Shown piece after piece: positions 1 to 64,000 of a stretch of DNA of 64,000 nt. A model generated the notes under the pieces. It made no database searches. It was not told the origin of the DNA and saw only the letters and a program-made list of their open reading frames with translations. The stretch covers positions 1,119,501 to 1,183,500 of the forward strand of contig JAJGOT010000137.1 in assembly GCA_022457155.1 (NCBI GenBank), written 5' to 3'. Origin of the DNA: Cladopsammia gracilis (Eukaryota > Cnidaria > Anthozoa > Scleractinia > Dendrophylliidae). The number at the start of each line of letters is the position of its first letter. The stretch's first letter is position 1. The position numbers were made by a program, and so were the translations under genes.

Positions 1-19
1 CCCTTCTCCTTATTAGTGT

Positions 20-443
20 ATGCCAGACATAAAATTCTCGGTGGAGGGCATCAAGAAACAACTCCTCAGAACATCAAGATCGACAAGGCTTAAGTGGTCC
101 AGATTTGATTCCGGCCAGAATCCTCTGCGATGCCGCCTCAGCGCTTGCTGTAGTACTTGCCTACTTGCCTTTTTGTTTCAACAATCTTACAACTCCGGAA
201 CTCTACCACACGCCTGTAAGCTAGCTAACGTCTGTGCCATCTTTAAAAAGGGCTCCAAGGCAGATCCAAAAAATTACAGGCTGGTGTCTCAACATCCCTA
301 ACATCAAAGGTCATGGAGCATATAGCATCTTGCCACATATCACCTCTCTTTTCTGCTAATTGTATCATTTCTCCATATCAGTATGGACTCTTTGCTGATG
401 ATTGTGTTCTTTACCATCCAATTAATTCCATGGACGACTATCT
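20..443 (+). mobile_element. LINE reverse transcriptase fragment, copy 1 (dead)
   Basis: Translation gives decayed non-LTR reverse transcriptase. A segment like AIFKKGSKADPKNYRLVS matches the conserved PIFKKGDK-x-NYRPVS block of CR1/jockey-type LINEs. Further on, near 392-412, another frame reads YGLFADDCVLY, the RT catalytic ADD box. The roughly 100 residues normally lying between these blocks are missing. Frame changes and stops make it non-functional. Homology to the second copy (60213 onward) stops near 443, where unrelated sequence begins. Confidence 0.8.
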
Positions 444-551
444 TGGATTTGTTGGATTTTAGATTTGTTTTGATTTGCAATGTCCTACTAGAGCGAACAA
501 ATTTCACACTTTGCCAACCCTCCCTCAAATCTTTTATTTGTCACATCCTAG

Positions 552-1572
552 ATTTTATAGCCTTTTCCAGGCGTTCAGATAGTAGGAAAAGCGCAAATAG
601 TTGGGGAAGGCGCAACGAAAAGCGAGCGAAAAAAATGCGGGGAGACGAGGGAACGCCTGTAAACAAACTCAACAAAAGGTCCATCCGCCCACTTTTAGAC
701 CGCCAGCTCAGTTGTCAATCATATGTCAATTACAACCAGATAAGATTTCTCTGGATTAGATTTCCCGGGAAATATGATCTCGGTCTGTGTTTCTATGTCC
801 GATCGTTGTCACGTTCTTCTGCAAATGAATTGCCAGTCCATCCTTCAACGTGTTGTAGGTTTTGCTAAACAAATGTGAAGTTTTCATGAACCAAAGTTCC
901 GCATGTGTCCCTTTTTAGTGCAGTTAAAAATAAGGATATTGTTGGATATTCTGGAGCGAAGAGTTTGGTGTTGGCCGACATTGATCGCTCGTTAGGCCAC
1001 AAACTGGATAAAAGTGAACAGAAATCTGATGTTAGCAAACCTACACAAGGTCGTCGATAAGACATACTCCCTCAGCGAAGCGTGCGCCAACGGCTGACAG
1101 CGATGCGAAATCGCGACGTTCTCTCGCTCTTGCAAGCTCTGGTGAGGACCATAATTTGCTTGGAGTGGCCCTTATTAACGACGCAATGGCGAAAAAAATG
1201 AGGGACGACGAATGAACAAGGTTATTCAAGCAATCTTTTTGTTCTTCGCAAAGAGATACGATATTTGGGAAGTCTTTGAGTACGTTGTTTACAACGATTT
1301 CGATCTCAGCGTGACTCGATGATAGCTGTCTTTCCTCCGCCATATCTCCTTATTCGTCAGCGCTCGAGTGTCAACAGAAAGTGTCATAATTGACCAATCA
1401 GAGGGTATACCGGAATCTGGTATACCAGAACAACTTTTTGTTAAGTTTGTTTACAGGCGTTCCCTCGCTTCCTCTCCCCAATCTCCCGCTTTTTTTCGCT
1501 CACTTTTCTTCGCGCCTTCCCCAACTATTCGCACTTTCCCCACTATCTGAAAGCCTGGAACAGGCTATAGAT
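552..1572. mobile_element. TIR element of about 1 kb, non-autonomous
   Basis: Inverted arms of roughly 130 bp lie at about 555-690 and 1429-1570. The outer ends read ATAGCCTTTTCCAGGCGTTC on the left and the complement of CTGAAAGCCTGGAACAGGCT on the right. The arms share a G/C-rich block containing GGGAACGCCTGTAAACAAAC. The interior holds one short reading frame (1041-1343, minus) but no recognisable transposase. No target duplication was identified. Confidence 0.6.
1041..1343 (-). pseudogene. Possible helicase-like N-terminal fragment inside the TIR element
   Basis: The 100-codon frame starts at an ATG near the right arm and opens with an acidic helical segment containing VVNNVLKDFPNIVSLCEEQ. 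From memory this recalls the Q-motif region upstream of the P-loop in RecQ-like helicases common in cnidarian genomes. No helicase motif I (GxGKS/T) follows; the sequence after CLNNLV is unrelated. It could be the captured or deleted start of a helicase gene, or a chance frame. Function is not assignable. Confidence 0.25.
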
Positions 1573-1799
1573 TTTGGGACGCACATGACCACAGTTGACC
1601 AGGGTCTCTCCTCTCTCGCTCCAGGGGGGCAGGAAGATGAGAGACCCTGGGAACAAGGTTGCAATTAAAAGGAATGATTGAATTAAATATTCTGTTTCAA
1701 AAGGTATACCATTAGAGATACACTGAAACTTGTAATTACTTCACTCAGGTCACATTTTAATTAAGTCTGGTCAAGCTGTCAATCAAGCTAAAAAACAAT

Positions 1800-2480
1800 T
1801 TTAGAGTGGAGACTGGGACCAAACAGCCCATTCTTTGTGGTTTGTGGTTATTTTGTGATCAGTTTAGTTTTTGATTGGAAGTTCACAAGACAATTAAGCA
1901 TTCAGATGTTTAACAAATTTACACCAGTTTTCCGTGGTGTGGACTCTTATTTACCACGATTTACGTCATCACATGGTCAAAATGTTGTGGACTCACGAGG
2001 CGCAGCCGAGTGAGTCAGTAACAAATTTTGACCATGTGATGACGTAAATCGTGGTAAATAAGAGTCCACACCGCGGAAAACCGGTGTAAATTTGTTTTTT
2101 ACAACAATATTTAGAAAAAATACAATGAAAAATCGAAGTCTTGTTACAAACGTGACAGCAAAGAAAGAGCAAGTGTTGTCTATAACTTTCTCGCAATCTG
2201 ATTGTTTTTTTTTTTTCAAGCGCGCGTGATGTTAGCGTCAGCACCGTTGTCTGGACTCTCATTTACCACTCACGTCGACCAATCAGATTGCGAGTTTAGT
2301 GGCTATTGTGGTAAAAATAATTTTTTCAGTTTCTCAGCCAACATGTAAATTGTATTTTCAATGTTTGTTCTACATTGTAGCTGCGTCAAAGTGCTGCTTA
2401 ACTTTCTCTCTGGTTTTTGTGCCTGTGGAGGAATCAACATTTTTGACTACATAATCACAATAATTTAATTATAATCATGC
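1800..2480 (+). repeat. Dispersed repeat, interrupted copy (partner at 57958)
   Basis: The block beginning GGGACTGGGACCAAACAG-like, then AGTTCACAAGACAATTAA, and later CAGTTTCTCAGC...GTAAATTGTATTTT, then GGAATCAACAT, recurs in the same order at 57958-58215. Here the first and second halves are separated by an inserted palindromic element (1912-2328). Confidence 0.65.
1912..2328. mobile_element. Palindromic MITE inserted in a dispersed repeat
   Basis: Near-perfect inverted arms at 1912-1984 and 2019-2096 contain CACCACGGAAAACTGGTGTA-type ends and a shared TTACGTCATCACATGGTCAA core. A further 230 bp to about 2328 includes ACCAATCAGATTGCGAG. The related repeat at 57958 lacks this whole block, so it behaves as an insertion. 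No coding capacity is seen. Confidence 0.7.
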
Positions 2481-4250
2481 CCCGATCATGGCAGTTCTGA
2501 GAACATTCTCTCATTCATCCCGCCTTTCCATTTATACTGCAGAATCAAACCTGTATGTATACCGGTAGTAATGATATTTAATATCAGAGAAGTCAGAAGG
2601 TTGCTGCATAAAATACAAAGCACACCCTGCATCCGACTTAATCTTGCAAGAGGCAATTTATTTCCGGGGTGGGGGGGGGGGAGGGGCAGGGTTGAACTCC
2701 CCTATACTATACATGCAATGATTGATGAATTGATGAAATTGGCAGCCTTTATCGATAGTCTTAATTTAATAAGTACTTTTAATTAATTATTTCTAAAATT
2801 GATTTTGCAACCCAAAACATTTGGCTCTGAAAATCTGTCCATGGTGAGTTTTTTCATTTAATTTATTTACCCCGGTGACACAGCTAAAATTTAACTTTAA
2901 TGCATATGGATCTGTCCCTCAAGTGATATACCATGAACTTTTGAGTGAAGAATGTTTTTATTTAGAGCATTTCATATTCACAAGTTGGCTCATTAAGGAG
3001 CCTTTGATTTATGCATGCAGTGCACAAATGACAATGTATCGTACACAGGAAAAAACATCCTCAATTTATTTTTATTGCTTATATATTTTGACACATTTCT
3101 CATTTTATTTACACATGTTTTTCAGGAATTCAGTCGGCAAGTGACACTTTGTAATACAGTTGTGTAACAGTTTAAAAACAAAGGTGAGTGATTAATATAT
3201 TCCTGTGTCATTAAAAGCTGTAGAATAATGGTTTCTACTTCACTGTAAAACTATGAAAGCCATCAATCTGCAGAATATGTCACCCAAACTGACATTACAG
3301 CTGCCCTAGCTGTTTAGTTAGTTCATGTAAAAACATTGAGGACAAAATAGAAACCTGAACAAAATCAACAGCCACTGAGTAATTGAAAGGGTCGGAGCAT
3401 AACCATACCATTTCGAATTTTAGGCCTTTTTTATTTTTTCGCACTCAGTTTGCCCCATTATTTTTGGCATGTGATGTACAAATTAATTAATTTTGTTCCA
3501 ACGTTTTAGAGAAATAACGTATGCAAAAAAAAATTTACAGTAACAGATCACCTTTCAAAATTTTATGAATTCAAATAAATTTTACAATCAATGGTCGGCT
3601 TATATTTTATAACCTTTTATAAAATTTCGTAAAAATTTTTAACTGACAGCCAACAGACTTTTTCGAAATTTAACAATTTTTATTATGAATTTAGACTGAC
3701 AGACTGAAATGACATTCACTCAGTACACAGTCAGTCAGTACGTCATGTAATATCAAGCAAGTGTAATAACAGCAAGTGACATCACTCCTGGCTTTTGTGG
3801 AAAGTGCAGATTTTGTTCATCAAAATGAAATCCAGGAAAACCAGAAATGACTGTGTCAGTGTGAAACAATCCTTGCTTTCCTGGCAATTTTGTTAATTTT
3901 TTTTGGTTGGTTTACATTCTTGCTAGGGAATTTTCTCTCTGGGTTTTTCAGTTTTTCCTACACTGAAACCAATACAACTGAATTTGATTAAAGTGCCCCT
4001 ATGATCAAATTTTTGATTTTCATTTTTTTTTACATTTTCATGTACAATTAGACTTTCTTACTCATCCTGCCAAATTTCAATCCATTATATGAACATCAGA
4101 AGTCATTTTATTTTAACATTTATTTCCGAGAATTTACTTCCGCCATTAATCAACCTTGTTCCAAAATATTTTGCGCGAAAATTTGATAGCTACTTGTCAA
4201 ACCTGTCACTCAAGGCGACCACACCGCACCAATCAGGAGCTCCGTTTCTG
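2400..4250. other. Non-coding stretch with one candidate non-coding exon
   Basis: AT-rich sequence without a credible coding exon. A poly-G run lies near 2667-2682. The only splice-like feature seen is the candidate exon at 3126-3183. Confidence 0.5.
3126..3183 (+). other. Candidate untranslated exon
   Basis: A good acceptor (ACATGTTTTTCAG) precedes 58 bp that end at a consensus donor (AAAG|GTGAGT). All frames carry early stops, so if real it would be 5' UTR. It might belong to the exon chain beginning at 7480. Only the splice signals support it. Confidence 0.25.
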
Positions 4251-4458
4251 AACGAATGGGTTTTTTAAAATCGTGGGGTTTGCAGGCAAGCGTTCCCTCT
4301 CCTCCCCACTCCCACCCCCATCCTCCGATTTTTTGCTCTCGCCTCAATTTTCGCGCAGCCAGAATGCGGAAATATTCGTTCGTACGGGAACGCTTGCTAC
4401 GCAGGCTAAAAAAATTATATTAGCATCCTTATCAGTAACGATTTGTTCAAGCATAAGC

Positions 4459-5222
4459 AAGCAAAAACAAGCGATAAAAACCGACGTTTCGGTGTCATCA
4501 TGACGCCATTGTCAAGGTAACTTGTGAATGAAATGTAAATGAAAACACAGAGTATTTGAAGCAGTGTTGGCGCTAAAATTTACATAACAGAAAGTACGAC
4601 AGCCTTCACCCAAAGAAACTGGCGACACTGTTCGAGTGGTTCTACCATTTAAAGATCAAGTCTCAGCAGATATTGTCAGAGAACAGCTCAAGTCCCTCAG
4701 CCTGAAGGTGCAGACCAACATCCAGCCCGTGTTTGTGAGCCACAAAATTGATAAGGAACTTAAAGTACACGAAACAAAGCCATCGATTGTAAACCAACAA
4801 TGTGTCGTGTACAAATTCCAATGTGACCTGTGCGATGTGGGTTATGTAGGCTACACGCGCGGACATTTACACAATCACGTGGATGGACATAAACAGCAGT
4901 CATCCTCTATTTTTAAACACCATAAGAACATGCACGTAAAGGTCCCCGATGACTTGTTGAGGCGCTTCTCGGTACTTAAGAAATGTACAAAATTAATAAG
5001 TTTGACTGTTTATTGCACGAAATGTTGTTTATCAAGACCCATTCTGAACGTGCAATCGGACTCCGTTCCTGCAAAAGTATTTACATAAATTCTTATTTTT
5101 GCACTTTCTGTTATGTTAATTTTAGCGCCAACACTGCTTCAAATACTTGTTGTCATTTACATTTCATTCACAAGTTACCTTGAAACGAAACGTCGGTTTT
5201 TATCGTTTGTTTTTGCTTGATT
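4459..5222 (+). mobile_element. Penelope-like element, 3' fragment with inverted terminal repeats
   Basis: Inverted repeats at 4459-4596 and 5102-5222 flank a GIY-YIG-coding segment. Both contain AACCGACGTTTCG, CAAGGTAACTTGTGAATGAA and GCAGTGTTGGCGCTAAAAT. Penelope-like elements often carry terminal repeats in inverted orientation and 5' truncation; this copy has lost its whole reverse transcriptase. Confidence 0.8.
4603..5088 (+). pseudogene. Penelope GIY-YIG endonuclease fragment
   Basis: The frame encodes a linker with TNIQPVFVSHKI, then VVYKFQCDLCDVGYVGYTRG, which is the CxxC plus GIY-YIG signature of Penelope-type endonucleases, and downstream HVDGHKQQ. Near 4985 the family-like sequence NKFDCLLHEMLFIKT shifts to another frame. 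It returns to the first frame near 5040, where LNVQSDSV appears. The copy therefore carries two compensating frameshifts and lacks the RT domain; it is a dead fragment. Confidence 0.8.
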
Positions 5223-5229
5223 ATAGCAT

Positions 5230-6090
5230 CCTAAGGTAAATATAAAACAATTTATAAGCCAGAGCCCGGTTGTTCAAAGCACGGTTATTAGCTAACCCGG
5301 CGTTAGCATCAATTTTGATTCCAGTTAAATAATAAAATATCAATGGAGATTTTTCTAAAGTATTTTCGTCCTTCAGTTTCCTTTCTGACTTGTCTTCAAA
5401 AATAATTATAAACTAGTCATATTCCTGCAATGCTGTTTCTAACATGGTGTGTGCATGGATGCCAGTGGTATCCTTCACAAAATTAATTATTCAGTCAAAT
5501 TAATGATGTTTTGCTTCCGGCTGATTTGTAAAGGTTTAAATGTGTCACAAAATTTGTCATGCTATTTTTTTAAATCAGATAAGGCCATCCCCATAAAATG
5601 TTTTGTTTACCATCGCCTTCCCTCATGAAAGTGGGTCGGTCAGTTGGGCAAAAAAAAAGAAGATTGACTGAGGGAGCCGGAGTCCAGAAAAAGCCTGGAT
5701 GTTAAGTAAGAAGGCCTGGTTACACGTGTGCTTTCAATTGCCAATGCTTTCCCAATCCAAATTTATATTACTCCTCATCTACAATGGAGGCTTTTCTATT
5801 CAAAATAAAGTCTTGATCACATGTTTTAAAAGTAAAATTTTGCTTGTCAGACAGTGTATCTGATTTTTTTTTACCTAAATTCCAAAAAAATGGGTCGGTC
5901 GGGCGATGGGAAAAGAAACATTTTATGGGGATGGCCTAAGCCATGAAGACAAACAAAATAACAAACCAGTTGAAAGTTATTCTTGCATTATCTACATGTA
6001 TGCTTATAAACCGATTTAATGGAATTGATAGCGTCATCCAGTATATATAGTGAATGATATCTTTTGTGATGAGATTTGTGGTGTATTTTG
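5230..6090. other. No gene seen
   Basis: AT-rich spacer between the Penelope fragment and the inverted repeat at 6092. Two short related blocks containing TGGGTCGGTC lie near 5631 and 5890. No credible exon, RNA gene or transposon end was recognised. Confidence 0.5.
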
Positions 6091-6091
6091 A

Positions 6092-6540
6092 AGTTAATCG
6101 TATCAATAACAAAATTCTCGATTGTGATTGGTCATCCGCGCGCCTATTTCTCACGTAATTGGCGCGCGGTCACGTGGGTGTCCAATTACAGCTGTCCAAT
6201 TACAAAAAGTTGTAATTTGATAGCTGAAATTGGACACCTACGTTGCGCGCGCTTCAATCAGTTGCATTTGAATGGCTCGTTTTTGCTGTTTTCTTTCCAC
6301 TTTCAAACTGACAGAAAATATCCAAGACGTTTTTAGTACAAAATAGTTGACATAGCTTTTTAATCTCGAATTTGGTTATTGATGCGATTAATTAGTAATT
6401 GAACTTCATGTCGTACAATTCAGGGGTAATCGTGCTCGTAATTTCAAATCGTCCTCGCGCTACGCGCTCGGCCGATTTGAAATTACTCGCCCGATTACTC
6501 CATGAATTGTACTCCACTCAGTCCAATTACTATTACTTAT
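6092..6540. repeat. Inverted-repeat element (family shared with 20800-21480)
   Basis: Left sequence AATCGTATCAATAACAAAAT is mirrored near 6364-6390, with inner hairpins around TGTCCAATTAC and around CGATTTGAAATTAC (6450-6500). Blocks of the same sequence recur in the opposite order at 21210-21480, showing a dispersed family. No coding sequence. Confidence 0.6.
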
Positions 6541-6549
6541 GCTGCCGAC

Positions 6550-7470
6550 TGTTGGTGTCGCTTGCAACTGAGCTTATTTTGTGGGTGACCAAGATGGCCC
6601 CTCCATACATTTTTACTAAAAATCTTTAATACTCGTTTACCTCTAAAATATTTTAATAACTCTTGAACAGAATGCGCAGTGGTACTTCAAATTTATACCA
6701 GATGTGTACTGTAGTTTTAAATTCTCTACAAATCCATAAACATTTTGGAATCAAAATTGATCTGTTTTTTAATACTTTTTAATTTTGATATGACTAAGAT
6801 TTTTTTAAAAGCAATAAATTTTTAGCTGAAGTTTTTAACTGTTAATTAAAATGAAAAAAAAAATTAAAATAAGTTGTGGCTCACTCGGTAAAATTTGGTT
6901 AACACAACAAAATAATGGGATTATTAAAGAGACTCTTGTGTGCAGGATGCAGTGTGCAATTATGCATGGATATGGTTGAACACGACACCAAATTAAACTG
7001 AGATCAATTTTTCATGATTATCCAGTCTGACACTGATTTACAAGACAGAGCAAGGACACAACAAAAGGTTTCACTATTAAATTCCTATCACATATTGAGA
7101 TCATTAAGGAACGTGAATTGGCTTAGATTGAATTTCAAAGTTTGGTTGCCAGTTGCTAGTGAATGAGTGCATGAGTTCAGGAGGTGACCACACATTGAAA
7201 TTCAAAACTTAAAAGTAGACTTCAGATATTGACTCATTTGAGATTTTTTAAGATATGAGAGTGATTTAATCTGGTAACAACAACTTATATTATAGTTAGT
7301 AGAAACTAAAAAAATATTCACTTAATGTAGCATAGTTTTCCACCTAGCCCTCCAATTATTAAATTGTGCAATAAATAAATACATATACCCCGTATATACA
7401 CATCCACATGTCTGCATTCCTTGTGTGAAAATTGATATGATAAGTGGCAAGATTAATTTGACATACACTT
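6550..7470. other. No gene seen
   Basis: AT-rich sequence with no convincing open frame, repeat boundary or RNA gene. Confidence 0.5.
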
Positions 7471-7479
7471 TTCTTATAG

Positions 7480-7557
7480 GTTGGGTTCCTTATATGTGAT
7501 TAGAGATGTCAAAAAGTCAAGGAGAGTCGTTTTTGAAAGAGGAGCCAAAAAAGCAAA
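7480..7557 (+). CDS. Candidate first coding exon of a small unknown gene
   Basis: Acceptor TTTTCTTATAG precedes the exon and donor A|GTAAGA follows it. The ATG at 7506 opens MSKSQGESFLKEEPKKQ and the exon ends in phase 1. An in-frame stop lies just upstream of the ATG. The phase matches the exons at 8653-8712 and 9052-9254. The product, if real, is a Ser/Gly-rich protein of about 104 residues with no recognised domain. Confidence 0.35.
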
Positions 7558-8652
7558 GTAAGAATGATTTATACAGTGAATGTACTGAAAAAAGTGCGGT
7601 CATGAATCAGCCCGCCCCCTAATATAATAATTAAGCAGCTGCACATGTAAAAATTAAACGGATCTATAGAATGTCAAACCAGAAATAAATTTAAACCACA
7701 TGGTATGCAATTCACCATCAATAATTAAAAAAATACAATATTATAGTTCCCTTGTTATTTGTGTTATTGAGATTTTGTTGTAATAACAGTGAGCCTTAGA
7801 CTCCAACACATGTGTGACAAGTCCTAAGGATGTCTGCGTTGGAGGCTAAGTAAGCCAGCACCTGTTAAGGGGGGTGAAACTTAACTACAGTTTTAGAGTC
7901 GTTGCTAGGGATATTATTTCTGAAGTTGCTAGGGACATTAAGTTCTAAAGTTCCTCAAAGCAAGATTTCATCACTTAAAGCTCTTCTTTTTTCTGAGTAT
8001 TTTTTAAAGCTTTCTCTTTCTATTTTTAATGTTTTAAATGTGTTTAACTGCAAAATCACGGCCTGTTTTTAATTTTTTCTTAGAAGTTAGAGGGGGGTGT
8101 ATCAAAATTTTGTGACCTCAGTGGGGGGAATCTTGTGAAAAAATCCTCTGCCCCCCCCCCCCCCCACCCCCCCCGTTGCCCTAAAACTCAAAGGGTTTTT
8201 TTTGGCGAATCATATGCAATTCAACGTTTTTAAAATCTGTAGCATGGAATTACTAGTAGGAAAAAAAGGAAAGTTATTAATTAAAAAAAATGTATTAAAA
8301 TACACCTTTATGACATCATAGCTTTTTCAATAACTTAAATTTTAACAAATCCATGCTACAGATTTTTTATTAGGATGTTCTCAAGCTGTTGACTGGTTTT
8401 ATTGGAAAAAATGTAAGATGTTTGAGTTTTAAGGGTTTTAATGTTCTGGTCACGTGACTTCCAAACATGGCTGTGACTAATGAAATTTAATGGTACCATT
8501 GACATAATGAACGTGACCAAACATCACAGCTGAGGAAGTAAAGAAAGTAAAGAAACTCATTATATGATGTTTGGAACTCTTCCATAGCAACCACCTTGTA
8601 GTTAAGTTTCTCCCTCCTTAACTGACTGTCTTTCTTCCTGTTTGTTCTTAAG

Positions 8653-8712
8653 GCCCTGAGCAGGGAGGGGTGAGTGGTACAAGTGGTACTGTTGCAGCTG
8701 ATGTTGACCAAG
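8653..8712 (+). CDS. Candidate second exon of the small unknown gene
   Basis: Acceptor TTTGTTCTTAAG and donor CAAG|GTACAT bound 60 bp, phase 1 at both ends. Joined to the previous exon it reads SPEQGGVSGTSGTVAADVDQ, a low-complexity linker. The phase would also permit direct splicing to the NLR-type exon at 10494. Confidence 0.35.
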
Positions 8713-8836
8713 GTACATGTAAAAGGAAGTCTCTTATTCCTCTTTATAGCTTCAATGAGGGGCGGGGGGATTTGTTTGCATAATAAACATCATAATAAAA
8801 TGCAGGGTGCCAGGCTCTGTGGAAAACATGGGGTCC

Positions 8837-9623
8837 ACTAGGGGAGGGTTCATAATTTATGTAGAGGGGGGCTATGTAGATTTTAGATTTTTTCCCTTGC
8901 AATTTTTGGAAGACCCCTATTATTTGATGTGTTTTTTCCTCCCCCCCCCCCATTGCATATCCCACAACCGTGGACAAAATATCATGACCCCCCCCCTCTC
9001 CACCACCACCATCAAACAAAACCCTGATGACATGGTGTACTAACTGTGAAGGAACGTCGAGTAATAGTGACAGTGTGGGTGTTAATGAGGGTGATAGTAG
9101 TGACACAAAACTTTCATCATCACGTCCAGCTAAAAGAAGTTGTAGTACCAGGAGTGGATGGAGTGCTACAAGTTTTGCATCCCATCGAGTCTTGTATAAA
9201 TTGGCACATTTTGAGGCCATCTTGCTTCACCACCAATTGGAATATAAACTTTAGAACACGGACTCTCCTCCGCAGAGGCTCCCACTGGTATCCCATTAAT
9301 AAAATTTTAAATAAAAATTGATGAGCGCGTGGGAGACGATGGGAAGAGCGAAAGGCGTGGTCTCCCTCCTCTCTTTCCCTGTCCAATCATCCCCTGCGTG
9401 CTTCCTTTTCCCCTCTCAGCCTCTTAGTGCTAAATGACATTGAGTAAACTGATGGTGGCGGTTTTTATTGAATCTTTTCCGATGGTCCCCCCTTATACCT
9501 TCTTTCGCATCCAGAGAAATTTTCGATAGCCCCTCCCGCTAAAACCTAAAAAATTATGGCTCCCCTAAAAATCGACATAGCCCCCCTCCCGCCCCCTACA
9601 TAAATTATGAACCCTCCCTAGGT
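8837..9623. repeat. Inverted repeat pair flanking the candidate third exon
   Basis: CTAGGGGAGGGTTCATAATT at 8837 and its complement ending at 9623 extend for about 55 bp (through TTATGTAG and GGGGGGCTATGT). This is either one TIR element of 790 bp that contains exon 9052-9254, or two opposed copies of a dispersed repeat. C-rich runs lie near 8940-8951 and 8988-8995. Confidence 0.55.
9052..9254 (+). CDS. Candidate last exon of the small unknown gene
   Basis: The exon follows a textbook branch point (TACTAAC) 13 bp before the AG. In phase 1 it reads GTSSNSDSVGVNEGDSSDTK and continues through a basic segment (RPAKRSCSTRSGW) to a TAG at 9252. The Ser/Asp-rich then basic composition resembles a disordered region. 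It lies between opposed repeats (8837-9623), which weakens the model. Confidence 0.3.
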
Positions 9624-9624
9624 T

Positions 9625-10490
9625 TGTTCCAGTTAGAGGGAATACATTATAAATCCATAGATTTTGCAGAATGTTCACAGTCATGTGCAATACAAAATAC
9701 AGAATGACTATCACCACCACAGAGAGAATGCCACTGTTTGTTGTTGCAATACAATATTGTTTTTTAATGTGAATATGACTGTGGGATTAAAGTTAAATAC
9801 ATGCAATGCCACAATTTACTGCATGTGGACAGAAGATCAGACCATTGTTTTCAAATTCTACCAGGTAGCCCCCCAACCCCCCCCCCCCCCCCCCCCCGCC
9901 CCGGCTAAACATTAGTAAGCATAATTTGCAGTCTGATTGATTTGGAAGTCTCAGAAGTGGCCAAGGTATTGTTGCTATAGTAACATGTATTGGTATCCTT
10001 TAATACTGCCATACGGGGACAGGGAGCGTGAAGATATCCAATTTTTTATAAGCTAACCACATCGTAACTGGATTAATAATTAGGTGAGAAACAGTCATCA
10101 GTTGTGAATGTTTAGTTTGGTTGAAATTTCTACTAGGCAAATAAAAAACCTTTAAGCATCTTCTATACCTCTTGGTCCTCATTTTTTCAAGATTAAACTT
10201 TCAGCTTGGATTTTAACTTACAATGTTACATGACATATTAAGCTTACCTTAGTGGCCCTTTGACATGTTTTGAAAATTTCTCAATATAATTTATGTAACA
10301 GTTTTGTTTTTGCTCAAGTTTTATTTTGTGGCATTGACTGTCTTGACTGTTTTCTCATGGAGTTTCAATCAATTATTTAAATTATTTAACTTTAAAATAA
10401 CCACCTCGTGACCACGATGTAATAAAAAGAAAATTAATTGATGTGGGATTATTTAAGCTTAAATTAAATATGTCAAGTTTAAATCGTGAT
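9625..10490. other. No gene seen
   Basis: A long C run lies at about 9877-9899. No NACHT-core coding exon is visible upstream of the NLR-type exon. Confidence 0.5.
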
Positions 10491-10493
10491 CAG

Positions 10494-11752
10494 GGTGTTC
10501 TTTTTTTTTCCACAAATCTCTACATGAATATCTGGATGCATGGTTTCTCATAGAAGAGCTGTTAAAAGTTGACTCGATTGAAAAGATCCTCGAAATGGAC
10601 AAAGATTTCATATGTGCCTCTGAGTCATCAGGAGAAGCGGCTAGTAAGATTCTTAATCACTTGAGGATTTCAGCAGAAAAGGAAGGCTTCATAGACTACA
10701 ACTTCATGGAAACAACTTCACTGTGGGATTTATCAGACGAACAAAAAAGGTTTTTAACGCTTTGTGGACAGTGTTTCTTTTGCTGTTCGGTCGAGTGGAG
10801 ACGAGAGCTCTTTCCTGCGTTTCTTTCTTCTGTACAAGGTGTCCTATTAATAAATTCCTCCCAGCTGCATATTATTGCCAATGAAAACTTGCTGAAAACC
10901 ACTGTCGGTTTTCGTTACATTTTCTTCTCTGAAGAATATAGCAAGCATGCAGAAAAATATTATCCTGACTTAATTACGATAGTGGAAGATTTAAATGCAG
11001 TTGTTGTTTGCTGTTCGGGGGAAAAGAAAGCGTCGGAATTTCTTAAAAAGCATAAATTTCGTCCAGTAAACGAGTTTTTCTTAAAGAAACAACAAAGCAC
11101 TTACCTTTATTTTGCTCACATGAAATATATTACTGGTTACTTTCCTGCTAAAATGCTAAAGGAACTCATAGCTGTACCAGAGGCTGCCGCTCAGAAGAAC
11201 AGAAAACAAGATACTGTTCATTCAAGCGAACAGGAAAACACAACCGGTTTGCGTTTAACCAAGAACTCTGACAGCAACTCTTATTCTAATCATTGTTTGT
11301 CAATGGTTAGGGACATTAATGCTTTTAATGTGGACAGGTCAGTGTTGAAAATTCTCACTGATGCACTGTCTCTTGTTACCGCACCACGATGGATATGGGT
11401 TCGTGGTAAATATGCTGACGCGTTTGATGCTGAGTTGACAGAGACTCAGCTGAAGAATATAAAATTCACGAACAGACTGGAGACATTAACACTTAATAAC
11501 ATCAATTTGACAGCCAATGAAGCTGCTTTTATCGCCGAATCTTTGTATAAAGTACCTAACTTGTTTTCCCTCGACTTGTCACGTAACCCTCTTCTTGGTG
11601 AAGGAGTCAGTTTTATAACTGAAAACCTCAGCTCTGTTCCTGACCTGAAGATACTGGAGCTTAAAGATGTTAAAATGACAAGAAAACAAGCGGATGATTT
11701 GACTGCAGCTGTTCAACACAGCAAAATCTCTGATTTGCGCTCAAAATACCAC
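10494..11752 (+). CDS. NLR-type exon: end of NACHT module plus LRRs (orphan)
   Basis: The reading frame extends upstream of the ATG at 10595. From about 10502 it reads FFFHKSLHEYLDAWFLIEEL, which matches the F-HKSxxEYLAAxxL motif at the end of the NACHT winged-helix region in animal NLR proteins. About 250 residues of helical sequence follow. Then come ribonuclease-inhibitor-type LRRs (LETLTLNNINL, LFSLDLSRNPLLGEG, LKILELKDVKMT). The exon ends at a consensus donor, CAC|GTAAGT, in phase 0; the frame running past it into the intron is not coding. The AG at 10493 lacks a good pyrimidine tract. No P-loop or Walker B exon is seen upstream and no further LRR exon downstream. It is therefore a fragment, a dying gene, or part of one with very distant exons. 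In the family, NLRs are cytoplasmic sensors. Confidence 0.75.
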
Positions 11753-12640
11753 GTAAGTTTTTCAATGCTTTTACAATTTGTTTACAGTATATTTAATACT
11801 CAGTTCTTGGTTTTTCTGTTTTTCCTTCTCTTGTCAGTTGATTTGACAAAAACATGAGATTTGCTTTTGAAAATAAATTTCATAGTTCAGCAGATTAATT
11901 GTAACACAACTCATTTCAAATTCATTCCGTTAAATTAATCAAGTTAAATACAGCAAATGTTTTAGCCGAGTATCAGCATATAAATATAAATAAATAAAAA
12001 GCTTTCATTGGAGCGCTGAGATATGAAATTTTTCTTCGAGTGCTAAACTCTGACTCGTGAGATAACGAGTTGAACATGAAAACAGAATTTTAGGCAAGAT
12101 TTCCGTATAACCCCACACATTAATTACGTAAAATAACACAAACATTCCACAGTATTCATTTCTGAATGAATTTTAATTCACAATAAGCGACGAATAACAA
12201 GCATAAAGGCAAACGAGTTTAATGTTCAATTCAAACAAACAATTTGCAAATGAAATCATAACACACAGTATAAACTCACAATTTCAATTTGAATCGTCCA
12301 GCCGTGAAGGATTCCTATTCGATTCCAAAACTGAATGAACTTAAGGTCCTCTAAGAGTCCAGGAAATTTACGAAAAGGTCTTTTAAGCTGCTTTTGTTGT
12401 GACTAAAGTGTCTCACGATTTGGTAATTGCTTGTCCTAATTTCCACAATGAATTCGCTGTACCGTAGGTAAATCACTTTGAGAGATGTTGGCTCATATTC
12501 CATATTCCACCATAATTTTTCTCACAGATGAAATAAATATGCTAGTGCAAACATCTTATTCTAGCAGTGGTATTCCTACATGCTTTCTTGTTTCGTTTTA
12601 AAACGACTTCACCAATCCAATGCGCTCTGCATCCTTTTTG
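11753..12640. other. No gene seen downstream of the NLR-type exon
   Basis: AT-rich sequence. I searched for a continuing LRR exon and saw none. The right-hand part (about 12500-12640, minus strand) may contain the far side of the reading frame split by the foldback element. Confidence 0.45.
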
Positions 12641-12654
12641 GGGCGTGTCTAAAA

Positions 12655-12950
12655 CGAAGACCCAAAAACGAAGACCGAAGACCGAAGACCCCCTGGTCTA
12701 AAACGAAGACCCCCTGGTCTAAAACGAAGACCCCCTGGTCTAAAACGAAGACCCCCTGGTCTAAAACGAAGACCCCCTGGTCTAAAACGAAGACCCCCTG
12801 GTCTAAAACGAAGACCCCCTGGTCTAAAACGAAGACCCCCTGGTCTAAAACGAAGACCCCCTGGTCTAAAACGAAGACCCCCTGGTCTAAAACGAAGACC
12901 CCCTGGTCTAAAACGAAGACCCCTTGGTCTAAAACGAAGACCTCCTGAAA
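12655..12950 (+). repeat. 21-bp tandem array, left arm (12 full units)
   Basis: The unit is GGTCTAAAACGAAGACCCCC plus T. Because 21 is a multiple of three, it gives spurious open frames on both strands. GGTCT and AGACC within each unit are complementary, so every unit can form a short hairpin. Confidence 0.9.
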
Positions 12951-13559
12951 TTATTAACGTAGTCATATTGTAAGATCACCTTGTCGCTAGTGGCCTAGTC
13001 TACGCGTTGCGTGACACCCCAAAAATCGCTGCATTTTAAGTGTTGTTTGTGTGAAAGCTCTTATATAATTATTTAAAAGGGAAATCCAAGGAGAAATGAT
13101 AGAAAAATTCAAGAAATTGAAGCAGGGATGATTAGGCATGATGCATGGATCGATGATTGTTGATTGATTGGAGTCCAATTCGTCGAGACAAAAGCCGTCA
13201 AATTTCGTCAAATTAGGTTTCAGAAAAACCCAAAATAACCAGATGTCCCGCGCATTTCGACCTAAGACCTCTGAAAATGTAAGACCTCTGAAATAATTAA
13301 CGTAGTCATATTGTTAAGATCACCTTGTCGCTAGTGGCCAGATGATGACAGGGATGTGACAAGCAACTGCATTTAAAATAGTCTCCTAGTCTACGCGTTG
13401 CGTGACACCCCAAAAATCGCTGCATTTTAAGTGTTGATTGTATGAAAGCTCTTATATAATTATTCAAAAGGGAACTCCAAGGAGAAATGATAGAAAAATT
13501 CAAGAAATTGAAGCAGGCGATTCAATCGATCCTACCGATCCTTGGCAAGAAAAGAACAG

Positions 13560-13765
13560 TATGTCTTGTTCTAATTGTTCAAATATTTCTTCTTCAAAGT
13601 ATTTTGAGATTCGTTGGAGGTATGTAAACTCCACAAGTGTAAATGTCTCTTTTTGTTTTGATATATTTTTTGTCAATTTTAAACCACAAGAAATTTGGAG
13701 ATGTTTTAACAATTTGTAGCTTTTTTGGCCCTGTGCTTTTATAAACAAGACAGCACAATTGCTGA
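13560..13765. other. Unrecognised interior of the foldback element
   Basis: AT-rich sequence between the left arm and the inner complementary block. No domain is recognisable in any frame. Confidence 0.4.
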
Positions 13766-14022
13766 CCTGTGACCTGAGCGGAAGTCATTTCATATGCAAA
13801 TCCTTGTGATCAAGATCGGTGTTTGCAAGACACTTGCAAGGCTGAATTCGAAGCAATGTCTGTTACTCTCCATCCTTCCCTCAACAAAAATAGCACTCTC
13901 CATCGCAATTCTCTTGGATATTCTCTTGTCTCGTAGAAATCGAAAGCGGGCGCGTTGTGTTTTGAATTGCATATCTCCGCCCCCTACTGAGATGATTGAC
14001 GGAACAGAAAAACCCAAAATAA

Positions 14023-14379
14023 CCAGATTTCCCGCGCATTTCGATTTGCTTGCCTGTGCGGGTTAGCATTCTTCCTGAAGAGGCAAAGAAGTGTAAAACC
14101 TGTAACCTGGACTTCTGTCACCGGCAACGACACATCCCTTTTGATTTGGTCCTGGAACACAAAGAAAGGTGGTATTTTCCAAAAGATGGCGATTGGAAAA
14201 ATAAAGTTCCGACAAACAAAGAGGCAAAGAGATTTTATCATCCAAACTTGCAGAAATGTCTCAAACCTAGGTTTCCGTACATCTCATCCCAGTATATACA
14301 CATTCCCGACGAAACGCTCCTAGAACTACAGGAGTCACACAAGGAACTTCTCAGACGGGAATTTCAATTAGAAATATGA
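14023..14379 (+). CDS. Uncharacterised C-x2-C protein fragment within the foldback element
   Basis: An open frame runs from 14023 to a TGA at 14377 with no ATG. An acceptor-like GCGGGTTAG just before ILPEEAKKCKTC suggests it is a last exon. The sequence holds a CKTCNLDFCHRQRH cluster (possible zinc ligands), then LVLEHKERWYFPKDGDW, a FYH motif, a further Cys and RFPYISSQYI, ending in a charged helix. Codon-level regularity suggests past selection. I do not recognise a named family. It may be the C-terminal piece of the element's own protein or a captured host exon. Confidence 0.45.
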   Translation, partial: PDFPRISICLPVRVSILPEEAKKCKTCNLDFCHRQRHIPFDLVLEHKERWYFPKDGDWKNKVPTNKEAKRFYHPNLQKCLKPRFPYISSQYIHIPDETLLELQESHKELLRREFQLEI

Positions 14380-14389
14380 GACATACTGT

Positions 14390-15810
14390 ATTTAGAATCG
14401 TTAAAAAACGAGCCAGCATATCGGTTTCATCGGTGTGCTTTAACGCTGAATGGACATGAAAAAGACAAGGCAATTTTCCACTGTAATTTCAATTATATTA
14501 AATGCCAAGGTACTATAGGGCCCCTTCTGCTGTTAGCCGGAAAAGCATTACTTGTATCTTTCTGTTACTCTTCACTGGAACGCACCATAACTATATAAGG
14601 AAAACTCAAGGACTAACAGTAGTTTAAAGTGCTTTTTACCAGTGGACAATTAGTATGTGAGCCTCATTGGCTTTTTAAACAGTTAAAGGCGGACATTTTG
14701 GCAGAAGACAATTTAATCATTTCATAGATTTGTATGGCACCTTGTTCTTGTTATGTTACGTTTATGTTTGCCTATTATTGCTTCGAACGATAGTCACAGT
14801 AGTGTTGTAGCGAATGGTGCGTTTATCACATTCAACGTTCACCTACTCGTAGCCGCTTCTCAATGTGGGAAATGGATGAATTTAAAGTATATTGTTTGTT
14901 ACACGTTTCAGTTTTCGAAACTCAATGAGTCGCTTTCTATTGACCACAAATTTTCCCAGTAAGTGGATGAACTCGAGATGATAGTTACCATGTCACTGGA
15001 AATTGGAAAGCAATCAAACAACAATCGTTGGTACTCAAGTTTTACTTTTCGGATGTTCCAAATGATTAGAACTGAACGGAAGTCAATGTGCGTAAAAAAA
15101 CGTGAGTGATTTATTTTGACACCGCGCGAGGGTTTTTTTTAATGTACGTATTTTCGTGTAAATTGGAATTTATTTCCATTTGGAAAAGAAAATCTCAGGA
15201 AAATTGAAAATTTGGCCAGATAGAAAGCGTCCCATATAAAAATCACCTGCACATGAGTATTTTAAATGAAGTGAAAAATTCTTGCAACATGAACTTAGTT
15301 TCGTTAGCATTTCGTTAGTTTTTGTTACAATCGTTTTACAGATATACATTACATGGGACAGAGTGATTAACAACCTTTCTTACCTTATATTAAAGCGTCT
15401 GTTTCTATTTGTAATGTGAGTTGTAACTTCATTTTTGTCAAAACTAGGATGACATTTTTGTTTTCTAATAAGAACGTGATATGTTCGTTGAAATCAGCAG
15501 GGTTACTTCGATGGTGCTAGCAGTTGGCCTTGGATGGTTGCAAAATTTCCGGGGAAATTGGAAAGGAAGGGAGGGGATGGGGGAGGGATGGGGGGGGGGG
15601 GGGAGCGTTTAAGGACATTTCAAGTGCATAATCGCTGTATAAGCTGGATACAGGCCGGGTGTATCTAACTGGACGCCTGTCTTTTGTCTCGACGACTTGC
15701 ATTTCTTGACTCCATTGAGCCAAAGAGAAAACAAAAAAAATTGCAAATTCGCGCTAACATACTGGCGTCGTACACACTTCCTTTAAGACATCGATAACTG
15801 TTAGACCACA
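14390..15810. other. Foldback element interior, no gene seen
   Basis: No convincing coding frame. A poly-G run lies at about 15591-15604. Short open frames here have no recognisable motifs. Confidence 0.4.
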
Positions 15811-16310
15811 AGGGATTTGCATTTGAAATGACTTCCGCTCAGGTCACAGGTCAAACAACACTTAAAATGCTGTAGCCTACGCAGCCGATTTTTGGGATGT
15901 CACGCAACGCGTAGACTAGCCGAGACTATTAATGCAGTTGCTTGTCAAGGTGATCTTAACAATATGACTACGTTAATTATTTCAGAGGTCTTACATTTTC
16001 AGAGGTCTTAGGTCGAAATGCGCGGGACATCTGGTTATTTTGGGTTTTTCTGAAACCTAATTTGACGAAATTTGACGGCTTTTGTACTCCAATCAATCAA
16101 CAATCATCGATCCATGCATCATGCCTAATCATCCCTGCTTCAATTTCTTGAATTTTTCTATCATTTCTCCTTGGATTTCCCTTTTAAATAATTATATAAG
16201 AGCTTTCACACAAACAACACTTAAAATGCAGCGATTTTTGGGGTGTCACGCAACGCGTAGACTAGGCCACTAGCGACAAGGTGATCTTACAATATGACTA
16301 CGTTAATAAT

Positions 16311-16485
16311 TTCAGGAGGTCTTCGTTTTAGACCAAGGGGTCTTCGTTTTAGACCAGGGGGTCTTCGTTTTAGACCAGGGGGTCTTCGTTTTAGACCAGG
16401 GGGTCTTCGTTTTAGACCAGGGGGTCTTCGTTTTAGACCAGGGGGTCTTCGGTCTTCGGTCTTCGTTTTTGGGTCTTCGTTTTAG
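16311..16485 (-). repeat. 21-bp tandem array, right arm (6 full units)
   Basis: This is the same 21-bp unit as the left arm in reverse orientation, but six copies instead of twelve. It shows unequal expansion of the two arms. Confidence 0.9.
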
Positions 16486-16495
16486 ACACACCCCT

Positions 16496-16581
16496 TTTTT
16501 TGCGTATTCTTCGTAAGTAAAAGACACATCTTCACTCACTAAATTTTCCGCAGTCTTTTCCAATTCATTGTTCGAGTCCAT
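16496..16581 (-). pseudogene. Possible first coding exon cut by the foldback element
   Basis: Reading leftwards, an ATG at 16581 in the context CTCAAGATGG opens MDSNNELEKTAENLVSEDVS followed by FTYEEYAKK. The frame then runs directly into the element's terminus (GTGTGTCTAAAACG) near 16495. On the other side of the element, minus-strand sequence left of about 12640 begins with a matching A-run (AAAAAGGATGCAGAG) and can be read on in more than one frame. The acidic sequence has no recognised domain. A real gene disrupted by insertion is plausible but unproven. Confidence 0.35.
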
Positions 16582-16599
16582 CTTGAGCTGTTGGCGCTA

Positions 16600-17740
16600 T
16601 AAAGTTTCTCCGACTTGTTTTACGCTATTTTTTTCTGAGCGATTCAGCTAAAGCGAACGAAAGCGAACAACAAACTGCGAAATCAACGAGCAACGTTGTC
16701 ATTTCATTCACAGTGGCGGGAAAGAAGGCTGGTGACATGGCAGCAGCTGATTGGCTTTATATCGACACGTGAAACTAGCGTGATTTACAGGTGTCAATTA
16801 CGATTTTGAGGTGTTCAACATGTCAATCAAAAAATGGGCGCATTTGATTGGTTTATTGCCGAAGGTCTTATTTTAGCGCGTTGAGAGATTCCCGCATTCA
16901 GAGAGCTGGCGAGAAAGGATTTTTAATTGAAGAAGATGGATACAGGAAGGAAATTCAGAAAGTTATTTTTATCCGTTGATGTTTACTTCAGAATTCGTTT
17001 CTTCGAGTTATGGTCCGATTTTCATTTACTATAAAATGAACGTAAACAAACTGTGTCTCGAAATAGGTTATTCTTCAAATCCTGCCAGCGAAATAGTCAC
17101 ATTAATTTAATAGCTCGTTCGTTTTGTTTAGCGGTGAGGTAATAATTAAAGAAACAAGAGCAAGGAAACGAAGGTACGAGGAATCCCAGATGGCTTATCT
17201 GATATCCCTCGGACATAATTGTGAGCACCGCTGGCGTTGGACGTTTTATCGGCTTCAAAACTTTGCATCGAAAACATTCGACGGCTAGGAACGGGGAAGA
17301 CCTCCTTTAACTTCCATGGAATATTTCATATAGATGCTGACAAAAACGTCTCCGCCGGCGAGCCGAGAAGTTTTGAGCTTTTTCTGTTGTTTACATCTGC
17401 AGGAATATTCGTTTCGGTCGACCGGTCATGCATCAATGGTAATAACATTCAAATGTCAAGTATGTAGAAAACGAATGTAGTAACAACGGAAAATAAAAAG
17501 AACATACAAAAACAAGATACAATGTCTTGAATATGAACTAAATATTTGAAAGAAATTCGGCTACCGTGTAAAAGTTTAATTTTTGCGGATTTCCTTCGAT
17601 CCGCAAAAAAAGTCTCCCTTAAAATTTTCCGCCGCAGAAACATACTCCCGTAGAAAAATTAGTAAATCTTGTTTTAACTCTGTATATGGGCTTAATAAGA
17701 ACTTTTTACAGTGAACATAATAGGAGACGCTAGCGAAAGT
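16600..17740. other. No gene seen
   Basis: Moderately GC sequence upstream of the minus-strand ATG; it could hold that gene's promoter, but no TATA box or other clear element was recognised. Confidence 0.4.
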
Positions 17741-17746
17741 TATGGA

Positions 17747-18578
17747 TGAGTCAATTCCAGCAGTGCCCATCCCCCCCCCCCCGGGTCAACCCCCGGTCAT
17801 TTGCCTGTTTTTTCTTGAAAAAAAAAAGGTAAATTCCCCACGGCGGGGACAAGTAAGCCTTTCAAATTCCCCACGGTCGGGCCAAAAAAGAACGGTAAAT
17901 GCCCCACCCCCGGGCTCATACAGCTCAAGTTTAAATAATATTTGTCTTGTAGCTAGAGCCAGTGAACAGACTAGAGTACTTGAAGTTGAGAAAAAATGAG
18001 GTTTATATTCATCCGTTTACATCTATTAAATCATGCAGTACAAGTTTTAATGTTGTTTATAGAACTATAGTATTTGTATCCAAGGGAAACGGCTTTTCGT
18101 TCGAGTATCCGGAAGTTCGAGAAACCGAGGGTTCAAGAAATCGAAGTTCCACCGTAGTTCGAACGGCTATTAATGAGTGATTAATTCAAGAAGCGGCTAC
18201 AGACGTATGCATCTTCTTAAATTCTTTTGCCTTTGAAATGAAGACATTTACGATATATTAAAAAGAAACAAAACGGTCAAACATGCCTTTAAAAATGTCT
18301 ACAAGCTTTTCTAGCCCTTGCTGGACCAGCCATTTTCCGACAAACTCTTCGTCCTTGCCAATAAAGTCCTTGAGGGATGTCATGTTTCAAGAATTGTCAA
18401 ACTGCAAGGTCAAAGCCACGTGGCTGTCAAATTCCCCGGGGTAAATGACGGATGTGCTAATACCCGCCCACCCGGCCAAGCTAGATTTACTTATGCCTCA
18501 CCCCCGGGATAGCAACATGTGTAAATGGGGGGGGGGGGGGGGGAGGGGGGAGATGGGCACTGCTGGAATTGACTCACC
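17747..18578. mobile_element. TIR element with C-rich/G-rich ends
   Basis: GAGTCAATTCCAGCAGTGCC at 17748 is repeated in complement at 18553-18577, each followed inward by a long C or G run. The interior repeats blocks such as AAATTCCCCACGG and GTTCGAGAAACCGAGG. No transposase is seen; it is probably a non-autonomous DNA element of about 830 bp. Confidence 0.65.
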
Positions 18579-18579
18579 A

Positions 18580-19480
18580 TTAATAAAATAATTTTTGCTA
18601 TCACATAGGGCTTTTCACGGAAAACCGTACTTTTCCGCTTGTGTCACCAGAGACTGTTATCATAATCGACTAATACGTTTTTACAAGAACGTACAATAAT
18701 TCACTCAGGTTTTCTCGTTGTTTATGTTTATGTTGGCGCTAGAACAGCAACCATAACTATGGGAACTATAGAAACTTCCGGTAATAGACCTCTTTAGCTT
18801 GTATGTTTTGTTTTCCCAGGCAATGTACGTCATGTGATGTTCTCAAGGGAATTTGTCCTTTGTCTTTTCATAAATAATGCATACATATGCATGTGAAGAA
18901 AACAAAATTTAAAAGAAACAGTTCTCTAGGGTAACATCACATGATCTACATCGGGAAAACAAAACATACAAGCTAAGAGGTCTATACCGATACTGCCTTG
19001 AATTTTATTTATACTTGACCAGAAACCGCAAACATTTCCTCCCAGCAGAAATTTTAGCTGTCTCGATCCGTAAAAACTTCCTCCCGCAAAACAAATTCAG
19101 TCGACAATCCGTGAAATTTTCCTCCTGCTAAAATTTTCTCGTACACGGCATAGTTAACTATGTGCACGGTATATAAATTTTTTCTTAAGTACGGTACACT
19201 CTTTCGAATCGGGTGAAGAAATTTGATAATAATTACGTTGTGGTCGACGCCGACTACAGGTATGTTACATTTTACAGGTTTGTCTTGCATTTAGCTTGTA
19301 ATTTGTTCATAAATCGATCCCCTGTTGGAAGAAATAAACAAGTTCTCTTTCCCCTTCTACTGGCCAACTGCGATCAGATTTGATCAGTTAGGAAGCCAAC
19401 AAAGTGCTTCAAAGGGGGCGTGTCCTTCCCTTTTATGGGCTCGTTCCGTGTTTAAAAACACGCATTGAAATTTATATATT
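18580..19480. other. No gene seen
   Basis: Contains short opposed blocks around 18785-18990 (AGACCTCTTAGCTTGTATG-like and its complement), probably a decayed palindromic element. No coding exon recognised. Confidence 0.4.
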
Positions 19481-19483
19481 AAA

Positions 19484-19757
19484 AACAATTTGGAGGCATA
19501 AAACAACACATTTCAACTTATAATACATGTTCCGACATATACAAATGTCATCTTTGGTCCTTTCACATTGTAGTACAATTTATTTAATTGCAACGTTATT
19601 GTTATTTGCTATTTGTATGTATTGCATTATGCAACACCTATTTTTGTAGTTAATAGGAAATTAAAACTGCACTTTTTGTAACTGAAGATGACATAAGTAA
19701 ATGTCGAAACATGTATAAGTTGAAATGTGTGGTTTTATGCCCCAAATTTTCGTGAAC
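19484..19757. repeat. Inverted repeat resembling a Penelope terminal repeat
   Basis: Arms at about 19484-19560 and 19680-19757 share GGCATAAAACMACACATTTC and TATACATGTT-type sequence in opposite orientation. The right arm contains CTGAAGATGACATAAG followed by GTCGAAACATG, a pattern also found in the Penelope terminal repeat near 42370. Confidence 0.5.
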
Positions 19758-20095
19758 CTGCTATTACACCGATCATTTAAAAACAATTTATATTTGAAAT
19801 TAATGAAAAATCGGTCAGGCAGAAAATTTGTTAAAAAGAAAAGGGTATAATTCGCCGAAGTTCTTTGTTAATTTCATTTCATTTTATTTCATTTCATCTT
19901 TCTGTTTTGCATGCGAGTTTCAGAGGCTTTACTGAAGTATGAGCAGTAAAAATTATGTAGTGGGTGTTTTGTAGCGCTCGCTCGTTTGTTTCTCTTGTTA
20001 AACGGTTACCTTCAGACCTGGGGGGCCGTTGACTTTTCTCAGAATTTTTAGGTTATGATGGTCGATGTTTTTTCTTTTGTGATTTAATATGGCAG

Positions 20096-20212
20096 GATAG
20101 CGAAGGGAACACCGAACCTGAAGATAAATGGCCATCAGAGCACGACTGGAAAACGTTCTACCCCAGCCTCTTTCCTGACTCATCGTCTGAATTGGAGGAC
20201 AAGCAGCAGCAG
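20096..20212 (+). CDS. ROCO gene, candidate N-terminal exon
   Basis: Acceptor TTTAATATGGCAG and donor CAG|GTGGGT enclose 117 bp, phase 0 at the end. It encodes an acidic, disordered-looking segment (DSEGNTEPEDKWPSEHDW, later SSELEDKQQQ). Phase 0 matches the next exon. No ATG was identified; the true start lies further upstream. Membership of the ROCO gene rests on phase and order only. Confidence 0.5.
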
Positions 20213-20489
20213 GTGGGTTGTTAATTTTTGTTAAAAAAAAGAAAACTATATTATTTTAGCACAGTTTATTTATTTTATTTCATAATCAAACAAAAAGCGA
20301 AACACAGATATTTTAGCGCGTGCACGCATGTTTTGCTTCTCACTCATTTATTTTGTTGACTGTCTATAATTGCTGTATGGATACATTTTGTAATAATTTG
20401 GGGGTCATTTACCTATTTTATGACCTCCATTGTGGGCATGCGTTCTTCTTGAGTGCAAATGAAGGCCTGATCTTTAATTAGTTCTCGCG

Positions 20490-20715
20490 GGGCATACCTG
20501 GGGTATCACTTTGAAAAACGTTATATCGTGAACACTTGAAAGCTGATTTCGCTAAAATTTAACAGAGATTTTGGCGAATAATGGAGGTGCATAAGGATTG
20601 TTTTTTTTTATTGAAGGGATCGCGCTTTGCGGTAATGCTGTAAGCCACTAAAGTTATTATTTTAACAACGTGGTTTTGTGTCCAAGTTTGCTTGTCGAGA
20701 AGAACACAAAGCAAT
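20490..20715 (+). repeat. Dispersed repeat (partner at 44075-44310)
   Basis: GCTGATTTCGCTAAAATTTA, ATCGCGCTTTGCGGTAAT and TTTTGTGTCCAAGTTTGCTT occur in the same order, with small changes, at 44140-44310. Both copies lie in non-coding DNA of the ROCO locus. Confidence 0.6.
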
Positions 20716-21169
20716 ACAATACAATACAATACAAAATTTTTATTTCAACTCACTCAAGATCTTTACAAAAAAGGAAAAATAAAAAATCTTCCTCATTGGT
20801 ATAATTAAACTGAGTGGAGTGTAATTTTGTCTGAAATCACAAGTATGATTTCAGACCAAAATTGCACGACACGAAGTTCAATTACCACTTTGTTACATCC
20901 ATTTTGAAATGGCACAATTTAAGCTTGTAGTGAGTACTAATATTTTATTGATCCAGTAGCCGGTTTGTAAAAAAAAGGAACATGAAACGCCTTTACATCT
21001 CATTTTGTATGCAAAACAGAAAGACGTAGACGTCGTGTGTCGAGATGTGATTTAGAACAAAGATTTAGAGCAAAAAATAGTGCGATTTAGAGTAAAGATG
21101 CGATTTAGAGCAAAAAATAGTGCGAATTGGGAATAAATCGCACTGCTAAGAGCCAATCAGATTGCAAGG

Positions 21170-21480
21170 ATCAACAGTGATTTCAAAATGGATACAATAA
21201 AGGAAGGAATCGGGTGATTAATTTCAAATCGCGCGAGGTCGATTTGAAATTACGAGCTTGATTATGCCTCAATTGCATGACACGAAGTCTAATTACTAAT
21301 TAATCGTATCAATAACAAAATTCGAGATTAAAAAAGTTATGTCAACTTCATCCCAATAAAAAAAGTAATGTGTATTTTCTATCAGTTTGAATCTAAAAGA
21401 GAAACAGCAAAAAAAGAACCCATTTAAGTGCACCTGATTGACGCGCATGCAACGTACATGTAGTTGTCCAATCACAGCTA
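21170..21480. repeat. Second copy of the 6092 inverted-repeat family
   Basis: Contains TTTCAAATCG...CGATTTGAAATTACGAG and AATCGTATCAATAACAAAAT, in the opposite order to 6092-6500. Non-coding. Confidence 0.6.
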
Positions 21481-22401
21481 TTTAAGTCAAAATAAACAAT
21501 TCAAAGGACGGCTCCTCTGGTCAATACACTATACATTCACGCGCCTGCCGCGCTGTCAGAAAGAAAACGACTTGTAGACAGGCTACTCTTCTATCCGTCA
21601 GGGATAATCAAACAAGAAGCGAAACACGGATACGCGCTCATGAATCGCATTCTGTTTAATAGGTGTTTTAGCGCGTGCGCGCAGTGGTTTTGCTACGCAC
21701 TCATTTATTTTGTCAACTATCCCTGAGGGAAAAAGTGTCAATGTTCATAGTCTATAATTTTTTTTGGATACATGTTGGAGTAATTCCGGTCATTAACCAA
21801 CTTTGTTACCTTTGAATTTAAATATGATTAATATTCAAATGAAATTCTCGTGTCCTTGGCGCAAATTGAGTCTGATTGCACATTCAGTGATGGGTTCGGC
21901 TTTTTTATAGACAAGGCGATGATCACCCGTGGCGAAACAACATGTTAGTGTTTCCGTAACATGTTCTGTGCGGTGTGCATTTAAACAGCAGTAGTAGATC
22001 GCGCATGTAGAGACTTCAGGTGGCTCTCCCAGCAATGAGAGACACCCTGTGTTGAGGATGTTCTGAAATATGATACATTGGTGAACAATTGACAGATCTG
22101 GTGGTCCATGGTTAAAGCCAAGCTGTGGCCAGCATAAAGTGTAGTGATAGCAGTTGTACAATGTGGTATACACAAGTAGAACACTTACAGATTTAAGCAG
22201 TGCAGTATACAGTACTTTGTATTTACATGCACGTAAACTTATTAATTTAAATACTGTTAAAAGTTGCCTGCATGATAATTATTGGAATGGGACAATCATT
22301 AATCTCTTAATTCCCTGATAAGCAAAAGTTTTCGATAATTGTAAAGTGATGGTCTATATTAGCTACTAACACGGCAGCTGCATATTTGTTTGTTTCTGCA
22401 G

Positions 22402-22456
22402 GAGAGATGGGAGGAAAGAGTGCTCCAAGATGGTAAAGTATTCTACACTGACCACA
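22402..22456 (+). CDS. ROCO gene, short exon with WW-like start
   Basis: Acceptor TTTCTGCAG begins ERWEERVLQDGKVFYTDH, which fits the first two strands of a WW domain (WEER, DGK-F-DH). Two donors are possible, both phase 1: GATG|GTAAAG at 22432 and CACA|GTAGAT at 22456. The first gives a short linker, the second keeps the WW-like strands. Either joins in frame to the Roc exon at 23917. The second half of a WW domain (QWEDP) is not seen nearby, so a complete WW domain is not supported. Confidence 0.5.
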
Positions 22457-22479
22457 GTAGATATTATAAATTGTGAATA

Positions 22480-22660
22480 AAATTGACTAACCCTGTTGCT
22501 GTGTTGTATTCTTTGTTGTTTGCCTGCTCCTCGGGACGATTTAACGCTATTTTGGCGAGTTATCGTTATTTCGGTGTTCCACAATTCGCCAAATCGCCTC
22601 GAGGAGCAGGCAAACAGAAAAAAGAACAAAGAATGCAACATAGCAACAGAGTAAGTCAGT
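22480..22660. repeat. Palindromic MITE in intron
   Basis: Arms 22483-22541 and 22597-22657 are complementary (CTGTTGCTGTGTTGTATTCT and TTTGCCTGCTCCTCG with their complements). It lies just downstream of the WW-like exon. Confidence 0.75.
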
Positions 22661-22664
22661 TTCG

Positions 22665-23915
22665 TTCACAAAATATTCGAATTTTTAAGTTTTAAAAGAA
22701 AACCGTTGCATTCCCATACAAACCTTTATAAACCTAATCTTTGGAACACAATACCGCTCATAAAGCAAAGGTCGCATCCCGGTTATCTGATAGTGAGCTT
22801 GGGCCGCCTGTGATTTACAGGGGCTAAGTATTTATTTTCTCTCATGTCGCTTGTATTTTGGAACCAAAATGACGTCTTCTCAGCATCACATTGCCTCTCT
22901 CTTCGAAGAAACTGACCTGACTCCAGGTGTATTTTTTTTAATACAACTTTAAAAAAAACAACCATTATTAAGCAAATGAACAAGTTATTTTACGAATTAT
23001 TGTAAAACGGGAAAGGCAAAATTAAACGAAACGTGAGATAAAGAGTCTTTTAATAAATCCCCCAAATTTACGGGGAAGGAAATATCTTGATAAGGAAAAT
23101 AAAGGAAAGTGGAAATTTTTTTATGCATCCAGAACTCGAAAAAGGTGGAGGAGAATTATTATTTGTATTTATTTCGTAGAGGAGATTTTAAATTACAAAT
23201 AGTAAATGCAAAGCTGTACAATACATTGAAAATGAAACAAAAGAGAAATAATAATTACGATACATATGCAATGAGTTATTTTACATTTTGACAACGGACT
23301 GAGGAAAAAATTAATTAATTAAAAAAGTACAATGTAGCTAAAAGGAATATATATTAAGGGAGTTGCACTAGCATACACTTAGTTAAAGAAGTTTGGCTCA
23401 TGCTTTTTTGAATTGCTCTAAGCGGTTAGATTTAAATCTATGGTGCGTAGAATATCAATTTTGTTATTGAGAAGTAATAAAAGAAATTTGATGGATAAGC
23501 TCAAGACTAATGATCCTTTCTTCAAAGAAGTTTTGGAAACTTGGACGGAAGACTCTTGTACATCCATTGAACATCTCAACGCCTCTGGTAAAACTCCCTC
23601 TTTTAGTTAAAGATGAGACTTAACGCCCTTTTCTACAAAAAATAGTTTAATAAAGGTATAACACTGGTTAATGATTTGCCCAGAAAAAGATTTTCAGAAA
23701 ATAGCTGTCACAAAGCTCCTACATGGAGCTGACATAGTGTTCTACTACAATAACTACTAGAATGCAAATCAATGACTCATTTGATGTCGATTACTTAGGG
23801 ATTAGTAACCCCAGTCTCAGATCTCAGTTATCAGTATAACCTCTGATTCAGATCCTCTAACAATGTGTCTTAGAGTTGACTTAAAAAGCTTTAAAACCTG
23901 TACATTCTTTTTTTA
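22665..23915. other. Intron of the ROCO gene, nothing recognised
   Basis: AT-rich intron between the WW-like exon and the Roc P-loop exon. No clear exon; a QWEDP-type WW completion was looked for and not found. Confidence 0.5.
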
Positions 23916-23916
23916 G

Positions 23917-24339
23917 ATTTAATTCCAGCCTATGTCCAGGCTAGGGGCGAGAAAGCACTTGCAGCTTACCACAGAGCTCTAGAAACAGGTGGCAGTACAT
24001 ACGATAAACGTGTCAAGGTTTTAGTCGTTGGTCAGGACCGTGTTGGCAAAACGAGCCTCTGTAAATCCCTGAGAGGTGAAGCATTTAATGAACATGAACC
24101 CAGTACTGACGGAGTGCACATGATCTCCCCCGTCAAGAATGCTGGGACAGAGGCCTGGAGAAATCCACCTTCTCTTGAACACACAACTGTATTTGATTAC
24201 AAGATTGCTGTAGAGGTCACTAGAGAGTTATTAAGCACATCTGCAGAACAACCAACAAGGAAAAAATCGAGTGAAAGTCCCTTTAAAGATGCAACTGGGG
24301 ACAAAATTCAAGAGCTCATTCATATGACTACGGAAAATG
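23917..24339 (+). CDS. ROCO GTPase: Roc domain start with P-loop
   Basis: Acceptor TTCTTTTTTTAG and donor AATG|GTAAGC give 423 bp, phase 1 to phase 1. The translation opens DLIPAYVQARGEKALAAYH, then the strand VKVLVVGQDRVGKTSLCKS. This contains the GTP-binding P-loop GQDRVGKT (24030-24053) and is followed by LRGEAFNEHEPSTDGVHM, which fits the switch I region of Roc GTPases. The rest of the exon is charged and poorly conserved in look. The frame runs a few codons past the donor into the intron. Roc-COR proteins (for example LRRK and MFHAS1 types) are cytoplasmic GTPases, several with innate-immune roles. Confidence 0.9.
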
Positions 24340-24531
24340 GTAAGCTAAATTAACATTCTTAGTTCATAAATTTTTAAAATACACGTGCTGACTGATGTCA
24401 TGACACCAATGTTACATGTACGATATTAAACATCAATCCCTTTTAGAGTCTGTAAGAAATAGATAAAATATAATCTCTCTCCATTGAAATAAATTTATTT
24501 GTATGCTTTGTTTTTCTCAACTACGAAACAG

Positions 24532-24627
24532 AACACCCAATGCCATCAACAGCTGGTGAAACAAAAGACCTTGGCCGCCAGCACGCCCAACGTCAAGATG
24601 CTCAGCACAAAACCATGGCAAGAAATC
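24532..24627 (+). CDS. ROCO gene, linker exon within the Roc insertion
   Basis: Acceptor CTACGAAACAG and donor AATC|GTAAGT enclose 96 bp, phase 1 to phase 1. The product is a polar segment (GETKDLGRQHAQRQDAQHK). It lengthens the stretch between the P-loop exon and the exon with the G3 motif. No domain is recognisable. Confidence 0.7.
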
Positions 24628-24629
24628 GT

Positions 24630-26455
24630 AAGTTGCAAATTCCTTTATATAGAACTTTAACTGCTCTCCTTACAATGGCTTTAACCCTTTCACTTCTATA
24701 ATCAAACCTTGTGTTCTGTAATGTGCTCCCGAATTTTGAGTCTGTGAATTAAATCATATCCATGTCTATTCAAATAGAAGTTATTCATTTGACAAATGAT
24801 TTACCCGTGTATACGGAAACATACATGGCTTTTATTTCAAGCAAGGGTCGCTTAATGGAAGCTTGTGTGCTGCGACATACGGCCACAAAGAGGGGATACA
24901 ATAGTTAATGGGTTGGCGCTCGTATATTCTACGTAAAGGGTTCAGTTGAAATGCTTCTAACAAACAGAAAAACGTTTTTGAACTGGCTAAAACAGGCCGA
25001 TAGCCGTCATGAAGGCTCGAAAAAACACATGCACGAAGGGTGACTAATTTTCCACGAATATTTGACAAGTTTTCTTTTTCGAGCCATCTACACGAGCAAA
25101 TTTCAGATATGACAAGTTTTCTTTCTTTTCCTGTTTTATTCCTCGACCGAAGAAAAGTAATGGGAGACGTCTGCCACAGGCTACCAAATAAGCAAAATCC
25201 TGAAGATTGCGTCTCACTTTGAACTATAACATTCATTATGTTTTTCTATAAAAACCATGCTCTTAACATGCTTTCTGGTTCTTTCATTAAAAATCTTAAG
25301 GTGGCTTACTTCAGTTTTGAGGGACAATAAATTTCCTTCCGCGCACGTGTCACGCAAGCAATACCATGCACCACGCGAGCAAAAATCACGTGAGCGATAA
25401 ATTTTAGTAATGTTAGTCATGAAATGTTAGTAATGCGCGCGCAGATAAATGAATGGCCGTGGTGTATGCAGTAGTGCGCATGCTCAAAATGGAGATCGTA
25501 CGAAACGTTTTTTGATCGTAAATTTCTTGAAAGCTAGTCGTACGACCTATACTCAATTTTTGATATTTTTAAATTTACATCAACATCGATCTGCAGACAA
25601 TTTTTTTCAAAATCTGTAAGACAGATTTTAAAATATTTTTCGAAATTCCTATTTTTGATATTTTCGTTGATATGCGAAAAACTCTCTAACATTTTTGTTT
25701 TAACTTGTATTTTAATTTAAAGTTTAAATGGTAAAATTTTGAGGTAGGGTCGTACGGGTGGTTACGTCCTCATAGAATTAGAACCCAGTCTTCTAACAAC
25801 CACTCGGTCGCTTGTTTTAAGCCACTTCTAACAAGAGAAAGGTGAAAATACAAACACCCATTGTCTTGTATGATGGTTTTGACTTTGTAATTGTTGCTTG
25901 TTCCCACCAATGGGCACCTGTTATCGAAAGCATCTGGTGACCCCCATAAACTGTAGTAAAAAAATAAAAGAATAAAAAAGAATAAAATAACGGGCAATTT
26001 ATATAGCGACAATTCATTTAGCGCACTTCTTTTTTTGTTGTAAGCCACCTTAATAGGTCAAATGCAGTTCAAAGCTGTGTCCTCTTTCTCTACGGCGTCA
26101 CAAAGGGAGCAAATAAGCAGAGAAGAAATAAAAGAACGAGTTTCGCCTCGAGCTGTGATTAGGGGCTGACACATTACGTCTTAAGGCTACCTTTTTAAGT
26201 CTCTTTATAATCTTGATAGTCTGTGAGTAGGCCCTTAAACGTGAGTGTCCTATACGAGAGGGTTAGGTGATGCTTCCTCTCCCCATTTCCCTCGCCAGGT
26301 CGCCTTGCTTAGTTTCCGCCTCGTGACTGGCTGCTTCGTCCCGCGCACATGGCGCTCTCATTCAATTATAGGTGTAAACCGCCCGTTAGATTTGAACGGG
26401 TTCAACGCTTTTGTCCCATTATAGGGTTCTAAAACAAAATTACATACATTTTTTC
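24630..26455. other. ROCO intron, nothing coding recognised
   Basis: 1.8-kb intron. It contains opposed AGGTGGCTTA/TAAGCCACCTT blocks near 25302 and 26040, suggesting a decayed TIR element of about 750 bp. Open frames here have no recognisable motifs. Confidence 0.45.
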
Positions 26456-26459
26456 ACAG

Positions 26460-27873
26460 AAGAGCAAGATCGCGAAAATCAAAAGAAACCACATTACGTT
26501 GCACAAGAGAAGGTAGATTCCTTGCCAAAAGAATGTGAGTTACATGTAGTAGAACAGCTGAAGAAAAACGAAGTTGACAAAGATGACCACATTTGGCCAG
26601 TCATTTGGGACTTTGCAGGACAAGACATTTATCGCGCCATACATCCTATCTTTATGTCTTCAGAGGACATTTTTCTGCTCGTTTCTGATCTTACAATAGA
26701 ACTAAGTGCATTAGCAGAGTGTCGAGTGAATTTGGGTGACAAAGAGTACATTGTAAGAGCCTGTGATAGTGAGGACACCAATTTCGATCACATTTTGAGG
26801 TGGCTAGACTTGATTCACTCTTTAAAGAAAGGTGATCACAATGAGATGTCAGCGAGTGGATTTTTGCACCCACCTGTCATATTGGTGGGTACACATGCGG
26901 ACCGCGTAGACGATCCAACCAAAGAAATTAATATACTGGGAAAACGTTGCTTAAAAGACCATGAGGTGTTTGCCAAGCACATCACAAAGTGTTTAGCTAT
27001 CAATAACAGACATGCTGGTAAGTCAGAAGACCAGGAGAAAATTATTGCGTTGCGAGAAGAAATTTTGAAGCTAGCCGATAAAATGCCACATACAAAAAAG
27101 AAGATCCCTTTGCAATGGCATCGTGTTGAGAAAGAAATTAGCAAGCCCAAATGGCAAATAAAGAGGTACCTCAGGAAGAAAACGTTTCAAGAAGACATCG
27201 TTTCACCATACTGTACATTTGATAACGAGTACGACTTTGATGAGTTTGTATACTTTCTTCATGGCCGCGGCACAATAGTTTTCCATGAAGATACTAGCAA
27301 CAAAGATAGTCTGGTTATCTTGGATCCCCAGTGGCTGATCAATGTCCTCTGCGAAATTATCAAAGTGAAATCGCATGATGACGAACCATGGTCCCTAACG
27401 CAAGATCGTGAACAATTACAAGAAAGAGGAATTCTTAGCAGGCAGTTGATTGATCATGCCTGTCGAAATCAGAAAATAGATGTCATTAAAGACTCCTTGA
27501 TTTCGCTCATGGAGAAATTCAACCTTATTTGCAAGTGGCCGGCAAAAGAAAATGAAGATTCACTAATCCTTGTTCCATGTATGCTGACACTTGAAGGCAA
27601 GGGACAAATTGCAATGGATGATATCTGCCCGGCACCAGTGTACCTCACTTTCAAGGGAACTAATTACGTTCCAGGTGGGCTTTTCTGCCGACTGGTTGTG
27701 CTCTTCGGAAAATGGCTCTCAGATCCACAATACACACATGAGTACGAACTGCACGCCAACGAAGCCCTTTTTGCTCTTGAGGAAGACCATTCCCTTCATT
27801 TGGTGTGCTACAAGAAAGTTATTAAGCTGCACATTTCATCACAAATTGACGAGCATTATAAGAATGTTTTGAG
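26460..27873 (+). CDS. ROCO GTPase: Roc G3/G4 and COR domain
   Basis: Acceptor TTTTTTCACAG and donor GAG|GTAAGC bound 1,414 bp (phase 1 in, phase 2 out; 470 codons). Near residue 50 is VIWDFAGQDIYRAIHPIFMS, the DxxGQ (G3) motif with the Roc-typical tail. ILVGTHADRVDD near residue 140 is the G4 position (THAD in place of NKxD, usual for Roc). From about residue 220 come COR features: HRVEKEISK, YFLHGRGTIVFHED and VILDPQWLINVLCEI. The end (VYLTFKG, GLFCRLVVLFGKWL, LHLVCYKKVIKLHI) fits the second half of COR and the segment after it. No stop or frameshift occurs, arguing that the exon is under selection. Confidence 0.93.
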
Positions 27874-27874
27874 G

Positions 27875-28297
27875 TAAGCACTCGACTGTCTAATGTCACA
27901 AAGCTTTAAAATTTAATCATTTTCTCCTGCAATTACAGGATGCAAAGAAACTTAGAATTAATTTACGTCATGTAGAAGCAGGAAGACTCACAACAACTAA
28001 GCATTGAAACATATTGTTGATAAAAACTCGCAGTAATCGACACTTTATTAACTCGGAATGTTCCTGAGGTCCGCAGTTCCAGTGACAAGTATTGAACCTC
28101 CGTCTCACCCCATAATTTACAAACATCCCTTGAGAGGAGACCTGTCGCCTTTCTCTTGAATTCCTAAGCATGTTTCAATTTTGAAGTTCTAAACTTCAAG
28201 AACTGGAGGATATAAACTATTATTTTCTATTATTTCATGAAACCACTTATTCTTGGTTAAGACATTGCTTTAATTCTTATTCCGTTTACAATTTGTA
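27875..28297. other. ROCO intron
   Basis: Short intron with a normal donor (GTAAGC) and acceptor (TTTACAATTTGTAG). Nothing else recognised. Confidence 0.6.
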
Positions 28298-28298
28298 G

Positions 28299-28548
28299 CC
28301 ATTTAAAGGAATTTTTGGTAACACTTAAAAAGGAGTGTCACTGGCTGTGTTCAGTGTCCGAGGAGTTGTGTGCTCGATGTACAATGTGTTTAGGAACAAA
28401 CCCGGAGCCTTGCGCCCTTCACGGGGAAAGACCTTGTAGGCACCATGACTGTGGCCACTACATTCCATTGAAGGCAAGAGTTCTTTGCTGTAAGCCAGGT
28501 TGCCCCCTCCCACAGGAGCCACTCCGACCTTGGATCACGGCTTACAAA
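28299..28548 (+). CDS. ROCO gene: Cys/His-rich segment
   Basis: Acceptor CAATTTGTAG and donor AAA|GTATGT give 250 bp, phase 2 in and phase 0 out. It continues the previous exon as SHLKEFLVTLKKECHWLCSV and then CARCTMCLG, HGERPCRHHDCGHYIPL and VLCCKPGCPLP. Eleven cysteines and several histidines with CxxC spacing suggest a metal-binding fold after COR. I have no firm family name for it. Confidence 0.85.
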
Positions 28549-28887
28549 GTATGTATTCAGCTGCTTGTTGTGTCTTCTCGTGTAATTAATTTTTATATAC
28601 ACTTACTAGATACAAGGTCACTATAGCCAACTTGACGCTACGCGACTTCTTGGCTTTATCATCTCGCAACTAACACGCGCTTTTGAAATAATTTTTAAGG
28701 ATACGCCATAGAATTTGCTCGAATAGACACAAATTAAACGGACATAAATGACTTGGGAATAACTTGGAAATAAATTGGAAATAGTGCAGCAAAAGATAAA
28801 AGGAAATCCTCTGTTAAGAAATTCGAATATTTTGGTTAATTTTGCACGTGCATTGAAAGAGCTTATGAAATTCTGGTTCCCTTGCAG

Positions 28888-28942
28888 GAGATGAATCTTT
28901 TCACTTCACGTGACACAGCACAAAGTCATCCAGGGCAATCTG
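28888..28942 (+). CDS. ROCO gene, short polar exon
   Basis: Acceptor GGTTCCCTTGCAG and donor TCTG|GTGAGA bound 55 bp, phase 0 in and phase 1 out. It encodes EMNLFTSRDTAQSHPGQS. It joins the Cys-rich exon to the linker-exon series and is followed by the 6.2-kb intron with the two tandem arrays. Confidence 0.7.
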
Positions 28943-29051
28943 GTGAGACATTGGAAATTGCTCTCTTATTTGCTGAATAATGTGGGTCTTTAAAAGGTGG
29001 CTTGTTTACGATAAACATACATGTCACCCTTGCAGTACTAAAGTCTGTCGT

Positions 29052-29218
29052 TAAAATCCTTCCGAGTATAGCCATACAAATATATAATGAAAACCGTCTT
29101 CAACAGTACTAGTTCATGGTGCTGATGGGTTGATAGGTAAAATCCTACTGAGTATAGCCATACAAATGAAAACCATCTTCAACAGTACTAGTTCATGGTG
29201 CTGATGGGTTGATTGGTA
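29052..29218 (+). repeat. Tandem duplication, about 80-86 bp x 2
   Basis: GAGTATAGCCATACAAAT...CTTCAACAGTACTAGTTCAT...GATGGGTTGAT occurs twice in succession in the intron, the first copy with a short insertion (ATATA). Confidence 0.8.
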
Positions 29219-29317
29219 AAATTAACTTACGTCTCGGTGAAATGAAGAAACATTCCTAACATTGACGAGCGTTATGAATGCAATTACAATTTTAAAAGCC
29301 TGAAAAAAAATCATCCA

Positions 29318-29395
29318 AGGTCTTGGACAGGATTTGAACTCGTGCCTTCTCGTTTTCTAGTTTTCTAGTACGACGCTCTCACTGACAGCTTCATA
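29318..29395 (-). repeat. tRNA-like sequence, possible SINE head
   Basis: On the minus strand, GTCAGTGAGAGCGTCGTA resembles an A box and GAGTTCAAATCCTGTCC, about 35 bp later, resembles a tRNA B box. The two are spaced as in a tRNA gene, but a clean cloverleaf with acceptor stem was not found. A tRNA-derived SINE or decayed tRNA is the likely reading. Confidence 0.4.
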
Positions 29396-29844
29396 CATAA
29401 TTTTCAGGCTTTTCGCAATCGCTGCGAGAATCGTTTCTTGATTCCAATCCTTTTCCTCGCAGTTCATATATGATCCCTTTCCTATGTTCATTGTCATCTT
29501 TGGGCCTCGACGGACTACATGTAGACCAGTTGTTATTGATAACTATTTAGTTGTCGATAAGAAAAAAGCCCGTGTGTGAAGCAAGGTAGCTTGTACTCGT
29601 GGAGTCTTTATCCCATTTTAGTATTGATTCCCGAGTGTTTTGAGTGCTTCTAAAAAGTAACATTACACTACATTCAGTAGCCGACACTTGAAACCACGAT
29701 CGCTAACTGAAATGCCAAGTTTAGTACATAAACCCAAACTTCCCGGAACAAAACTCCCACTGCAATAAGCGGCGAACACAATATCAAACGGTCCTATCCA
29801 TCCATAAACGTCTTGTGTTGTCTTGCAAACTTGTGCGCTGTAAT

Positions 29845-31335
29845 TCTTTTCCGCCATCTTGAAATCAAAAGCGAGATCAGGAGGTCACGTGTCAACCAAT
29901 CAGACCAGTGAAACTAAAATATGCGTGCATCAGTTTGACGCCATCTTGAAATCAAGAGCGAGATCAGGAGATCACGTGTCAACCAATCAGACCAGTGAAA
30001 CTAAAGTATGCGTGCATCAGTTTGCCGCCATCTTGAAATCAAGAGCGAGATCACCAGGTCACGTGTCAACCAATCAGACCAGTGAAACTAAAATATGCGT
30101 GCATCAGTTTGCCGCCATCTTGAAATCAAGAGCGAGATCACGAGATCACGTGTCAACCAATCAGACCAGTAAAACTAAAATGTGCGTGCATCAGTTTACC
30201 GCCATCTTGAAATCAAGAGCGAGATCACGAGATCACGTGTCAACCAATCAGACCAGTGAAACTAAAATATGCTTGCATCAGTTTGCCGCCATCTTGAAAT
30301 CAAGAGCGAGATCAGGAGATCACGTGTCAACCAATCAGACCAGTGAAACTAAAATATGCGTGCATCAGTTTGCCGCCATCTTGAAATCAAGAGCGAGATC
30401 ACGAGATCGTGTCAACCAATCAGACCAGTGAAACTAAAATATGCGTGCATCAGTTTGCCGCCATCTTGAAATCAAGAGCGAGATCAGGAGATCACGTGTC
30501 AACCAATCAGACCAGTGAAACTAAAATATGCGTGCATTAGTTTACCGCCATCTTGAAATCAAGAGCGAGGTCACGAGATCACATGTCAACCAATCAGACC
30601 AGTGAAACTAAAATATGCGTGCATCAGTTTACCGCCATCTTGAAATCAAGAGCGAGATCAGGAGATCACGTGTCAACCAATCAGACCAGTGAAACTAAAA
30701 TATGCGTGCATCAGTTTGCCGCCATCTTGAAATCAAGAGCGAGATCACCAGGTCACGTGTCAACCAATCAGACCAGTGAAACTAAAATATGCGTGCATCA
30801 GTTTGCCGCCATCTTGAAATCAAGAGCGAGATCAGGAGATCACGTGTCAAGCAATCAGACCAGTAAAACTAAAATGTGCGTGCATCAGTTTACCGCCATC
30901 TTGAAATCAAGAGCGAGATCAGGAGATCACGTGTCAACCAATCAGACCAGTGAAACTAAAATATGCGTGCATCAGTTTGCCGCCATCTTGAAATCAAGAG
31001 CGAGATCAGGAGATCACGTGTCAACCAATCAGACCAGTGAAACTAAAATATGCGTGCATCAGTTTGCCGCCATCTTGAAATCAAGAGCGAGATCACGAGA
31101 TCACGTGTCAACCAATCAGACCAGTGAAACTAAAATATGCGTGCATCAGTTTGCCGCCATCTTGAAATCAAGAGCGAGATCAGGAGATCACGTGTCAACC
31201 AATCAGACCAGTGAAACTAAAATATGCGTGCATCAGTTTGCCGCCATCTTGAAATCAAGAGCGAGATCAGGAGATCACGTGTCAACCAATCAGATCAGTG
31301 AAACTCAAATAATTTTATGCGTGCATCAGTTTGCA
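29845..31335 (+). repeat. Intronic tandem array, 17 x 87 bp, with clustered factor-site motifs
   Basis: Seventeen head-to-tail units of 87 bp, very similar to one another. Most contain GCCGCCATCTTG (the YY1 core in reverse), ATCACGTGTC (a CACGTG E-box) and AACCAATCAG (a CCAAT box). One unit near 30403 has lost two bases and its E-box; another near 30574 reads CATGTC. Because 87 is a multiple of three and the unit lacks stops in one frame, long frames of repeating 29-residue modules appear; these are almost certainly not protein genes. The array lies in the intron after exon 28888-28942. Confidence 0.9.
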
Positions 31336-31399
31336 TGCGCAGATGAAAACTCAGCCGAATCTACATCTCATCGGCTTACGACCCACGAGTAATGAGTTA

Positions 31400-32280
31400 T
31401 CAAGAACCAAACATTTTCCATTTAAAACAGAAAACTACTTTAGTTGTCGATAACAAACGCGGCACTTTTATCATCGGCAACTCGTTTTTCCTAGTCTGTA
31501 AGACAGTTGTCGACAACTTAGTTATATAGATGTCATTAAACTAGCGTGAGGTTCGTATTGGGAAAATATTGGCAAAAAAAAACTCGACCAATATTTCCCA
31601 ATACAAACCGAACAAGCTAGGTCAATAAAGTTTTTATTATAAAGTTTTTTATTATAATGGCGTTTTTGAAAATTTGCCGATAAATTAATGCAACCATTCT
31701 TGGCTATCGCGCGCCAAAGCTAAGCAGATTCTTGCATTTTTCAAGCCACTTAGCAAAAAGCTTAATCAAAATTGTCCGCCAACATGAAACATGAGGGAAA
31801 ATGTTTCTACTTAATATAAAACTTTTCATTTGTTCATTGTTTCATAAAAGGAATTCGGCGAAATGAGTTCGTGAGCGGTCCATCTTAGTGGTCCGTATTG
31901 CAAAATTCAGCGGTAGTGTAGCAGCTCTCAGAAACCTCTATTTTCATTGGCCTTGTAAAACACAGCTTCTATTGTTTTTAGGGCTAGGGTCCATTGTTGT
32001 GTTGTTTGTTCTATTGTTCTCTCGAAGGGTATCGAACCAATGGTGTGGGACCTTACGACAGCTGCTACATAAATTCAGACCGCTCACTGAGGGAACCAAT
32101 CAGAATGCTCCTTTTCATCGTGGACCAGTTTGCCATATAATAAATTGCCACACGTGTAGCTGCGCGGCTAGCACTGGAAATGAAGTTGACAAGCCCAGTA
32201 AATGTTAGCTACAAACCTCTCACATAAAAAAATAATTATCGACAATTTTGCCCCTCTATTGTGTCAAAGCTGATCGAACA
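31400..32280. other. Spacer between the two arrays
   Basis: Contains a hairpin (GTATTGGGAAAATATTGG with its complement, about 31555-31612). It also has isolated copies of the GTTGTCGATAAC / GTTGTCGACAAC motif (31440, 31505) that is amplified in the next array. Confidence 0.6.
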
Positions 32281-32287
32281 CTAATAG

Positions 32288-34985
32288 GGTCCACTCATCT
32301 TAGTTGTCGAATACACATAGTTGTCGATAACTATCTCTCCAGTCTGTTGAGGTCCTATGGTCCACTCATCTTAGTTGTTGAATACACATAGTTGTCGATA
32401 ACTATCTCTCCAGTCTGTTGAGGTCCTATGGTGCACTCATCTTAGTTGTCGAATACACATAGTTGTCGATAACTATCTCTCTAGTCTGTTGAGGTCCTAT
32501 GGTCCACTCATCTTAGTTGTCGAATACACATAGTTGTCGATAACTATCTCTCCAGTCTGTTGAGGTCCTATGGTCCACTCATCTTAGTTGTTGAATACAC
32601 ATAGTTGTCGATAACTATCTCTCCAGTCTGTTGAGGTCCTATGGTGCACTCATCTTAGTTGTCGAATACACATAGTTGTCGATAACTATCTCTCCAGTCT
32701 GTTGAGGTCCTATGGTCCACTCATCTTAGTTGTCGAATACATATAGTTGTCGATAACTATCTCTCCAGTCTGTTGAGGCCCTATGGTCCACTCATCTTAG
32801 TTGTCGAATACACGTAGTTGTCGATAACTATCTCTCTAGTCTGTTGAGGTCCTATGGTGCACTCATCTTAGTTGTCGAATACACATAGTTGTCGATAACT
32901 ATCTCTCCAGTCTGTTGAGGTCCTATGGTGCACTCATCTTAGTTGTTGAATACACATAGTTGTCGATAACTATCTCTCTAGTCTGTTGAAGTCCTATGGT
33001 GCACTCATCTTAGTTGTTAAATACACATAGTTGTCGATAACTATCTCTCTAGTCTGTTGAGGTCCTATGGTCCACTCATCTTAGTTGTCGAATACACATA
33101 GTTGTCGATAACTATCTCTCTAGTCTGTTGAGGTCCTATATGGTGCACTCATCTTAGTTGTCGAATACACATAGTTGTTGATAACTATCTCTCTAGTCTG
33201 TTGAGGTCCTATGGTGCACTCATCTTAGTTGTCGAATACACATAGTTGTCGATAACTATCTCTCTAGTCTGTTGAGGTCCTATGGTCCACTCATCTTAGT
33301 TGTCGAATACACATAGTTGTCGATAACTATCTCTCCAGTCTGTTGAGGTCCTATGGTCCACTCATCTTAATTGTCGAATACACATAGTTGTCGATAACTA
33401 TCTCTCTAGTCTGTTGAGGCCCTATGGTCCACTCATCTTAGTTGTCGAATACACATAGTTGTCGATAACTATCTCTCTAGTCTGTTGAGGTCCTATGGTG
33501 CACTCATCTTAGTTGTCGAATACACATAGTTGTCGATAACTATCTCTCTAGTCTGTTGAGGCCCTATGGTCCACTCATCTTAGTTGTCGAATACACATAG
33601 TTGTCAATAACTATCTCTCTAGTCTGTTGAGGCCCTATGGTGCACTCATCTTAGTTGTCGAATACACATAGTTGTCGATAACTATCTCTCTAGTCTGTTG
33701 AGGCCCTATGGTGCACTCATCTTAGTTGTCGAATACACATAGTTGTCGATAACTATCTCTCTAGTCTGTTGAGGTCCTATGGTCCACTCATCTTAGTTGT
33801 CGAATACACATAGTTGTCGATAACTATCTCTCCAGTCTGTTGAGGTCCTATGGTCCACTCATCTTAGTTGTTGAATACACATAGTTGTCGATAACTATCT
33901 CTCCAGTCTGTTGAGGTCCTATGGTGCACTCATCTTAGTTGTCGAATACACATAGTTGTCGATAACTATCTCTCTAGTCTGTTGAGGTCCTATGGTCCAC
34001 TCATCTTAGTTGTCGAATACACATAGTTGTCGATAACTATCTCTCCAGTCTGTTGAGGTCCTATGGTCCACTCATCTTAGTTGTTGAATACACATAGTTG
34101 TCGATAACTATCTCTCCAGTCTGTTGAGGTCCTATGGTGCACTCATCTTAGTTGTCGAATACACATAGTTGTCGATAACTATCTCTCCAGTCTGTTGAGG
34201 TCCTATGGTCCACTCATCTTAGTTGTCGAATACATATAGTTGTCGATAACTATCTCTCCAGTCTGTTGAGGCCCTATGGTCCACTCATCTTAGTTGTCGA
34301 ATACACGTAGTTGTCGATAACTATCTCTCTAGTCTGTTGAGGTCCTATGGTGCACTCATCTTAGTTGTCGAATACACATAGTTGTCGATAACTATCTCTC
34401 CAGTCTGTTGAGGTCCTATGGTCCACTCATCTTAGCTGTCGAATACACATAGTTGTCGATAACTATCTCTCCAGTCTGTTGAGGCCCTATGGTCCACTCA
34501 TCTTAGTTGTCGAATACACATAGTTGTCGATAACTATCTCTCCAGTCTGTTGAGGCCCTATGGTGCACTCATCTTAGTTGTCGAATACACATAGTTGTCG
34601 ATAACTATCTCTCCAGTCTGTTGAGGTCCTATGGTGCACTCATCTTAGTTGTCGAATACACATAGTTGTCGATAACTATCTCTCTAGTCTGTTGAGGTCC
34701 TATGGTGCACTCATCTTAGTTGTGGAATACACATAGTTGTCGATAACTATCTCTCTAGTCTGTTGAGGCCCTATGGTGCACTCATCTTAGTTGTGGAATA
34801 CACATAGTTGTCGATAACTATCTCTCTAGTCTGTTGAGGTCCTATGGTGCACTCATCTTAGTTGTGGAATACACATAGTTGTCGATAACTATCTCTCTAG
34901 TCTGTTGAGGCCCTATGGTGCACTCATCTTAGTTGTCGAATACACATAGTTGTCGATAACTATCTCTCTAGTCTGTTGAGGTCCT
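32288..34985 (+). repeat. Intronic 71-bp satellite array, about 38 units
   Basis: The unit runs GGTCCACTCATCTTAGTTGT, CGAATACACATAGTTGTCGA, TAACTATCTCTCCAGTCTGT, TGAGGTCCTAT. Each unit carries the near-palindrome TAGTTGTCGATAACTA. Variant positions (CCAGTC/CTAGTC, GTCC/GTGC, TTGTCG/TTGTTG) repeat in the same order about 1,493 bp apart, giving a higher-order repeat of roughly 21 units. Stops occur in all frames. Confidence 0.92.
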
Positions 34986-35165
34986 TACTTATTGGTATTG
35001 GTTGTATCCTGATGACAAACGTTGCCATACACAAACATGGCATGTCAATTTGGTTGTAATCGGTAGTGGTGGATGGACAGCACGTCCATTTTTCTTCTGC
35101 CATCTCATGTGCAATTATAACCTGTCATCGATAACTATTGTATAATTATTTTTTTTTTATCAAAG

Positions 35166-35249
35166 GTATTGAAAAACCCACAAAACGCAAATCTCCTTCG
35201 GAAGATGCTGCAACTGTGCAAACGACATGTGATATCCAGCTGACTCATA
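35166..35249 (+). CDS. ROCO gene, linker exon module 1
   Basis: Acceptor TTTTTTTATCAAAG and donor CATA|GTAAGT enclose 84 bp, phase 1 at both ends. It encodes GIEKPTKRKSPSEDAATVQ and then TTCDIQLTH: a basic patch and a short conserved tail. It is paralogous to the exons at 38655 (very close) and 37873 (more distant). It is probably a flexible linker, possibly with a nuclear-localisation-like KRK patch (inference). Confidence 0.75.
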
Positions 35250-35785
35250 GTAAGTATCAATTAAGCCAATTAGCTGATTATAACGTAAAGAGATTGACTT
35301 GACTCACTCGTGATGTCCAGCTGACTCATAGTAAGTACCAAGCCAATTAGTTGATTATAACGTAAAGAGATTGACTTGACTCGCTCGTGATGTCCAGCTG
35401 ACTCATAGTAAGTATCAAGCACCAATTAGCTGATTATAACGTAAAGAGATTGACTTGACTCACTCGTGATGTCCAGCTGACTCATAGTAAGTATCAAGCA
35501 CCAATTAGCTGATTATAACGTAAAGAGGTTGACTTGACTCGCTCGTGATGTCCAGCTGACTCATAGTAAGTATCAAGCACCAATTAGCTGATTATAACGT
35601 AAAGAGATTGACTTGACTCGCTCGTGATGTCCAGCTGACTCATAGTAAGTATCAAGCACCAATTAGCTGATTATAACGTAAAGAGATTGACTTGACTCGC
35701 TCGTGATGTGCGGCTGACTCATAGTAAGTATCAAGCACCAATTAGCTGATTATAACGTAAAGTGATTGACTTGACTAGCTCGCTG
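35231..35785 (+). repeat. Minisatellite amplifying an exon end and its splice donor
   Basis: About seven units of 76-81 bp begin GATGTCCAGCTGACTCATAG, which is the 3' end of the linker exon plus the GT of the donor. Then come TAAGTATCAAGCACCAATTA and GCTGATTATAACGTAAAGAG. Each unit therefore repeats CATA|GTAAGT. The duplicated copy at 38720 has a single unit. Confidence 0.9.
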
Positions 35786-36079
35786 GCTTTTCTTTTCACC
35801 CTATCGGCCCAACCAGAAGGTCTCACAGTCTATTGGTTTGCCAATTAATCCAAAAGCCCATACCGTGTTTATTACAGAAAGCAAGTTTGTCTATACTTGT
35901 ACAGTTATAGTACGAAAGCGAGTGCAATATCGCCTTCGGCCGAGTTGGCTAAAATCAGGCGATATTGCGCAAGCTTGAGCACTATAACTGTTTTATAATT
36001 CAACACATTAATAACAAATCAGTTTCGAGGAAAAAATCATTGAGATAAACAACTTTTATTCAGTAAAAAGACTCACTAC

Positions 36080-37275
36080 AATATGGTAGCTAGCGCCATT
36101 TCTTTCACAACAAGCAGCGAATGAAAATTTTGTCACGCTAAAACTAATTTAGGTCGTGTTCTATTGGGATCAACCATTTTCGGTTGGTTGGGTTGGTTGG
36201 AGTTTTTTCGTGTTCTATTGGGAAAAAACCGTTTTCGGTTGGTTTGGTTGATCAACCATTTCAACCAGCTCTGAACCTGGTTGAAATGGTTGAAATGGTT
36301 GAAACCGAAAATGGTTGAAAAGTGTTCTATTGGGACACCTCAACCACATCAACCAAAACCGGTTTAGGTTGAAACGGTTGTTCCCAAAAGAACACGACCT
36401 TAGTTTTATACCGAGAGCTTTTGTCCAAGTAAAGAACGTGACATAGTAGTGACTGCACGAATAAAACCACAGTAACTGATGGCAGAGAATTCCTTGGTGA
36501 CAAGTGTTTCGTGTCTTAAAAGTTCAATTCAGAACCAAATCAAATTGAACAAATACACGGCTACTTGAAGAGAGCGGCGAAAATTCTGGAACAACTGCAG
36601 CGGGGACAGTAAGTCTTTACAAAAATTCACAGCGCAAGGACTCAATGAACGATTAAAACATGGTTACCACGTACCTGTAGTTTAAGTGGCTTTTTAGTCC
36701 CTTCTATCAGCATTAAATTTTCAACCATTGAGTAACGATTGTTGTTGTTTACAAACTTACTCGTTTTAGCTTCTGTAGCCGTAATGCCGAGATCGTTAGT
36801 TTCAATCTGCTTAAAATAAAGAGCAGAAATGTTTCTAAGAAGTATTAAGTCCATATCATATTCCAGAGGTGATTACAAAAAAGCGCGAATTACTGTGCAG
36901 GAAAAGAAAGAAAAAGCCTGAAAAGAGAAAACAAATAAATGTTTATTTGTGGCCTAACACTGTTCTGACACTAATTTTTTTTGTCAGACTTATTGTCGGC
37001 CTCGCTGCAGTTGTTTCAGCCTTTCGTAGTCTGGCCTGACTCACTTGAAAGCGACATCGGAACGTCTGTGAATCAGGCTAGACTTTTCGCCGCTCTACTT
37101 TGGTAGCCGTGTGTTTGTTCAATTTGTTTTGATTCTGAGTTGAACCTTTTAAAGACACGAAACACTTGTCACAAAGGGATTTTCTGCTATTCCCCGTATA
37201 AAACTCTAGTTTGTAAGCTTGATTTTTCCGTGGCAAAGTTTTCATTCAATGGTTGTGTAAGAAATGGCACGAGAT
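36080..37275. repeat. Imperfect inverted repeat in the intron
   Basis: Sequence at about 36100-36140 (GCCATTTCTTTCACAACAAG) and 36480-36610 (GACAAGTGTTTCGTGTCTTA, CGGCTACTTGAAGAGAGCGG) reappears in complement at 37060-37270. The right arm has a further small insertion around 37028-37083 with GTCTGGCCTGA/TCAGGCTAGAC ends. Palindromic blocks around 35930-35990 (GCCTTCGGCCGAG) belong to the same region. Confidence 0.6.
36152..36399. mobile_element. MITE with TTA target duplication (PIF/Harbinger-like)
   Basis: A 248-bp insert with terminal repeats GGTCGTGTTCTATTGGGA and TCCCAAAAGAACACGACC. It is flanked by TTA at 36149-36151 and 36400-36402. The duplicated segment at about 39180 has the uninterrupted site AATTTAGTTTTATACC. 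A 3-bp TTA duplication is typical of PIF/Harbinger. The interior is built from repeats of AACCGAAAATGG-type sequence. Confidence 0.88.
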
Positions 37276-37279
37276 AAAA

Positions 37280-37870
37280 CGATGTAGTTAAAACGTGCGG
37301 GCATAAGCCACAAGTATAATTGTTAGATCCAAAGAGAAAATCAATCGTCGATTTTTTTTGTCAGATCTTTGTCAATTATCATTTCACTTGCGGTATGACA
37401 GAGAACGGTCAGTTGTCTAGTTTTCCCTGCCGTTAAAAAGTATAACGTTTTTTTATGCGCCACTTATGATGAACCGTCCTACTAGGATCCCTACTAGATG
37501 AGCCGTACGTAAACAACCAAGCCGCCATGACATGTTCACGATGGAAAAAGACGATCGATTTTGTCGTCAAACCTCTGCCGGGCTTCATTTCACTTGCAAT
37601 ACAACAGCAAATAGTCATGAAACTAGGCCAGACTCGATCTTGAAAACGAGGGCGTGGCGGGTACCAGTTTTCCGACCGAGAGGGGAGGTCAGATGGCAGA
37701 CCACGACCGAAAATTCTCAAATTTTGAGGCTGGTTAGACAAAAGGACCCAACACCAAACACCAGCCACAGGATACCAGATTAGGATTGCGTTCTCCTTTC
37801 CGTCGAACACAACATTGTATGCGCTTGTGGAAAATTGTGAATTCATGTATCTTTTTATTCTTCCATATTT
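37280..37870. other. ROCO intron, nothing coding recognised
   Basis: Intron sequence before linker module 2. Open frames on both strands here look non-coding. Confidence 0.5.
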
Positions 37871-37872
37871 AG

Positions 37873-37968
37873 GTGTACAAGAACCGTCAAGAAAAAAACA
37901 AGCACTTGTGAAATATCGTGAAGCAGGTGCTGCAACTGAGGTGATGGGTAATGTCCAATTGACTAAAG
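37873..37968 (+). CDS. ROCO gene, linker exon module 2
   Basis: Acceptor TTCTTCCATATTTAG and donor AAAG|GTATGC give 96 bp, phase 1 to phase 1. The product, VQEPSRKKQALVKYREAG then AATEVMGNVQLTK, shares with modules 1 and 3 the P[ST]+K start, the AAT-V core and the QLT[HK] end. It is likely an older duplicate with four extra codons. Confidence 0.7.
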
Positions 37969-38568
37969 GTATGCTTCAAACCCAGCATGCCATTGCTTTT
38001 ATTTAAATCCATAACACATAACAGAAGTACAATGTGAAACCCGGTAAAAATTTTAAAAGGCCTTTTATCGGTTCTTATTTGCGCCATTATGGAACGCATA
38101 AGGCTCAAAAATAGGAGGCTTGTACAAATACCCATAAGACTGTGGTTGACTGCAGCACAGGCTTACCACCTTCCATTTGAGTGGTACTTCTTCTGTGCTT
38201 TTGTCACGTCAACCAATTATTTTCTGTATTTGTGTAAGCTTTTTTTAGTCATTAGCATAACTTAACAACTGTGAATTTGAAACGCAAACTTTTGATCCGG
38301 TTAATACGTCGTCTTCATCTTTAAATTTAAGGGTGTTTCATTGCAGTAAATCAATTTCAATGAAACTATGGGAAAGAATTTTTCACATCAGTAAGCGTGC
38401 CGTGCGTGATGAACTTTTTAAAAAAATCCATCGAAACGTTTCTCAGATTTTTGCAAAAGTGATTGAAATCGAAAATTACTCAAAAATTGCACATGGAGCG
38501 ATATTAGGAAAAACTGGTAGTTCTCAAGATCGCAAAAGAAAACGTAAACAAAAAACATCTATTGCGAT

Positions 38569-39680
38569 GGATGGACAGTACGTATACTATTTCATGTGCA
38601 ATTATAACCTGTCATTGATAAGTATTGTATAATTCTTTTGTTTTTTAATCAAAGGTGTAAAAATACCCACAAAACGCAAATTTCCTTCGGAAGATGCTGC
38701 AACTGTGCAGACTACATGTGATGTCCAGCTGACTCATAGTAAGTATCAAGCACCAATTATGCAATTAACTGATTATAACATAAAAAGATTGACTTGACTC
38801 GCTGACGCCGGCTTTTCTTTTCGCGCTATCGGCCCATCCTGAAAGCCTCACAGTCTATTGGTTTGCCAATGAATCCAAAAGTCCATACCGTGTTTATCAC
38901 AGAAAGAAAGTTTGTCTGTACTTGTACAGTTATAGTACGAAAGCGAGTGCAGTATCGCCTTCGGCCGAGTTGGCTAAAATCAGGAGATATTACGCAAGCT
39001 TGAGCACTATAACTGTTTTATAATTCAACGCATTGACAACAAATCACAGTTTCGAGAAAAAAATCAATGAGATATGCAACCTTTTATCACTCAGTAAAAA
39101 GACTTACTACAATATGTTAGCTCGCGTTATTCCTTACACAGCAAGTAGCGAATGAAAATTTTGGCACGCTATAATTAATTTAGTTTTATACCGAGAGCTT
39201 TTGTCTTAGTAAAGAACGGGACAGAGTAGTGACTACACGAATAAAATCACAGTAACTGATGGCAGAGAATCCCTTGGTGACAAGTGTTCCGTGTCTTAAA
39301 AAGTTCAATTCAGGATCAAATCAAATTGAACAAACACACGGCTACCTGAAGAGAGCGGCGAAAAGTCTGAAAGAACTGCAGTGAGGACAGTAAGTCTTTA
39401 CAAAAATTCCCAGCGTAAGGACTCAATAAACGTTTAAAACATCGTTACCGCGTACCTGTAGTTTATCTGGCTTTTAGTCCCTTTTATCAGCACCAAATTT
39501 TCAAGCATTGAGGTACGAGCTGCATCGATTGCTGTTGTTTACGAACTTGCTCGTTTGAGCTACCATAGCCGTAATACCGAGATCGTCAGCAAAGAGCTCA
39601 CAAAGTTCCCTCATGTTTATCCGCAGTTCAAACATATGATTTTCAAATATTAACAATCAAGTATCAAGTCTATATCATAT
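38569..39680 (+). repeat. Segmental duplication, copy B (exon plus intron)
   Basis: Shorter paralogue of 35069-36850. It carries one unit of the donor minisatellite and lacks the TTA-flanked MITE, so it preserves the pre-insertion state. Confidence 0.85.
38655..38738 (+). CDS. ROCO gene, linker exon module 3
   Basis: Acceptor TTTTTTTAATCAAAG and donor CATA|GTAAGT enclose 84 bp, phase 1 to phase 1. It encodes GVKIPTKRKFPSEDAATVQ and TTCDVQLTH, differing from module 1 at only a few residues. That suggests recent duplication with the frame kept intact. Confidence 0.75.
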
Positions 39681-39689
39681 TCCAGAGGG

Positions 39690-39850
39690 TGGCAAAGGGG
39701 TTTTACGTGACGCGTGATTGCCCCAAAATTAACCGCGTGATGCGTGATTGTGCCCAAATTAATGGCGTGATGCGTGATCAGATAGCGCAGCGTGATGCGT
39801 GATTTACCTTTTATTTTTCCGTGATACGTGAATGCTTTCGACATTCTTTG
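39690..39850 (-). repeat. Short degenerate repeats of GTGATGCGTGAT
   Basis: Six or more spaced copies of a CGTGATGCGTGATT-like motif. A similar run of spaced TTTCACG-type repeats occurs in the nested element at 62768-63316, so the two may be related repeat ends. Confidence 0.45.
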
Positions 39851-40086
39851 AAAAACTAGAAAGCTTACATTCAAAGGACTCAACGTAAATTGTTTAATTG
39901 AAGGTCTGTCCGATCTTTTCTTGACCTTTGATCTTCGTGGTGGGTCCAGAGAATCCGTTCACGGCACGGCGAGGACAGAATAGAGAAATCAGAAAACGCA
40001 AAAAGAAAATTCGAAGCTCACAGGGTAGAAGAGACTTGTCCTAAGACGTTACGCTTCAACGCCAAAGCGCACTTATCAGACCCGAC

Positions 40087-40772
40087 GAAGAATTCAAGAA
40101 GGAAATCGGAACCATAAGAAAGCAGGCAACATGTCAGGCAGAACAGAAATTACTAGGAGCGCTAATCAAATTCCACTATCGCAACATTGATTCAAATCAA
40201 AGAAGAAGAGCGGGTAGGCTACTAAGCCAAACGAAACTAATATGTCAATCAGCCCAAGAACAAGGCACTAAGCCACTCGTAAATGTACAAGAGAGAGTCC
40301 AGCTCATACAGAAACAAACTGTGGTGAAAAACATGTCAGAACTTGAGAATGCCAGTAATAAGCACGGTTGAATCTCAACCTCGTGTGCTCCCTGAGTCTT
40401 GATATTAAAGAAATCAAACGGAAGGTCTCAGATACATAAAAATATCTGAATAAGAAACATATTGACCGCAAAAGACAAGCAAAACGAAATAAAGCCGATA
40501 ATGCTGAGAAGAAATACACGCACTTTAAATCTTGTCACCCACCTGGAGTCAACAAAGGTTTCTTCAAAGCGGAGAGGCCCTTAGACTCCTCAGAATTGAA
40601 CGAACTTTTCAAAGGAAACTCTCAAGGAAAACATCAATAAGTTCAAATAAACTACGGCTAAGAGGCTACCCTAACAATATCATCGAGAAGGTGCTCTCAG
40701 AAGTAATATTCTCTGACAAAATTGAAAGTCAGCTCTCAAAGACAAAACAAAAGCTCGCAAAGAAATATTAGT
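40087..40772 (+). pseudogene. Penelope-like polyprotein remnant, RT core missing
   Basis: An open stretch from 40087 reads FKKEIGTIRKQA, LLGALIKFHYRNID and LVNVQERVQLIQKQT, resembling the N-terminal part of Penelope-like proteins. After stops, 40530-40770 gives CHPPGVNKGFFK (frameshifted), EALRLLR and LRLRGYPNNIIEKVLSEV, the conserved block after the RT catalytic core. The core itself is deleted. Strand is opposite to the neighbouring element. Confidence 0.65.
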
Positions 40773-42475
40773 CTGTTGTTTGTGATCGTCCGGGTGAGTG
40801 TAGTTCTGAAAAGAACTGTTGTTGTTGACAATGACTGACGTTTCGACAACCTGAGCGGAAGTCATCTTCAGAGTCATGTGAATTGTGAATGGTCAGTTGA
40901 TGTTATATACGTCTGGTTATAACTGTCATTGGTCAGTTTAGCCGTGATGTTATTGGCTGTAGAGACTCAAGTCAGTGATAGGTGCGTTTCGATCCGTGTA
41001 TTGTTAGTGTAATTTCTGTAGTCGTATTGTTAGTCAAATTTGTCAGTGAGTTCAGTCTATTGTTCGTCTGTTTTGTTGACAAGTCGTTTGTAAGCCGCAG
41101 GAAGCTGTTGGCATCTGTTCAGTGGTGTCTGTTCTAAGTTAGTAAACCAACTTTCTAAAGTGAGCCGTTTGTAGTAGTCCGTACTGTAGGTAACGCATTC
41201 GGCAGAGTCCCAGTCAATTCTGTGATTCGTGCGTAAATGGTGTTCAGCAATGTGATTGTTGATGTCACCATTTTTTGTCGCCCGTTTGTGTTCAGTCAGT
41301 CGTATGTTCAGATTCCTGCCAGTCTCACCGATGTAAGAGGCCTGGCAGTCGCAGCATTTGATCTTGTATACTGCTCCTTGTCTGTCGTTAGGTTCGTCCT
41401 TGTCTTTAACGTTTGTGAGAAGCTGTCGTAAAGTAGTAATGGGTTTGTGAGCGACACGGATGTTGTAAGGTTGTAAGATCCGTGCAATAGTCTCAGAAGT
41501 GCCCTTGATGTAGGGTATTGTCGCTGTGGTGACAGGTTTTGCGTTAGTTGTGTCAGTTTCGTTGTTTTTGTAAACATTGCGTTTAACAAAGTCTCGGTTG
41601 TAGTTGTTCTTACTGAAAACGTTGTCAAGGTACTTGGTTTCGTCGGTTAGGCTGTCAGGTGAATCGCAAACTAGTTGCGCTCGTCTTGTCAAAGTTCGTA
41701 TGGTCGTCGCTTTGTGAGATGTAGGGTTGTACGATGACTGGTCTAGTAGTCTGTCGGTATGAGTCGGTTTCCTGTAGACAGTAGTCTGTAGTTTGTTGTC
41801 ATTTCGGCTTACTAGACAGTCTAGAAAAGGAATCGTACCATTTTCTTCAACCTCTCTAGTGAACTGTATGTCAGCGTTTTGTCTGTTGAGGTGTTCGTGA
41901 AAGGTGTCAATCTCGTCTTTGTGTACAGCAGTGAAGGTGTCGTCCACGTAGCGTAACCAAAGTGGTACTGTGGTGACATCAACAATCACATTGCTGAACA
42001 CCATTTACGCACGAATCACAGAATTGACTGGGACTCTGCCGAATGCGTTACCTACAGTACGGACTACTACAAACGGCTCACTTTAGAAAGTTGGTTTACT
42101 AACTTAGAACAGACACCACTAACAGATGCCAACAGCTACCTGCGGCTTACAAACGACTTGTCAACAAAACAGACGAACAATAGACTGAACTCACTGACAA
42201 ATTTGACTAACAATACGACTACAGAAATTACACTAACAATACACGGATCGAAACGCACCTATCACTGACTTGAGTCTCTACAGCCAATAACATCACGGCT
42301 AAACTGACCAATGACAGTTATAACCAGACGTATATAACATCAACTGACCATTCACAATTCACATGACTCTGAAGATGACTTCCGCTCAGGTTGTCGAAAC
42401 GTCAGTCATTGTCAACAACAACAGTTCTTTTCAGAACTACACTCACCCGGACGATCACAAACAACAGACTACTGA
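40773..42475 (-). mobile_element. Penelope-like element with coding sequence inside inverted terminal arms
   Basis: Sequence 40773-41270 is repeated in complement at about 41978-42472. Both arms start next to GTTTGTGATCGTCCGGGTGA and contain TCTGAAGATGACTTCCGCTC plus GTCGAAACGTCAGTC. The left arm carries the 3' end of the endonuclease frame, so the terminal repeat overlaps the gene. The element lacks everything upstream of the RT YVDD box. Such inverted partial copies are typical products of Penelope insertion. Confidence 0.85.
41057..42004 (-). CDS. Penelope-like RT end plus GIY-YIG endonuclease (5'-truncated)
   Basis: The 315-codon uninterrupted frame begins in the opposite terminal arm (about ten residues from antisense repeat). 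It reads LWLRYVDDTFTAVH, the catalytic motif C of Penelope RT, then the thumb-like FTREVEENGTIPFLDCLVSR and TVYRKPTHTDR. C-terminally there is VYKIKCCDCQASYIGETGR, the CxC plus GIY-YIG endonuclease core, with LTEHKRA and HLRTNH downstream. Frame integrity suggests recent insertion. RT motifs before YVDD are absent, so it cannot encode a complete RT. Confidence 0.88.
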   Translation of the reverse strand: MVFSNVIVDVTTVPLWLRYVDDTFTAVHKDEIDTFHEHLNRQNADIQFTREVEENGTIPFLDCLVSRNDNKLQTTVYRKPTHTDRLLDQSSYNPTSHKATTIRTLTRRAQLVCDSPDSLTDETKYLDNVFSKNNYNRDFVKRNVYKNNETDTTNAKPVTTATIPYIKGTSETIARILQPYNIRVAHKPITTLRQLLTNVKDKDEPNDRQGAVYKIKCCDCQASYIGETGRNLNIRLTEHKRATKNGDINNHIAEHHLRTNHRIDWDSAECVTYSTDYYKRLTLESWFTNLEQTPLNRCQQLPAAYKRLVNKTDEQ

Positions 42476-42680
42476 TACTCCTGGGTTCAAACCATTTACA
42501 AAGAAACAGACATGCAAAGAAATTCCTTTTAAAGAATGCCTAAGAACTGTGCACGCGTGCGTGAAAACGCGCGAATAGAGCTGTTTTAGAACCCAGTAGT
42601 TGATAACAACACTATGCTGTAAGAATACCGAAGAGTGGAGCACTTGTGCTCCCATGAAACATATTTGTAGATTCTCGGGT

Positions 42681-42818
42681 CTTACTTCGTGTACCACACA
42701 GATGACGTAAAACAATAGGAAACATTGTTTTTCGGTCATTGTTTTTGGGTAAAAGAATTTTGATGAAGCATTGTTTCTTTTTGTTTTACGTCATTTGTGT
42801 CCTCTACACGAAGTAAGA
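42681..42818. repeat. Short palindrome
   Basis: CTTACTTCGTGTACCACACA plus GATGACGTAAAAC is complemented at 42783-42818 (GTTTTACGTCATTTGTGTCC, CTACACGAAGTAAG). Confidence 0.75.
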
Positions 42819-42867
42819 GCCAGATTCTCGCAATGAACAAAATCTAGTCCATAATTATCCTTCACTA

Positions 42868-43100
42868 TATATATATATATATATGGAAAGAGAGAAAACT
42901 ATGATGTAATAGCTGTAAAAACATGCTAAAAGGTGTAAAATGGAAAATAACAATGAAAGGAATGCAAAACAAAAATAAGTAAAAACCTTTGCACGAGTTG
43001 AATCGGATTGTACATTGTTATTTTCATTTTACACCTTTTAGCCTGTTTTTACAGCTATTGCATCATAGTTTTCTCTCTTTCCACATATATATACATATGT
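42868..43100. repeat. Inverted repeat with TA microsatellite ends
   Basis: (TA)n at 42868-42883, then GGAAAGAGAGAAAACTATGA and GCTGTAAAAACATGCTAAAA, complemented at 43010-43098. Downstream at 43127 is CCGAAGAGCGGTCGAAACAT, a GTCGAAAC-type motif like those in the Penelope terminal repeats. Confidence 0.7.
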
Positions 43101-43718
43101 TAATTTTCTTATTTTAACTTGATAATAACCGAAGAGCGGTCGAAACATCGTTCAAAGATTTTACCGTTAGTTTTTACTCTTACTTGAATCGGCGAAATGA
43201 AAAATGGGAGAACATCCAAATCCATTGTAAGCGGACTTCCTTTAAGCGGACACCTTTATTACACACACACTTAAAACCGAAATTAAACCAGAACGAGAGT
43301 CGAGAATCTAGTTTGACCGTCAACTATATATCATTTGCCTCGTGGATTCTTGTGCGCCGACTGACCTCCAAGGTGCGGAATTGCAGAAACTTGGAATATA
43401 CTAATTTGCATCTCATTGAATAAGAATAGAGCTCATTGTCTCAATGGCGCGTTCAAAAGCTCTCACTCTGTTTGACTTTCAACTCGCTCATTAAATCCTC
43501 CAACTCTTGCGCTCGAATCGAGTTTAATATCCTAGCTGTCAACTCCCGTTGATTCCCAGTCCCACTCTCGTTTGAATTCGACTTTACCAGGCTGTTATAA
43601 TGGGTTTTCTCAGGTGTCAGACAATAACCCCATTTCTCTGTTTACCGCATGGGCAAATAACATAGGACTTCTATACTACATGTATGTGACAGTCAAAACA
43701 CCACCACTTAATTTTTAG

Positions 43719-43910
43719 GTCTGTATGCAGCAGCTCATGACCTGGACATTGAATGGATTGTTGTTAAAGGCGTCTCGGACTACGCAGATGGCAGAAATTC
43801 TGAGACAAATTCTTGGAGACAGTTCGCGAGTTTAATGGCAGCTTCCCTAACTGCGCATATTCTCAGTAATCCTATTGTTTTCCAAGACTGGCATCACTAT
43901 AGAAGTACAA
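43719..43910 (+). CDS. ROCO gene: C-terminal part of nucleoside-phosphorylase-like domain
   Basis: Acceptor CTTAATTTTTAG and donor ACAA|GTGAGT enclose 192 bp, phase 1 at both ends. It encodes LYAAAHDLDIEWIVVKGVSD, then YADG, and later ASLMAASLTAHILSNP with QDWHHY. This is the C-terminal end of the PNP/UDP-phosphorylase and MTA/SAH-nucleosidase fold. The Asp of VSDYADG corresponds to the catalytic acid, and the final helix is present. Cnidarian immune-type multidomain proteins often carry this domain. The N-terminal two-thirds is not found upstream; the stretch where it should lie is filled by Penelope-derived DNA. Splicing from linker module 3 is in phase but would give a truncated, probably inactive domain. 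Confidence 0.82.
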
Positions 43911-44074
43911 GTGAGTGTTGGACATTCAGGGCGCGTTTTTACTTATTTCTCCCATGCAGCATATTTCACATACAAATACACGAATGTTGTCGATTTTTCA
44001 TGTTTTTGCTCCTTCCATACTCCCACAAGTAAAGCTTTCGGAAGAGTTACTAACAACAATTTATTAAGGCGCGG

Positions 44075-44310
44075 GGGATACCTTCCATGAATAAATTCAT
44101 AAGGCAAAATTTGGGCAGGGATATCTTGGGCCTTTAGAAGCCGATTTCGCTAAAACTTGACAGATATATTTAGGAATAATGAGAGTTCTCCAGTACTACT
44201 TTTTATTCAATGAATCGCGCTTTACGGTAATACTGTAATGCAAGTAAGCTAAAACTTGTAAAACGTGATTTTGTGTCCAAGTTTCCTCCTTGAGAAGAAC
44301 ACAGAGCAAG
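44075..44310 (+). repeat. Dispersed repeat (partner at 20490-20715)
   Basis: GCCGATTTCGCTAAAACTTG, AATCGCGCTTTACGGTAATA and TTTTGTGTCCAAGTTTCCTC in the same order as the copy at 20490. Confidence 0.6.
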
Positions 44311-44743
44311 TTGATTTCACCACTCACTGATCCGTTAAAACCTCTATTGTGTCATATCTGAAGCCGATTTTTCTATTTCAACTTTAATTAAAAGTTATTA
44401 GCTTTTAAAGGAGTAAAATTGTCCATGTTAGAATTTGAACCTTTATATCTTCCCTTTGAAAGCCAATTTAAAAATTTTGCGTCAAAAGGCTTTCCGAGCA
44501 AACACAGATGCAAAAATATATTTATGGTAATTTTTTTTCAACACTTCATGCAGAAAGAACAATGCGTTGCAAAATCGTGTATTTTTAATACCAGACAGCG
44601 CTTTGCACGTGCAATTATTGACGCAGAAACATTACAGAGCCTGTCCGTGAATATTTCGCTCATTTTCGGTATCAGCCGTCGCACTTCGTGCATACTATTT
44701 TCATAAATGCAGACTGATGAGCGGAACCTGTCCCCCGCGACCT

Positions 44744-45027
44744 AAATTCTCTATTTTCGAATTGCCCATAATACACTTTGTTTGCCCCTCAATTTTGCAT
44801 AAACTATTGTTTTTAAATGCTCTTGGGAGGACTGCATACAGAGAATAATTAATCATGCATTTTAATTCACCCATACTCCCTTTCGGTCTGGTCGCGTAGG
44901 GATGAGACCGATATGTGACAACGTTTAATCAAAAGACTGTATTCCCAAGAGCGTTTCAAAACAGTAGTTTATGCAAAATTTGGGGGGTAAACAAACTGTA
45001 TAATAGACAATTTGAAAATAGAGAATT
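44744..45027. mobile_element. MITE with about 90-bp terminal inverted repeats
   Basis: AAATTCTCTATTTTCGAATT, AATTTTGCATAAACTATTGT and GCTCTTGGGA on the left are complemented on the right (CAATTTGAAAATAGAGAATT end). No coding capacity. Confidence 0.8.
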
Positions 45028-45598
45028 CGAACTAATCTAAATGCTGTTTTTCATCAAATTGGTATTTGTATGAATCTGGTTTTCGATGGGTATTTGTTCA
45101 AGGCCTATAAAAATGCAGTGATAAATAAGATTTACGCTTGGACTCAGTATCCTAGCTTGCATTTCTCAAAATTCCCGAACACATTTCGGGCCCGATACCT
45201 ATTTTTAACTTCGGTTTCTGTCAAGTAGTGATGTAGTTTCAGCCCAAAAATCAGCTCAACGTCTTTCCCCCTCTTATGATTTTACTGCTCAGCTTTCAAA
45301 CATTGAATCCTTGTTGGTAAACATACTGCACATAACATAATTTTGGGCCCGAAACGTTTTCGGGACTTTTGAAAATACACACAGCTGTTCTCTCTTACAC
45401 GAGTGGATCGAGAGAGGCGTTAGAAGAATAAAATATTTTACCTTTAGAAATACAATGTAATGGTAGGGACAGCCGCTCCACATCTTAACTCTCCTCTTTC
45501 CTCTTCACCCATTATCAATATGGTTTATCCTACAGAGTAGTAGTGCTCCGAGGATCACCCTGCCCCGCATTATCACCGTATCAGTTTACCTAATTCAG

Positions 45599-45685
45599 GC
45601 GAGTTTGTGAATCAGCGACGATATGAACAGGCTGCCAGAGCTTCACCATCCACCAGTCTTCAGGATTCTGTGCCTCATGGTGAAG
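45599..45685 (+). CDS. Candidate exon after the phosphorylase segment
   Basis: Acceptor TTACCTAATTCAG and donor GAAG|GTAACG give 87 bp, phase 1 to phase 1, in frame with 43719-43910. The product is EFVNQRRYEQAARASPST then SLQDSVPHGE, a disordered-looking tail. A second frame is also open from an ATG in this stretch, so the coding frame is not certain. Confidence 0.4.
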
Positions 45686-45764
45686 GTAACGTAGCATTTC
45701 TTTGAGATGCATATTTATTAACGTTTTTCCTTCACACCTTGAACTGACGGCTTATTGCCTGCAG

Positions 45765-45803
45765 ATGTCACCAAACATTAGTCTGTCTAGTGAGGTCATG
45801 GAG
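45765..45803 (+). CDS. Candidate short exon near the gene's 3' end
   Basis: Acceptor TTATTGCCTGCAG and donor GAG|GTAAGT bound 39 bp. In phase 0 it reads MSPNISLSSEVME and joins in frame to 46700-46900. In phase 1, as continuation of 45599-45685, it stops after five codons. The choice between these models cannot be made by eye. Confidence 0.3.
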
Positions 45804-46167
45804 GTAAGTATAGTCTATTTTTTTCTAATACACGTCAGCTGGAATGCCACCTCTCATATATTATTTATTTATTTGATTAGCTATCGTCTGCGTTAAATGG
45901 AAAGTAAAGGCCAACTACCTAAGTTTGCCTATTGGCTTACAAATTTTGTCACAGCGCAAATCGTTACCTTTTTAATAAAATTAACTATTTGTCCATTTTG
46001 TTTTGCACTTTTAGGATTTGAACAAATGAAACTAAGTTAAGAAGAATAATGCTGAAGCAAAGAAACGGAAGTTTCAAGGTAACTTGTTTTTCTTTACTTT
46101 GATACAATGTTTTCAATACATGTTTTCGATACCCTTGTTTGATTAGTCTGTATTAATTTGCTTGAAC

Positions 46168-46169
<2 letters not shown>

Positions 46170-46211
<42 letters not shown>

Positions 46212-46212
46212 T
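46170..46212 (+). repeat. (AAT)n microsatellite
   Basis: About 14 consecutive TAA/AAT triplets. Confidence 0.95.
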
Positions 46213-46699
46213 TTTTATAGCACTTATACATCGCTGTTCTAAGCGCTTAGGGTTGGAGGTTAAGGTTAGTGTTAGGTTAGGAACTAATGAGATCCCGCAC
46301 AGTGTAGAACTGTTTTTGAAGATATGGATGCTACAGTATAAGAGGTTTTATCTGTCTTGGTTGGAATACCGAGCTTTTATTATCAGGTGCACGAGATCTT
46401 TACCTATCCGTCGAACGTAACACAGTTTGGTCGGTAAACGTGTAATAAGTTTGTTCCTATCCCTGTTTTTTCATTTCAGGGTAGAGAACGATAATTGTTT
46501 TTATTTTCTGCAATGGAGACCTAACACAGTATAATAGTGTGTTTTTTTTATCATTCCTATCTCACTCAAAACATTACTTCAACTGTCACTAGTTTGTAGA
46601 TTAAAAGACATCGATATTGTGTCTTTAACCCTATTTGAACCGGGGGAGACGGAAAGTAGCGTGACATTTGACGTTTCCATGACAACTATCTTTTCGCAG

Positions 46700-46900
46700 G
46701 CATGTCTACCCAACCAGTGGACTTCAAGAGAAGTCAACGAGGCCACCACATCAAGAGGGCAGCCGGAGCTGAACAGGGACGGGGAATACGATCTATCAGC
46801 GGTCTTTAATGACATCTTGTCACGTGATCCGAAAGTGGCAAAGAAGCTGTGCGCGCATGTGATAACACTCGCTGAAGAAGAGCGAAAGCTTCAAATTTAA
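46700..46900 (+). CDS. Candidate terminal exon, charged helical tail
   Basis: Acceptor ACTATCTTTTCGCAG begins ACLPNQWTSREVNEATTSRG and runs through YDLSAVFNDILSRDPKVAKK to a TAA. Charged residues spaced as in an amphipathic helix suggest real coding. It joins in phase 0 to 45765-45803. It may be the last exon of the ROCO gene or of a separate transcript. Confidence 0.4.
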   Translation, partial: ACLPNQWTSREVNEATTSRGQPELNRDGEYDLSAVFNDILSRDPKVAKKLCAHVITLAEEERKLQI

Positions 46901-46904
46901 TTCT

Positions 46905-47915
46905 ATTTTTACGAGTTCCATGGAAATTATTTTTAGTCATTATATTTATCCAAATTTTGAATTTCCCGCTTAAATTGCCATTTAAAGGAAAAAACCCGTT
47001 AACTTTCGTGCAGGTAATTTTACAATTACAACCATTTAGCATCTTTCTACGTACTTTTCACGTCATATAACTTCATCATATTACGCGACCTATTCTCCAT
47101 TAGAAATTTTGAAACGTGCTATGCCCCTCCATGTTTCATTGTCATAGCTGTAAGATTGTAAATACTCATCCACTTATAGCGGCAGCACAATCCCCCACCG
47201 GTCCCAGAAGACCCCCTCGAAAAGCGCCTATTTATTTTTTAAAACACTGACGTTTTGGCATTATGATGAATAGGAGTGCAATTCATAATGAAACCAACTC
47301 CTACATGGCATACACAGAACGTATTGCACAGTCAAGAGGTTTTATGCGTGTGTTACATTGTGCTTCACACCACTAGTTTTCGTTAGCTTGAAATCGAAAT
47401 ATTTTGTATCGTTTTCTGGCTTCTTTAAGACAAAGGGTAAAGTAGAACTATTAGAGAATGAGACATGGCTCTAAAGTACTGGTGTTTTTAATAATATTCC
47501 TCAAAATATACTCAACAAAATTCACAGTTTCTGATTGGTCAATGACGAATGCATAAATAGATTATAGAGTACAAATCCAGGTTAAAAGTGCAATATGAAA
47601 GTTGCGAATATTTTGCACTTACTTTCAAGCTTGGAAGTTCAAGCTTATTTTTTTTTTTAAATGATGTGATCAATTTTTAGATTTTACGCTTAGTTAACCT
47701 GTCAAAAACATTGTTGATTGGTTAAAAATAAAACATTTCTTTGAAACCATTAAGCGTTTCGTGTACACGAGGTTGCGCAGGAGAGAGAGGTGAAAGGTTC
47801 AGAGCTGCGAATGGAAAAGAATACGCTGAAAGTTGCGAAAACGATAAGAGATGTTTTATCTCTTGTTGAAATTGAGTTCACCCATGAAAAAGAGTGTTGT
47901 TTTCAGAGTACAGTG
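46905..47915. other. No gene seen
   Basis: AT-rich flank of the last candidate exon. No repeat boundary recognised. Confidence 0.45.
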
Positions 47916-47918
47916 AAA

Positions 47919-48415
47919 CCTGTATTAAGCGGACACCCTCGAGACCCTCACTGGTGGCCGCTTAATAGAGAGGTCCGCTGAATTCAGGTTCGTTTTACAG
48001 TAAATATGGGAAGAAAATTTAGGGACCCTCACAAGTGTCCGCTTAATAGGGGGGTCCGCTAAATAGAGGTTCATTTTACAGTAAATATGGGAAGAAAATT
48101 TAGGGACCCAAGCAGCTGGTGTCCGCTTAATAGAGGGGTCTGCTGAAAACAGGTTTGTTTTACAGTAAATATGTGAAGAAAATTTAGGTCCCAAGCAGCT
48201 GGTGTCCGCTTAATAGAGGGATCCGCTGAATACAGGTTTGTTTTACAGTAAATATGGGTGGAAAATTTAGGGACCCAAGCAGCTGGTGTCCGCTTAAATA
48301 GAGGGGTCTGCTGAATACAGGTTCGTTTTACAGTAAATATGTGAAGAAAATTTAGGTCCCAAGCAGCTGGTGTCCGCTTAATAGAGAGGTCCGCTGAATA
48401 CAGGTTCGTTTTACA
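47919..48415. repeat. Tandem array of Tigger/pogo-like terminal sequence, about 84 bp x 6
   Basis: The first unit starts CAGTGAAACCTGTATTAAGC, the usual end of Tigger/pogo-type elements. Later units repeat GTGTCCGCTTAATAGAGGGG, TCCGCTGAATACAGGTTCGT and TTTACAGTAAATATGGGAAG. A transposon end appears to have been expanded in tandem. Length varies between units. Confidence 0.75.
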
Positions 48416-48419
48416 GTTG

Positions 48420-49940
48420 CTTACGTGAGTCAGTCAACGCCTATTCAGCGATCATTTTATTTTGCTCCGCGTGGATCACGAAAGTGTTATTTTTCGTCTT
48501 AAAATCAAACAATTTGTTGTTTGTAAAAATGTTTGTTGAATCAACAGATAATTTATAGAACCATTGAAAAAATATACTGCCTTTTTGGTCGTTTTTGTCT
48601 TTGGATCGAGAACCCAGTCAAATGCAACACATGCGCAGTTGACCAAAAAATTGTGACTGGATGTTTTAGCGACTTTCGTCGGAAACGTGCTGATTTCTAC
48701 GGAACCACTCGTTAGAATTTCACAAAATTTGGCACAATAATAGTTCCGAATATGCCAAACACACCTGTCATTAAAAGTTTGAAAACTAACAAAGGAGATT
48801 TTTACAAAACGCAAACATATTAAACCATAAAGTACGGAAGATCCCTCTGTCAAAATTACATGAGACCAGCGTTAATATGCGAATATTTTTACGAGTTTAC
48901 TGGAGAAAAACTGATCGACAAAATCTAACGACTAGATTTTCTGAAAATAAAGGAAACCAAATATTGCAGGCTGATTTACAATCCACCGTGTTTCCATGGC
49001 AACACCCTAAAAGCTCAACAAAAATATTAAAATGTATAGCTTGTTGGTTAATCGTATGCCTCACCAATTTTGGACGCCCAGATGTTAGTGGTCTTAAAAT
49101 GACAATGAATGACGCATAGGTACAGTGAAACTGTTCAGCCACCTTAATACAGTATTTTCGAATTTCTCTGCGATAGTCGCGCGCGCCCGCGTGTTTTTCT
49201 CACTCGACAATACCCTCGCAGTCCACCGTTTTGAACAGTTTTTGAGGAACACAATCGCTCGGATATCGGTTCATCTTGAATGAACGACACCCGTTGCACA
49301 TAAAATGAGAAAACAGACATGTCGGACAGAAATAACATGGGCTTATCACGCTGATTACCGCTGGCTGACAAATGTACAAATTTTCACGAAAGCGTCAAAT
49401 TTGAGTTAGCTCTGTGGGTAACGAAGCACTAATGACTTAAAGCAAAGAAAATGAAAGACAGAACATAATACGACTTCATTACCACACAGACAGTAGAAAT
49501 ACAATGTGTTTTGTTTCTAATTAAAAGATGACAAATTTGTCAGCAAATATAGCGTGTAAATGTACCTTAACACTGAGCTGGGACCTGTACTGAGTTACAA
49601 GAATGTTGGGGTGTTTCTTGGTGTTGCGGAAGCCATTGTTGGTTAGCTTTTGTGTTGTGGTGTGGGTATTGTTCAGTGTCTTTTGAATCTTTTGTTTTAC
49701 GTCATTTGGTGATCACACCATCCGCAACACCAGTAACTACTGAATGTTGAGACTGGGATTGGCCAAATTATTTAAGAGCGTTTTATTCCGTCCTCTTATT
49801 TTTATAATTAGCTAACTAAGAACGAAACAAATCCTGCCCTGAGTGGGCTCCTCGTCTGTAAACAGTTTGTTCTCTAGAAACACTTTCTTTTCATACATTG
49901 AGACCTCGGGTGGGGGTTCCCATATAAAAGGTGACGGGGG
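48420..49940. other. No gene seen
   Basis: Several short open frames without motifs. No credible exon or RNA gene. Confidence 0.45.
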
Positions 49941-49947
49941 TGATCGT

Positions 49948-50113
49948 CTAGACTACGAGTAGTCCCTCCTTTTTCTTCAGGGATAGTAGAGCGAGCGAAA
50001 CGCGAGCACGCGTGAAAATCACCCCACGCGAGAAAGGGGTGATTTTCACGCGCGCTCGCGTTTCGCTCGCTCTACTTTCCCTGAAGAAAAAGGAGGGACT
50101 ACTCGTAGTCTAG
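49948..50113. repeat. Near-perfect palindrome (MITE)
   Basis: CTAGACTACGAGTAGTCCCT and CCTTTTTCTTCAGGGA, with the AGAGCGAGCGAAACGCG block, are mirrored around about 50030. The stem is about 75 bp per arm. Confidence 0.88.
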
Positions 50114-50114
50114 T

Positions 50115-50795
50115 GATCGTGTGTGGCTCCGTTAATTTTTACTTTCTGAAAAATTGTTCCTGTCAGCATATTTTTCTGGATTATTATAGCGGAGCTCTCG
50201 CGGGCCGAAGGCCCACTGCGGAGCCCCATACTCATAGATAGAACCTATGCCCATCATTTTTCATGGTCATGGCTGGCGGAATGTTTCTCGGACGCGCGTC
50301 CGAAACATGTGTGTCCGAGCGTTGGGCAGGACTAGCTCGCAGGCGCATATGACGGGCCAAAACATGCGCGTATGATGTCACGCAACATCCGGGATCTTAG
50401 CAATTTTGGGAAAACACTTTTGATGTTTTGCTGTGTTTAGCGGAGAAAACCGATTCAAATTAAAGTCGTTATTTACCTGCATTTTTTCGCGGTTTGCTAC
50501 TCAAGACAGGGATACTAATTAAGGGATACTCAGAAACCGCTATAGTGGAAAAAGAAGAGCTTTCAGAGATAAAATCTTGCTTCGAGGAACTTCATACGTT
50601 TTAATCAACGTCTGGTGCTTAAAGTTCCCTATAGGAACGGCCGGGAGCGATGAGAGGCGGCTGTATTCGCAGGCTAGTAGTGTAGGTAATGTACCATACC
50701 CGCGCATTGCAAGAAGTGTTAATTGTATTCTGTAATTATCGCAAGTATTGTAAGTGCCTGAATGTGACCTGACATGTGACTGTAAATAAAACATT
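50115..50795. other. No gene seen
   Basis: Contains small palindromes (for example GGACGCGCGTCC near 50291). It also has a block (GCGAATACAGCCGCCTCTCA and complement) shared with about 56306-56345. Confidence 0.4.
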
Positions 50796-51319
50796 AAAGT
50801 GTATATGACAGTGATTGTTTTATTTGCTTGATCGAATCTATATGATGTTCTGATAAGAAAATGAAAAGAAAATTTTCGATATCGATTTTCCTTCTCCGCA
50901 TTTTGGCCGTCCAAAAACGTGAAATTTCACTTCCGGTGTGTTACAAAACCGCGCAAGAAGAAAGACTGGAAATAGTCCGCTGTGACGTCAATACAAGAAT
51001 GCCAGTGTCGCGATTTCTCAGTTCCTCCGTTTTTTGGTGCGTGTTGCTACAACCATAGACAACACACCTTAATAGAACCATGTTTCTTCCTCAGGGCGCA
51101 TCAAAAAATGTGAGGAACTGAGAAACCTCGACACCGGCATTCTTGTATTGACGTCACAGCGGACTATTTGTAACACACCGGAAGTGAAATTTCCCGTTTT
51201 TAGACGGCTACAACGCAGAGAAGAAAAATCGATATCGAAATTTTTTTTCCATTTTCTTATCAGAACATCATGTAGATTCGATCAAGCAAATAAAAAAATC
51301 ACTGTCATATACACTTTAA
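50796..51319. repeat. Large palindrome, about 260-bp arms
   Basis: AAAGTGTATATGACAGTGAT, TTGCTTGATCGAATCTA and GAAATTTCACTTCCGGTGTG on the left recur in complement from about 51060 to 51319 with moderate divergence. No coding sequence. Confidence 0.85.
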
Positions 51320-51529
51320 AGAAAAAAAACACCTTAATATTTCAATTACATCAAGTGTTGGGCATGCGTGTTGACTCTTGATCAGTGGACAAAGATGGTT
51401 GCTAACCACATCCGTAAGCGTTTTGTCAGCTTTTTTCTGACCACTCTCTTCGTTGCACTAAAGGCTTCAGATGCCTGGGCTCCCCCAAATTATCTGCCAA
51501 CCGAAAGGAACGGCAACCATTAACGAAAT

Positions 51530-52209
51530 GATTTGATCGAACAGTATTTTAGCCTCGGTTTTAACTACCCCGAGATTGTCTTTTCTGCTGTTATGTCACG
51601 ACATTCGCTTAAGTCTTTGTCAGCCAAAAAGGATTCTTAGATCTCGAGGGCTTCGACGAAGAAAGCCTTTCTTGAAATGATTTCAGTCTAGAATTGATAG
51701 GGTGGTAAATGCGGTGGACCAAGAGTCGCAGGGAAGTGGAGGTTGTATTGGCTATCGTCAAATGCACCAGCGTCTGGTAAACGACTACGGGATTGTGATT
51801 GATTGAGACACAGTTTGACGAATAGTGAAGAACCCAGATCCTGATGGGGTTGAGTTTCGATCGAGGAAACGATTTAGAAGAAGGTACATGGTACCAGGAC
51901 CTAACTTCATATGGCGTATATCGATGGTCATGACAACATTAATGGGGAGATGCCTGCCGGGAGACCTGATGTTTTGTTTTTCCTTCCAGAAGAATGGAAA
52001 CTACACAGTACAAAACTGCCGCTGATGACAGTGATTTAGATGTTGCAGAAAATCTCTGTGGCACCCGAAACTATCCTCTTGGTTGCTCTTCTTTGTTTGT
52101 ACGTTTAGCAGAACTCATTATGGAAGATAACAACTTACAACTACCAAGAAACACAGATGAAGCTCTGTCCTTATATCTCGAACTACTTCACCATATTCAA
52201 AGTTTGTAA
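51530..52209 (+). pseudogene. Transposon-derived integrase-type gene, core deleted
   Basis: Broken frames give FNYPEIVFSAVMSRHSLKSL, then GSGGCIGYRQMHQRLVNDYG (about 51737-51797) and VEFRSRKRFRRRYMVPGPNF with IW. This is the arrangement seen just before the DDE core of a multi-copy integrase-domain family in cnidarians. After a frameshift come GRPDVLFFLPEE and finally FVRLAELIMEDNNLQLPRN with EALSLYLELLHHI to a stop at 52207, the family's C-terminus. The catalytic core between these blocks is absent and at least two frameshifts are present. Family identification is from memory. Confidence 0.55.
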
Positions 52210-52214
52210 AATTT

Positions 52215-53300
52215 GTCTACTCATTTGTTTGGATGCACAGGTGGCAAAAGACAGCTCAGTCAGTCAAGTTCGAATAGTTTCCAGTTCATCCTAAACGTAG
52301 GATATTTTCAGTCTCTGCCATTACTGAGTTGCGGTGGGAGAAAATGAAAGCCAGGCGCGCTGAGTACATCAACTAGAATGTTATTCTAAGACAGTGAACA
52401 AGTCCTTATTATCTTAAGGAATTGCTCACAGCTAGAGTATGTGAAAGAACTCAAATTGCTCTTCGATCTGCTCAAAATTCTACCCTTTTTGCTGTGCGCC
52501 GCAGAGCGCTTACAAAGGTCATTTTCCCCTTCTACAACTAAATTGTGCAATCAGACATTGATTTGGAAATTCCTAACTCTGATGCAATTGGCAGATTTAA
52601 GGCGGGGGTCTACCTGAATGCCATTTTTCCGCCACTTAACATGGCTTTAATGGAAATATCTCGTTCACGTTTCAAGCAATCCAAAAACCCTCTGCTTATA
52701 ACAGAAAACTACGGTATGGGATGTTTTGTAGATTTTGGGGTGATTTTTGGGTATGTTTGGGAGGAAAATAGTTTTTCTCAAAGGATTGGTAAAATTTAGA
52801 GAAATAAGAAATATTGAAGATTTAGTGAATTTTAAAAATTAGAATTTGTAGTTAATAATTAATAGACAAACACCAAGTTAGTCCACTGGCAACCTGGGGT
52901 GCTCTTGCGTGGGTATGGACTGTCTGTTGGTGTTCCAAAAATCATTTTCTTTCTATATCCCTTCTTAAAACCTCTTAAAATTTCATTAAAACTCAGGGTT
53001 TACCCCCGCCTTAAGGAGAAAGAAAATGATTTTTGGAACACTTTCATTTAAAAATGCTCTTCCAGTGAGCCGTGGACTACTACATACAATAATTATAACA
53101 ACGTTTAAAAACTACCTTATACATTATAATCACAAACTATCCAATAAAAATTTATTTATCTAAATATAATTATCAGAAACCTAAATCTAACCTTATATAA
53201 TAAATTCAACCTTATTTAACGCTACCTATTACAACAGTTTACTAAAAAGTTTTCCTCGATTTCAGCAAAAACAAAGTTAGTTACTAAGTCACTTATGTAT
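52215..53300. other. No gene; one hairpin
   Basis: GTTCCAAAAATCATTTTCTT at 52932 is complemented at about 53020-53040, a hairpin. AGGCGGGGG-type sequence near 52600 is likewise opposed near 53003. No exon recognised. Confidence 0.45.
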
Positions 53301-53311
53301 AAAAGGAGAGA

Positions 53312-54128
53312 TTAAGGTGATTCCTCAGTATTGCACTGCGCATCCTGTACTGCGCATAACACACGTAATAGTCCTTTCATGGCAGCCAGTTGATAAAAAC
53401 ACTATTTTTAGTGAACGGTTTTTAAAACACGCAGCTGGAAATTTCATTTTCTTACGAGTATTTTTCAAAAGGAGAATTACCATAATTTATAAGCAATGAG
53501 CGTGCGCGGTTGAGCAAAATGAGCGCGCGCACATTTCGGAGGATGGAATGTTTTTTATCAAAGGCCCGCAAGCTCGTTACAAAATACGACTGTCTTTTTC
53601 TCTCTAACGAGCATGGTGACCTATATTTTTTATTGCATCATTTTGATGTTAAGTTAATGCTTTTTAAGTTAACAAAGTTAAAAAAAAATTCCTCGACAGG
53701 AAAAAAAGATATCGCTAAAAACGTTCTCAAATCAGTTACTCGTGGGAGCAAATTGTTGACCTTGAAAACATGGACGCGAGGAACGTTTTGAGTCCGTGTC
53801 ATTTGAAGTTGTGTGACTTTTTCATAAATTTTATCTTAAAGTGTTCCCATATGGTGGAGACTTTAACCTATCAAGTTTTTTTGAAGAATTGTGAACTTTG
53901 CTTTCACGGGTTACCGGGAAAAGAAACATGAACCGATCAAATAATGACGTGCGTGATCGGTATTGCTATAGGCATAAATGGGGCAACATTGGTCCATCAC
54001 ATCTCTTTACCGAGCATGGTGACCTATCTTTTTTATTGAATTTTTCGAAACAACTTATGGTAGGGAGCTGTTAGGGAAAATTTAAAAAAAATCGTTCGAC
54101 AACTTTTATTTCTGAGGAATCACCTTAA
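53312..54128. mobile_element. TTAA-flanked TIR element (piggyBac/Kolobok-like)
   Basis: GGTGATTCCTCAG at 53316 and CTGAGGAATCACC ending at 54124 are perfect inverted ends, each bordered by TTAA (53312-53315 and 54125-54128). TTAA duplication is characteristic of piggyBac and Kolobok elements. The interior of about 780 bp has a 93-codon frame without recognisable motifs, so it is probably non-autonomous. ACCGAGCATGGTGACCTAT is repeated inside (about 53608 and 54010). Confidence 0.85.
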
Positions 54129-54294
54129 ACAAGTTCAGCGAATTAAAAATCACCAGATATCGACATATTTTATTTATACAGGAGCCGATTTATACTTATA
54201 CTGAAAACCTCGGATATGCTTGTTTGTTTGTTTTAAATTATTTGCTTGAAGGGTTTTGTAGATTTGCGAAACAATTTTAAAACTCAATCGAGAG

Positions 54295-54382
54295 TAGTCT
54301 CCCACGCAGCCGTTATTTGTCTCGTCACGCAACGCTCCTCCCCGTTGCGTGACGAGACAAATAACGGCTGCGTGGGAGACTA
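54295..54382. repeat. Perfect 40-bp palindrome arms
   Basis: TAGTCTCCCACGCAGCCGTT continuing to ACGCAACG is exactly complemented after an 8-base loop (CTCCTCCC). It could form a very stable hairpin or mark a minimal MITE. Confidence 0.93.
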
Positions 54383-54500
54383 AATTGAGAGCGAATGCGC
54401 GTAGAAAGATGATAGTTATCAAATCTCGATTTTCTACCCTAAATAGGGTCAGGGTTTGAGAACCTTGGCGGCACACACCTATCCTAAATTGTCTGGAGTA

Positions 54501-54523
54501 CCCCCCCCCCCCCCCCCCCCCGG
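54501..54523 (+). repeat. Poly-C run
   Basis: More than 20 consecutive C followed by GGGGG. Similar C or G runs lie at about 8149-8173, 9877-9899 and 18527-18546. Confidence 0.9.
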
Positions 54524-54808
54524 GGGTTGAACTTATCCTTGCTATTTGTAGCTTGTTTCGAATTTATGTGACTTTACATTTTCGGATTTCCGGGATTAAA
54601 CAAAAACGCGGCTATAAAACAACATAAAATAGAATGCAAGCGTCATTTTAAGCGCTATTCCGATTACTCGCTAATTTTTTGCATTTTCTATTTTACTGAA
54701 TAATTCCTATTTCTATGTTTGTATAGTCAGTTAGTGCAAGTGTATACGTTTGTAATAGATTTTTACATACCATTGTAATTTAGTATTTTAACAGGGCTCC
54801 ACTTAAAC

Positions 54809-54963
54809 TAGCCTGCGTAGCATGAAAAGAATATGGGTCATATAGGCGCGCGGCGAAAGGGGCGCGCGAGGGAGACACGCTCCTTTCCTCCTCGCGTGTC
54901 TCGCTCGCGCGCCCCTTTCGCCGCGCGCCCATATTCTTTTCATGCGCCTGCTACGCAGGCTAT
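54809..54963. repeat. Palindromic MITE with TAGCCTGCGTAGC ends
   Basis: TAGCCTGCGTAGCATGAAAA is complemented at the right end (GCTACGCAGGCTA). The GC-rich stem contains GGCGCGCGGCGAAAGGGGCG. A decayed end of the same kind (GCTACGCAGGCTA) is at 4396-4409. Confidence 0.9.
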
Positions 54964-54969
54964 ACTTAA

Positions 54970-57500
54970 CTTGCTCAGCTAATAGATGTCCCTGTATAAA
55001 TATTGATTAAATTAAAAATAAATAAATAAATAAACTCGGTGCATGGTGATGTTCAGCTATCGCACTATGCCAAACAAAAGGCACTCAGTGGTGAAGTCTT
55101 AATTTGGGAATACGATATTAAAAGGCTATTAAAAACAGGAATAGCCAATTTGGCTAGATGTACATCAGTCAAACCTCTCTATACGGACCATAAAAGACAA
55201 ATCAACGAAAACTGCAAATACCGTGAACGATCTATTGCGTAGCATTGGATCAGTACTCAGGACCGATCAAACAATGTAAAAAAAGGCATTCTATTAGAAA
55301 AGGCACTACGGTTGGCCAGACTTGACGTGATCAGCGCTCAATACTAGAAAGCAGACGCAGACAGCTGTATCAGGCTCGTTGGCCTTCGTCAGTGCGCCGT
55401 AGCTGAAACATAATGAAAGTCGAATGCCCCCGCGGCACTTCACTTATCTCATATATGTAGCTAATCATTCTAGAAAGAGCTAAAAGGAAAAATTGCGCAA
55501 CGGTCACGCTACAAACAATTGTGGCATTTGGCCAAAGAGCATCTTTATTTACCTAAACTGATACATGTCAGTGCCATGGGGAAAGAAACGGATATTAGTT
55601 TACGTAAATATTAAAACTGGGGAGAGGGGAACAAGCACTAACCCCCTCTCCGTTCGCCTTTTTTTTTTCGCCCTATATCCCACCAGAGAGCCTGCGAGAT
55701 TTAGCCGAAAATCGGAAAATCGCAGCTCAGGAAAGACTTTTCAACTTTTATACTCTCATTTACTCCTTCGCTAATTTAATTCATTCAACTCAAGCGACAC
55801 AGCGCCACAATTTTGGCGCCTTTCGGTCTTTTCGTGCGGGTTGTGTCCCGGAGTTGGGGGGGGAGGGGGGGGAAGGGGGTACTCCCTATAATGGGCTAAC
55901 TAAAAATAGCCCTAATTGCAAAAAGTATTGATTGATTGATTGATTGATTGCTGTCATTGTTGATTCATAAAAAAGTATCGCGTGATATTTCCAGACGGAC
56001 AACGTCATCCATCCATGAAAGCCGCACCTTTTAAAAGAATTCCCGTCCGCGTCTGCTTCAAACCTGCAAATCTACAGCGCATCCTCGGTGTAAAAACCTC
56101 ACACAAATCTGCCAACGTACACTAAATCGCTTTCATCTTTTCTTCTTAAAACATCTCCGGAAGATACAGGTATGTTTATAGATTCTAAATTGTAAGATTT
56201 TTAAACGTAAAGCTCATGAGCAGCGTTTGAAAAGATGATCAATGTCGTATGTCGCAATCATCCTTCGTGTGTAATAATGAGGTGGCTGCAACACTCGCAT
56301 TAGCCGGCGAATACAGCCGCCTCTCATCGCTCCCGGCCTCTAGGGGCATTCGCGCTCTCTCGTCAGTTATGTTTCGTGGCTGTGATGAATCAACTTCTTA
56401 CGATATTCAAAGAGTTGTGCTTGTCAGGTGAGAAATGCATCCAAGATTTGCACTGAGATCAATGATTTATAGATCATATCAGAGCGCGTCATGCTCTGTT
56501 TTCTATATCTGCAACGAGCTGTAACAGTCTTCAAAGACTTTTTAAATTCAATGTTTTCGCTTTACACTTATTTATAACTAGCTTACAGGCTGTCGGTATT
56601 TTATTGCTGCTGAGCGAGCGCGGCGAGCGAGCAGCAACATAATCAGGATTAAGAGAGATATATAAGGTGGGACGAATTCTCGAATTTATCACTTTTTACC
56701 AGAATGCATTACATTTAACCACACTTTTTACCAGAGTTCTCCGCGGCATTATAAATCAAAGTGACAGCTGTGTCGTGTAAACAAAAGATATAGAAGTTCT
56801 GAGTTCTTTCGACACGAAATAACGAGGACATTGTTTTTGTAATCAAAGTGATTTTTGTAACGGCCGTGGAAATATTAAGAATATTCTTCTTTGAATGAAA
56901 CACTTTCATTATGCGAATCAGGTCCGTGTTATTTTTATGAGCTCTGTCGGCATGAAATATCAAGGACACTTTCGTAACGCGAATCTGAAAGCGCTTTGTT
57001 CTCGGCCGTCTCGGTGTTGTGTGAATATCCACAGGAAATAACTCGGGAACTTATGATCAGGTTACCCGTGACTCTTGACACAAGGTCGACGAGAGCTTAC
57101 AAGACTCCTACAAATTACAGCTTATCTGAAAGGCACTATACTGTCTTCTTGTTTTAAAGTAAACTCAAATTAAGACAAAGGTATGCTGACAAAATATCGA
57201 TGAATAATAATCGCTTTTGAAGGTAACTTATTTCAAGTCAAAGCTTTTTGTAAGAGCTGGGTAAAACAGCCTAGCCGGTACAATTTAAGTTTTTAACTAC
57301 AAGATGATCCATTTACGAATTCAAGTAGATTTGTTTTTGTGTGCGTGCATTTCTCATTTAGCCAAAATACATTTTTTGTTTGTTTTGGCAATTCAACACC
57401 ATGAGTGTCTCACGCTGCTGAGAGTATCAATTGAATATATCCTATTTGCCGCAGCATTCACTATCCATTTTACGCAGTGGCTATTTGTACGGCGATTTGC
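54970..57500. other. No gene seen
   Basis: Contains a (TTGA)n run at about 55930-55950 and G-rich sequence at 55855-55877. Open frames at 55039 and 56249 have no recognisable domain. No credible exon or RNA gene. Confidence 0.45.
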
Positions 57501-57504
57501 TATT

Positions 57505-57880
57505 CGTACGGGAGTCCAAAACGTTCGACAATTTTCGATGTTATTCTTCACTTCGTACAGCTAAACGAACATTTAATATTGTGGATCAACAAAATTGAAG
57601 AATAACATCGAAAATTGACGAAAGTTTTGGACTCCTGTGTGAATAGGACGAATAGATGGCCTGAATAGCAAATCGAAGTTGGCCATACGGGAGTATTCTT
57701 TGACGCGAAAATTTTTAAAGTGTCACGAAATGAATCGCTCGCGTGGTATACAGAGACTCGGCGAAATCAACATCGCTTTCCAGAAGCGCTTCGTGAAACT
57801 AAACGAACATTTAATATTGTGGACCAACAAAAGTGAAGAATAACATCGAAAATTGTCGAAAGTTTTGGACTGCCGTATTC
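57505..57880. repeat. Three related blocks, one inverted
   Basis: GAAGAATAACATCGAAAATT and GTCGAAAGTTTTGGACT occur at about 57597 and 57835 in direct orientation and in complement at 57507-57550. Direct copies share CTAAACGAACATTTAATATT. A complex foldback-like repeat. Confidence 0.75.
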
Positions 57881-57957
57881 TGACTTGCAAATCGAAGTCC
57901 ACATACGGGTGCCGTACGAATAGCCCAGGCGAATAGCCAAGTCACGCTGTCACACTA

Positions 57958-58215
57958 ACATTTATTTCCCGAGTGGGGACTGGGACCAAACAGTTTGAGT
58001 TGAGAAATCGGTGAGAAACAGATTTTGCGAGTTTATTTCTTGTTGTTTCTTGCTCTGAAGTTCACAAGACAATTAACCAAACTTTCAGATGTGTACTCAG
58101 TTTCTCAGCTAATAAGTAAATTGTATTTTAAAGGTTTATCCAGCTTGCATTGGTGGAAGGAATCAACATCACTGAGTAAGTTATCAGCTTTGTGTTTTGA
58201 CTATAATCATCTCCT
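57958..58215 (+). repeat. Dispersed repeat, uninterrupted copy
   Basis: The counterpart of 1800-2480 without the 417-bp palindromic insert. Here CAGATGTGTACTCAGTTTCT is continuous where the other copy is split. Confidence 0.65.
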
Positions 58216-58385
58216 TCCATACTGCAGTATCAAACCTTATGTATTTATGTTAAAACTAGTAGTAATCATAGATTATAGTGCGTCTCCTTATCTCGCGGCA
58301 CCTCGTCTTGACCTAGTACCTAAGTTTCAGCCACTGTTTAACCCTTATCAAAATTCAAGAAAAATCCAAATTTCCTTTTGTAAAA

Positions 58386-58573
58386 TATTGAAAAACAAAT
58401 GGTACCATGTGAAATTACTGCCGAAGAGGTTTCATTTAAATGGTCACACCATGGGATTTCGTCCACAGACTCAAAAGTTAGAACAAATGGTACCATGCAA
58501 AAGTACTGCTGAAGAGGTTTCATTTAAATGGTCACACCACAGGATTTCGTCCACAGACTCAAATGTTAGAACT
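58386..58573 (+). repeat. Tandem duplication, about 94 bp x 2
   Basis: CAAATGGTACCATGTGAAAT, GAAGAGGTTTCATTTAAATG, GTCACACCATGGGATTTCGT and CCACAGACTCAAAAGTTAGA occur twice in tandem with minor changes. The spurious open frame across it is not a gene. Confidence 0.88.
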
Positions 58574-58619
58574 ACACTACATGTCTCCATAATTGACTCT
58601 GGGAGTGAAAGGGGTTAAA

Positions 58620-60200
58620 GGGGCTATGTCGCGAGGTATGTCACGCAGGCAAAAACGTCGGGCCGACATCAAACAAATTCACGCTATCGCCATGGAATAC
58701 GGCAAAAATCCTTCAATTCTGCCGTGCTGTGTACTCCGAAAGGTCTCAGATTTTTCCGACATATAAATAGTATATTTGTCTTGATTTCATTTCGGTTATT
58801 TCCCCGATTCTGAAATCATACGCCTCAGTACATGTACTAATGCCGGAAGCGGAAATGAGAAATTTCTGAGAAAGTCTGAGAAAGTGCTCCCGTGATAAAC
58901 GATTAAGTCACGCAACATACAACGTGAATTTCTTAGGATTCTTCACTACCAGTTACAAGTAAGACACAAGACTGTTGAATATAATTCCTTTATTAGCTAG
59001 ACAAATTTTAGTCACAAAAGCGAAATCTTTAGTCGCAAATGCACCCCATACGGGCGCAATTTCGAGCCCTGTAAAATTAATCTGCGTTCGCCTGGAGCGG
59101 CCGGTCAGTGAATTATTATGCTACAAGACATACAGCGCATCGCACTGTGGAACATCGCGAAGAACGACGTCGGTATTTTAATAGGTGAAAGCTTCCCAAA
59201 TCAGGCAGAGAACCACAGCAAAATCAAGATAGAACATTCAAAACATACCAGAACGGTGCTAGAAGCGAGGAAAATACGATAACTCAGGATAACTTCTTGC
59301 TTGATTCCAAAGAGACCAAACAACTTATATTGGTCCGGAGAAGATTTCCACTGCGTACTTTCAGGCATTGAGATATTGAGCCGTACGATTCCAAAATCGG
59401 GAAGAAATCCGAAACCTTGTAGTTGTGGAACGTTGTACTTTGTCAAACGAGCTGTCAGAGCACGAAGCAGCAAAAAAAGTGCGAACGCAGGTCAAAACAA
59501 GCGCTTGTGACGTTTCAAGATGGCGCAGATTTGGTACCGACACTTTTCTCGATTCGTTCCGCCTAGCCGACAAGATTAGGAAGCGTCTCCTTCGTCGACG
59601 CAATTAAATATCACAGAAGTCAGAGTCCAGAAGGTTGCCACATGAAAAATATAAAGCACATCTGACTTTCAATTCCTAGACATTCCTTGTTGCATAACTG
59701 AGATAATTGTTCATTTTATTCAATTTCGATTCTTAATATTTTTTTAGTCTTATTTTCTAAATTATGTGATTGTTAGAGCCATAATAACACGTTTGGCTGT
59801 GTTTAGAGATAAACAAATTACAGAGCTCTGCTTACGCACTTGACAATGTTTTGTACAAGTTCTAATAGTTGTCTTTTGAGAGGCTAACCAGAATGCAAAA
59901 ACTGTGAAAGACAAAGATGTAAATTGTCGGAAAGACAACATGGAACTTGTATAAAACTTTGTCAAGCTGTGGCTTAGTTTGGTGCACAACGCTGCAAATG
60001 AAATAAAAATAATATAATGCATTTTATATTATTGTTTAACTCATTAACTCCTAAAGAATTTGCAGAAAATTATGGCAAATTGAAGCCATTGATGCCGCTT
60101 ACTAGCAAACTGTCCAGAACGTTGTTTGCAACATGAAAACTAAGCTTCCTTTTCATTCAGGGGTCAAATAAATCAACTTTTGGTTTTAGGCCTCACTATC
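58620..60200. other. No gene seen
   Basis: Short opposed frames around 59200-59600 lack motifs. No credible exon or RNA gene recognised. Confidence 0.45.
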
Positions 60201-60212
60201 ATTGCCCCCTTC

Positions 60213-61553
60213 GCCTTATTAGTTTATGCCAGACATAAAATTCTCGGTAGAGGGCATCAAGAAACAACTCCTGAATATCAAGATCAACAAGGCTAGTGGT
60301 GGTCAGATTTGATTCTGGCCAGAATCCTCTGCGACAGCCGCCTCAGAGATTGCTTAAGTTCTTGCCTGTTTGTTTCAACAATCTTACAACTCCACATCGA
60401 TCTCTGCGACATGCCTGCAAGCTAAGCTAACATCTGTGCCATCTTTTAAAAGGGCTCCAAGGCAGATCAAAAAAATTACAGGCTGGTGTCTCAACATCCT
60501 AACATCGAAGGTCATGGTGCATTATAGTATCTTGCCACATATCACGTCCCTTTTCTGCTAATTGTATCATTTCTCCATATCAGTATGGACTCTTTGCTGA
60601 TGATTGTGTTCTTTACCATCCAATTAATTCCATGAACGACTATCTTGTCCCCCAGCGAGACATTAATCAATTAGAGATGTGGACTTCAATATGGCAGATG
60701 AGATTTGCTCCTGCTAAATGTTTTGTTATGTCTGTTACTTTAAAGAAATTTCCCTGCAAGTTTAGTTACTCCCTTTGTAATGTGCAGCTTGACAGAGCTC
60801 GCCATCAAAAGTATCTCGGTGTCTACATAACATGCACGTTGAATTAGCAATTGCAATGTGACAAAGCTAAAAGAAGGCTATAAGAGTCTTTTGAGAAGGG
60901 ATTCTTCAAAGGAGTCTCTCATTGTGCCAACTGATCTGTTAAAGAACGCTCGTATCTATCCCTCACTATAAAAAGTGCATTTGATTGTTGAATAATTATG
61001 CTATGGTTGCTTGGTCACCGCATACAAAGAAAGGAATTGATTGTATTGAATCTGTACCACACCACGCACCATGATTTGTCAACAATGACTACAGTTGTCC
61101 TAGTAGCATGTCATCTATACTCATTGACTTACACTGGCCATCACTGCAATCAAGACAAAGCTTGTGCGCGGATGTTGGCATGTTTTATAAAATTCATAGA
61201 GGTCAAGTCAATATCTCCCTGAGTTAAGTTAAGTTCAGACCAGGGGCGGATCCAGGATTTTGAAATGGGGGGTGAAAAAAGATATCAGAGAAATAAAATA
61301 TTATTTATTTGAGAAATACTTTAGAAAAAAGAAAGAAAGGGTCTCAGAAAAGGGGGGGTGAAAATTCACCCATTTCACCCCTCTTGGATCCGCCCCTGCA
61401 CACAACCATCCTCTTCAGTCAATGCTCACAAACAATTCTATGAAAGAGCTATCCCTATATCATATGGAATGCATTGCCATCCGATGTTGTTAAATCATCA
61501 TCATACTCCGACAGAATTCATCCAGAGAGTTTCTTCTACTTTATTAAGTTCTT
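60213..61553 (+). mobile_element. LINE 3' half, copy 2, with MITE inside
   Basis: The copy starts at the same point as the one at the left edge (TTATGCCAGACATAAAATTC) and shows the same internal RT deletion. It then continues: INQLEMWTSIWQMRFAPAKC, then KYLGVYI, the conserved RT end. Decayed fragments follow of the usual LINE tail (reading approximately as YGCLVT-HTKKGID and HKQFYERAIPI). Frameshifts and stops are numerous. A TIR element at 61241-61398 interrupts the tail. Confidence 0.8.
61241..61398. mobile_element. Short hAT-like MITE inside the LINE tail
   Basis: Ends are CAGGGGCGGATCCAGGATTT and its complement, with inner GGGGTGAAA repeats (158 bp). CAGGGGCGGATC-type ends are common to hAT-derived MITEs. 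No clear 8-bp target duplication remains. Confidence 0.75.
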
Positions 61554-61606
61554 GAAAATTGTTATTTATGTAATAACATCATTTTAATTTTGGTTAGAAT
61601 TGCGCT

Positions 61607-61621
61607 CCCCCCCCCCCCCCC
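61607..61621 (+). repeat. Poly-C run
   Basis: About 15 consecutive C just downstream of the LINE tail. Confidence 0.85.
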
Positions 61622-61815
61622 TGGGATTCATCTGCAGCATTATCTGCAATACAGAAATTATATATCTCCAGTAAATTTGATAATCTTAGACATTGCTGAT
61701 CTACTGAGGAGAGGACAGAGTCACCTGACTGTGTGTCTCCTAATTTTGCGAAGAAAATCAGAAGTGCAAAGGACCAAAAAAAATATTGTTATCCTAAACA
61801 GCCCTTAATAATGAA

Positions 61816-62084
61816 GGGGTGAGTGGAATAAAGCCCTAAGTGAATTCTGATCAACTGCTAGATTCTCCTTACAGTCTATCTTGTATATGCTCATGTAACA
61901 AAGGGAGAATTTGGCTATAGATCAGGAGTCACTTAGGGCCTTATCCCAAACTGAAATAAGGCCCTAAGTGACCCCTGATCTGAAACCAAATTCTCCCTTT
62001 GTTCATGAGCACATACAAGACAAACTGGAAGGAGAATCTAACAGTTGATCAGAAGTCACTTAGGGCTTTATTCCACTCACCCCG
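61816..62084. mobile_element. Palindromic MITE, about 270 bp
   Basis: GGGGTGAGTGGAATAAAGCC at the left is complemented at the right. Inner blocks CACTTAGGGCCTTAT and AAATTCTCCCTTTGTT complete an almost full-length hairpin. Confidence 0.88.
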
Positions 62085-62186
62085 TTGATTCTGGTCCCAT
62101 CCTGAGCTACCTGCATGGCTGCCGGCCCTCCACCTATTCTATCATAGAAATTAATTTCAAGTCGCAGCCAATTTTGTATTTTTATA

Positions 62187-63337
62187 CAGTAGGACCTCTA
62201 TTAAGTGGCCACCTATTAAGCGGCCACCCTCCATTAAGCGGCCACTTTCCAAAGTCCCGAATTATTTTTCAGTAAAGTGCTGTATTCGATACCTCTATTC
62301 AACGGCCACCTCTATTAAGCGGCCGCGGCCACCTTTTTGCTGTTGCAAGTTTAGTATTTATTGTTTTTTACCTCTATTAAGCGGCCAGTAAATTATGTTT
62401 TCAAGCGAAATGGTGACAGATAATATGAAGGCAATAACTGATAACAATAAGAACTGCAATTTAATCTCCACTATAATGACAAGTCATAAGCCGCAATACA
62501 AAATACTGTACTTATCGACTACATGCTCCATGTTAGAGCTAGAACTTTGCACGGACTTGAAATGCGCAAATACAGGGCACTTAATTTTTGGTTTCAATGA
62601 GTTTTGCATTTATCTTCAATATGTTCACTTTTCAACAAGCGTTTTGCTATATAAAGGCAATAAAATGACAATGACTGCCATTTCCATCCAATTTATATTG
62701 TACCTCTATTAAACAGCCAACCTCTATTAAGCGGCCAGTTTTCAAAGTCCCGAGGGTGGCCGCTTAAGAGGGTGGTAAAGAGGGGGTCTAGATCACGTTT
62801 CATGAAAAATAAAATTGTCATTTCACGTTTCACGGAGAGTAAAATGGCCATTTCACGAAAAAAAAGATTCCTTACCTTTTGCAAATTAAATTACATCCAA
62901 AGTACAGCTTTGTTTGCTGTCTTCACTGACCGTCCACTCCTCATTCTTCCTGATGTAAAAAGAAAGCCGAGTTCTTTGTTTTGCTGATGTTGTGTTAAAT
63001 TACCTAACCTTCTAGAGTAACCTGGGTTCCAGAATGACGATCAGTCATGGTCATGCATTCGTCACACAATTTACCACCAGCGTATTTAAACGCTCGCTGG
63101 ATAATTGTTTGGGAGAAAGAAAGAATCACGGTTTACAGTCGCATTTTACGTGAAAAAAACAACAGTCAGTTTGCAGTGCTCATGAAAAAAAAGTCGATTC
63201 ACGGTTCACGGGTACGTAACCAAATCACGTTTCACGAGAAAAAAAATGGCCATTTCACAATTCACGGGTAAACAAAAGGCCTTTCACAGATCATGAAAAA
63301 ACCCTTTACCACCCTCGCTTAATGGAGGTCCGACTGA
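62187..63337. mobile_element. Tigger-like element with nested insertion
   Basis: The left end CAGTAGGACCTCTATTAAGT and the right end CTTAATGGAGGTCCGACTG are inverted repeats. Subterminal copies of CTATTAAGCGGCCAC occur several times at the left. An unrelated element (62768-63316) sits just inside the right end. No transposase remains. Confidence 0.75.
62768..63316. mobile_element. Nested TIR element with 6-bp target duplication
   Basis: GAGGGTGGTAAAG at the left and CTTTACCACCCTC at the right bound 549 bp. The host sequence GCTTAA is present on both sides (62762-62767 and 63317-63322). Inside, TTTCACG-type motifs recur near both ends. No transposase frame. Confidence 0.8.
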
Positions 63338-63339
63338 CA

Positions 63340-64000
63340 TTGCTAATTTTTTATTTTGACTTCCACGGTTATTTAGTTGTTATTGTTGTTTTTAATAGTG
63401 CAAAGTAGAGAGTTTGAACAGAGCTCAAGGTTGACTCTGCTGAGGAAATAATAACTTGTCATATTAGTTTTCTGATATATGACTTTAACATTGTCATTAT
63501 AAAGTGGCTGCTATTTTAATTGGCCAACCAAAATGCACAGTTGTTAATTGTCAATGGAAAGACATTGTGCAACTTGTGTAAAACTTTGTCAAGTGGCTGA
63601 GTTAAGGCTTGGAATGCTGTAAAACTAGACAAATAATTAACAATTATTGGATGAGGTTGAGCATGATAGCGATAATTATCAAGGCCAAAGTTTGTGTTAT
63701 CTGCTGAAGCCGAAGGCTGAGGCGGATAACACAAACTGAGGCCTTGATAATTATCGCTACATGTATCATGCTAAAACCGAATCCAATAATTGTTTTATTA
63801 TGCATATTCCTGAGCTGCACTTGTAAAGACAAGAGCGCGTACTTCTGCATGCATAAAACTATTGTCTGTAGGTATGACGTCACTTCTGCAGATATAAAAT
63901 TCATTGTCTGTAGGTATGACATAACAGAAACAGCAAGCAATAATTAGCTGCGTGCTTATAGACAATCAAAATCAAGCTAGTGACACCAATGTATAATAAT
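63340..64000. other. No gene; palindrome and short direct repeats
   Basis: A palindrome lies at 63645-63785 (GATAGCGATAATTATCAAGG and complement; centre GCCGAAGGCTGAGGC). TTGTCTGTAGGTATGAC occurs twice at about 63861 and 63903. Confidence 0.7.

What the first reader, a model, noticed from the sequence alone, without database searches (positions are those of the whole stretch)
29845..31335. Seventeen-unit intronic array repeating YY1-, E-box- and CCAAT-like sites
Each 87-bp unit has GCCGCCATCTTG, a CACGTG core and AACCAATCAG at fixed spacing. That combination is typical of strong CpG-type promoters, here repeated 17 times inside a GTPase gene intron. It may be a satellite seeded by a promoter-like monomer, and could act as an enhancer or factor sponge. 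Site presence is seen; function is inference.
Basis: partly seen in the sequence, partly recalled or inferred. Interest (0 to 1): 0.75.

Follow-up and report, generated by a model that had tools for sequence, protein, structure and literature searches.

The report
Scattered-repeat fragment amplified into a minisatellite
In what looks like a coral genome, an 87-base piece of a scattered repeat was copied 17 times in a row inside what is most likely an intron; each copy carries sequences resembling switch sites of active gene promoters, but nothing shows that they are kept by selection, so it is most likely an ordinary minisatellite.

Summary
Window 29850-31332 is a tandem array of 17 units of 87 bp (one of 85, the last with a 6-bp insertion) with sites at fixed spacing: CGCCATCTTG in 17/17 units, the full GCCGCCATCTTG in 11/17, CACGTG in 15/17, AACCAATCAG in 16/17, all three in 14/17. 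The YY1-like and CCAAT-like matches beat shuffled units; the E-box less clearly.

Origin: the sequence left of the array belongs to a dispersed repeat family, 48 related ORFs on contigs of 45 distinct lengths. Eight run from that flank into the monomer as far as the E-box or beyond. In two of them the sequence beyond the monomer is not another monomer. So a single-monomer ancestor exists, inside a dispersed, apparently non-coding repeat. One copy expanded here, with a later block duplication of eight units.

Site columns vary as much as other columns (Fisher p = 1.0), and there is no CpG-island contrast. Most likely a repeat-derived minisatellite with inherited promoter-like sites and no selected function; enhancer or sponge action is untested. 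The host gene is a coral-type Roc-COR GTPase; the array is most likely intronic, but the downstream exon is only predicted. New member of a known kind.

The parts
29850..31332 (.). 87-bp tandem array, 17 units (unit 7 is 85 bp; unit 17, 31240-31332, carries a 6-bp insertion); TRF gives 29847-31311
29850..29861 (-). YY1-like site of the outermost (left) unit; on the minus strand CAAGATGGCGG; repeated in each unit
29886..29891 (.). CACGTG of unit 1 (15 of 17 units have it exactly)
29894..29903 (+). AACCAATCAG (CCAAT/NF-Y-like) of unit 1 (16 of 17 units)
29556..29849 (-). left flank: rest of the dispersed-repeat copy; a 64-aa minus-strand ORF opens at the ATG of the outermost unit (29857) into it, but relatives show a DNA repeat read in several frames rather than a protein family
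31333..31344 (-). right edge: the 9-12 bases next to the array resemble P0046 and P0042; beyond them the right flank matches neither, so the copy seems cut or diverged here
   Evidence: weak
28299..28548 (+). host-gene exon (Roc-COR GTPase), homologue-confirmed, ends at AAA|gtatgt
28888..28942 (+). predicted small exon (phase 0 to 1), not homologue-confirmed
35166..35249 (+). predicted exon (phase 1 to 1) closing the 6223-bp intron 28943-35165; a second, open copy of it starts at 38655

Best explanation
The array is a local minisatellite. A copy of a dispersed, apparently non-coding repeat (probably a non-autonomous mobile element) lies on the minus strand in what is most likely an intron of a coral Roc-COR GTPase gene. 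An 87-bp segment of that copy was tandemly amplified, later including a duplication of a block of eight units, probably by unequal exchange or slippage. The YY1-like, E-box and CCAAT-like sites came with the monomer. Shown: the array, its left flank as part of a dispersed family, the monomer joined to that flank in relatives, two relatives with a single monomer, the block duplication, no excess conservation of sites. Inferred: mobile-element nature, mutational mechanism, absence of a selected function. The sites may still bind factors passively.
For: The left flank matches 48 ORFs with E<=1, 43 of them <=1e-3 (two of these were in the query), on contigs with 45 distinct lengths. All 48 match the window, and at E<=0.01 only at 29556-31288. 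Eight of 48 run without a break from the left flank to the E-box or beyond (P0007, P0014, P0018, P0020, P0028, P0034, P0042, P0046). P0042 and P0046 continue past the monomer with 47 and about 22 residues that are not another monomer and that resemble each other (E 5.7e-5). Relatives read the same DNA in different frames (...GFKCRLLNVV versus ...GFKVFQVLATECS), and P0018 matches the window in two frames, as expected of a non-coding repeat. Units i and i+8 are alike: for the seven pairs among units 2-16 the mean is 1.43 differences; 2 of 20000 permutations reach it, 39 of 20000 when the best of lags 2-10 may win. End units are the most diverged: mean differences 4.75 (unit 1) and 9.9 (unit 17, its 6-bp insertion included) against 3.1 among inner units. 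Variable columns: 6 of 28 in sites, 12 of 59 elsewhere, Fisher p=1.0.
Against: The relatives are ORF translations from contigs without species names; their DNA was not seen, so the monomer is inferred through peptides. Six of the eight informative relatives begin inside the monomer and cannot exclude further monomers upstream; the single-monomer state rests on two. Their upstream sequence does not match the window's right flank beyond 9-12 bases, so the repeat copy is followed on one side only. P0042 residues 16-27 resemble a stretch of the monomer weakly (E 0.39 in a 261-base search); I take this as chance. No element ends, terminal repeats, target-site duplication or transposase were established; the 28-bp direct repeat at 29538-29564 and 31430-31457 is inconclusive. 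Homogenised arrays are a weak test of selection, so p=1.0 does not exclude function. The YY1-like core is compatible with 9 of 12 relatives that span it without starting there (my reading); that could be family age or constraint.
Confidence: 0.74

Rival explanations
1. The array is an active intronic enhancer or factor sponge: clustered YY1, NF-Y and bHLH sites recruit factors and open chromatin, or titrate them.
For: Near-consensus YY1 and NF-Y matches beyond shuffles; 14 of 17 units keep all three sites. Precedents read in passages only: ERV-9/LTR12 U3 with 5-17 tandem repeats of about 41 nt carrying NF-Y sites and acting as enhancer (PMC11853044); the Peg3 first-intron YY1 cluster, whose sites appear to act as activator of two genes (PMC5526879).
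Against: Sites not better kept than spacers; no CpG-island contrast; motif set chosen after the fact; no chromatin or expression data.
Confidence: 0.15
2. The array is the tandemly repeated promoter and start codon of a nested gene on the minus strand (CCAAT, E-box, then CAAGATGGCGG with an ATG opening a 64-aa ORF at 29857).
For: Order on the minus strand and the ORF at the array edge, with two relatives at E<=5.2e-8. YY1 sites act just downstream of start sites in human cells (PMC11269187, passages), and a YY1/Kozak-like motif sits about 10 bp after sponge start sites (PMC4773876, passages).
Against: Relatives are short, frame-shifted and differently terminated; 11 of the 15 relatives listed carry about 11-15 residues after the ATGGCGG position that the window lacks (my reading); the similarity continues past the window ORF's stop codon (P0002, P0008). 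The CCAAT-to-YY1 distance of 43 bp is shorter than in a usual promoter (recalled).
Confidence: 0.05
3. The 87-bp unit is a 29-codon protein repeat (plus-strand frames run through the array).
For: 87 is a multiple of three; stop-to-stop frames of 195 and 283 aa cross the array.
Against: The 2-bp deletion in unit 7 breaks the frame into two; the host-gene model has an intron there.
Confidence: 0.01

Closest known systems
Minisatellites and satellite-like arrays arising inside mobile elements (review PMC9659126; Helentron Cg_HINE arrays of oyster, PMC7492417; passages read)
   Same: A short internal segment of a dispersed element stands as a tandem array with similar units; such elements occur in or near genes.
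   Different: In Cg_HINE the tandem repeats travel with the element; here the two relatives that can tell have one monomer. Monomer 87 bp instead of predominantly 140-180 bp. Element class not established here.
ERV-9 / LTR12 U3 enhancer repeats (PMC11853044, passages)
   Same: Tandem units (5-17) each carrying a CCAAT site, inside a dispersed repeat.
   Different: No LTR or retroviral relation shown; unit 87 bp rather than about 41; partner sites YY1-like and E-box-like rather than GATA/MZF1; activity not shown.
Peg3 imprinting control region, YY1 cluster in first intron (PMC6193732 and PMC5526879, passages)
   Same: Many YY1-like sites in one orientation in an intron with tandem-repeat structure.
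   Different: Peg3 features are maintained among mammals and the sites were mutated in mice; here no conservation or function is shown.

Membership tests
Minisatellite | tandem array of units of roughly 10-100 bp (recalled definition) | tested here: met
   87 bp x 17
Minisatellite derived from a dispersed repeat | monomer joined to the array's flank in dispersed relatives | tested here: met
   8 of 48 relatives run from left flank into the monomer to the E-box or beyond; peptide level only
Minisatellite derived from a dispersed repeat | relatives with a single monomer (ancestral state) | tested here: met
   P0042 and P0046 only; the other six begin inside the monomer and cannot tell
Non-autonomous mobile element | defined ends, target-site duplication or link to an autonomous partner | tested here: inconclusive
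   28-bp direct repeat and short palindromes, no clear terminal inverted repeats; partner not searched
Helentron/HINE element with central repeats | central tandem repeats carried by dispersed copies between conserved flanks | tested here: inconclusive
   two relatives have one monomer, six cannot tell
CpG-island promoter | raised GC and CpG o/e against surroundings | tested here: not met
   GC 0.44 and CpG o/e 0.97 against 0.39 and 0.89
CpG-island promoter | transcription start and open chromatin | not testable with these tools
   needs ATAC-seq or capped-RNA data
LTR12-like tandem enhancer | repeated CCAAT sites bound by NF-Y with enhancer activity | not testable with these tools
   site presence only
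Conserved YY1 cluster (Peg3-like) | sites conserved beyond surrounding sequence | tested here: not met
   within-array test only, Fisher p=1.0; cross-species test not possible

The most novel reading that the evidence does not exclude
A dispersed coral repeat family carries a compact YY1/E-box/CCAAT promoter module genome-wide, and here one copy has been multiplied into a 17-unit enhancer-like array acting on a Roc-COR GTPase gene: an invertebrate counterpart of LTR12 tandem enhancers made from a different element and factor set.
Probability: 0.1. Interest if true: 0.6.

Novelty: new member of a known kind. Interest (0 to 1): 0.3.

Why it matters
It shows an ordered path from a dispersed repeat with one promoter-like monomer to a tandem array, so whether multiplying such sites creates regulatory activity could be tested by comparing single-monomer copies with the 17-unit copy. 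If inert, it warns that strong motif combinations in arrays can be plain inheritance from a repeat.

Tried and rejected
Nested minus-strand gene with a repeated promoter: attractive after (the ATG of the outermost unit opens a 64-aa ORF; two relatives at E 2.6e-8 and 5.2e-8), set aside when the family proved to be dispersed and frame-shifted.

Protein repeat: rejected, frame broken by the 85-bp unit.

Other copies elsewhere: no megablast match of the array in phages; no hit of a monomer pattern or of a flank pattern in viral contigs, exact patterns only; the search for related loci gave 40 pattern stretches there, none confirmed. One exact 19-mer in a bacterial assembly (L001) has no further similarity; by my own arithmetic about two such matches are expected by chance in that collection. 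In the window no other copy of the monomer beyond short fragments. No Rfam family at gathering score and no tRNA in the window.

Host gene: P0049 and others end in a Death domain (PF00531 listed for P0049), but a tblastn (E<=1) of P0049 and of the C-terminal ends of three more homologues found no such exon in the window, only one hit of 25% identity at 31550-31633 with E 0.65, taken as chance. The gene model after 28548 is therefore a prediction.

Mended on checking: I first read P0042 and P0046 as matching the right flank; one search shows that only 9-12 bases beside the array match, so the claim now is that their sequence beyond the monomer is not another monomer. The single-monomer state is shown by two relatives, not eight. 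Confidence was lowered from 0.78 to 0.74, and the two main rivals raised by 0.01 each, for that reason; the Helentron test was changed to inconclusive. The unit alignment misplaced the tail of unit 17, so its site count (p=0.14) is replaced; the lag test used units 2-16 only and is unaffected. Motif strings are recalled; tiles starting between about 29700 and 31400 were dropped there.

Literature: six searches of one open-access library listed no paper on this repeat by title or abstract start; that is no proof that it is unpublished.

Full report
What is there. Tandem Repeats Finder gives one array at 29847-31311, period 87, 16.9 copies, 96% matches. Cutting at CATCTTGAAATCA gives 17 units, all 16 steps 87 bp except one of 85; the last unit carries a 6-bp insertion and ends at 31332. 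The YY1-like 12-mer is exact in 11 of 17 units and its CGCCATCTTG core in 17 of 17; CACGTG is in 15 of 17, AACCAATCAG in 16 of 17, all three (10-mer core) in 14 of 17. The sites are at unit positions 1-12, 37-42 and 45-54. On the minus strand the order is CCAAT-type site, E-box, then CAAGATGGCGGC.

Chance. With recalled consensus strings, 0 of 3000 dinucleotide shuffles of the unit reach its YY1 score, 14 its NF-Y score, 79 its E-box score. The YY1 and NF-Y matches are therefore more than composition; the E-box, with imperfect flanks and 14 further CACGTG in the window, is not remarkable by itself. These are one monomer's matches copied 17 times, not 17 independent events, and the motifs were picked after the sequence was seen.

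Where it lies. Pfam finds Roc and COR-A in the frames that hold exons 23917-24339 and 26460-27873 (exon borders). A spliced model of five exons is open throughout and has 251 relatives at E<=1e-20 among the 7994 candidates scored; the six named ones in the best 120 are from Oculina, Montipora, Acropora and Stylophora, stony corals, so the window is probably from a coral. P0049 (60% identity, 94% of the query covered) matches the exon to exactly 28548 at its residue 776 of 903 and so continues beyond. The predicted next exons 28888-28942 and 35166-35249 keep phase and have GT/AG borders, which puts the array in a 6223-bp intron together with a second array of 71 bp x 38. The Death domain that follows in P0049 was not found in the window, so the acceptor side is a prediction.

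Origin. The outermost unit's ATG opens a 64-aa minus-strand ORF into the left flank. A search gave two relatives, and a search with their alignment gave 48 at E<=1, 43 at <=1e-3, the first two being in the query. Their listed contigs have 45 distinct lengths. The sequences share the flank but in shifted frames and with different ends, the mark of a dispersed non-coding repeat. All 48 match the window, at E<=0.01 only within 29556-31288. Eight of 48 run unbroken from the left flank into the monomer as far as the E-box or beyond. Six of these begin inside the monomer and cannot say what lies upstream. The other two, P0042 and P0046, continue with 47 and about 22 residues that are not another monomer and resemble each other (E 5.7e-5); a weak likeness of P0042 residues 16-27 to the monomer (E 0.39 against 261 bases) is taken as chance. 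The window's right flank matches that upstream part in only 9-12 bases beside the array, so the window copy seems cut or diverged there. Thus copies with one monomer exist, and the window's copy is best read as the expanded one.

Sites in relatives. Fifteen of 48 show the YY1 position or the part above it. Of 12 that do not begin at that ATG, 9 have peptides compatible with AAGATGGCGG and 3 do not (P0007, P0018, P0034); P0019, P0035 and P0038 begin there and were left out as biased. Codons are not seen, so 'compatible' is all that can be said. E-box and CCAAT cannot be judged fairly, since an open frame selects against some bases: P0034 is compatible with CACGTG, P0007 is not, and P0042 and P0046 seem to have lost the CCAAT core (my reading).

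History of the array. Inner units are 96.4% identical. Units 3/11 and 6/14 are identical; 4/12, 5/13 and 7/15 differ by two columns, 8/16 by one, 2/10 by three; 9/17 differ by twelve, unit 17 being the odd end unit. The lag-8 mean is reached by 2 of 20000 permutations of units 2-16, or 39 of 20000 if any lag from 2 to 10 may win. This points to a block duplication of about 690 bp. The two end units are the most diverged, as expected for arrays homogenised by unequal exchange (recalled model).

Function. Within the array 6 of 28 site columns and 12 of 59 other columns vary (p=1.0; inner 15 units: 6 of 28 and 9 of 59, p=0.55). Hence no sign that sites are kept. GC and CpG o/e are close to the surroundings. 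I commit to: no selected function, a passive intronic minisatellite, sites inherited from the repeat. Precedents that such arrays can work as enhancers exist (LTR12, Peg3; passages), so the enhancer reading stays open at about 0.15. In human cells YY1 sites act just downstream of the start site and NF-Y upstream (passages), which would favour minus-strand initiation if anything started here; that is inference.

Verdict. It is a new member of a known kind, repeat-derived minisatellites (passages).

Noticed in passing
window 35229-35782 and 38655-38803: A 79-bp x 7 array repeats the exon end with its donor splice site (CTCATA|gtaagt). A diverged duplicate of the region at 38589-39589 has the same exon open and matches one unit only at 38718-38803, so the donor-site array probably arose after the duplication.
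   Followed up: partly
window 32288-34985; also 29551, 31444, 31507, 32236, 35128: A second array in the same predicted intron, 71 bp x 38, carries the near-palindrome AGTTGTCGATAACT; related short palindromes also flank the 87-bp array. Relation unknown.
   Followed up: partly
window 12759-13423 and 15881-16487: Inverted duplicate of about 670 bp at 90% identity; 21-bp minisatellites of 12.6 and 6.6 copies lie at 12683-12947 and 16313-16451, overlapping the arms.
   Followed up: no
window 40769-41270 and 41971-42471: Inverted repeat of 502 bp at 99.6% identity overlapping an ORF with a weak GIY-YIG match (E 0.0028, below the Pfam cut-off); perhaps a recent retroelement piece.
   Followed up: no
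window 29052-29222: Tandem duplication of about 90 bp at 88% identity left of the repeat copy.
   Followed up: no
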